Source: Erythrobacteraceae bacterium (GTDB taxonomy: Bacteria; Pseudomonadota; Alphaproteobacteria; Sphingomonadales; Sphingomonadaceae). Taken from it: 37,541 nucleotides of DNA. Position 1 is the first letter of the stretch, and every line of letters starts with the position of its first letter. The notes beneath the pieces were generated by a model. That model saw only the letters and a list, made by a program, of their open reading frames with translations. It did not search any database and had not been told where the DNA came from. The position numbers and the translations under genes were made by a program. Of the stretch, positions 1 to 37,541 are shown in pieces. Location of the stretch: positions 1 to 37,541 of the forward strand of contig JAIYAL010000022.1 in assembly GCA_027489095.1 (NCBI GenBank), read 5' to 3'.

Positions 1-1070
<1,070 letters not shown>

Positions 1071-1078
1071 TGACATGA

Positions 1079-1106
1079 CGCCCCTCCTCCAACGAGGGGA
1101 GGGGCG
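1079..1106 (+). promoter_or_regulatory. Intercistronic GC-rich hairpin
   Basis: CGCCCCTCC at 1079-1087 pairs with GGAGGGGCG at 1098-1106. Two more pairs (one G-U) extend the stem to 11 bp around a 6-nt loop at 1090-1095. It fills most of the 57-nt gap between the demethylase and metF. No T-tract follows, so it does not look like an intrinsic terminator; an mRNA-stabilising or processing element is more likely. The metF ribosome-binding site (AGAGAGGA, 1112-1119) lies just downstream and outside the stem. Confidence 0.7.
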
Positions 1107-1127
1107 GTCATAAGAGAGGACTCTGAT

Positions 1128-2009
1128 ATGGGCACGCCGCTGATCCACCCCAATTGGGAAAAGCCGCTCCTTTGCGTCACCGATGGTTTCAGCCTCGAGA
1201 TGACCGCGAAGGACGAGGCTTCGCTGCGCGATGCTGCGCCGCTGATCCCCGCCGAAACACCGATTGCGGTGACGTTTCTTCCGGGCGAGGACGTGGCCGC
1301 GCGGGTCAAGGCTACGGTGGCGGTGCGCGAGCTCGGGTTCGAGCCGATGCCGCACTTTTCGGCGCGGCGGATCACTTCGGAAGACGATTTCGAGGGCTAT
1401 CTCAAGGCCGTGGTCGAGCAGGCCGGGGTCAGGCGCGCGTTTATCGTTGCGGGCGATCCGCCCGAACCTGTCGGGCCTTACTTTGATACCTCGGCGCTGA
1501 TCGCCACGGGCGCGTTTGAGCGCAGCGGAATCAAGGCCATCGGCATTGGCGGGCACCCGGACGGGCACCCCAACATGAGCGAGCAGCAATGCTGGGACGT
1601 GCTGCTCAAGAAGACCGCCGAGATCGAGGCGCGCGGCATGGCGCCGCTGATCGTGACGCAGTTCGGATTTGATCCGGACGCGTTTCTGGCCTGGCTGCTG
1701 AAGCTGCGCGCGCTTGGGATTGACGCGCCGGTGCGGATCGGTGTGCCGGGGCCTGCGGGCATCAAGCGCCTGCTGGCCTTTGCTGCGCGCTGCGGCGTTG
1801 GCGCATCGACCTCGGTGCTGCGCAAATACGGGATTTCGGTCACGAACCTGCTCGGCAGCGCCGGGCCGGACAAGCTGGTCGATGCTTTTGCTGCAGGGCT
1901 CGGCCCGCAGCATGGCCGGGTGCGGCTCCATTTCTATCCCTTTGGCGGCATGGAGAAGACGCTGGAATGGGTGCAGGGTTACAACGCGAAGCACGGGATT
2001 GCGGCATGA
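1128..2009 (+). CDS. metF: Methylenetetrahydrofolate reductase-like protein
   Basis: This 293-residue protein has the length and TIM-barrel pattern of the MetF family: TPIAVTFLPGED early, FIVAGDPPEPVGPYFDT in the middle, GIGGHPDGHPNM, and PVRIGVPGPAGIKRLL near the C-terminus. MetF enzymes interconvert 5,10-methylene- and 5-methyl-THF using FAD in the cytosol. The start ATG has AGAGAGGA eight bases upstream. Placed 57 bp behind the O-demethylase, it probably recycles the methyl-THF formed there rather than serving only methionine synthesis. It belongs to the divergent branch found in C1-demethylation clusters, so the housekeeping metF is probably elsewhere. The last four bases overlap the next gene (ATGA), so the two are probably co-translated. 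Confidence 0.85.
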   Translation: MGTPLIHPNWEKPLLCVTDGFSLEMTAKDEASLRDAAPLIPAETPIAVTFLPGEDVAARVKATVAVRELGFEPMPHFSARRITSEDDFEGYLKAVVEQAGVRRAFIVAGDPPEPVGPYFDTSALIATGAFERSGIKAIGIGGHPDGHPNMSEQQCWDVLLKKTAEIEARGMAPLIVTQFGFDPDAFLAWLLKLRALGIDAPVRIGVPGPAGIKRLLAFAARCGVGASTSVLRKYGISVTNLLGSAGPDKLVDAFAAGLGPQHGRVRLHFYPFGGMEKTLEWVQGYNAKHGIAA

Positions 2010-2674
2010 CCGATTTCGTTCTCGTCCACGGTGCGTGGTGCGGCAGCTGGGTGTTCGAGCGTCTGGCCGCCGATCTGCGCGGTGCCGGACATCGGGTGCT
2101 GATCGCCGATCTGACCGGGCTGGGCAGCCGTCAGGGCGAGTTCCACCCCGGGATCACGCTCACCACCCATATCGACGATGTCGCGGCGCAGATCGCCGAG
2201 GCGGGTTTCGACCGCTTTGCCCTCGTGGGCCATTCGTGGGGCGGGATGGTCATCACCGGGGTGGCCACCCGGCTCGGCAGCCGGATCGATGCGCTGATCT
2301 ATATCGATGCCTTCGTGCCCGAAGATGGCCAGTCGCTATGGGATCTGACCAGCGAGTGGGAGCACGAACACTATATCGCCAGCCAGAGATTCACCCCCGG
2401 CGCGGTCGCCCCGCTGCCGGGTCTGGCCGCGCCGCTGATGACCCCGCACCCGCTGCTCACCATGCTCGAAGCGGTGCGCTTCACCGGCGAAGAGGCCCGC
2501 GTTGGCCGCCGCGTCTATGTCTTTGCGCGATCATGGGAACCCACGCCCTTTGCGCGCTTTGCCGAGCGGATCGCGCCCGATCCGGCCTGGGAGTATCACG
2601 AGGCTGACGCGGGCCATGACGTCATGTCCGATCAGCCCGCCCAGCTGCTCGCTCTCTTGCAGAACCTCGGCTGA
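2006..2674 (+). CDS. Alpha/beta-fold hydrolase (esterase-like)
   Basis: This 222-residue protein starts at the ATG overlapping the metF stop; a longer in-frame reading inside metF exists but lacks support. It shows the core of small alpha/beta hydrolases: oxyanion-hole segment VLVHGAWCGSW near the N-terminus, nucleophile elbow GHSWGG near residue 80, and a C-terminal EADAGHDVM holding the likely catalytic His. No signal peptide is seen, so it acts in the cytosol. Relatives include small carboxylesterases and MenH-like enzymes. In this operon it could cleave an ester of a methoxylated aromatic acid before or after demethylation; that role is inference from context only. Confidence 0.8.
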   Translation: MTDFVLVHGAWCGSWVFERLAADLRGAGHRVLIADLTGLGSRQGEFHPGITLTTHIDDVAAQIAEAGFDRFALVGHSWGGMVITGVATRLGSRIDALIYIDAFVPEDGQSLWDLTSEWEHEHYIASQRFTPGAVAPLPGLAAPLMTPHPLLTMLEAVRFTGEEARVGRRVYVFARSWEPTPFARFAERIAPDPAWEYHEADAGHDVMSDQPAQLLALLQNLG

Positions 2675-2749
2675 CGATGGTGGAGGGGAGGCAGCCAACC
2701 TTGGAAGCGGGCACATTATGCCTCAGACTAGGCTCCAGACGCTCGACTT

Positions 2750-2774
2750 TGATCGTAGGTTACACTAACGATCA
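2750..2774. promoter_or_regulatory. Palindromic operator candidate upstream of marR
   Basis: TGATCGT at 2750-2756 and ACGATCA at 2768-2774 form perfect 7-bp arms around an 11-bp core, with two further matched pairs inside. The site ends 16 bases before the MarR start codon. Position and size fit autoregulation by the MarR protein, which could also control the downstream permease. Binding is inferred. Confidence 0.6.
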
Positions 2775-2790
2775 GAGCGCTGGAGGCGTG

Positions 2791-3264
2791 ATGAAGAAGT
2801 TCAAGGAAGTGCTGGTCCCCACGACCCCGCGGGTCGATGGCGACGAGGACATCGGTGAAATTGGCAATATCGTGGGGTTCCACATCCGCCTGGCCCACGG
2901 TGCGGTATACCGGCATTTCACCGAGACGTTCCAGCACATCGATCTGACCCAGAAGCAGGTTTCGGTGCTGTGGCTGGTCAATGACCACGAAGATATCGCC
3001 CAGACCGATCTGGCCAAGCGGATGCGGATGGATCGAGCCACCACCATGGCGATCGTCAACCGCTTGCAGGCGCGGGGCTATCTGGTCCGGGGCAAGTCGA
3101 AGACTGACGGGCGCAAGCAGACGCTGAATTTGACCGACGTGGGCAAGGCGGCGCTGGTGGAGGCCAAGGCCGCCATCCTCGAACACGAGGCATGGCTGAA
3201 AGGCCGCTTCACCGATCAGGAGGTGAGCCAGCTGGTCGAGATGCTGTCCCGCATCCACGAATAG
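2791..3264 (+). CDS. MarR-family transcriptional regulator
   Basis: The ATG at 2791 follows GGAGG at 2782-2786 and gives 157 residues, a normal MarR length; the open frame runs further upstream without a credible start. The winged helix-turn-helix is clear: IAQTDLAKRMRMDRATTMAI, then the wing region LVRGKSKTDGRKQTLNLTD. MarR proteins are dimeric repressors usually released by aromatic ligands. The gene lies between the hydrolase and the AAHS permease, and a palindrome sits directly upstream. It most likely senses the aromatic substrate or an intermediate of this cluster; the ligand is unknown. Confidence 0.9.
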   Translation: MKKFKEVLVPTTPRVDGDEDIGEIGNIVGFHIRLAHGAVYRHFTETFQHIDLTQKQVSVLWLVNDHEDIAQTDLAKRMRMDRATTMAIVNRLQARGYLVRGKSKTDGRKQTLNLTDVGKAALVEAKAAILEHEAWLKGRFTDQEVSQLVEMLSRIHE

Positions 3265-3291
3265 GGTCCAAAAAGACAGGAAAACAATCTG

Positions 3292-4614
3292 ATGGGGGAG
3301 CCAGAACGGATCGTTGCGGATGATCCGAAGACCGCGATCGATGCCGGGCCGATGGGGTATCGGCAATGGATCGCGGTTGCCATCACTGTCGGCCTCAATG
3401 CGCTTGACGGTTTCGACGTGCTGTCGATCAGCTTTGCATCTCCGGGTATCGCGAAGGAATGGGGGATTTCCCAATCCATCCTCGGCTGGGTGCTGTCGAT
3501 GGAGTTGCTGGGCATGGCGGTGGGGTCGGTGCTGCTGGGCGGCGTGGCCGACCGGTTGGGGCGGCGTCCGACGATTCTGGCCTGCCTGACGGCGATGACG
3601 CTCGGGATGTATGGCGCAGGGCAGGCCGGCGGGGTCGATCAGTTGCTCGCATGGCGGTTGCTCACCGGGCTCGGCATCGGCGGGATGCTGGCCGCGATCA
3701 ATGCCGCAGCCGCAGAGTTTTCGAGCAGCCGTGCCCGCAATCTCGCGATGTCGCTCATGGTGATCGGCTATCCGATCGGCGGCGTGCTGGGCGGGCTTGC
3801 GGTCCAGCAATTGCTGGCAGCGGGCACCTGGCGCGATGTGTTCGTGTTCGGGACTTGGGCGACCGCCGCCTTTATCCCGCTGGTCTGGTTCTTCGTGCCC
3901 GAGACCCCCGCCTTCCTCGACCGCCGCGGCGGGGCCGGAGCGCTGGAGAAAGCCAATCGCATCCTTGCAAGGTTTGGCCATGCCCCGGCCGCCCGGCTAT
4001 CGGCAACGCCGGAAGGGGAGGCGCGCGGTTCGATCGGCGATATCTTCAAGCCCCAGCTTGTTGCCGCGACCTTGCTGATAACCTTCGCCTATTTTGCCCA
4101 CATCACCAGCTTCTACTTCATCATCAAGTGGGTGCCCAAGATCGTGGTCGATCTGGGCTTTGCGCCGAGCGCGGCGGCCGGGGTGCTCACCTGGGCCAAT
4201 GTCGGCGGAGCCACCGGCGGGGCCTTGTTCGGTCTGATCGCCGCGCGGGTGGGGCTGAAGCCGCTGACCATGGCAACGCTGGTCGCGTCAACCGGGCTGA
4301 TCATCTGGTTCGGCAGCGGCGCGAGTGACCTGGCGGGGTTGGCGATGATGGTGGCGGTGACAGGGCTATTCACCAATGCCGCGATTGTCGGCCTTTACGC
4401 GCTGTTTGCGCAAATCTTCCCGACCCATGTGCGCGCCACTGGCACGGGTTTTGCCATTGGTGTCGGGCGCGGCGGCGCAGCGCTGGCGCCGGTGATCGGC
4501 GGCTATCTGTTCGAGGCCGGGTTCGGATTACAGGCCGTGGCAGCGATCATGGGCACAGGATCGATCCTCGCCGCGCTTGCGCTCTTTTTCGTCAAGGTGC
4601 GTTCCCGCGATTGA
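3292..4614 (+). CDS. MFS permease, aromatic acid:H+ symporter (AAHS) type
   Basis: This 440-residue, about 12-helix major facilitator has the AAHS signature DGFD at residues 39-42 in TM1 and the loop 2-3 motif GGVADRLGRRPT. FVPETPAFL, a PcaK/VanK-like feature, follows helix 6. AAHS carriers such as PcaK, BenK and VanK import benzoate, 4-hydroxybenzoate or vanillate with protons across the inner membrane. The start has AGGAAAA about seven bases upstream, and the gene begins 27 bp after marR on the same strand. The context with the O-demethylase suggests uptake of a methoxylated aromatic acid. Confidence 0.86.
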   Translation: MGEPERIVADDPKTAIDAGPMGYRQWIAVAITVGLNALDGFDVLSISFASPGIAKEWGISQSILGWVLSMELLGMAVGSVLLGGVADRLGRRPTILACLTAMTLGMYGAGQAGGVDQLLAWRLLTGLGIGGMLAAINAAAAEFSSSRARNLAMSLMVIGYPIGGVLGGLAVQQLLAAGTWRDVFVFGTWATAAFIPLVWFFVPETPAFLDRRGGAGALEKANRILARFGHAPAARLSATPEGEARGSIGDIFKPQLVAATLLITFAYFAHITSFYFIIKWVPKIVVDLGFAPSAAAGVLTWANVGGATGGALFGLIAARVGLKPLTMATLVASTGLIIWFGSGASDLAGLAMMVAVTGLFTNAAIVGLYALFAQIFPTHVRATGTGFAIGVGRGGAALAPVIGGYLFEAGFGLQAVAAIMGTGSILAALALFFVKVRSRD

Positions 4615-5298
4615 GCGCTTGCAGGACGCCGCGGATTTAAAGGGCCAGCACACGGTCCATTCTCAGCTCGTCAGCAGATGATCTGGCGAGAGTGATTTCT
4701 TGTCCAGATTCCCAAAGGCACCGACGCTTGCAATGGGACCAATATACGTGTGTGACCCAAGCTCACTTCACGAAAAATCAGAAGCGGCGTGACTGCAAAC
4801 GCGCCCATGGGGCGTCCTAGAGCCGTTCTGATCAGCGGCGAAAACGTCACCATGAGTTGACCAATGGCGCAGTTCAGCACCCCCAACATTGCCCACTCTC
4901 CGGGTAAAGAGGCGCCGTGCGTCAGCAGAATTTCGGAAAACGGGGTGACCATGAACTCGTCCCGCAGGTTGGCCCATACCGTTTCTTATTCCGTCTTTAC
5001 GGTCGCGTGCACAGCGTGAGGGAGGATCGTCATCCGCTCCATCGTCATATCTTCACAGCCTCCTCCAGGGCCACGCCGTGTGGCACCTGCTGGGTGCGGT
5101 CTCGCTTTGGCTTTCCTTCACCTATTACCGCAGCGAGCGTCGGCACGCGGCCCTTTACGCTGAGCATTTGGCAGCTTCCCACCCATCACCGGTCATGCGC
5201 AAGGCCGATGCGCGATCCAGAAAGCGGCATGGCAGCCGCTGGAGGAACCAGACGTCCATTATGGCGGACGGGAACGGCCGACGTTGGGTTGCGAACGG
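4615..5298. other. Gene-poor interval, no supportable gene
   Basis: About 680 bp between the permease stop and the tricorn-like protease stop. The first half is visibly richer in A and T than its neighbours. Short open frames on both strands (for example 4671-4952 minus and 5078-5476 plus) give translations I do not recognise, and the latter runs into the protease gene. The segment ACGTCCATTATGGCGGACG at about 5251-5269 resembles short ACGTCC/GGACGT motifs that recur between genes in many proteobacteria (a remembered resemblance, not tested). It may be decayed coding sequence. Confidence 0.5.
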
Positions 5299-8200
5299 TT
5301 ACCTCTTCGGCAGCGGAAAGACGTCGCCCCCTGGTGTGCCGAGCCCCGGCAAGGGCTGCGGCACCAGCGCGGGCACCGGTTCACGCGCGATCTTCTCCTT
5401 CAGGAGCGTCACAGCCGCGCCCAATTGCGCATCTTCGCCCTTGAAGCTCGCAGCCGGCGGATTGTCGACCGCGTAATCGGGCGCAATGCCGTAGCCCTCG
5501 ACGATCCAGCGCCCGTCGATCGCATATTGCGGGTTTTCGGCGATCCGCACCCCGCCATTGTCGGCAAGGCGGTTGCGATCCGAAAGCCAGATGCCTGCTC
5601 CTGCCGTGCGCTGTCCGATCAGCGGGGCAAGCCCCAGCGCCTTGACCGCGCCCGCGAAGGTCTCGCCGTCCGAATAGGTGCGCTCGTCGATCAGCACGGC
5701 GACATGGCCGCGATAGGCGTTTTGCATGTTGGTGGTGGGAATGCCGGTGCCGTCTGGCCGCGCCCAGAATGCCCAGACACGGCGCATCAGCATGGCAACG
5801 ACGATGCTGTCGATGTTCCCGCCGTTGTTGTTGCGCACGTCAATGATCAGTCCCTGCTTGCCCAGCTGCGGAAACCAGTCGCGCGCGAAGCTGGCGACAT
5901 CGTCCGAACCCATCGAACGCAGGCTGACATAACCGATCTGTCCGCCCGATAGCTGCGCTGTGGCAGCACGCTTGACCTCGACATGATCGAGGTAGCTGGC
6001 GGTCTGGAGGCCCTGCAGTGTCATGGGTTCGACGATGGTGCTGAAAGTGCGCGTGCCGCGGGAAAGGTCGAGCCGCACCTGCTGGCCCGCCTTGCCCGCC
6101 AGCGCGAGCTGCAGGGCGGCGACCGAGGCGACCGGACGGCCATCAACGAGGCGGATCACGTCACCTTCGCGCACGTCCACACCCGGACGGCGCAACGGCG
6201 GCCTGAGGGACACAAGATCGTCCTCGGAGCGCAGGATCCGATCGATGCGCAGGCCCGACGCGACCGGAGTATAGCTCGCTCCGAGGAACGCCATCTCGGC
6301 GTTCTCGCTGTCGCCCGGCAGGTCCCCGGCGCGCACCTGGCTGTGGAGGATGCCGAGCTGAGAGGCCATCAACCCGAGAATGGTGTTGAGTTCTGCGCGG
6401 TGGCCGATCCGATCAAGCATCGGTTCGTGGGTGGCCCGCACCGCGTTCCAGTCGACCCCGCGGAGGGCCGGATCATAGGCGAAGTCGCGGTGCATCCGCC
6501 AGGCATCGACGAACATCTGCCGCCATTCGGCCTTGGGATCGACCATCAGCCGCCAGTCATCGAGCCGGACCAGATGCGGCGGGAGCTTATCGGGCATCTT
6601 GGCCTCTGCGGGAACCAGTGCCAGCATCGGCTTGGCCGGAGAACCGGAGGCTACAAGCGCGGTCTTGCCGTTGGCGGCGAGCGCGAAGTCGAGCGCGCCC
6701 TTGGCGAAGACCTCCTCCTTGGCATCGCTCTTGTCGATGGCGATCGCGATCACGTCCTCGTCGCGGCGAGTGTAGAGGAACTTCTCGTTGGCGAAGAGCT
6801 GACCGCCGACTCCGGGTTTGGCGGGAACCTTGTAGAGGCGCTCGGCAAGTCCGGCGAGAACCATGCTGGCGGGCTTGTCGGCAGTCTTTGCCTTCTCGTC
6901 CTTGTCCTTGTCCTTGCCTTTTTCGCCTTCCGCAGCGTCAGCCTCGGCCTCGCGCTTTTCGCGATCCGCGTCGCTCATCGTGAGCTCGTTGTCCTCGCGG
7001 AACCGGAACTTCGCCTTGGGGTCGAGCTGGAGCGCGTAGATCTCGCCGCGGTCGGGGAAGGCCACGCCCATGTTGCGGTCGCCCCATGGGTCGCCCGGCG
7101 TGGGATCGAAGTTGCGGTCTGACAGGAAATACAGCCACGCCCCGTCATGCGCGAAGGCGGGGGCATAGTCGTTGTACTTGCCCGAGGTCGCCTTGACCCG
7201 CTCGCCGGTCGCGAGGTTCTGGACGTAGAGGTCCGAGGTGTTGCCGCCGTTGGCCGGGGATGTCTCTGCGTAAGCGATCATTTTGCCATCGGGCGAGAAG
7301 GCAAGGTCGCGGAACGACGCATCGTCGCCGGTGACGTTCTTGGCCAGCAGGGTGACGCGCCCGGTCGCGACATCAACCTTCTGGAGCCGCGCCTCCTTGT
7401 CCCAGACCACCAGCGTCTTGCCGTCGGGCGCTACTGCGAAGGACCAGATATGCGCGTCATAGCCCCTCGTGACGGCCATCGGCGCGCCCGTCCCGTCGGC
7501 TGCCATGGCGAAGATATCACCGCGATCCCCCTGATCGAGGATCATGAAGGCCTTGCCGTCCTTCGGTCCCAGCACCGCCTGCCGGGCGCGTGCCGCCATC
7601 GGCACAGCGAAGTCGACGCGGCGCAGCTGCTTGGGCGCAGCGAGCGCAACCCGCCCACGGGCCGTGATCGCGACCGTCTCACCCGAGGGGGAGATGCGCG
7701 CAGCCTCAAGCTGCTTCAGCGGTTCACCAAGCGCGCGGACGCGGGTCTGCTCGCGGTCGGTGACAAGGTCGATAACGAGCTTGCGAACCGCGCCGGTCTC
7801 CAGCGAGACGACGTGGAGATCGGCACCGTTCTGGAGGAAGGCCGCATCGCCGTCGATGCTGGCCTGAAGCACCGGGAAGGGCAGGTCGGGCGAGACCTGC
7901 CGCACGTCGCTGCCGTCCTCGGCGACCGACCACAAGGCGTCCTTGCCGCTCTTGTCGGACAGAAACCAGATGCGTCCGCCAGAGGCCATCGGATGGCGGA
8001 TTGGCGCCCCGAAATCGGCGAGCAAGCGCTCGGCCTCGGCGTCCGAACCCATCGTCCAGCGCCACAATTGGTCCATCCCGCCTCCACGATAGAGCACGGC
8101 ATTGTCGCGGGCGCGGGCATAAAGGCCGCGACGGCTGAAATACATCATGCGCCCGTCACTGCCAAAGGTCGCATCGGTGGCGCGCCACAGCGGGATCGGC

Positions 8201-8634
8201 GTCGCCTCGCCGCCTTCCGGCGGGACTGTATAGAGAATCTCGCCCTGTCCGCCGCCGGTAAGGCGCGAAGCGAAAATCACACGGCCATCGGGCGTCCAGC
8301 CGATGGTCTGCACGAAGCCGCCCTCGAAGGTCAGGCGCCGTGGGGTGCCGCCCGCGACGGGCATGACATAGACATCGCGTTCGCTGTCATAGCTGGCGCT
8401 GAAGGCGACCATCGTGCCGTCGGGCGAGATATGGGCTTCGCTCTCTTCGGCCGGGTGGTTGGTCAGGCGCACAGCCGTTCCGCCGTCGCGTCCGGTGCGC
8501 CACAGGTCGCCCTCGCTGGCGAAGACCAGCACGCCCCCGCGGGCCGCCGGGAATTGGTAGAAACCTTCTTCGGCTGCCGCAGGCATCACAGCCAAAGCGC
8601 ACACGCCCGCGATCAACGCCCCGAATAGTCTCAT
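5299..8634 (-). CDS. Secreted tricorn-like S41 peptidase with beta-propeller and PDZ domains
   Basis: This 1111-residue protein has a signal peptide (MRLFGALIAGVCALAVMPAAAEE) and so is periplasmic. Residues about 25-560 carry WD40/TolB-like repeats (FSPDGKMIAYAE and similar). A charged linker rich in K, D and E follows at about 555-590, then the tricorn C1 region, a PDZ domain (VREGDVIRLVDGRPV) and the S41 core. Catalytic candidates by motif are H764 (LHSQV), nucleophile S988 with D989 (TYSDGE) and E1046 (IVEGYG), matching tricorn H746, S965, D966 and E1023. The residue before H764 is Leu where archaeal tricorn has Ser745. AGGGGA precedes the start. Tricorn-type proteases degrade peptides; the bacterial substrate is unknown. 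Confidence 0.88.
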   Translation of the reverse strand: MRLFGALIAGVCALAVMPAAAEEGFYQFPAARGGVLVFASEGDLWRTGRDGGTAVRLTNHPAEESEAHISPDGTMVAFSASYDSERDVYVMPVAGGTPRRLTFEGGFVQTIGWTPDGRVIFASRLTGGGQGEILYTVPPEGGEATPIPLWRATDATFGSDGRMMYFSRRGLYARARDNAVLYRGGGMDQLWRWTMGSDAEAERLLADFGAPIRHPMASGGRIWFLSDKSGKDALWSVAEDGSDVRQVSPDLPFPVLQASIDGDAAFLQNGADLHVVSLETGAVRKLVIDLVTDREQTRVRALGEPLKQLEAARISPSGETVAITARGRVALAAPKQLRRVDFAVPMAARARQAVLGPKDGKAFMILDQGDRGDIFAMAADGTGAPMAVTRGYDAHIWSFAVAPDGKTLVVWDKEARLQKVDVATGRVTLLAKNVTGDDASFRDLAFSPDGKMIAYAETSPANGGNTSDLYVQNLATGERVKATSGKYNDYAPAFAHDGAWLYFLSDRNFDPTPGDPWGDRNMGVAFPDRGEIYALQLDPKAKFRFREDNELTMSDADREKREAEADAAEGEKGKDKDKDEKAKTADKPASMVLAGLAERLYKVPAKPGVGGQLFANEKFLYTRRDEDVIAIAIDKSDAKEEVFAKGALDFALAANGKTALVASGSPAKPMLALVPAEAKMPDKLPPHLVRLDDWRLMVDPKAEWRQMFVDAWRMHRDFAYDPALRGVDWNAVRATHEPMLDRIGHRAELNTILGLMASQLGILHSQVRAGDLPGDSENAEMAFLGASYTPVASGLRIDRILRSEDDLVSLRPPLRRPGVDVREGDVIRLVDGRPVASVAALQLALAGKAGQQVRLDLSRGTRTFSTIVEPMTLQGLQTASYLDHVEVKRAATAQLSGGQIGYVSLRSMGSDDVASFARDWFPQLGKQGLIIDVRNNNGGNIDSIVVAMLMRRVWAFWARPDGTGIPTTNMQNAYRGHVAVLIDERTYSDGETFAGAVKALGLAPLIGQRTAGAGIWLSDRNRLADNGGVRIAENPQYAIDGRWIVEGYGIAPDYAVDNPPAASFKGEDAQLGAAVTLLKEKIAREPVPALVPQPLPGLGTPGGDVFPLPKR

Positions 8635-8991
8635 GGTGTCTTTCCCCTGCTGTCCCGATTTTGTCCCGGTGCTGATTACGCCGTGTGCCAGCCTTGGCGC
8701 TGCGGCGCTAGGTGGCCCATGTTCGGCCGGAGGCGTGGTTCATCCGGTTTTCTGCGAAGGTTCAATCCGACGCGATGATCGGCAACGGGCGGCCTTGCGC
8801 GTGAAGCGTTGATGTCAGCGGCCAAACTGCGCGTCCCGGTGCAGTCCCGAAAAGCAGAGCGGCGGCTTGCAAAGTGCGTCTTCCCGAAAGCTACCAAAAC
8901 TGGGCCAAACAGCTATGCTTGCTCAATCTTGGCCTTTAGGCGTGCTTCGGCACCGGCAGTGTGCCGGAGGATTGCGAAGAGGTGCGGTCAG
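8635..8991. other. Intergenic region between divergent genes with a short direct repeat
   Basis: This 357-bp region separates the start of the protease (minus) from the RNase H-like gene (plus). TGTCCCG occurs at 8651-8657 and again at 8662-8668, an 11-bp period of about one helical turn, 17 bp before the protease start codon; a regulator site is possible. No RNA gene or terminator is seen. In-frame sequence upstream of 8992 continues open from about 8809 but shows no recognisable protein. Confidence 0.4.
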
Positions 8992-9384
8992 GTGTCTCAC
9001 CGGCGACGGCTTAAAATCTACTTTGACGGCGGCTGCCGACCCAATCCCGGTGCCCTGGAGGCGGCCGTGGTAGCGCGCGGCGCCACCTACTTCTTCGACG
9101 ACTTGGGATACGGCACGAGCAGCGACGCCGAATGGCTCGCCCTCCGGCTAGCTTTGCAACTCGCGCAATCCCTGGGCGAGTCTGATTTTGATCTGGTTGG
9201 CGATTCGTTGGAAGTCATCCGGCAGGCGAGTGGGTCATTCCGTTGTGGTTCGATCGCAGCCGCCGATCACCTCGCCAAATACGAGGAATGCGCGGCTTCA
9301 GGGCGACCTAGACGTCTCATATGGACGCCTCGACAGCAAAACCTGGCAGGTATTGCCCTGGCTGGACGCGTTACCCGTCAATGA
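8992..9384 (+). CDS. RNase H-like domain protein, last catalytic Asp replaced
   Basis: I chose GTG 8992, with GAAGAGG nine bases upstream, because the RNase H fold begins immediately after it; this gives 130 residues. Family motifs: D12 in KIYFDGGCRPNPG, E47 in SSDAEWLAL and D71 in DLVGDSLEVI, matching E. coli RNase HI D10, E48 and D70. The final motif usually reads NxxADxLA. Here it is NLAGIALA, so the position of D134 is Ile121. The enzyme may be weak, altered or inactive on RNA:DNA hybrids. It stands alone on the plus strand between two minus-strand genes. An upstream ATG at 8812 would add about 60 residues that look non-homologous. Confidence 0.72.
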   Translation: MSHRRRLKIYFDGGCRPNPGALEAAVVARGATYFFDDLGYGTSSDAEWLALRLALQLAQSLGESDFDLVGDSLEVIRQASGSFRCGSIAAADHLAKYEECAASGRPRRLIWTPRQQNLAGIALAGRVTRQ

Positions 9385-9552
9385 GCCATCCGGGTTGGCT
9401 GGAGTGACTGTCCCCTTATGGTCGGCTCCCCACACTGGGCTGCTCGGGCCAAGAACGGCGTCTATGCGATGCTTGCTTCCCAAAATCCGACATTCGGGAA
9501 ACCACCCTCAGCTGACGAACACCCATGACACTGACACCACCGCCAAGCATTC

Positions 9553-11805
9553 CTATCGCTGCTTTTGGTTCGCAGAGGACAGCGCCGGGGCGCTCGCAAA
9601 GCTGAGGCGGCCGCCCTGCACGAGGTCTTGATGCTTCACCCGCGTCATCAGCTGCCCGGATCGGAGCGTGGCATAGGGGGAATAGCTCTCCGCCGGCTCC
9701 GCCAGCGGCGAATTGATCTTCAGTTTTGCTCCCTTGGCAAGCGTCACGGTCGCCTTGTTCACCAGCGGCCGGCCCAGCACATATTCGCCGCTCGCAGGCA
9801 CGACCGGATAGAGCCCGAGCGTTGCGAACACGTACCACGCGCTCATCTGGCCTGCGTCCTCGTTGCCGATCAACCCGCCCGGCTTATCGGCGTAGAAATC
9901 CTGCGCGATCCGGCGCACGAGTGCCTGCCCTGTTTGGGGCGTGTCAGTCCAGGCGTAGAGCCAGGCGATATGGTGGCTCGGCTCGTTGCCGTGGGCATAT
10001 TGCCCGACCATCGCTTCCTGCCCGAGATAGGCCCACCCTTCGAGCGGCTTCAAATCGAAGAAGAAGGTGTCGAGTTTGGCCCGGAAGGCGTCTTTGCCGC
10101 CCATGGCCTCCACCAGTCCATCGGGATCGAACAAGCCCGGCGTCCAGCTGTATTGCCATGCGTTCGCCTCGGTATAGTCACCCGGATTGTTGAGCGGGGA
10201 AGTGGGCATCAGCGGATCGAACGGGGTGCGCCAGGCACCCTTGCTGTCCCGCCCGCGCGACAGCCGGGTTTCAGGATCGAGCAGGTTGCGCCAATTTCCG
10301 GCGCGGCGCGAGAACTTCCCGGCCAGCGCGTCCTTGCCCAGCATCGCTGCCATGCGCGCCGTGGCATCATCGCCGATCCCGGTTTCCAGCGTGCGCGAGA
10401 CGGTCTCACCCCCCGCAAGATCGAACGGGTAGTACCCGTATTGTTCGTAGAGCGACCAGGTCGACAACCCGCTTTCAACCGATGAGACGATCTTGCTGTC
10501 CTCACTCGAGGTCTTCACCATCAGATCGAGCGCGCGCTTGCCGTCAAACCCGCGGAACCCCTTGGCCCAGGCCTCGGCAATGACGGGCAAGGCGGGCTCA
10601 CCGATCATGGTGCCGGTTTCGCCGCCCCAGATCGCCCACATCGGCAAACGGCCCGCAGCATCGCCGTGATCGAGCATCGTCTGGACAAAATCGTCGACCC
10701 GTTCAGGCACGATCAGGGTGTAAAGCGGGTGGGCCGCGCGGAAAGTGTCCCACAGCGACAGGGTGGAATAGCGGATCCCGCGATCGGCCTTGCGAACCTC
10801 GCCATCCGGGCCGCGCCAGCGTCCGTCCGCATCGCTGATCCGGCTGGGGTGCAGCAGCGCGTGATAGAGGGCGGTGTAGAACACCCGCTTCTGGGTCTTG
10901 GGAGCCTCGATCGTGATGCGTGACAGCAGGCTTTCCCACTGCGCTTCGGTTGCTTTCGCCACAGCGTCGAAATCCCACCCCGGCGTGGTTTCGCGATTGG
11001 CCCGCGCGCCCTTCACATCGGCGGTGGAAAGCCCCGCCTTCATCTGGAGCACCGCGCCGTCCGCAAGGTCGAAGGCGAGCAGATAACGCTGTGCCGCGTC
11101 ACCTGCGCGCCGGGGAAGTTCGACACTGTCAGCGATGGGGTGATCGAAGGCGAGCGAGAAGGCGACGGTGCGCGTCGTCCAGTTGCTGCGCCGCTGCCAC
11201 CCTTCGACCCCGTTTGGCGTAACCTGCGCATGGGATTCGAGCACCGGCTGGCGATCCACCCGGAAGGTCAGGCCATGCTGCAGGTCGACCAGCACCCACA
11301 CCCGCCCGCCTCCCCCGCCGAAGCTGTAGCGGTGGAACGCGGTCATCTCGCTGGCGGTGAGTTCGACCCGCACGTCATTCTCGGCGAGGGTCACAGCATA
11401 GTATCCGGGCCGGGCGATCTCGCTCGCCTTGGCATAGGTGCTGCCGAAGGTGTCGCGCCGGCTCCGGCTCGGCATGACCAGCACGTCGCCCAGTTCGGGG
11501 ATGCCAGTGCCGCTGGCGCGGCTCTGCGAGAAGCCGAGAATGACCGGCGCCTGGTATTGGTAGCCAGAGGTATATTCCCACCCGGTCGCGCCATTATCGG
11601 GGCCGGGCTGCACCATGCCAAAGGGGGCGGCGGGGCCGGGGAAGGTGTGGCCGGTGCCGTCGGTGCCGATGAAGGGGTCGACATATTGGGTGAGCGGTTC
11701 GGCTTCTTGCGCGAAAGCTCCCGAAGTCATCCAAGCGCAGAGCAGGGTGACGACGATGGCCGCATATCGCACCAGCTTTTGCATGGCGGTGTGTGCTGTC
11801 TTCAT
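9553..11805 (-). CDS. GH92 family alpha-mannosidase, secreted
   Basis: This 750-residue protein has a signal peptide ending near SGAFAQE. GH92 hallmarks are VDPFIGTDGTGHTFPGP near the N-terminus, PFGMVQPGPDNG, E608 in HGNEPSHHIAW and GNEDAGQMSAW (E649, D650). GH92 enzymes are calcium-dependent exo-mannosidases, mostly alpha-1,2. The general acid Glu and base Asp map to these last two motifs from memory of characterised Bacteroides members; the first acidic residue of the base motif is Glu here where those have Asp. The start overlaps the stop of the isomerase-like gene by four bases (ATGA), with AAGGA about 11 bases upstream. It probably trims mannosides in the periplasm; linkage is unknown. 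Confidence 0.9.
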   Translation of the reverse strand: MKTAHTAMQKLVRYAAIVVTLLCAWMTSGAFAQEAEPLTQYVDPFIGTDGTGHTFPGPAAPFGMVQPGPDNGATGWEYTSGYQYQAPVILGFSQSRASGTGIPELGDVLVMPSRSRRDTFGSTYAKASEIARPGYYAVTLAENDVRVELTASEMTAFHRYSFGGGGGRVWVLVDLQHGLTFRVDRQPVLESHAQVTPNGVEGWQRRSNWTTRTVAFSLAFDHPIADSVELPRRAGDAAQRYLLAFDLADGAVLQMKAGLSTADVKGARANRETTPGWDFDAVAKATEAQWESLLSRITIEAPKTQKRVFYTALYHALLHPSRISDADGRWRGPDGEVRKADRGIRYSTLSLWDTFRAAHPLYTLIVPERVDDFVQTMLDHGDAAGRLPMWAIWGGETGTMIGEPALPVIAEAWAKGFRGFDGKRALDLMVKTSSEDSKIVSSVESGLSTWSLYEQYGYYPFDLAGGETVSRTLETGIGDDATARMAAMLGKDALAGKFSRRAGNWRNLLDPETRLSRGRDSKGAWRTPFDPLMPTSPLNNPGDYTEANAWQYSWTPGLFDPDGLVEAMGGKDAFRAKLDTFFFDLKPLEGWAYLGQEAMVGQYAHGNEPSHHIAWLYAWTDTPQTGQALVRRIAQDFYADKPGGLIGNEDAGQMSAWYVFATLGLYPVVPASGEYVLGRPLVNKATVTLAKGAKLKINSPLAEPAESYSPYATLRSGQLMTRVKHQDLVQGGRLSFASAPALSSANQKQR

Positions 11806-12632
11806 GGTTGCAATCCTTCCAGCAGGTCTTCGGCCAGCTCCGACAGCGTCAGTGCTTCTGCAAAACGATCCGATTGTTCGGGTTCATCCGCATAGTGGAT
11901 CGGGCGGGCGGTTGCGCCATCGCCGAGCATCGCGGGCAGCAGTTCCGGAGCCACCGGTAACACCGCAGGCGGATCGGGGGCGTCACGCCGGACGGCCAAG
12001 CAGCGGGCAAGCGCGGCAACATGGTCGCGGTAATGGGCCGAGGCCGGGTCGAGCGGGCGCTGGATCGCGCCGCTTGTCCCCATCCGCAGCTGGACGCTGT
12101 CCACCCGCGCGAACACCGGATCGAGCCACGCCAGCCGCGCGTCGAACTCCCCGCCATAGGTCATCTCGTGCCCGGTGTACCAATGCGAGAAATCGAGTGT
12201 CAGGGACAATTGCGGGAAGCGGGCGAGCAGATCCACCGTGCGGCGCATATCCTGCGTCATGGTCGCCCGGTGCGTTTCGACGTGCAGGCGGTGGCCGGTG
12301 ATCGCCGCAGCCTCAAGCACCGCCTCGGCGAGCCGCGCCATCTCGTCGTCACTTTCGAACCCGGTGCCGACATGGAGTGTGGTGAAATCCAGCCCTGCGT
12401 CATGGTGGCGGCGGGCCAGCGGCGACGCGTCTTGCGGCGTCAGCACCCGGCCCATTCCGCATGGGATCAGGCCCGCCTCGCGGATGTCCTGCCAATGCTC
12501 ACCCGTCACCACCCCGGCATATCCATGCTCTTTCAGCAAGCCGAGTTGCTCTGGCACCGCGAGGCCATGCCCTGCCGAACCGCGCGGCAGATGGGCAAGC
12601 CCGCCAAGGCAGATATCGCGCCGGATGATCAT
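11802..12632 (-). CDS. Sugar phosphate isomerase/epimerase-like TIM-barrel protein
   Basis: This 276-residue protein resembles the xylose isomerase-like/AP endonuclease 2 TIM barrel. Metal-site style motifs are HVETHR in the middle and SLTLDFSHW after it, with FARVDSVQLRMG further on. No signal peptide is present, so it is cytosolic. GGGAG lies about nine bases before the ATG. It is the first gene of a two-gene unit with the GH92 mannosidase (ATGA overlap), so it may act on mannose-derived sugar, but this fold covers isomerases, epimerases and dehydratases and the reaction cannot be assigned. It is divergent from the AraC regulator. Confidence 0.72.
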   Translation of the reverse strand: MIIRRDICLGGLAHLPRGSAGHGLAVPEQLGLLKEHGYAGVVTGEHWQDIREAGLIPCGMGRVLTPQDASPLARRHHDAGLDFTTLHVGTGFESDDEMARLAEAVLEAAAITGHRLHVETHRATMTQDMRRTVDLLARFPQLSLTLDFSHWYTGHEMTYGGEFDARLAWLDPVFARVDSVQLRMGTSGAIQRPLDPASAHYRDHVAALARCLAVRRDAPDPPAVLPVAPELLPAMLGDGATARPIHYADEPEQSDRFAEALTLSELAEDLLEGLQP

Positions 12633-12646
12633 TGCGCAAAGCTCCC

Positions 12647-12663
12647 GATTTCAGCCCGAAATC
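12647..12663. promoter_or_regulatory. Inverted repeat in the isomerase/araC divergent region
   Basis: GATTTC at 12647-12652 and GAAATC at 12658-12663 form a perfect 6-bp inverted repeat with a 5-bp spacer. It lies 15-31 bases upstream of the isomerase-like start in the 178-bp region shared with the AraC gene, so it could be an operator or a 5'-UTR hairpin. AraC proteins more often bind direct repeats, so ownership is uncertain. Confidence 0.4.
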
Positions 12664-12810
12664 TAGCCGTGATTGCGAAGGTTGCAGGCTGTGATCGCTT
12701 GTCAGATGGCGATGATAGACTGTTCAATCCATGCCTTTGCGACCTTGCCTCGCATCGTAAGGCTTTCGGATGATCGTGACCCACTGCCAAAACTGTTGTA
12801 TCCTTGTGAT

Positions 12811-13650
12811 ATGGATGCAGGCACCCTTTGCGAACCGATCGCGCTTGATCCGGCCAGTTCGGTGCGGGTCGAACGGGTCGTGCGCCCGCGAGAATCTGCC
12901 GTGCCAACCCCGTTCCCGCATTTTCACGAGCCTGCCGAACTGATCTGGTTCAACCGCGCGGATGGCGAGGTCACGACCGAATATGGTGTCTTTCCGATTC
13001 AAGCCGGAACGCTGCTGTTCCTGCCCTCCATGACAACCCACGACTTCCGCTTGGCTGCGGGCGCGACCGATTGGGTGCTGGTTCATCTCGATCCGTCGGT
13101 CGGCGCCGGTGATTCCGCCTTCGCGCCGAGCATCCTTGCCATCCCCCGCTGGCATCGCCCGCCAGATGACGCGCGCGAGCGGCTGACGATGGCCTTCGAA
13201 TGGCTGGTCAGCCTTGCCGCCCGGCCTGAGCGTTCGGGGGATGTGCTGGCGCTCACCAGGCTCCTGCTCAAGGAGTTGCCGCTGCCCGATCCCGCCGCCG
13301 ACATGACAGCCGCGGGCCTCGCGCTCCACAGGTTGCGACCGGCGCTCGATCTGGTGGCCGAGGTGACCGACCGGCCGGTCATGATCGAGGATGCCGCGGC
13401 GCGGTGCCACCTTTCGCCCACTTACTTTTCGCGCGCCTTTTCCAAGCAATTCGGCGTCGGCTTTTCGGAATATGCGCGGCAATACCGGCTACGGGCCGCC
13501 GCGCGCAGCCTGACGACCGGCGGATCGCGCGTGTCCGAGATTGCCTATAGCAACGGGTTTCTCAACCCGTCGCATTTCTCCTCGGCCTTTCAGAAGCGGT
13601 TCGGCGTTTCGCCGTCACAATTCCGCAAGGCTTACCAGACGCGCCGCTAA
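12811..13650 (+). CDS. AraC-family transcriptional regulator
   Basis: From ATG 12811 the protein is 279 residues. It has an N-terminal cupin-like sensor domain (FPHFHEPAELIWFN) and a C-terminal double helix-turn-helix: first HTH around DAAARCHLSPTYFSRAF, second around VSEIAYSNGFLNPSHFSSAF. SPSQFRKAYQ closes the family signature. No clear Shine-Dalgarno precedes 12811 and the frame is open upstream to 12673, so the start is uncertain. It is divergent from the isomerase/GH92 pair and next to the GH13/MFS genes, so it probably activates sugar-use genes in response to a saccharide. Its TAA overlaps the TAG of the opposing amylase gene. Confidence 0.88.
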   Translation: MDAGTLCEPIALDPASSVRVERVVRPRESAVPTPFPHFHEPAELIWFNRADGEVTTEYGVFPIQAGTLLFLPSMTTHDFRLAAGATDWVLVHLDPSVGAGDSAFAPSILAIPRWHRPPDDARERLTMAFEWLVSLAARPERSGDVLALTRLLLKELPLPDPAADMTAAGLALHRLRPALDLVAEVTDRPVMIEDAAARCHLSPTYFSRAFSKQFGVGFSEYARQYRLRAAARSLTTGGSRVSEIAYSNGFLNPSHFSSAFQKRFGVSPSQFRKAYQTRR

Positions 13651-15182
13651 CCTGGCACCCGGTACACCGCCGTCTGGAACGGCTGCAAAGCGCCGCTGCC
13701 ACCATTGATCAGGTCTGGCCCAAGCCCAGCGGGATGGGACGGCGTCACGGCAAGGGGGCTGAGGTTCGTAACGATCACCAGCGTCTCTGCGCCCGCCTTG
13801 CGTTCCACCATCAGCACACCCGCCGGGCTTTCCAGCACCCGCTGCGTGCCAGCCACCAGCGCAGGATGCGCTTTGCGCAGCGCGGTCAGCTTGCGATAAT
13901 GGTTGAGCAGCGACGCGGGCTTGTCCGCCTGTTCAGCCACCGAAACCCCGTCATGGTCGCGGGCATAGCGCTGATCCCAGTATCGTTCGCCGGGACGCTT
14001 GTACCACAGCGCCTGACCGGGGGCGGCATCTTCGGCTGACCATTTGAACGCCTCGCGCACCGGGATGTGGTTTTCATCGGTTGGGTAACCGGCATCCATC
14101 GCCCCGCGCATGCCCAGTTCCTGCCCGTAATAGAGGATCGGTGTGCCTTCGAGCAGGAACATCAGGCTGGCGGCGGTGCGCAGTTTTTCGGGCGTGATCC
14201 CCGGGTCGGACGCGATGCGGCTGACATCGTGGTTCTCTGCGAACAGCAGCTGCGCCTTGCCCGCAGGCGTGATCGCGGCGGTTTTCGTGATCGCCTCGAT
14301 CAGCGCCGCCTTGTCGAACTTGCGGATTGCATCGTGGATCGGAAAGGCAAACACAGCGCTGACGTCCGAGCGGGCGAGATAGTCCTCGCCATATTTCCAG
14401 TCGGACTGTTCGGCGATGAAGGCAAGATCCGGGTTGAGAGCGCGCAGCTTGGCGAAGGCCGGGTTCCAGAAATCGCGGAACAGGTTGGTCAGCAATCCCT
14501 TGTCGTCAAGATCGTCCATCATGTGATCGAGCCGGAAGCCGTCCACCCCGTCATCGAATTTCCCGTCACCATCGGGATCGACCCAGCCTTTCAGGTAATT
14601 GTCGAAATAGGCGCGCACCTTGGGATGCTTGAGATCGACTGTCGTGACCCCGTGGGTATCGCGGCCAAAGTGGGCAATGTCGCGCAGGCCGAAGGGGCCT
14701 TCTTCGGCGATGCCCTTGGCGCGGTCGTCCCACAGCATGAAATCGGCGTAGGGCGAATTGCGATCCTTCAGCGCCGCCGTCCACCACGGGTGGCCTTCGG
14801 CGAGGTATTGGAACTCCATGTCGAGATAGATCTTCAGCCCGCGCGCATGGGCATCGGCGATCAGCCGCTGGAGATCCTCGCGCGTGCCGTAACGCGGGTC
14901 GATCCCTTCAAAATCGGTCGCAAAGTAGTTGTGATAGGTCCGGCTCGGATAAAGCGGGGTCATGAGGATCGCAGTCACGCCGAGCTCTTGCAGATAGGGC
15001 AGGCTCTGGCGCACCCCTTCCAGATCGCCGTGACCATCGCCGTTGCTGTCGCGGAAACTGCGCTGGAAGATGTGATAGACGACCTCGTTCGCCAACACGT
15101 CGCGGGTCGGCGCAGGCGCTGCCGCAGCGGGTGCGGGGAGGGCCATAAGCACGGCGGCAAAGGCGGTCAGCAGCTGTTTCAT
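13647..15182 (-). CDS. Secreted GH13 alpha-amylase family protein
   Basis: This 511-residue protein starts at ATG 15182, with AAGG upstream and a signal peptide ending near PAAAAPAP. A longer reading into the preceding MFS gene is not supported. GH13 barrel: NGDGHGDLEGV, nucleophile D219 in GVDGFRLDH, acid/base E258 in FIAEQSDW and D319 in FAENHD. Conserved region I is unusual: D121 is followed by MEFQY instead of the usual VVxNH, so the common His is Tyr126. It probably works in the periplasm on alpha-glucans or a related alpha-glucoside. It lies 10 bp behind the MFS gene, whose TGA is part of this gene's TGAAGG ribosome-binding site. Confidence 0.88.
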   Translation of the reverse strand: MKQLLTAFAAVLMALPAPAAAAPAPTRDVLANEVVYHIFQRSFRDSNGDGHGDLEGVRQSLPYLQELGVTAILMTPLYPSRTYHNYFATDFEGIDPRYGTREDLQRLIADAHARGLKIYLDMEFQYLAEGHPWWTAALKDRNSPYADFMLWDDRAKGIAEEGPFGLRDIAHFGRDTHGVTTVDLKHPKVRAYFDNYLKGWVDPDGDGKFDDGVDGFRLDHMMDDLDDKGLLTNLFRDFWNPAFAKLRALNPDLAFIAEQSDWKYGEDYLARSDVSAVFAFPIHDAIRKFDKAALIEAITKTAAITPAGKAQLLFAENHDVSRIASDPGITPEKLRTAASLMFLLEGTPILYYGQELGMRGAMDAGYPTDENHIPVREAFKWSAEDAAPGQALWYKRPGERYWDQRYARDHDGVSVAEQADKPASLLNHYRKLTALRKAHPALVAGTQRVLESPAGVLMVERKAGAETLVIVTNLSPLAVTPSHPAGLGPDLINGGSGALQPFQTAVYRVPG

Positions 15183-15192
15183 TGTCGGGCCT

Positions 15193-16593
15193 TCATGCTG
15201 GTCTGTCATCGGCAGAACGAAGCTGGAGCCACAGCAAGGCAGACAGGCCGATGAAACCGCCTGACAATGCGAACACCAGACCGGTGTCTGGGGTGGTTGC
15301 AGCAAATTGGGCAATGCCGAGGCTGGCAACCAGCTGCGGCAACACGATGGCAAGATTGAACAGCCCCATGTAAAGACCCATGCGGGCGCCATCGACATGG
15401 CTCGACATGATCGCAAACGGCAGGCTGACGATCGAGCCCCAGCCGATCCCGCACACCGCCATCAACAGGTAGAGGTGCCAGGGCTGCACGGCGAAGAACC
15501 ACACCGCAAAGCACCCCGCCGCCATGACGCACAGCGCGGACACATGCACCCGCACCGCCCCGAAAGCGCGCGCCAGCGGGCCGAGCATCAGCGGCGCGAC
15601 TGCGGCAACCGCGTTCAGCGAAAGGAAGGCGAGGCTCGTGACCTGCCCTAAGGCCTCGTCGTCCAGCGCAGGGATGCGATCCTGCAGGAAGCTTACCATG
15701 AAGACGAAAATCGGCTGCACGCCCAGCCAGCACAGGGCGCTCGCGGCAAGGATGCGGCGAAACATGCCGTCTGCGCCGGCCGGGCGTGCGAAGGCATGGC
15801 CAACCAGCGCCAGCGTTGCACCCGCGCACAGGATTTCAGCGATGTAGCCGCTGGTATCGCCGCCAGTAAGCCGCAGGCTGAAACCATAGAGATTGTAGAC
15901 GAGCAGCGCCCACAGCGGCGAAATCGCCACTGCAATCCGCCCAAGTGAGGGCGGCCGCGCGGCTGGCGAGAGCGCTTGCGGCGCCGCAAGCGTTTTGGGC
16001 TCCGCAATCAGCAGTGCCGGGACCAGCGTGAACAGCACCACTAACCCGGCCGCGACAGTGATCAGCGCGTCATTCCCAAACATCGCGGCAATGCCATAGG
16101 CACCGACCCCGAAACTGCCCGAGATGACCTGCATGGTCGAATAGCCGCGCGTGCGCTCGGCCCCTTCGGTGGTGACGTCGGCAATCAGGGTGCGCGCCGG
16201 GTTGAAGCCGACGTTCACCGCAAGATCCAGAGCCAGCGCCACCGCGACAGCAACGCCGATGACGCTCGCCAGCCCCAGCGCGCTGGAAATGTCTCCGATC
16301 CGGGGCAGCAGCAACATGGAAATCGCGGCCACGATGCCGCCGGTGATGATGAACACGCGGCGGCGGCCATTCCAGATCCACACCCGGTCAGACAGTGCAC
16401 CGATCAGCAATTGCCCCACGATCCCCGCCAGTGGCCCTGCCGCCCAGACCAGTCCGATCTCATGGATGTCGAGGCCGTAGCGGGTGGCGAGAATCCAGCT
16501 CATCGCCGAGACCTGCACCGACAGCGCAAGGCCCATTGCGGTTGCAGGCAGGCTGAGCAGCATGAAGAACGCGGGCGTGCGAGGCCGCGCCAT
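15193..16593 (-). CDS. MFS sugar transporter (sucrose/maltose-type)
   Basis: From ATG 16593 this is a 466-residue, 12-helix transporter. GGAAGG lies about 11 bases upstream; a TTG start at 16632 is possible but has weaker support. The pattern resembles GPH/SLC45-like saccharide carriers: QLLIGALSDRVWIWNGRRR in loop 2-3, then ALDLAVNVGFNPARTLIAD in helices 4-5. These import disaccharides or small oligosaccharides with cations. The gene forms a transcription unit with the secreted GH13 downstream and is divergent from the cytosolic GH13, so the three likely handle one alpha-glucoside. The cargo is inferred. Confidence 0.82.
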   Translation of the reverse strand: MARPRTPAFFMLLSLPATAMGLALSVQVSAMSWILATRYGLDIHEIGLVWAAGPLAGIVGQLLIGALSDRVWIWNGRRRVFIITGGIVAAISMLLLPRIGDISSALGLASVIGVAVAVALALDLAVNVGFNPARTLIADVTTEGAERTRGYSTMQVISGSFGVGAYGIAAMFGNDALITVAAGLVVLFTLVPALLIAEPKTLAAPQALSPAARPPSLGRIAVAISPLWALLVYNLYGFSLRLTGGDTSGYIAEILCAGATLALVGHAFARPAGADGMFRRILAASALCWLGVQPIFVFMVSFLQDRIPALDDEALGQVTSLAFLSLNAVAAVAPLMLGPLARAFGAVRVHVSALCVMAAGCFAVWFFAVQPWHLYLLMAVCGIGWGSIVSLPFAIMSSHVDGARMGLYMGLFNLAIVLPQLVASLGIAQFAATTPDTGLVFALSGGFIGLSALLWLQLRSADDRPA

Positions 16594-16790
16594 CAGACGG
16601 CTGGCCTTCCGGCTTGCGAATGCTGCCTGCAAACCGCCCTCACGCGACCCTGCTCCTCACGCCGCATCGGACTATCCGGCAATCCCCGGCCCCCGATGTC
16701 CCGGAGCAGAAGAATAGCCGCTGGGCCAGCACCCGTCCGGCCTGCTTGCTGCTCCAAAACCTGCCAAAAAATGTCGTTGTCTTGCGGTCG

Positions 16791-16802
16791 GCATGATCAT
16801 GC
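16791..16802. promoter_or_regulatory. 12-bp perfect palindrome in the MFS/GH13 divergent region
   Basis: GCATGATCATGC is a perfect palindrome in the 268-bp region between the divergent MFS and glucosidase genes, 59 bases before the chosen glucosidase start. Its place suits an operator for both directions. It contains two ATG triplets of an alternative GH13 start (16793, 16799), which may be chance. No known factor is assigned. Confidence 0.4.
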
Positions 16803-16861
16803 GAGACAGGCGCGGCAAACTTGGCTCACTGAGGCGCGGTCAACCCGTTTCAGGCACTTTC

Positions 16862-18490
16862 ATGATCGCAATCGAGCAAGGCCCGGCCTCCATCACTGCC
16901 ACCCAAGCCGCAGATTGGCGGCGCGGCGCGGTGATCTATCAGGTCTATCCGCGCAGCTTTGCCGACAGCAATGGTGACGGGATCGGCGACCTGCCGGGGA
17001 TTACCGCAAGGCTGGATTACATCGCCTCACTGGGCGTGGATGCGGTGTGGATTTCGCCGTTCTTCGTCTCGCCGATGCATGACTTTGGCTATGATGTCGC
17101 CGACTACCGCGATGTCGATCCGCAGTTCGGCACGCTGGCCGATTGCGATGCGCTGCTGGCAAAGGCGCATGCTTTGGGGCTGAAGATCCTCGTTGATCTG
17201 GTGTTCGCGCACACCTCGCACCTGCATCCGTGGTTTGTGGCGAGCCGATCGGGCGCGGGGGATCCCAAAGCGGATTGGTATGTCTGGGCCGATCCCATGC
17301 CCGACGGTTCGCCGCCCAACAATTGGCAATCGGTCTTCACTGGCCCGGCATGGACATGGGACGCGCCGCGCAAGCGTTATTACATGCACAATTTCCTGCC
17401 CCAGCAGCCGCAGCTCAATGTCCACAATCCCGAGGTGCAGGATGCCTTGCTCGATGTGATGCGGTTCTGGCTGGAGCGCGGCGTTGACGGGTTCCGGCTG
17501 GATGCAATCAACTTTGCGATGCACAACCCGGCGCTGACCGATAATCCGCCTTCGGCCGCAAACCATCGGCGCACCCGCCCGTTCGATTATCAAAGCCACG
17601 TCCACAACCAGTCGCAGCCCGAAATCATCGGCTTTCTGCAACGCCTTCGCGGGCTTGCCGACAGCTTCGGCGCGACCTTTCTTGTGGGCGAGATCGGCGG
17701 CGAATGGTCGGCGCACGAGATGAAGAGCTACACTGCGGGCGATGCCCAGCTGCACAGTGCTTACAGCTTCGCGTTCCTCTCAGCGCCCCAGCTGACATCC
17801 GATCATGTCCGCGCGACGCTGGCGGAATGGAGCGGCGCGGCGGGCGAGGGGTGGCCGTCCTGGGCCTTTTCCAACCATGACGCGCCGCGCGTCATCTCGC
17901 GCTGGGCCGGGGTTGACGGGAACCCCTTGCCCGCAGGTCTTTCGCTGGCGCTGCTGATGGCACTGCGCGGCAATCTGTTCCTGTATCAGGGCGAAGAACT
18001 CGGCCTACCGCAAGCCCAACTGCCCTTCGAGGCGCTCCGCGATCCCGAAGCGATTGCCAATTGGCCGGAAACCATGGGGCGCGATGGCGCGCGCACGCCG
18101 ATGCCGTGGGATCAGGCTGCGCATGAGGCGGGGTTCACCACCGGCACGCCGTGGCTCCCTGTCGTGCCTGACCACCGGGTGCTGGCAGTTGATATGCAGG
18201 AGGCAGACGCCGGTTCCACCCTGCACCTTGCGCGCCGATTGATCGCTCTGCGCCGGTCGAGCCTTGCGCTGCGGCTTGGTGCGCTCGCGCTTCTTGACAC
18301 CGAACCGGATCTGCTCGGTTTCGATCGCAGCATCGGAGAGGATCGGCTGCGCTGCCTGTTCAACCTTTCACCTCGCCCGATGGCAGCGCCGCATCTCGAA
18401 GGATGGACACCGATCCTGCAGCTTGGCGCGGATGCCGGCCCGGACATGATTGGCGCGTTCGGCGCGATACTTGCGGAGCCTTCAAGATGA
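16862..18490 (+). CDS. GH13 alpha-glucosidase, cytosolic
   Basis: From ATG 16862 the protein is 542 residues; an in-frame ATG at 16793 would add 23 unconserved residues. Neither start has a strong ribosome-binding site. It is an oligo-1,6-/alpha-glucosidase-like GH13: WRRGAVIYQVYPRSF, NGDGIGDLPGI, D214 (GVDGFRLDA), E277 (FLVGEIGG) and D340 (FSNHD). ARTPMPW, typical of bacterial alpha-glucosidases, comes late. There is no signal peptide. It would hydrolyse imported alpha-glucosides to glucose. The end overlaps the P450 start by four bases (ATGA), a rare partnership. Trehalose-related GH13 enzymes share many of these motifs. Confidence 0.9.
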   Translation: MIAIEQGPASITATQAADWRRGAVIYQVYPRSFADSNGDGIGDLPGITARLDYIASLGVDAVWISPFFVSPMHDFGYDVADYRDVDPQFGTLADCDALLAKAHALGLKILVDLVFAHTSHLHPWFVASRSGAGDPKADWYVWADPMPDGSPPNNWQSVFTGPAWTWDAPRKRYYMHNFLPQQPQLNVHNPEVQDALLDVMRFWLERGVDGFRLDAINFAMHNPALTDNPPSAANHRRTRPFDYQSHVHNQSQPEIIGFLQRLRGLADSFGATFLVGEIGGEWSAHEMKSYTAGDAQLHSAYSFAFLSAPQLTSDHVRATLAEWSGAAGEGWPSWAFSNHDAPRVISRWAGVDGNPLPAGLSLALLMALRGNLFLYQGEELGLPQAQLPFEALRDPEAIANWPETMGRDGARTPMPWDQAAHEAGFTTGTPWLPVVPDHRVLAVDMQEADAGSTLHLARRLIALRRSSLALRLGALALLDTEPDLLGFDRSIGEDRLRCLFNLSPRPMAAPHLEGWTPILQLGADAGPDMIGAFGAILAEPSR

Positions 18491-19650
18491 CGCCGACCGA
18501 CGCTGAAAGCCGCGCCAGGCTTGATCCCTTCGCCGCACCCCGCCGCGCGCACGGCGTGCTGCTTGTCGACTTTGAAGGCGAGCCGATCCCGATGATCCTT
18601 GGCCACCGCGAGGTGCGCAAGGCGGCCAGGGACTGGGAGACCTTCAGTTCGGATGCCCCGTGCCGCGTGCCGATTCCGGCCGAGACCAACGTGCGTTCGG
18701 TTCGGCAATTGCCGATCGAAGCCGATCCCCCGCTGCACAAGGCCGCGCGTGATCTTTTGAAGCCCTTCTTCATGCGTCCGGCAAAGCCCGAATACGTGGA
18801 GCGGATCGATGCCTTGGTGGGGCGGCTGATCGAACCGCTGCTCGGCGAGCCCGAGGTCGAGATCGTGCGCGGTTTTGCATTGCCGCTGCAATCGCTCGCC
18901 CTGACCCACCTGCTGGGCATGCCCGAAGCCGCGGCCGAGGAATGGATCGGATGGGGGATCCATGTCTTCCATGATGGCGATGACAGCGCCGAAAAGGGCT
19001 CGGTGCTCGATCGCTACATTCGCGGGCAGATCGCGGCGGCAGCCAGCGATCCGGCCGATGACCTGTTCGGCGCAATGACGCGCATGGAGCTCAACGGGCA
19101 GCCGCTGACGACGGACGAGATGGTGGGGATCGCCAACCTCACCTTCGCCGGCGGGCGCGATACCGTTATCACTGCCGTTTCCGCGATCATCGCCTATTTC
19201 GCGGCCAACCGCCCCGCGCTTGAATGGCTCTGCGAAGACCCCAAGCGGATCGCTTTTGCGGTGGAGGAATTCGTCCGGGTCACCTCTCCGCTGACGCATA
19301 TCGGGCGCGTTTGCCCGCGGCCAACGACAGTCGGCCCGCACGCTGTTGCCGCTGATGCGCGCGTCTCGCTGTGCTGGGCTTCGGCCAATTTTGACGAAAC
19401 CGTGTTCGATGCGCCCGAGGAAATCCGCCTCGACCGGATGCCCAACCCCCATCTGGGGTTCGGCAGCGGCCACCATAATTGTCTGGGAGCGGCCCAAGCG
19501 CGCGCTATCTTGCGCAGCCTGATACGCCAACTGGGCGAGCAGACATCAACGATCACGATCCTCGAACAGGAGCGCGAAGAAGAACGGTTTGGCGCTATCC
19601 GGCGCGAGGTGGGTTTTCGGCTCCTGCGGGTGAACATGCAGCCGCGCTGA
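18487..19650 (+). CDS. Cytochrome P450
   Basis: This 387-residue soluble P450 has all core motifs: I-helix AGGRDT at 221-226, ExxR at E261-R264, and heme loop FGSGHHNCLG at 325-334 with ligand Cys332. There is no membrane anchor, fitting a bacterial class I enzyme that needs ferredoxin and ferredoxin reductase, neither of which is in the window. The start ATG overlaps the glucosidase stop, with GGAG upstream, so the two are probably translated together. The substrate is unknown. The coupling to a glycosidase hints at a glycosylated terpenoid or similar compound whose aglycone is oxidised, but this is speculation. Confidence 0.93.
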   Translation: MTPTDAESRARLDPFAAPRRAHGVLLVDFEGEPIPMILGHREVRKAARDWETFSSDAPCRVPIPAETNVRSVRQLPIEADPPLHKAARDLLKPFFMRPAKPEYVERIDALVGRLIEPLLGEPEVEIVRGFALPLQSLALTHLLGMPEAAAEEWIGWGIHVFHDGDDSAEKGSVLDRYIRGQIAAAASDPADDLFGAMTRMELNGQPLTTDEMVGIANLTFAGGRDTVITAVSAIIAYFAANRPALEWLCEDPKRIAFAVEEFVRVTSPLTHIGRVCPRPTTVGPHAVAADARVSLCWASANFDETVFDAPEEIRLDRMPNPHLGFGSGHHNCLGAAQARAILRSLIRQLGEQTSTITILEQEREEERFGAIRREVGFRLLRVNMQPR

Positions 19651-19711
19651 GTATGCACCCGGCCTTATCCGGCGTATCTGCTCTGTAAGGTGCTGATTGG
19701 CAGCGGCAGCC

Positions 19712-20719
19712 TCAAGGCCTGACCACCAGGTTTCCAAGATGCCCGCCATCAAACAACATCAACAGGGCATCCGGGAAATGGTCGATCCCGCTGACAACAT
19801 GCTCTGGCAAGGTTAGCTTTCCAGCCTTCATCAGTGCTGAAATCTCTGCCACGGCCTCCGGATAATCCGCCTCATAATAGCTGACGACGAACCCCTTCAT
19901 CATGGCATTGCGTTCTGCCAGACGCAGGTAAAGCTTTGGGCCCCGGACATCGTCCAAATTCTGATACTGCGAAATGGCGCCGCAAATCGCGACGCGTGCG
20001 CCGGCCGGTGCCAGATTATCGAGTACGATATCGAGCGTTTCGCCGCCAACATTGTCAAAAAACACATCGATGCCATCGGGGGCTGCCTCGGCCAATTGCT
20101 GGGCAAGATGTCCGTTCTTGTAGTCGATAGCGGCGTCAGCTCCGAGGGTCTGGGTCAGATAGCTGCATTTCACCGGGCCGCCAGCAATACCAATGACGCG
20201 GGCCCCGCGCGCTTTGGCCAATTGCACCACCACTGACCCGACTGCGCCCGCTGCCCCGGACACCACAACAAGGTCACCGGCCTGAACCTGTGCCACGCGG
20301 ATCAATCCAACCCAGGCCGTAATCCCGCCCGTGACATTCAAGGGCCCGGCAAAATCGCCCGGCGCTATCCCTTCTTGCATGGTGAGTTTGCGCAGCCCGG
20401 ATGCCGGCATGAGCGCGTGGGTTTGCGCTGACATCAGGCCATAAACCCAATCACCGACCGCAAGATCGCTGCTGTTGGATTCGACAATCTGGCCAACCCC
20501 AAGCGCCGGAATGGTCTCTCCGAGGGCAGCCGTTTCGTGCATCCCAGCATCGCTGAGCGTCGTTCTGATCCACGCATCAATCGAAAGCGTATCGACCCTT
20601 GCGACCACAAAACCCGGCGCCACATCGCCGACGGCAAGGCTCTCTATTCCGAAATCATCAATGACAGGCATCCCTTCGGGGCGTCGCTTGATGAAAACTC
20701 TGCGGTTTATGGTGGCGAT
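19712..20719 (-). CDS. NADP-dependent zinc-free oxidoreductase (MDR, PTGR/LTB4DH-like), unusual start
   Basis: A medium-chain dehydrogenase/reductase with the Rossmann motif VVSGAAGAVGSVVVQLAK and no catalytic zinc ligands. Typical features include INRRVFIKRRPEGMP at the N-terminus and DVFFDNVGGETLD in the middle. Relatives reduce enones or aldehydes with NADPH. Family proteins begin a few residues before INRR, but no ATG, GTG or TTG occurs there. AGGAG lies seven bases before ATC at 20719-20717, which would give 335 residues, the usual length. The next ATG (20671) would cut into the conserved region and lacks proper spacing. The start is therefore tentative: rare AUC, a sequencing error, or recent loss of ATG. 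Confidence 0.85.
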   Translation of the reverse strand: MATINRRVFIKRRPEGMPVIDDFGIESLAVGDVAPGFVVARVDTLSIDAWIRTTLSDAGMHETAALGETIPALGVGQIVESNSSDLAVGDWVYGLMSAQTHALMPASGLRKLTMQEGIAPGDFAGPLNVTGGITAWVGLIRVAQVQAGDLVVVSGAAGAVGSVVVQLAKARGARVIGIAGGPVKCSYLTQTLGADAAIDYKNGHLAQQLAEAAPDGIDVFFDNVGGETLDIVLDNLAPAGARVAICGAISQYQNLDDVRGPKLYLRLAERNAMMKGFVVSYYEADYPEAVAEISALMKAGKLTLPEHVVSGIDHFPDALLMLFDGGHLGNLVVRP

Positions 20720-20770
20720 GACTTTGCTCCTGACAATGAACCAGATGAGCCTTGGTAAGCGCTGCGACGG

Positions 20771-20790
20771 GTCACAATTGTCGATTTGAC
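20771..20790. promoter_or_regulatory. Nested inverted repeats upstream of the oxidoreductase
   Basis: GTCA at 20771 and TGAC at 20787-20790 flank a core holding ACAATTGT (20774-20781), a perfect 8-bp palindrome. The site lies about 52 bases before the proposed oxidoreductase start. Its layout resembles TetR/MarR-type operators for reductases; no regulator gene is adjacent. Confidence 0.35.
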
Positions 20791-20830
20791 TAGCGTGGAC
20801 AGACCGAGACGAATGGCCGCACCGCAGCAA

Positions 20831-21183
20831 GCGCCCGGCTCGTGGACGAAGGGGTTAGAGCCATCGGACTGCGGCGCGAAGACCGGTCTTTTGGCACCGC
20901 AGTGCTCGGCCATGAGTGGCCAGCATCTGGCTCATCATGTTGCAGGCGGGCAGCGATCCGCCCGGCCATTAGCCAGCGATGGGGCTGCCATGGTTGACGG
21001 GCATCACGCTCGTTTCCGGAGGCCTCAGGAGATTCACTAAGCCCCCCTCAAGTAAACCGTTAATTTACTTCTGCCCGATACCACCGGAGCCAACACGCCG
21101 TCTTGGCAAGGCTGCGCCGGTCACATGGGCCATGACCAGAGGCCCGAACTTGCCGGGCGCTCCGTGTCGCTGAAGGGGAATGA
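20831..21183. other. Intergenic region upstream of the pilus locus
   Basis: 353 bp between the oxidoreductase upstream region and the first pilin. It contains a perfect 12-bp palindrome AAGACCGGTCTT at 20879-20890 and a hairpin-forming stretch at 20912-20935 (ATGAG and CCAG arms with a 3-nt bulge). A further inverted repeat is listed separately at 21050. GAAGGGG just before 21184 is the pilin ribosome-binding site. No convincing coding sequence is seen. Confidence 0.45.
21050..21070. promoter_or_regulatory. AT-rich inverted repeat before the pilin genes
   Basis: AAGTAAA at 21050-21056 and TTTACTT at 21064-21070 are perfect 7-bp arms around CCGTTAA. It is the most AT-rich spot of the region, 114 bases before the first pilin start, as expected for a promoter or operator. 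The TTAA content recalls CtrA boxes but the TTAA-N7-TTAA pattern is not met. Confidence 0.45.
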
Positions 21184-21741
21184 ATGATGAAACTGATCCA
21201 GCTAACCCTTGCTGCGGGCGCATTGTCTGCATCGGGCGCAGCTATGGCTCAGTCGACGACCTACGCCGTCAACGCGCAGGTTCAGCAGGTGTGCGGCGCC
21301 TACAATGCCGAGGGCCAGACAGTGGCTGTCGATTTCGGTGCGCTGGCAAACACGCTGCCCGCTCAGTTCGTCCAGCGTGCGGCCGGTGATATCACCTATC
21401 GCTGCAACGTGCTGGCCGGCTTCACCCGCACCGTCACCTCGCAGAACAACGGCTTTCTGACGCTTGGGGGCCAAGCCACCACCAACAACGCGCGCCGTAT
21501 CCGGTTCACGATGCAGCAATCGGGGGCGGACGGGTTCACCTATCGCCAGCTGACCACGCCGCGCGTGACCACGCACCGCGACACGGCAACCAACCGCCGC
21601 TTTCTTAACGGCCAGACCGCCAACTTGTTCTTCCGCGCCTATGGCGTCCGCGGCCCAGCCACGAGCGTCGGGCCGGTCGGCACCACAGTGTTTGCGGGCC
21701 AATACCGTGACACCGTCACCCTGACCATCACGGCCAACTGA
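21184..21741 (+). CDS. Spore coat U/Csu-type pilin subunit 1
   Basis: This 185-residue secreted protein has a signal peptide ending near AMAQ and a spore coat protein U (SCPU) domain. Marks shared with the next two genes are QVxxVCGxYN near the mature N-terminus, a second Cys in TYRCN, FTRTVTSQNNGFLTLGG, and the C-terminal strand YRDTVTLTITAN. The paired Cys and final beta strand fit donor-strand-exchange pilins of archaic chaperone-usher (Csu) systems. It is the most divergent of the three copies, being longer in the segment around RLTTPRVTTHRDT. GAAGGGG precedes the start; ATG 21187 is an equal alternative. Confidence 0.87.
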   Translation: MMKLIQLTLAAGALSASGAAMAQSTTYAVNAQVQQVCGAYNAEGQTVAVDFGALANTLPAQFVQRAAGDITYRCNVLAGFTRTVTSQNNGFLTLGGQATTNNARRIRFTMQQSGADGFTYRQLTTPRVTTHRDTATNRRFLNGQTANLFFRAYGVRGPATSVGPVGTTVFAGQYRDTVTLTITAN

Positions 21742-21763
21742 TATGCGAACGAAGGACCAGACC

Positions 21764-22315
21764 TTGCGAACGTCGCTTATCCTTGCCGCCAGCATCGCCG
21801 CGCTCGCCGCGGCGCCGCTCGGTGCGCAGAACCTCACCTATGACATGAACGCGCAGGTCGCCCCGGTGTGCGGCGTCTACAGTTCGACCGGAACGGTCAT
21901 CGATGTCGATTTCGGCTCGCTCGCCACTGTCGCCACCGATGCGACCGTCAACGCTCCGGCGGGCAGCGCCACCTATCGCTGCAATTCGATCAACGGCTTC
22001 AGGCGCACCATCGCTTCGCAGAACGGCGGCTGGATGACGCTCAGCGGCAATCCCACCACCGATGATAGCCGCCGCATCCGTTACACGATGGCGCATGGCG
22101 GCGGCAGCGGGCTCAGCTTCAGCGCGCGCAGTCTCGTGGTAGCCATCAGAAGTAGCTTTCCCGGCAATGCAACCTGGCTCGCAGGCCAGACGGGAAGCGT
22201 ATCATTTCAGGCTTTCGGGGTGCGCGGTGCCCCGGCCGCCAACGGCGTGCCCGGCACGACAGTCCTTGCCGGAAACTACCGCGACACGGTGACGATCACG
22301 CTCACCTCCAACTGA
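21764..22315 (+). CDS. Spore coat U/Csu-type pilin subunit 2, TTG start
   Basis: I place the start at TTG 21764: GAAGGACC lies just upstream, the signal peptide then begins MRTSLILAASIAALAAAP, and the protein is 183 residues, exactly the length of subunit 3. ATG 21743 is in frame but has no ribosome-binding site and would add seven residues. The SCPU domain shows VAPVCGVYSSTG, TYRCNSINGF and YRDTVTITLTSN. It is very similar to its two neighbours, so this is a tandem duplication. The product is probably a shaft subunit secreted to the periplasm. Confidence 0.86.
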   Translation: MRTSLILAASIAALAAAPLGAQNLTYDMNAQVAPVCGVYSSTGTVIDVDFGSLATVATDATVNAPAGSATYRCNSINGFRRTIASQNGGWMTLSGNPTTDDSRRIRYTMAHGGGSGLSFSARSLVVAIRSSFPGNATWLAGQTGSVSFQAFGVRGAPAANGVPGTTVLAGNYRDTVTITLTSN

Positions 22316-22370
22316 CCACGAGCTTACCGACCGACCGACCATTTCAATACCAAGACAGAGGACCATACCC

Positions 22371-22922
22371 ATGAAGAAGATTGCCCTTATCGCCGCCGGT
22401 TTCGCCGCTTTTGCCGCTGTGCCGGCTTCGGCCCAGAGCCTGACCTACAACCTCAACGCCCAGGTCGCGCCGACGTGCGGCGTGTACAACTCGGGCGGCG
22501 CGACCGTCGCGGTTGACTTCGGCCAGCTCGCCTCCGTCGCGACCAGCAGCACCGTCGATGTCGCCGCAGGCGAGGCGACCTATCGCTGCAACAGCGTCAA
22601 CGGCTTCACCCGCACGATCACCTCGCAGAACAACGGCTTCCTGACCCTCGGCGGCACCACCACCACCGACAACGCGCGCCGCATCCGCTTCAACATGGCG
22701 CATACCGGCAACGCGGGCCTGTCGTTCTCGGCCCAGCAGCTGACCGCGCCGGTCAGCGCCTCCTTCGGCGGCAGCACTGCGTTCCTCGCGGGTGAAACCG
22801 GCACTGTCAGCTTCCAGGCCTTCGGTGTGCAGGGCGCCGCTGGCGGCAATGGTGCGCCGGGCACCACCGTCTATGCGGGCAACTACCGCGACACCGTGAC
22901 CATCACGGTGACCGCGATCTGA
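22371..22922 (+). CDS. Spore coat U/Csu-type pilin subunit 3 (likely major pilin)
   Basis: This 183-residue protein has signal peptide MKKIALIAAGFAAFAAVPASA and an SCPU domain (VAPTCGVYNSGG, TYRCNSVNGF, YRDTVTITVTAI). The start has AGAGGACC upstream and the codons look the most uniformly GC-ending of the three pilins, as in a highly expressed gene; that is an impression, not a calculation. A strong intrinsic terminator lies 34 bp after its stop, so pilin transcripts probably end here. It is the best candidate for the main shaft subunit. Confidence 0.88.
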   Translation: MKKIALIAAGFAAFAAVPASAQSLTYNLNAQVAPTCGVYNSGGATVAVDFGQLASVATSSTVDVAAGEATYRCNSVNGFTRTITSQNNGFLTLGGTTTTDNARRIRFNMAHTGNAGLSFSAQQLTAPVSASFGGSTAFLAGETGTVSFQAFGVQGAAGGNGAPGTTVYAGNYRDTVTITVTAI

Positions 22923-22956
22923 TCAATCGGGGCCACTGGTCCCCAAGAAACAGGAA

Positions 22957-22990
22957 AAGTGGTGGAGCCGCAGGGTTCCACCACTTTTTT
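22957..22990 (+). terminator. Intrinsic terminator between pilins and chaperone
   Basis: AAGTGGTGGA (22957-22966) pairs perfectly with TCCACCACTT (22977-22986). Three further pairs, one of them G-U, extend the stem to 13 bp around the loop GCAG, followed by a T6 run (22985-22990). This is the clearest Rho-independent terminator in the window. It sits inside the pilus locus and would make chaperone and usher expression depend on read-through or a second promoter. Confidence 0.88.
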
Positions 22991-23068
22991 CGTGCGCGGA
23001 TTGTCCGTTAGGCGGCGTTTACCATAAGGGCTCTAACAGAGCTGCGCCCTGCTGCGGACGGGGTTTGC

Positions 23069-23116
23069 TCGCAACGGACATTTCTCGCAACGGACATTTC
23101 TCGTGACGGACAGGGG
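23069..23116. repeat. 16-bp direct repeats before the chaperone gene
   Basis: TCGCAACGGACATTTC occurs at 23069-23084 and again, identically, at 23085-23100. A degenerate third unit at 23101-23116 keeps TCG and ACGGACA. The array ends one base before the chaperone ATG and contains its ribosome-binding region, so copy number could change expression or be read by a regulator. Confidence 0.75.
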
Positions 23117-23117
23117 C

Positions 23118-23882
23118 ATGACGCAACCGGGCAGGGTCAATCACGGCACAAGGCTGACGCCTTGGCTGTGGCTCGCGCTTGCCATGGCAACGGCTTTCGC
23201 GCTGGCTGGCGCGGCGTGGGCTTACGAGGTCACGCCGATGCGCGTGTTCCTGCAGCCCGATCGCGGCCAGAACAGCGCCACCATCACCATCAATAACGTC
23301 CGCGACGAAGCGCTTCCGGTCGAAATCCAGGTGTTTCGCCGGATCGTGGCGGCCGATGGCGAACAGGTGTTCGAGCCAGCAGAGGAAGAGTTCATCATCT
23401 TCCCTCCGCAGGTGCAGATTGCCGCAGGCCAGTCGCAGGCTATCCGCATCCAGTATGTTGGCGATCTGGGTGAGGTGGCCGAGGCCTTCGTCGTGCAGGT
23501 CACCGAGGTTCCGGTGAACAAGCTGGAAGGCACCGGCATCCAGTTCACCTACAATTTCGGCGTTGCCGTCTATGTCCAGCCGCCGCGCGCGCGGGCGCGT
23601 CTGGCGGTGAGCGATGCCGTCGCAGCGGACGGGACCTTGCGTTTCAAGGTCGCCAACAACGGCAATGATTACGGGTTTCTGACCGGGCAGGTGCTTGAAT
23701 ATCGTGTCGGCACCGCGCGCGTTACCCTGACCCCGGACGAACTGGCAACGCTGGTGACCAACCCGATCGTGCCGCCCGGCGCAACCCGCGAATTCGCCTT
23801 TCCGCTCGCCGCGTCCCTTGGTGCAGGATCGGCTGCGGCCAGCGGGCCGGTCGAAGTGCGGCTGCTGCGCGGTGAGAGTTGA
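23118..23882 (+). CDS. Periplasmic pilus chaperone, PapD-like (archaic/Csu type)
   Basis: This 254-residue protein has a signal peptide ending near AAWAY, then an immunoglobulin-like PapD N-domain: VTPMRVFLQPD (R42 is the likely subunit-binding Arg), ATITINNVRDEALPVEIQVF, and IIFPPQVQIAAGQSQAIRIQY. The C-domain follows from about ARLAVSDAV. It would hold pilin subunits by donor-strand complementation and deliver them to the usher. GTG 23103 is an alternative start. AGGGG sits very close to ATG 23118. Position between pilins and usher matches csuC. Confidence 0.88.
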   Translation: MTQPGRVNHGTRLTPWLWLALAMATAFALAGAAWAYEVTPMRVFLQPDRGQNSATITINNVRDEALPVEIQVFRRIVAADGEQVFEPAEEEFIIFPPQVQIAAGQSQAIRIQYVGDLGEVAEAFVVQVTEVPVNKLEGTGIQFTYNFGVAVYVQPPRARARLAVSDAVAADGTLRFKVANNGNDYGFLTGQVLEYRVGTARVTLTPDELATLVTNPIVPPGATREFAFPLAASLGAGSAAASGPVEVRLLRGES

Positions 23883-23979
23883 GGCAGGCCTGCCCGCTTC
23901 GCGGTGCTGCTGCAAGGATGGGGCCTTGCCGGTGGTGATGGCTTGACAGGTGCGGGACGGGGGCCGGAAACAGGGCGGA

Positions 23980-26900
23980 ATGCGGCGCGGCCGGCTGATG
24001 CTGGCACCGCTGCTGACGGCCACCAGCGGCGTCGCATGGGCCGCGCCTGATACTCTTGCCGTGGCCGGAGACATCCCGCCGCCGCCGCCCGTTCCGCCAT
24101 CGCCCGGCATGTCGGCTGCCGCTGCCTTCGTGGCGGCGACTGCCGGCCAGCAGACGCCGCCGGTCAGCCTGTTCATCATGCGCCCCATGGTCGATGGCAA
24201 CCGGCTTGGGCAAGTCACGGCCGAGTTCAACGTCATTGAACTGCGCGGGATCGAGGCCGGATCGCTCGAACTCGCGCTTGGCAGCAGGCTGGCGGGAGCG
24301 CAGCGCGCCGAACTGAGGCGCGAGACGGGCAATTTCCTCTCCGTGGCGCGGCTTCAGGAACTCGGCATTGTCGCCACCTATGATCCGGCCAACCTCACGC
24401 TCAATCTCGCGCTGGTGCCCGAGGCCGTGGGGGCACGGGTCTTCACCTTCGCCGACGATGTCAGCCTTGGGCCAACCGGACGCGAGCGGGGCGGCTATCT
24501 CCTGTTCGGCGGCCTGACCGATCTGGCCGACAAGGCGCAGGGCGGTCTCAAACGCGACCGGCTGATCGCCTTGAGGGACGTCGAAGACCCAGCGCGGCGC
24601 GCGGCGGCAGGAGACCTGATGGCGGGGGCGCCGCTGATCGCGGGCGCGGCGGATGTGGCCGGGGTGTCGCTCAAACGGGGCGATGATGGCTTGCCAACCC
24701 CGCGCAACACCCTGCCGACCGGGCGCGGCGAGGCCGTGCGCATGCGCTCTGAACGGGCCGAGAACTACGCCGATACGGCCACCAGTGCAGCGGCCTTGGA
24801 CCTGCCTGAAACGCGGGTGGCCGCCACGTCTGTCCCGCCGATTGCCCCTGACCCGCCCGCGCCCGAAACCGCGGGGGCGGGGGCGGCGCCGGTCTCCACC
24901 CCCGCGACCACCGGCCTGCGGGCACCGCGGGTCAGCCGGATCACGATGGTTCCGTTGCTCGGCAGCAACCGGCTGCCACTGGTCACGGCCGAACTCACCC
25001 TGACAGAGCTGCGCGCGATCGAGGCCGGATCGCTCGAACTTGCGCTCGGCAGCAAGCTGGCCGCAGCGCAGCGCGCCGAACTGAAGCGCGAGATGGGCAG
25101 TTTCCTGACCGTGGCACGGCTTCAGGAACTGGGCATTACGGCCAACTTTGATCCGGCCAACCTCACCATCAAGCTCGCGCTTGCGCCCGAGGTCGTGGGG
25201 GCGCAGACCTTCAACTTCACCGGCGATGTCAACCTTGGCTCAGCCGAGCGTGTCCAGCCCGCAGACTTCGCCCTTGGCATCACCGGCAATCTCGTGGGCT
25301 CGCGCGATTTCAGCGATCCTCGGGGTGATACCCGATTGCTCTACAATTTCGCCGGCTTCCTCAATCTCGGCGGGCGCGAGCAGGGGGGCTATCTCTTGTT
25401 CGGCGGCTTGGTCAATCTTGCCGGAAAGGTGCAGCGCAGGTTCGAACGCGACCGTCTTATCGCCTTCAAGGACTTCGAAGGCCCGGCGCTGCGCTTGGCG
25501 GCAGGCGACCTGGCGGTGGGGCTTCCGCTGATCGCAGGCGAGGCGGATGTGGCCGGGATTTCGCTGGAACGGCGCTATGATGCCTTGCAGCCCCTGCGCA
25601 ACATCCGGCCGACCGGGCGCCGCCAATTCGTGCTGGAGCGCCCGGCGCGGATCGAGATCTACGCCAACGGCGCGTTGGTCCAGGCCCTCGAAGTCAATGC
25701 CGGCCCGGTCGATCTCAACCGCATCCCGGCGCTCTCGCTCTCGACCAACATCTCGATCATCGTCGAGGATGCAACCGGACGGCGCGAGATCGACAGCTTC
25801 ACCCTTGCCAACGACATCGAGTTGCTGGGCGCGGGGATCAGCGAATTCAACGTTACCGCCGGGCTGAGGCGCAAGCCTTCGTCGAGCGGCTTTGCCTATT
25901 CCGGCACCCCCTTGCTGACCGGCCAATATGCCCGCGGCTTAAGCGATGCGTTGACTGCGGGCGGGCATTTTGCGCTGACGGGCGATTACCAGAATGTCGG
26001 CGTGACCCTTGCCACTCTTGCGCCAGGCGGCGCGCTGTTTCTGGGCGGCAGCGCGAGCAATGTCGTGGCCAGCGGCGATCTTGGCTATGCGCTCAGCCTT
26101 GCCTATCGCGGCGATCCCTTGCGCCTGTCCGATCGTGACAGCCAGCTCAATTTCCGTCTCGACTATCGCTCGGACGATTACCGGCGGCTTTCACAGACAC
26201 TCACGCGCGATCCGGTGAAGCTCGACATGGCGCTCGATTACCGGGTCAGCCTGACCGACCGGGTGGCGGTCTCGCTGGGCGGCAATTACCTTGAAAGCCA
26301 CGCCCAAGGGCCCACGACCCGCGCGGTGTTTGGCGGGGTGCAGGTTGCCTTCGGACGGGTGCTGGCATCGGCGACGGCGCGCTATGCCGCGATCGACGGG
26401 CGCACCGATCGCGGCGTGCTGGCCACGCTGACGATTCCGCTCGGGCGCAATCATTTTTCGACCGCCAGCTATGACAGCGTGAGCCGTCAGGCCCGGTTCG
26501 AAGCGCGCCGGGTGCGCGACATTACCGTGCCGGAATTCGATTACGGGCTGATCGCGGAACGTTCGCCGATATTTGACCGTTTGACCGGGCAGGCGCGCTT
26601 TGCCAATTCGCGCTTCAATCTTGATGTCGAACTGGTGGGAACCCGCGGCGATGCGGCCAGCGGGATGCGCGATCAGAACATTGTCAATTTCCGCCTGCAA
26701 TCGGGCCTTGCCTTTGCCGACGGGACGCTGGGGATCGGCCGCAATCCCGGCCGCGGCTTTGTGATGGTGGATCGCCACGCCTCGCTCAAGGAGGCACGCG
26801 TCGAGGTCGAGACGAGCGGCGTCGGGCGGCGCGCCGGACAGAGCAATGGGCTGGGCCCAGCGGTCATCAGCCAGCTTTCGGGTTACCGGCCGGACAACAT

Positions 26901-27270
26901 CCGAGTGAGCGTGCTCGGCGCGCCGCCGGGCTATGATATTGGCGCGGGGGAATATCTCAGCGATCCCGGAGCCTTGAGCGGGGTGAAGCTCAGGATCGGG
27001 AGCGATGCCTATCGTTCGGCGCTCGTCACTTTCGTTATGCCGGATGGATCGCCTGTGAAGCTGGCTGACGGGGTGGTTCGCAACCTCGCCACCGGCGAGA
27101 CCAGCGGGGTCTTCACCAATTCGGCCGGACGCGCGGTGCTCTCCAAGCTGGCCGAGGGGACATACCGGGTGGAATTGGTGGGTGGGGATCTGGTGTTTGA
27201 ATTCACGGTCGACAAATCCGCGCCTGCTATCGTCCGGCTGGGCACCCAGACGATGGAGGTATCATCATGA
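23980..27270 (+). CDS. Outer-membrane usher with duplicated N-terminal region
   Basis: From ATG 23980 the protein is 1096 residues; GTG 23950 would add ten. The signal peptide ends near VAWAAP. Residues about 318 onward form an ordinary archaic usher: N-terminal domain, then LQPLRNIRPTGRRQF with EIYANG, many beta strands, and a C-terminal carboxypeptidase-like domain (SGVFTNSAGRAVL). Residues about 62-266 are a diverged copy of 318-564 lacking 42 codons, joined by a Pro/Ala-rich linker (PPIAPDPPAPETAGAG). Typical archaic ushers have about 800-850 residues, so the excess equals the extra copy. It secretes and assembles pilins at the outer membrane. The stop overlaps the tip-protein start (ATGA). 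Confidence 0.9.
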   Translation: MRRGRLMLAPLLTATSGVAWAAPDTLAVAGDIPPPPPVPPSPGMSAAAAFVAATAGQQTPPVSLFIMRPMVDGNRLGQVTAEFNVIELRGIEAGSLELALGSRLAGAQRAELRRETGNFLSVARLQELGIVATYDPANLTLNLALVPEAVGARVFTFADDVSLGPTGRERGGYLLFGGLTDLADKAQGGLKRDRLIALRDVEDPARRAAAGDLMAGAPLIAGAADVAGVSLKRGDDGLPTPRNTLPTGRGEAVRMRSERAENYADTATSAAALDLPETRVAATSVPPIAPDPPAPETAGAGAAPVSTPATTGLRAPRVSRITMVPLLGSNRLPLVTAELTLTELRAIEAGSLELALGSKLAAAQRAELKREMGSFLTVARLQELGITANFDPANLTIKLALAPEVVGAQTFNFTGDVNLGSAERVQPADFALGITGNLVGSRDFSDPRGDTRLLYNFAGFLNLGGREQGGYLLFGGLVNLAGKVQRRFERDRLIAFKDFEGPALRLAAGDLAVGLPLIAGEADVAGISLERRYDALQPLRNIRPTGRRQFVLERPARIEIYANGALVQALEVNAGPVDLNRIPALSLSTNISIIVEDATGRREIDSFTLANDIELLGAGISEFNVTAGLRRKPSSSGFAYSGTPLLTGQYARGLSDALTAGGHFALTGDYQNVGVTLATLAPGGALFLGGSASNVVASGDLGYALSLAYRGDPLRLSDRDSQLNFRLDYRSDDYRRLSQTLTRDPVKLDMALDYRVSLTDRVAVSLGGNYLESHAQGPTTRAVFGGVQVAFGRVLASATARYAAIDGRTDRGVLATLTIPLGRNHFSTASYDSVSRQARFEARRVRDITVPEFDYGLIAERSPIFDRLTGQARFANSRFNLDVELVGTRGDAASGMRDQNIVNFRLQSGLAFADGTLGIGRNPGRGFVMVDRHASLKEARVEVETSGVGRRAGQSNGLGPAVISQLSGYRPDNIRVSVLGAPPGYDIGAGEYLSDPGALSGVKLRIGSDAYRSALVTFVMPDGSPVKLADGVVRNLATGETSGVFTNSAGRAVLSKLAEGTYRVELVGGDLVFEFTVDKSAPAIVRLGTQTMEVSS
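24163..25672. repeat. Imperfect tandem duplication inside the usher gene
   Basis: Bases 24163-24778 align with 24931-25672. The offset is 768 bp for the first half and 894 bp after about 24465, meaning copy 1 has lost 126 bp (42 codons) in frame. Identity is high but not perfect in the AGSLELALGS and QRAEL segments, so the event is old. Positions 24779-24930 encode the linker. Confidence 0.88.
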
Positions 27271-28178
27271 GCGATTGTTGGATCGGCCGGCTTGTTCGCG
27301 GGGCAGCCCTGGCCCTGCTGATCTGGTCAGGCGTGCTGGGTAACGCAGCGGTGCTGGCGCAGGGCCAGGGACAAGGCGGCGGCGGTGCCTGTCCAGAGGG
27401 CTACCGCATCACAGGGCGCCAGGCGAGCGGGCAGAGCTATGATCCCAACCAAGCCAATCGCACCGTGCTCCAGATTACCCTTCAGGCCGCCGCCAGCGCG
27501 ATCCCGCAGGGGTGCACCAGTGCGCCGGTCACCATCACGCCGCAATCGGGCGCGGCCTTTGTCTTTGCAAACGGCAGCTACCAGCTGGGATTTGTCCAGC
27601 TCAATTCCAACCTTGTCTCAAAGGCCAATGTCACTGGCTTTGAACTCAGCGGCAATGCTCGCAGCCGGCTGGTGCGCGGCGAGGCGGTGACGATCGACCT
27701 GTTCGAATTGAGCGCCGGGCAGTTCCCCGCCGCGGGTGAGTATCGCGGGACGGTGCTGGTGCAGGTCGGCAATGGGCTGCCGCAAGCAGTCCTGTTTGCG
27801 ATCACGGTGCGCCCGGCGATCAAATTTCTGGCCGAACACGGCGCGATGACCAGTGACTTGAGCTTTGGCGAGGTGAGCGCGGGCTCGGTCATCCGCACCG
27901 CCGTCTATTACCAAAGCAATGCCGCCGCCAACATCACCATCCAGTCACAAAATCGCGGCCGGCTGGTGCACACTGTGCAAGGCCCACTGCGCAGCATTCC
28001 CTACAGATTGACCTATGACGGGGTGGCGGTGAACCTGTCGAGCAGCGCGCAGATCAACCGCCCGTTTCGCGGGCTCTTGGCGGTGCGCGAGGAAATGGTG
28101 TTGGAGGTCGCGCCCGGCACCGACCGGTTTGCGGGTGACTATCGTGACGTCCTGAGCTTGATCTACACCGCGTATTAG
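27267..28178 (+). CDS. Two-domain pilus tip protein (CsuE-like)
   Basis: This 303-residue protein has a signal peptide ending near VLAQG and a Gly/Gln-rich stretch. An N-terminal domain with two Cys (ACPEGY and QGCTS) is followed by a C-terminal SCPU-like domain (LTYDG, then YRDVLSLIYTAY, like the pilins' last strand). A tip adhesin made of two such domains at the end of the operon matches CsuE of archaic pili, which sits at the fibre tip and contacts surfaces. The start overlaps the usher stop. The stop overlaps that of the convergent gene on the other strand. Confidence 0.78.
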   Translation: MSDCWIGRLVRGAALALLIWSGVLGNAAVLAQGQGQGGGGACPEGYRITGRQASGQSYDPNQANRTVLQITLQAAASAIPQGCTSAPVTITPQSGAAFVFANGSYQLGFVQLNSNLVSKANVTGFELSGNARSRLVRGEAVTIDLFELSAGQFPAAGEYRGTVLVQVGNGLPQAVLFAITVRPAIKFLAEHGAMTSDLSFGEVSAGSVIRTAVYYQSNAAANITIQSQNRGRLVHTVQGPLRSIPYRLTYDGVAVNLSSSAQINRPFRGLLAVREEMVLEVAPGTDRFAGDYRDVLSLIYTAY

Positions 28179-28579
28179 ACCGGCTGCAACGTTACCGACA
28201 GACGCTCGGCGCTGACGGGTGCGGTCAGCTCGATGGTGGTGAGGGCGTAGCCCGGGCGCGTGCTGATGATGGTGACCGCGCTGCCGCTGATCTGGACCGG
28301 CCCTGCCGAACTGCGCGCCGCGCGCAGTCCGGCCTCTCCCGCGCCCTGCTGCAGCACCAGCTGGTATCGTTCTGCGTTGCAGGTAGTGGTGATGGCGAGG
28401 CTGGCAGGCCGGTCGGCGGGCGTGTTCACGTCAAGGATCGCGCACATCACCGGCACGTTCGCCGTCAGCCGCCATTGCACCCCGTTGCCGGCGAGCGCAG
28501 CCGAAGCCATCCCGCCCGCCAGCGCGAGCGCGATGGCGTGCCGGATATGGCGTGGCGCGGAACAGTCCGGTCGCGGCAT
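28175..28579 (-). CDS. Small secreted SCPU/pilin-like protein, convergent to the pilus operon
   Basis: This 134-residue protein starts at ATG 28579, with GGAG eight bases upstream. The signal peptide ends near SAALAGN. The mature part (about 105 residues) has VPVMCAILDV and TTTCNAERYQL, which resemble the CGxY and YRCN positions of the pilins, and a beta-rich C-terminus (TIELTAPVSAERLSVTLQPV). It may be a minor subunit or a regulator of fibre length. Its opposite orientation and separate promoter are unusual. Similarity is by eye only. Its TAA overlaps the tip gene's TAG. Confidence 0.62.
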   Translation of the reverse strand: MPRPDCSAPRHIRHAIALALAGGMASAALAGNGVQWRLTANVPVMCAILDVNTPADRPASLAITTTCNAERYQLVLQQGAGEAGLRAARSSAGPVQISGSAVTIISTRPGYALTTIELTAPVSAERLSVTLQPV

Positions 28580-29066
28580 GGCTCGGTCTCCAAAAGGAAC
28601 GGCAAGGCCTGTCCCGCACACTGTCGGTCAGGCTGCGGCCCTTGCGGTATGCAGAACGGCGCGAGCTTGCCGCTCTTAAGGCCTTGTTAGCAATTGCGGC
28701 GGCGCGGCAGTTGCGGCGCTGTGCCGGCGAGGGACAATCGGACGGCATGACGTTTAACTGCCCGCAAACCGCCATTGGCGCGCCTTGGCGGGCGCTTGCG
28801 CCTGCCCGGCACTGTGACCTATTGAGAAGCGGCGCACCGCCGACGCCTGTTCCGCCGCCTTGGCCTCAGACCGGCACGCCAGTCCCCATGCGCGGCTGAT
28901 TTGCCGGACAGCCATTGGACGCCGCGCGTGGGTTGTTGGTCGATGGTCGGCTTTGGCCGCTCGCCAGCTTAGGCATAGGATGTGGCGCCATTTCCTCGGC
29001 GCTCCGGTCACGACCGGCAGGCGCGCAATTCGTCCTGAACCTTAGCATGATCTACGGAGAGACTTT
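28580..29066. other. Divergent intergenic region, nothing recognised
   Basis: 487 bp between the small pilin-like gene (minus) and the M16 peptidase (plus). It must hold both promoters. GGAGAG before 29067 is the peptidase ribosome-binding site. Short open frames on both strands give low-complexity, Arg-rich translations typical of GC-rich non-coding DNA. No terminator, RNA or repeat is evident. Confidence 0.45.
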
Positions 29067-31952
29067 ATGCCCCCCCTCTTCCAAGTTTCACTTCGCCATG
29101 CGTCATGCCTTGCGATTGCCGCAGGACTGGCTTTTGCGGCTGCACCTGCGGCGCTCGCACAGGACGCGGCAGCAGCAGCTGGCGCGGCACAGGCGTCCGA
29201 GGCCGGCGGCGTTCCGGCTTGGGGGATTGTCAGCGCCGACTTCCCGGCTGATCCCGATATGACCTTCGGCATGCTGCCCAACGGGATGCGCTACGTGATC
29301 AAGCGCAATACCAACCCTGCCGGCGAGGCGGCGATCCGCTTCACCGTTGCTGTCGGCGCGCGAGAGGAGACCGACGCTGAGAACGGCGCGGCCCACTTTG
29401 TCGAGCACATGGCCTTCAACGGATCGAAAAACATCCCCGAAGGCCAGTTGCTGCCAATGCTCGAACGTCTGGGCCTTGCCTTCGGGGCGGACACCAACGC
29501 GACGACCGGGCTCGATTTCACCACCTACATGCTCGCGCTGCCACGCACCAATGACGAGACCGTCGACACCGCGCTGAAGGTGATCCGCGACATGGCCGGC
29601 GAACTCACCATCGCGCCGGCGGCGGTCGATCGGGAACGCGGCATCATCCTCAGCGAGGCGCAGGTGCGCAACGAGCCGGGCCGCCGCCGGCTTGCAGACT
29701 ACCTGCAGGCCGCGATGCCGGGATCGCGCATTGGCGAGCGGGTGAGCGCCGATCCCGAGCGCATCAAGAACATCACTGCCGAGCAGCTGCGCGGCTTCTA
29801 CGAGGGTTACTACAGGCCCGAGCGCGCGACGCTCGCGATCGTCGGTGATTTCGACGTCGCCGCGATGGAGGCCAAGATCAAGGCGAGCTTCTCCGACTGG
29901 CGCGGCGATGGCCCTGCGCGCGAGCCCTATCAGACCCCGATCCAGATCAGGGCGAAGGCACCGACCATCGCCACTTTCGTCGATCCGAGCATCCCCGAAG
30001 TCGTCGAGCTGCAACGCTTCTCGCGTTGGCAGCCGGCGGACAATACGGCCCAGGCTTCGCGTGACGACGTTCTTCGCGTGATCGCCGCCACCGCGCTCGG
30101 CAACCGCGTCAACGCATTGGCCCGCGCGGCGGATTCGCCGGTGCTGTTCGCCCAGTCGGGCGACCAGAAGCTGTTCCGCTCGGCCCGCACCTTCGGGCTG
30201 CTGGCGATCGCCAAGGACGGCAAGTGGGCCGAGACTCTGGCGCTGGCCGAACAGGAGCTGCGGCGCGCGGCGCAATTCGGCTTCACCGATGCCGAGATCG
30301 CCGAGGCCAAGGCCAACATCGCCACCACGCTGGGCAATGCGGTGACCCAGGCCGCCGGTCGCCCCAGCGCGGCCATTGCCGACGCGCTGGTTGCCAACAG
30401 CCTCGAAAACGCCGTGCCCACCTCTCCGGCGCTGGACCTCGCTTTCTACCAGGCGATCGAATCCACGCTTTCCCCAGAGGCGGTCAGCAATGCCTTCCGT
30501 GCCAGCTGGCAGGGTGGGCCGACGCTGGTTCACGTCTCGACCAAGCAGCCTGTCGATGGGGGCGAGGGCGCGATCGCTGCCGTGCTCGACCGCAGCGCGG
30601 CGGTCGCGGTCACGGCTCCGGCCGCAGCGTCACAGGTGACGTTCGCCTACAGCGAATGGGGCACGCCGGGCAAGGTGGTGGCCGATACCACTATCGCCGA
30701 TCTTGGCATTCGCACGGTACGCTTTGCCAACGGACTGCAGCTTAACCTCAAGACGACCAACTTCCAGCCCGGCAAGATCGCCTTCTCGCTGCGCGCGGGC
30801 CACGGCTATGCGAGCTTCCCGAAGGACAAGCAGGGCCTGCGCGAGATGCTGCCGATCATCGCCAGCATCGATGGCTTCAAGGCGCACGACATTGACGAGC
30901 TGCGCCGCGTGCTTGCGGGCAAGGCGGTGAGCGTTGGTCTTGCCGGCGATGACGACGCGCTGGTGGCGAACGGCGAGACCACCTCCGCCGACCTCGATCT
31001 GCAGCTCGACCTCCTCGGCGCGCGGCTGACGGCCACCGGATGGCGTCCGGAGACCTCGGCGCAATGGGCGGGGATCGCTCCGATCGTGTTGCAAAACATC
31101 CGCGCGAACGCAGCGCAGATGCTGTCGGTTTCGCTCGGCGGTGTGCTGGCGGGCAATGATGCGCGCTTCGGGATCACCGATCTTGCGCAGCTCGGCAAGG
31201 TCTCGATCGACGATCTTCGCGCGGTGGTCGCGCCGCAGCTTGGCGATGGGCCGCTGGCGCTTGGGCTGGTTGGCGATTTTGACGCGGATGCCGCGATCAA
31301 GGCCGTTGCCGCGACGCTCGGCGCGCTGCCCGCGCGCGCCGCGCGCAGCGAGGCCGTGCCGCAGGCCGCGCCGGTCAGCTTCGTGGCGGATCGTTCCGTC
31401 AAGGTGCTCACCCATGCAGGGCCCGCAGACCAGGGCGCAATCACGCTCAGTTGGCCGACCGCAGACGCACGTGATCAGCGTGACGATCTGACCCGCAATC
31501 TGCTTGCAGCGGTGATGGGCCTGCGCCTCACTGAAAAGCTGCGCGAGGAACTGGGTGCGACCTATTCGCCCCAGGCGTTCAGCTATTCGCAGTTCGCGTA
31601 CAAGGGCTTCGGCCACATCACCGCCTTCATGACGGTTCCGCCGCAGGCGATGGACGGCACGGCCGCTGCGGTCCGCGCGATTGCTGCGGAGCTCGCCGCG
31701 GCGCCGGTCAGCGCCGACCTCGTCGACCGGGCGCGCAACCCGATCCGCGCGGGGCTGGAGCGCGGCGAAACGCAGAACAGCGGCTGGATTGACCTCGTCG
31801 CCGCAGCCCAGAGCGATCCTGTGCTGCTCGATCGCCGCCGCAAGCGCCGCGCGCTGCTCGATGCGATCACGCCGGCCGATCTGCAGGCAGCCGCCAAGCG
31901 TTATCTGGCTGGCGCGCAGCCGGTGGAAATCCGGGTCGTCCCGGCGCCCTGA
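29067..31952 (+). CDS. M16 family zinc metallopeptidase, periplasmic
   Basis: This 961-residue protein has a signal peptide ending near AALAQ and the inverted zinc motif HFVEH at residues 110-114. E190 in DRERGIILSE stands 76 residues after H114, as for the third zinc ligand. A second M16-like half (TEKLREELGATYSPQAF) supplies the R/Y-type substrate residues of the clam-shell fold. Such pitrilysin-like enzymes degrade peptides in the periplasm. GGAGAG lies five bases before the ATG. The TonB receptor gene follows 218 bp later on the same strand but with its own iron-box promoter, so a shared role is uncertain. Confidence 0.92.
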   Translation: MPPLFQVSLRHASCLAIAAGLAFAAAPAALAQDAAAAAGAAQASEAGGVPAWGIVSADFPADPDMTFGMLPNGMRYVIKRNTNPAGEAAIRFTVAVGAREETDAENGAAHFVEHMAFNGSKNIPEGQLLPMLERLGLAFGADTNATTGLDFTTYMLALPRTNDETVDTALKVIRDMAGELTIAPAAVDRERGIILSEAQVRNEPGRRRLADYLQAAMPGSRIGERVSADPERIKNITAEQLRGFYEGYYRPERATLAIVGDFDVAAMEAKIKASFSDWRGDGPAREPYQTPIQIRAKAPTIATFVDPSIPEVVELQRFSRWQPADNTAQASRDDVLRVIAATALGNRVNALARAADSPVLFAQSGDQKLFRSARTFGLLAIAKDGKWAETLALAEQELRRAAQFGFTDAEIAEAKANIATTLGNAVTQAAGRPSAAIADALVANSLENAVPTSPALDLAFYQAIESTLSPEAVSNAFRASWQGGPTLVHVSTKQPVDGGEGAIAAVLDRSAAVAVTAPAAASQVTFAYSEWGTPGKVVADTTIADLGIRTVRFANGLQLNLKTTNFQPGKIAFSLRAGHGYASFPKDKQGLREMLPIIASIDGFKAHDIDELRRVLAGKAVSVGLAGDDDALVANGETTSADLDLQLDLLGARLTATGWRPETSAQWAGIAPIVLQNIRANAAQMLSVSLGGVLAGNDARFGITDLAQLGKVSIDDLRAVVAPQLGDGPLALGLVGDFDADAAIKAVAATLGALPARAARSEAVPQAAPVSFVADRSVKVLTHAGPADQGAITLSWPTADARDQRDDLTRNLLAAVMGLRLTEKLREELGATYSPQAFSYSQFAYKGFGHITAFMTVPPQAMDGTAAAVRAIAAELAAAPVSADLVDRARNPIRAGLERGETQNSGWIDLVAAAQSDPVLLDRRRKRRALLDAITPADLQAAAKRYLAGAQPVEIRVVPAP

Positions 31953-32107
31953 CGCAGGCGCATATGCGCGGGAAAATGGGGTGAGCAGCAGCCGCCGCTG
32001 CCGCAGACTGACGTGCGCTTCGTACTGCGTCGACGGGAGATCCGGCCCGTCGGACGTCCTGCAACACGCCCGCTGGCTGCGGGACGGTTTGGAGAGCCGA
32101 TTAAAGA

Positions 32108-32124
32108 TTGACAATCATTCGCAA
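32108..32124 (+). promoter_or_regulatory. Fur-like iron box upstream of the TonB receptor
   Basis: TTGACAAT-C-ATTCGCAA is a 17-bp imperfect dyad (six of eight pairs match) around one central base, close to the alphaproteobacterial Fur/Irr type with ATTCGCAA. It ends 46 bases before the receptor start codon, in promoter position. It implies iron-repressed expression. Confidence 0.6.
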
Positions 32125-32170
32125 TAGCAAGAGATGGCGGTTCGATTCCCAAGTTCTTGCCGGAGCCCCG

Positions 32171-34447
32171 ATGCCCCTGTCCGCTGCGCCTGTCCGTCCG
32201 ATCTCTGCCACCTTGCTCGCCATATTGCTTGCCGGCGTTGCCTCCCCGGTGCTTGCCGCCAGTGAGAAGCCGGCTGAGATGGGGGCAGAGGTGCTGGCCG
32301 AGATTGGGGCCGAGGTTGGGGCCGAAATCGGAGAGCCGGGCCAGCCATCGGCCACAAGCAGCGCGAGCCAGGCGACCTCGATCATCGTCACCGCGAATCG
32401 CGAAGGCGACCGCCTGCCTGACGTATCCGGTACGCTGATCTTCGCTGGCAAGCTCGGCGACATCGCGGTGCTGGCCGACATTGCGCCGGTGCCCGCGCGC
32501 AACCTGCGCGTCGCGTTCGCCGACATTCCGGGGCTGCTGGTCTCGGAAGTCTCGAACGGCGCCTGGGCTTCGCTGTCCTTTCGCGGGCTCGGCGAGCCGC
32601 ATGAGAGCTGGAACATCCTCACGCTGCAGGACGCCGTCCCCGCCGTCCCCGACATGTATTCCTATCCCGCCGGTTACTTCATCCCGCCGCTCGAAATGGT
32701 CGAGCGGGTTGAATTCATCCGGGGCGCATCGGGCCTGCTCTACGGCCCGCAGCCGGGGGGCGCGATCAATTACGTGATGCGCGGGCCCCGCCGCGAGGCG
32801 GGCGTGGAGGGTCAGGCGCGCCTCACGCTCGGCAGCTGGGACACGCGCGCCGGGCTGGCGAGCCTCGCGGTCTCGGACGGGCGCCTCGCCGCTGACGCTT
32901 TCGTGCATTACGCCCAAGGGGATGGCCCGCGCCGCGTGAACAGCGACGCCGATCAGACCACGGGACGCCTGCGGGGCCACTACCTTGGCGAGACCGTCAC
33001 CGCCACGCTTTCGCTCGATTACTACCGGGGCCGCTTCGGCGAACCCGGGGGCCTCAGCCGCGCGCGCATCGAAGCCGACCGCCGGGATGGCTCCACACCC
33101 CGCGACCGCATCCGCCTCCAGCGCCTTGCCCCCTCTTTGGCAATCGATTGGCAGGCCGGAGACGCCACGCAGGTCACCGCGCGCGCCTTCTACAGCCGGT
33201 TCGAGCGCGAGAGCTGGCGGCAGGCAGGCGGCAGCTTCGGGCAGGTGACGCCCACCGCCAACGTGCTGGTGCGCCAGTCGCAGGTGTTCGACACCGCCGG
33301 GATCGATCTGCGCGCCCGGCACGATTTCGGAACCAACGCCCAGCACTCCGTGACAATCGGCGTGTTGGGGCACACTTCGGACGCGCCGGTGTTCGTCAAC
33401 AAGGGCGCGAGCAATGCCGATTTCAATGGCACCGCAGGCGCGCTGGCCCGGGTGCAGCGCAGCGGCGACACGGCGGCTGTGTTCGGCGAGATCAAGCTTG
33501 GCTTGGGCGACGTGCAGATCGTCCCCGGCTTCCGGCTTGAACGCCTTCGCCAGAGCGTGGTCGAAACGCTCGACCTCAGCCTCGGCAGTGTCACGGGTGG
33601 CGGGCCCGGGGCGGCCAATGGCCCGCTCGGCAACCGCGAGAATACCGCCACGGTGCCGCTCTACGGGATCGGGGTGACGTGGGACGCCGCGCCGACCTTG
33701 CGCTTTGTCGCCAATGCGAGCCGCGGGTTCAAGCCGCTGCTCTACAATGACGGCGTGACCTTTCAGGCCGGGATCGATGCGGCGGGCACCTTCGATGCCT
33801 CCTATGCCTTCACCGTCGAGGCGGGTATGCAGGCCGAACCGGCGCCGCCGGTGCGGATCGATGCGAGCCTGTTCCGGGTCGAATTCGAAGACCAGGTCGG
33901 CTTCCTCGCCGGGCCGCTGGCCGCTGCGCCGCCCTTCGGCGCGGTCGGGATTGGCGGCGCGCGGCGGCAGAATGTCGGCTCGATGCGCAACCAGGGGGTG
34001 GACCTTGCGCTACGGCTCGATCTCGTCGGCCCGCAGGGGCTCGCCAAAGGTGAGGGGACGCTGCGGCTTTCGACCAACCTGCAACTGCTCGATGCCGATT
34101 TCACCGATGGCGTGGCGGCAGGCTTCACGCCGCAATATGCTCCGGGCCATCTGCTGCGATCGACGCTGGCATGGATCGGCACGGACGGCGCGCGCGCGGC
34201 GCTGATCTTCACCTCGGTGGGCGACCAGCAGGGATCGGACAACAACGTCGCGGACTTTTTCCTGCCCGGCTACGAGGTGCTCGACGCGTCGGTTGAATGG
34301 CCGGTGGCGGGCGGGTTCACTGTCGGGGCGGGGGTGAACAACCTGCTCGATGAGGAATATGCAGGCCGCGTGCGGCCGGGCGGCGGCGGCGGGTTCGATC
34401 CGGGGAGCCCTCGCAATGTCTACGTGTCGATCGGTTGGCGGGGCTGA
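32171..34447 (+). CDS. TonB-dependent outer-membrane receptor (siderophore/iron type)
   Basis: From ATG 32171 (GGAG six bases upstream) the protein is 758 residues. The signal peptide ends near SPVLAASE. A short repeat-rich stretch follows (residues 38-54, GAEV/AEIG units), then a possible TonB box SIIVTANRE at 70-78. The plug domain shows SFRGLGEPHE, EMVERVEFIRGASGLLYGP and GGAINYVMRG. The beta barrel ends with VNNLLDEEYAGRVRPGG and NVYVSIGWRG. It resembles FecA-like ferric-chelate receptors, and the iron box upstream agrees. Starts further upstream would place the box inside the gene. The ligand is unknown, and no periplasmic binding protein or ABC genes are in the window. Confidence 0.9.
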   Translation: MPLSAAPVRPISATLLAILLAGVASPVLAASEKPAEMGAEVLAEIGAEVGAEIGEPGQPSATSSASQATSIIVTANREGDRLPDVSGTLIFAGKLGDIAVLADIAPVPARNLRVAFADIPGLLVSEVSNGAWASLSFRGLGEPHESWNILTLQDAVPAVPDMYSYPAGYFIPPLEMVERVEFIRGASGLLYGPQPGGAINYVMRGPRREAGVEGQARLTLGSWDTRAGLASLAVSDGRLAADAFVHYAQGDGPRRVNSDADQTTGRLRGHYLGETVTATLSLDYYRGRFGEPGGLSRARIEADRRDGSTPRDRIRLQRLAPSLAIDWQAGDATQVTARAFYSRFERESWRQAGGSFGQVTPTANVLVRQSQVFDTAGIDLRARHDFGTNAQHSVTIGVLGHTSDAPVFVNKGASNADFNGTAGALARVQRSGDTAAVFGEIKLGLGDVQIVPGFRLERLRQSVVETLDLSLGSVTGGGPGAANGPLGNRENTATVPLYGIGVTWDAAPTLRFVANASRGFKPLLYNDGVTFQAGIDAAGTFDASYAFTVEAGMQAEPAPPVRIDASLFRVEFEDQVGFLAGPLAAAPPFGAVGIGGARRQNVGSMRNQGVDLALRLDLVGPQGLAKGEGTLRLSTNLQLLDADFTDGVAAGFTPQYAPGHLLRSTLAWIGTDGARAALIFTSVGDQQGSDNNVADFFLPGYEVLDASVEWPVAGGFTVGAGVNNLLDEEYAGRVRPGGGGGFDPGSPRNVYVSIGWRG

Positions 34448-34462
34448 GCCTCCGCGACCCGA

Positions 34463-34576
34463 TCAGGCCATCAGGGTCGGGCTGGCGGGAATGATCGCAT
34501 AGGCGAAGCTGGCGACGCTCAGGATGACTGCGAAGGCAGCAGAAGCGAGGCGGGTGGCGGTTTCGGAAGCGTACAT
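34463..34576 (-). CDS. 37-residue hydrophobic microprotein, copy B
   Basis: The product begins MYASETATRLASAAFAVI and ends SFAYAIIPASPTLMA, giving 37 residues. A short polar N-terminus is followed by one hydrophobic segment (about residues 13-30) and the motif FAYAIIPASP. AAAGGA lies about nine bases before the ATG. It is a paralogue of the gene just upstream, with the same length and a 34-nt gap, so the two are probably one transcript. It could be an inner-membrane small protein. I do not recognise a named family. Its stop lies 15 bp from the stop of the convergent TonB receptor. Confidence 0.72.
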   Translation of the reverse strand: MYASETATRLASAAFAVILSVASFAYAIIPASPTLMA

Positions 34577-34610
34577 GGTCAGGTGTCCTTTGGTCTGGTG
34601 TTGCGCCGGA

Positions 34611-34724
34611 TCAGGCGACAAGCGAGGGGCTGGCGGGGATGATCGCGTAGGCGAAGAAGGCTGCCGAGAGCACGACCGAGAAGGCGGCGGCGAACAGGCG
34701 GTTGCTGATTTCGTTGGCGTACAT
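34611..34724 (-). CDS. 37-residue hydrophobic microprotein, copy A
   Basis: The product begins MYANEISNRLFAAAFSVV and ends FFAYAIIPASPSLVA. It is 37 residues long, like copy B, matching it at MYA, E, RL, AAF, V, LS, and the whole FAYAIIPASP motif. A strong ribosome-binding site, AAAGGAGA, lies seven bases upstream. Conserved length, ribosome-binding site and C-terminus in two copies argue for real translation. One transmembrane helix is predicted by eye. Function is unknown. Longer in-frame readings upstream of 34724 have no similar counterpart in copy B. Confidence 0.75.
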   Translation of the reverse strand: MYANEISNRLFAAAFSVVLSAAFFAYAIIPASPSLVA

Positions 34725-34960
34725 GGTGGGTCTCCTTTGGTGTTTCAGTTTGGTGTTTCCGGGAGCATCCCGGGGATGCAGAGTACATTGCATCAGCCGT
34801 GCCAAACCCGAAAAATGGCGGAATTCCGGGGTTTCGATGCTGACGGCGCGCAAATGGATCATTCAGCCAAACGAAAGCTTGGCGAATTTTCCCAAGGGTT
34901 GGGATTGGCAGATTCTACGATGTTGGAGTGGGCCAAAGCACCCGCAGCCTGACGGCTGAT

Positions 34961-35596
34961 TCAGGCGGGGGAAGCGCCGATCACGGCCAAAGCTTCGGCC
35001 TCGCTGATGACTTCGGCATATTTGGCCTGGAGGTCGAACAGGTTGGCCTCGTGCGGGGCCGGGTGGCGGTCGGCGCAGGCCTCGCGCACCACCAGCGGGA
35101 CAAAGCCATATTGCATCGCGTCGAGCGCCGAGGCGCGCACGCAGCCTGAGGTGGAATAGCCGGTGATCAGCAGCGTATCGATGCCCTTGGCGTGAAGCGC
35201 CTCGGCGAGTTCCGTGCCGAAGAAGGCGCTGGGGTATTGCTTGGTCACGACGCGCTCGCCCTCAAGCGGGGTGAGGCCTTCGGGAAAGGCGCCCAGCGGC
35301 GATCCCTCGACAAAGGCGGCAAGCACCGGCGCCTTCTTGTAGAACACCCCGCCATCCGAGCCATCGGGCTTGTAGCTCACGTTGGTGAAGACCACCGGCA
35401 CGCCCGCCGCGCGCGCTGCCGCTGCCAGCCGCGCGTTGCAATCGCGCGCGGCGGCGGCGGTTTCCATGAACAGCGCCGAGCCTTCGGTGAGATAGGCCGT
35501 CACGACATCGACAATCAGCAGCGCAGGCCGCGTCCCCGGCTGGAGACGGCCTTCATACACCCCGGCATAATTGTCGGATGCCGAGGGGGCGGTCAT
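34961..35596 (-). CDS. Isochorismatase-like cysteine hydrolase
   Basis: From ATG 35596, overlapping the CoA-transferase stop by one base (TGATG), the protein is 211 residues. It carries the Asp-Lys-Cys triad of this superfamily: D30 (PALLIVDVV), K119 (VVTKQYPSAFFGT) and C152 (TGYSTSGCVRASA). The nearest relatives are N-carbamoylsarcosine amidase-like enzymes, which cleave N-carbamoyl groups or amides in the cytosol. This suits its operon partner, a hydantoinase B-like subunit, because hydantoin opening yields N-carbamoyl amino acids. The exact substrate is unknown. It is the last gene of the unit. Confidence 0.88.
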   Translation of the reverse strand: MTAPSASDNYAGVYEGRLQPGTRPALLIVDVVTAYLTEGSALFMETAAAARDCNARLAAAARAAGVPVVFTNVSYKPDGSDGGVFYKKAPVLAAFVEGSPLGAFPEGLTPLEGERVVTKQYPSAFFGTELAEALHAKGIDTLLITGYSTSGCVRASALDAMQYGFVPLVVREACADRHPAPHEANLFDLQAKYAEVISEAEALAVIGASPA

Positions 35597-36777
35597 CAGA
35601 TGATCCCCGCCGCAGCCAGCCGTTCGAGCTCTGCCGCGTCCAGCCCCAGCCTTTCGGCAAACACCTCGGCATTGTCCTGCCCGGGCGCGGCAGGCGCGGG
35701 GCGGCGGATGGTCGAAGGGGTCTTGGAAAGCTTGGGAAAGGCGTTCTGCATCTTGATTGTGCCCCGGTTCTGGGTCTCGACCTCGATGATCGCCTCGCGC
35801 GCCTGAAAGTGCGGATCGGCGAACATGTCGGGCGCGCGGTAGACCCGGCCTGCCGGGATCGAATATTCGATCATCAGCGCATCCACCGCGTCGACCGTGA
35901 GCGTGCCGGTCCAATCGTTGATCAGCGCATCAAGCTCGTCCTGATGGATGCCGCGCGCGATGTGGGTGGAATAGCGTTCGTCGCTCGAAAGCTCCGGCTG
36001 CCCCATCGCCTGGCACAGCCGCGCAAAGATCGCATCGCCATTGGCGCCGATCATGTAGCTGCCATCGCTGCACGAGTAGACGTTGGACGGCGCGATGCCC
36101 TTGAGCACTGATCCGGAACGTTCACGGATCACGCCGTTGCGGTCATATTCGGGAACCAGCCCCTCCATCACCTGCAACACCGCCTCGTAGAGCGCGGAAT
36201 CGACCACCTGACCCTCGCCGGTCTTCTCGCGGTGGTGGAGTGCGGCGAGCACGCCCATTGCGCCGTATGTGGCGCACAGCGTGTCGCCGATCGAGATGCC
36301 CATGCGGCTGGGCGGGCGGTCAGGTTCGCCGACGATGTAGCGCCACCCGCCCATCGCCTCGCCGATCCCGCCGAACCCTGCGCGGTCAGAGTAGGGCCCG
36401 TCCTGTCCGTAGCCCGACATCCGGGCGATGATCAGGCCAGGGTTCACCGCGTGAAGCTCTGCCGGGCTCATGCCCCAGCGTTCGAGCGTGCCGGGCTTGA
36501 AGTTCTCGATCAGCACATCGGCCTCGGCGATCAGGCGCTTCGCCAGCGCCTGACCTTCGGGCACGCGCAGGTTGCAGGTCACCGAACGCTTGTTGCGCGC
36601 GATCACCTCCCACTGCACCTTCTCGTCGCCCTGGCCCCAATTGCGCATCGGATCGCCCGCGCCCGGCGGCTCGATCTTCACCACATCGGCGCCCATGTCG
36701 CCGAGCAACTGGCCGCAGAACGGGCCGGCGAGGAGCTGGCCCATCTCGACAACCTTGATCCCCTGAAGCGCGCTCAT
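35596..36777 (-). CDS. CaiB/BaiF family CoA-transferase
   Basis: This 393-residue protein has the family start GIKVVEMGQLLAGPFCGQLLGDMGADVVKIEPP. The likely catalytic Asp is D165 in ISIGDTLCATYG, matching Asp169 of formyl-CoA transferase. GEGQVVDSALYEAVL and SGYGQDGPYSDRAGF are also typical. Class III CoA-transferases move CoA between carboxylic acids. The start overlaps the hydantoinase-like stop by four bases and the stop overlaps the next start, so three genes are translationally linked. It probably activates an acid released by its neighbours; the acid is unknown. Confidence 0.92.
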   Translation of the reverse strand: MSALQGIKVVEMGQLLAGPFCGQLLGDMGADVVKIEPPGAGDPMRNWGQGDEKVQWEVIARNKRSVTCNLRVPEGQALAKRLIAEADVLIENFKPGTLERWGMSPAELHAVNPGLIIARMSGYGQDGPYSDRAGFGGIGEAMGGWRYIVGEPDRPPSRMGISIGDTLCATYGAMGVLAALHHREKTGEGQVVDSALYEAVLQVMEGLVPEYDRNGVIRERSGSVLKGIAPSNVYSCSDGSYMIGANGDAIFARLCQAMGQPELSSDERYSTHIARGIHQDELDALINDWTGTLTVDAVDALMIEYSIPAGRVYRAPDMFADPHFQAREAIIEVETQNRGTIKMQNAFPKLSKTPSTIRRPAPAAPGQDNAEVFAERLGLDAAELERLAAAGII

Positions 36778-37541
36778 TCGGCAGCTTCCCGCAGGCCGTT
36801 GAGTGCGTTCCAGACGGGCTGGACCGGCGCGGGAAGGCCGGTCTCAGCCTCGCAATTGGCGCGCAGCGCATCGATGCCGGGGCCGTAGTCGAACAGCGGC
36901 AGCGCCCCACGCGAGGCTGACATTTCCGCGCGCAAGGTTTGGGTGGCGGCGGTGTCCACCGTGCCCGCAGCATCCGCAACAACGCCATAGTCGCGGGCGC
37001 CTTCGGGGGTAACGAGGCCCTGCCGGATTTCGAGGCCGACAAGCTCAGGATCACGCGCCAGCGGGTCGCCCCAGCCGCCGCCGCCCCAGGTGATGAAGTG
37101 GAGCAGATCGCCCGCCTTCACCTTGACGCTTTCAACCTTGTTGCCGACGATTTCGGTCGAGCCATCTGCGCGTTCGAGCACCTTCTTCGCGCGCGCCCCC
37201 GGATGGCCGCCATTGACGCCCCACGGCGGCACGAACCAGCGGTCGTCATGGATCGCGATCTCGCCATCCGCGAGGAAGCGGTAGGTCATGTGGATGCCGT
37301 TGCCGCCGCGGTGAAGGCCTGCGCCGCCGCTATCGGGCGCGGTCGAATAGCGTTCGATCCGCAAGGGGAAGTAGCGTTCGAGGAACTCGTTGGGGACATT
37401 GGTGAAGCCCGGCCACAGCGAGTGCCCGTCCGGCCCGTCGCCCAGCGGCCGCCCCGGAATGCCGCCAAAGCCGATCTGGAACAGCTGGAACCAGTCGCGC
37501 GTCCCGTCCTCGCGGCTGTCCCAGCCCGAATAGAACAGGTG
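36774..37541 (-). CDS. Hydantoinase B/5-oxoprolinase family subunit, 5' partial
   Basis: The frame is open to the window edge, so the N-terminal part is missing; 255 C-terminal residues are present. HyuB hallmarks are GGAGLHRGGNGIHMTYRF and the glycine-rich FITWGGGGWGDPLARDP near the end. HyuB pairs with HyuA to hydrolyse hydantoins, 5-oxoproline or N-methylhydantoin using ATP, and related pairs form acetone/acetophenone carboxylases. The HyuA partner should lie upstream, beyond 37541. It overlaps the CoA-transferase start by ATGA. The C-terminal residues after about 36900 are more variable. Confidence 0.87.
   Translation of the reverse strand, partial: HLFYSGWDSREDGTRDWFQLFQIGFGGIPGRPLGDGPDGHSLWPGFTNVPNEFLERYFPLRIERYSTAPDSGGAGLHRGGNGIHMTYRFLADGEIAIHDDRWFVPPWGVNGGHPGARAKKVLERADGSTEIVGNKVESVKVKAGDLLHFITWGGGGWGDPLARDPELVGLEIRQGLVTPEGARDYGVVADAAGTVDTAATQTLRAEMSASRGALPLFDYGPGIDALRANCEAETGLPAPVQPVWNALNGLREAAE

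Follow-up and report, generated by a model that had tools for sequence, protein, structure and literature searches.

The window, the whole 37,541-nucleotide stretch of DNA analyzed here, carries on its forward strand an operon in which three spore-coat-U-like (SCPU) subunit genes precede the genes for a PapD-type chaperone, an outer-membrane usher and a final large subunit. Two copies of the N-terminal domain (NTD) lie ahead of the usher barrel; we call the extra copy NTD1 and the copy in the ancestral position NTD2. According to the open-reading-frame listing of the window, the usher frame begins with a GTG at position 23950. An earlier note on this DNA had placed the gene at 23980 to 27270; its end stands, but position 23980 is an internal ATG, codon 11 of the frame. 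The features of the locus are the following, with the evidence for each in parentheses.

21184-21741, 21743-22315 and 22371-22922, + strand: three spore-coat-U-like pilus subunit genes, together spanning 21184..22922 (Pfam SCPU)
23103..23882, + strand: PapD-type periplasmic chaperone (Pfam PapD_N, 34.8 bits against a cut-off of 23)
23950..27270, + strand: two-NTD outer-membrane usher, 1106 aa (open reading frame; Pfam Usher PF00577)
23950..24165, + strand: residues 1-72, with a start resembling a signal peptide followed by a Pro-rich tail (signal peptide recognized by eye)
24166..24423, + strand: NTD1 core of 86 aa, the additional domain, at residues 73-158 (usher-NTD HMM, residues 80-157, 32.0 bits)
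24424..24771, + strand: degenerate copy-1 remnant of the duplicated barrel and plug start, minus 42 codons (DNA repeat)
24772..24933, + strand: Pro/Ala-rich linker preceding NTD2, variable among species (Pro plus Ala content)
24934..25191, + strand: NTD2 core in the ancestral position adjoining the barrel, residues 329-414, 86 aa (same usher-NTD HMM, 30.2 bits)
25192..27267, + strand: intact copy comprising barrel, plug and C-terminal portion (length constant at 692 residues in the four species)
25246-25371, + strand: 42-codon stretch missing from copy 1 (present within the intact copy)
27267..28178, + strand: likely tip subunit or adhesin, overlapping the usher stop (role judged from position)

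The barrel domain PF00577 was recognized in the usher with 38.4 bits against a cut-off of 27.1 (residues 566-997), and a profile search of the contigs found this usher as the sole PF00577 match in the window's genome. It is encoded together with a PapD-type chaperone and with subunit genes whose SCPU scores (20.2, 20.8 and 18 bits) lie slightly under the cut-off of 22.4, in a gene order that recurs in its relatives. The product of the last gene, 27267..28178, matched no family in our Pfam search; a relative of this gene lies directly 3' of the usher gene at seven of seven loci (three duplicated, two single-NTD, and those of genomes G407 and G498). When CTD1 and CTD2 were sought in the C-terminal region, only CarboxypepD_reg appeared, at 21.4 bits and thus below its cut-off of 32.3 (residues 1031-1075), and the profile alignment with Escherichia coli K-12 ushers ends short of the C-terminus. 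Where a single NTD is expected ahead of an usher barrel, two NTD matches per chain were found; since the chain is otherwise that of an ordinary usher, we regard the protein as an usher variant.

The internal repeat that the earlier note had read from the sequence is clearly evident at the DNA level. Two ungapped repeats, 24085-24384 versus 24853-25152 (74% identity, spacing 768) and 24477-24771 versus 25371-25665 (78% identity, spacing 894), run in register, and a local alignment of the first with the second part of the protein scored 608, the highest of 500 shuffles reaching 74. The two spacings differ by 126 nucleotides because 42 codons are missing from copy 1, as the note had proposed; comparison of both copies identifies them as copy-2 residues 433-474. 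Its Pro/Ala linker is likewise real, with these two residues making up 43% of the last 60 positions ahead of NTD2. The note's description of a duplicated N-terminal region was accurate for the NTD repeat and too narrow in extent, as the duplication also covers the initial strands of the barrel and the beginning of the plug region. Of this duplicated stretch, the NTD core alone is preserved.

Is NTD1 an usher NTD? An HMM built from 37 other usher NTDs, with the window subfamily excluded, recovers a pair of NTDs in all four duplicated proteins described below, and the two window domains score similarly with it. Profile comparison aligns the family's ushers with FimD, HtrE and ElfC of E. coli K-12 collinearly from within the NTD onward (97.6%, E 2.6e-12), whereas the NTD profile by itself matches the classical NTDs weakly (4%, E 0.0098). 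The Pfam family PapC_N (PF13954) gave no match in the window usher, matched one of 40 NTDs of the family (E 0.0059) and found none in 289 genomes of the class, the E. coli control being positive. Sequence searches of the PDB returned no match up to E 1 for the whole protein, none up to E 0.01 for the usher profile, and eight chance-level matches (E 0.3-0.6) for the NTD profile. Predicted models were of low confidence, with a mean pLDDT of 41.5 for NTD1 (four sequences) and 29.3 for the full-length protein (two sequences); they contain a weak strand-strand-helices-strand-strand order in both NTDs and none between them. NTD1 may adopt the usher NTD fold.

The same layout is encoded in genomes G426 and G431 and in Erythrobacter sp. 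WG (G463; locus L032), whose 1048-aa usher was the one locus to emerge from the genome-contig scan. An usher match was found in 29 of 114 genomes of the genus and the duplicated form in four (the window's genome, G426, G431 and G463); these counts are lower bounds, because the genome searches cap the candidates scored in each genome. Aligned with one another and with the G425 usher, the N-termini of the four duplicated proteins are similar at the start and variable in the remainder. The nearest single-NTD ushers are those of G425 (847 aa, 73%) and of G336 (857 aa, 60%), the latter from a different genus. Although the window's genome is split over 223 contigs, an assembly or sequencing artefact, in the form of a collapsed or chimeric repeat, can practically be dismissed, as three further species share the duplication, which in two of them lies on contigs of 3.5 and 3.3 Mb, and the two NTD copies differ at 30-48% of their residues.

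The earlier note had proposed a search of usher homologues for two-NTD forms. We applied the usher-NTD HMM to 48 usher frames, for which identical proteins were kept once, L001 and L038 were removed as truncated versions of the window usher and the G407 usher, and usher matches without an assigned locus were left aside. At least one NTD was found in 47 frames and at least two in six, second matches below 0 bits in L029 and L004 not being counted; L046 was excluded from alignment A3 and retained in the HMM. The six are the ushers of the window, G426, G431, WG and G498, with two NTDs each, and that of G407, with three. An order-level draw of 386 genomes yielded 67 frames of at least 800 aa with an NTD match, which may include some that are not ushers; four of them carried two NTD matches (G000, G426, G431 and G498). 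Several long candidates were discarded. The frames of G324 (1098 stop to stop) and G064 (1074) contain one real NTD match each, the extra length in G324 looking by eye like an upstream gene read out of frame; G918 (1078) has a single NTD match; in G453 (1112; locus L040, without a closed frame and outside the HMM screen) the usher starts after a stop and has one NTD by eye; and the G319 match was a chance hit to an unrelated protein.

Trees of the whole NTD core unite the NTD1 domains of the four species in one clade (97-100% bootstrap), apart from the NTD2 domains and the single-NTD ushers; the duplication therefore predates the split of these species. In a tree of 73 domains, from which L089 and L092 were left out because their NTD match was not displayed, possibly hidden by the overlapping-frame filter, NTD1, NTD2 and the G425 domain form a group (99%) nested within one that includes G336 (100%). 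There, G425 is not separated from the NTD2 domains (nodes of 65-68%), so that this lineage may either have branched off before the duplication or have lost the extra copy. Five core residues of NTD1 (L2, F3, F21, N22 and L79) are fixed in the four species against R, I, L, T and I in NTD2, as are six nucleotide differences between the copies, and the R..RVSRI run at the core start, present in NTD2 of three of the four species, is absent from NTD1.

Trees of the mid-core (codons 26-75) do not recover the NTD1 clade and intermix both copies, which suggests some gene conversion. The between-copy dS points in the same direction: it is low in the window (0.35) and in G426 (0.39) and high in G431 (1.25) and WG (0.78), a pattern that suggests partial conversion in some lineages. 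The window value lies under all 12 between-species NTD values and that of G426 under 11 of the 12. Moreover, the window cores share 65-70% DNA identity in their first third and 79-91% in the rest, and three sites vary in concert within species. Gene conversion could thus lend NTD1 part of the constraint of NTD2, and one might argue that NTD1 persists mainly through being rewritten from NTD2 rather than through need. We consider this highly improbable. The residues and nucleotide sites fixed differently between the copies in four species, and the coherence of NTD1 in the whole-core trees, speak against it, as do G431 and WG, whose copies are too distant for recent conversion and whose NTD1 is nevertheless constrained (pN/pS 0.48, 0.29-0.74, between these two species).

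NTD1 is retained under purifying selection. Both NTDs measure 86 aa without insertions or deletions in all four duplicated ushers; the stretch between them comprises 170 residues in the window, 115 in G426, 147 in G431 and 112 in WG. Across the six species pairs, dN/dS was 0.20-0.36 for NTD1, 0.20-0.41 for NTD2 and 0.10-0.20 for the remaining 692 codons. In the same pairs, pN/pS of NTD1 was 0.27-0.48, with upper bootstrap bounds of at most 0.74, against 0.73-0.91 for the linker; the bootstrap ranges of the two never overlap within a pair, and that of the linker lies below 1 in two of the six. A codon model was evaluated at a series of fixed omega values for the two NTDs, for the linker and for the 190 codons that follow NTD2. 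It rejects omega = 1 for NTD1 (2dlnL 101.8, with the optimum at 0.1, the lower end of the series) and for NTD2 (79.7). For the linker, which aligns badly, the model prefers omega below 1 as well (2dlnL 37.8), so that taken alone it provides no clean contrast.

The earlier note had wavered between a second docking site and an inert relic for the extra copy, and had suggested comparing the evolutionary rates of the two copies and looking for loss of constraint in copy 1. In the window, that comparison gave a pN/pS of 0.58 (0.37-0.93) for NTD1 versus NTD2 and of 1.01 (0.66-1.67) for the barrel remnant versus copy 2 (95 codons, 24487-24771). The remnant thus bears out the degenerate end ascribed to copy 1, and it has eroded differently in each species. 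A tandem-duplication relic that persists because it is harmless would account for this degenerate barrel and plug segment and for the loss of the 42 codons and of more in the other species. With NTD1 constrained and the segment between the NTDs drifting, it fails for the adjoining NTD core, which is free of indels in four species and keeps its pN/pS well bounded in all six pairs. As an explanation of the extra copy as a whole, a relic is therefore very unlikely, and the docking function that the note offered as the other choice is what we propose below.

Extra NTDs seem to have arisen in this genus by two routes. The ushers of G407 (1571 aa) and G498 (1079 aa) resemble the window usher in having several NTD-like domains ahead of the barrel, but their extra domains are akin to stand-alone secreted proteins and not to their own NTD. 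In our tree, the extra domains of the two ushers group together (96%) rather than with usher NTDs, and jointly with the stand-alone proteins (91% for the group that takes in the five closest, 97% for the one comprising all 21 of the tree); those of G407 are two near-identical copies. This grouping makes it likely that an internal duplication gave rise to the window group, and the acquisition of a related domain, followed by further duplication in G407, to the other. No chaperone-usher genes were found near the stand-alone proteins at the six loci tested, so that the fold seems to be used outside ushers as well. Some of the stand-alone NTD-like proteins are encoded beside curli genes. A bolder reading, which we rate as unlikely, would make the sphingomonad usher NTD a movable recruitment module: ushers would have doubled it themselves or acquired it from stand-alone secreted proteins, and it would also serve next to curli genes and next to a large repeat-rich surface protein. 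Tandem-NTD ushers would then hold two complexes simultaneously and bypass the one-at-a-time reset of the classical cycle.

In the ushers FimD and PapC, chaperone-subunit complexes dock first at the NTD, the recruitment site (PMC3960871 and PMC8410936). The chaperone-adhesin complex is bound most strongly there, and once the NTD is released the usher is reset and can take up the following complex. Against this background, we somewhat favor the view that the window protein is a working usher of an SCPU-type chaperone-usher pilus, in which NTD2 and the barrel are joined by the tandem-duplicated NTD1 as a second, tethered docking site. The second NTD would have been created by a tandem duplication within the gene, before at least four species diverged; selection would have retained it, and decay of the duplicated barrel and plug piece would have turned the intervening segment into a long tether. 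NTD1, located at the free N-terminal end and separated from NTD2 by some 110-170 residues, would then offer a second periplasmic site for chaperone-subunit complexes. It might hold one complex, for example that of the chaperone with the tip subunit or the next in line, while another, presented by NTD2, enters donor-strand exchange and is passed on to the C-terminal region; alternatively, NTD1 could be specialized for one kind of complex. That there are two NTD copies of common ancestry, that NTD1 is under purifying selection with fixed residues of its own and that the tether drifts are observations; the usher NTD fold of NTD1, the flexibility of the tether, the binding of complexes by NTD1 and its timing relative to NTD2 are what this scheme would predict. 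The operon of the duplicated forms is not visibly larger than that of their single-NTD relatives: three, two, three and three subunit-like genes were found in the former, four in G425 and one in G336. One chaperone gene accompanies the duplicated and the single forms alike, so that a second operon chaperone is not the reason for a second NTD.

A function of NTD1 other than docking is the most serious competitor to this proposal, possible but distinctly less probable. NTD1 might regulate the pore, cap NTD2, contact the other protomer of an usher dimer or bind another periplasmic partner. Such a role would suit a domain that is selected yet carries its own fixed residues, four of the five near the core start (positions 2, 3, 21 and 22), and that has lost the R..RVSRI run there; the related domains in stand-alone proteins also fit. 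However, the window NTD1 scores as an ordinary usher NTD, not below NTD2, and no evidence favors any specific alternative partner. A second docking site remains the reading that we prefer.

SCPU-type subunits are associated with archaic pili. The window operon, with subunits that resemble SCPU below the cut-off, one chaperone, one usher and a large subunit gene in last place, is a candidate relative of the archaic, Csu-type systems, and differs from them by the second NTD of its usher. The Csu system comprises CsuA/B, CsuA, CsuB and CsuE together with CsuC-CsuD, as outlined in PMC4654587. With the classical FimD/PapC ushers, the protein shares an NTD and plug-containing barrel that are collinear in the profile alignment with K-12 ushers, and an adjacently encoded chaperone; unlike theirs, its NTD sequence is too distant for PapC_N, and it has two NTDs per chain where described ushers have one (PMC8410936). 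The earlier note knew of no usher with this arrangement, and our literature search agrees: none appeared among the matches listed, an absence that is provisional as the search reached few subscription journals. In one matching paper the phrase in question refers to lectins, and the main text of PMC5717340, on fimbrial usher diversity, contains neither 'N-terminal' nor 'duplicat'.

Among the central questions of pilus assembly is how a single NTD recruits a complex, positions it, hands it over and is reset. With a naturally occurring usher whose two NTDs differ in sequence, are both under selection and are linked by a drifting tether, the steps of recruitment and handover would become separable. 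That extra NTDs seem to have originated twice within one genus suggests a domain that behaves as a module, and it points to a still unnamed family of secreted proteins that carry a domain like the usher NTD and are in some cases encoded beside curli genes.

Two ushers from the same genus as the window, those of genomes G407 and G498, carry a related N-terminal module (RRWW.LSEAS...; loci L060 and L062, respectively). In the longer of the two,

L060:3841-8556, usher of G407, 1571 aa,

the usher's own N-terminal domain (NTD) is preceded by a pair of near-identical repeats, each about 272 aa long and containing an NTD-like domain. The ushers of G407 and G498 share the N-terminal module, yet their own NTDs sit in separate parts of the domain tree, a pattern suggesting that the module has been swapped between ushers.

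A usher-NTD-like domain also forms the C-terminal end of a set of proteins, either secreted or anchored in the membrane, that make up an unnamed family (L063-L076, L078, L079-L084, L088, L090, L091, L093, L094 and L095). The reading frames of these stand-alone proteins span about 220-540 aa, the stretch ahead of the domain being Pro/Ala-rich or polar, and at 12 loci (L079-L084, L088, L090, L091, L093, L094, L095) the domain was recovered with profile E-values of 7.5e-9 to 1.8e-13. Neither of the two proteins checked against Pfam falls in any family, and a search of the neighbourhood of six stand-alone loci (L079-L084) found no chaperone-usher genes. At one locus, the gene lies divergent from that of a surface-type protein:

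L088:5238-5897, stand-alone NTD-like protein, 219 aa
L088:6369-11000, repeat-rich surface-type protein, at least 1544 aa

Curlin-repeat genes are found about 4 kb or less from the stand-alone gene at three loci (L079, L083, L095); at L095, a gene for a CsgH chaperone adjoins it, and L081 holds a sequence judged by eye to be curlin-like. The stand-alone NTD-like protein may be an unrecognised component of curli.
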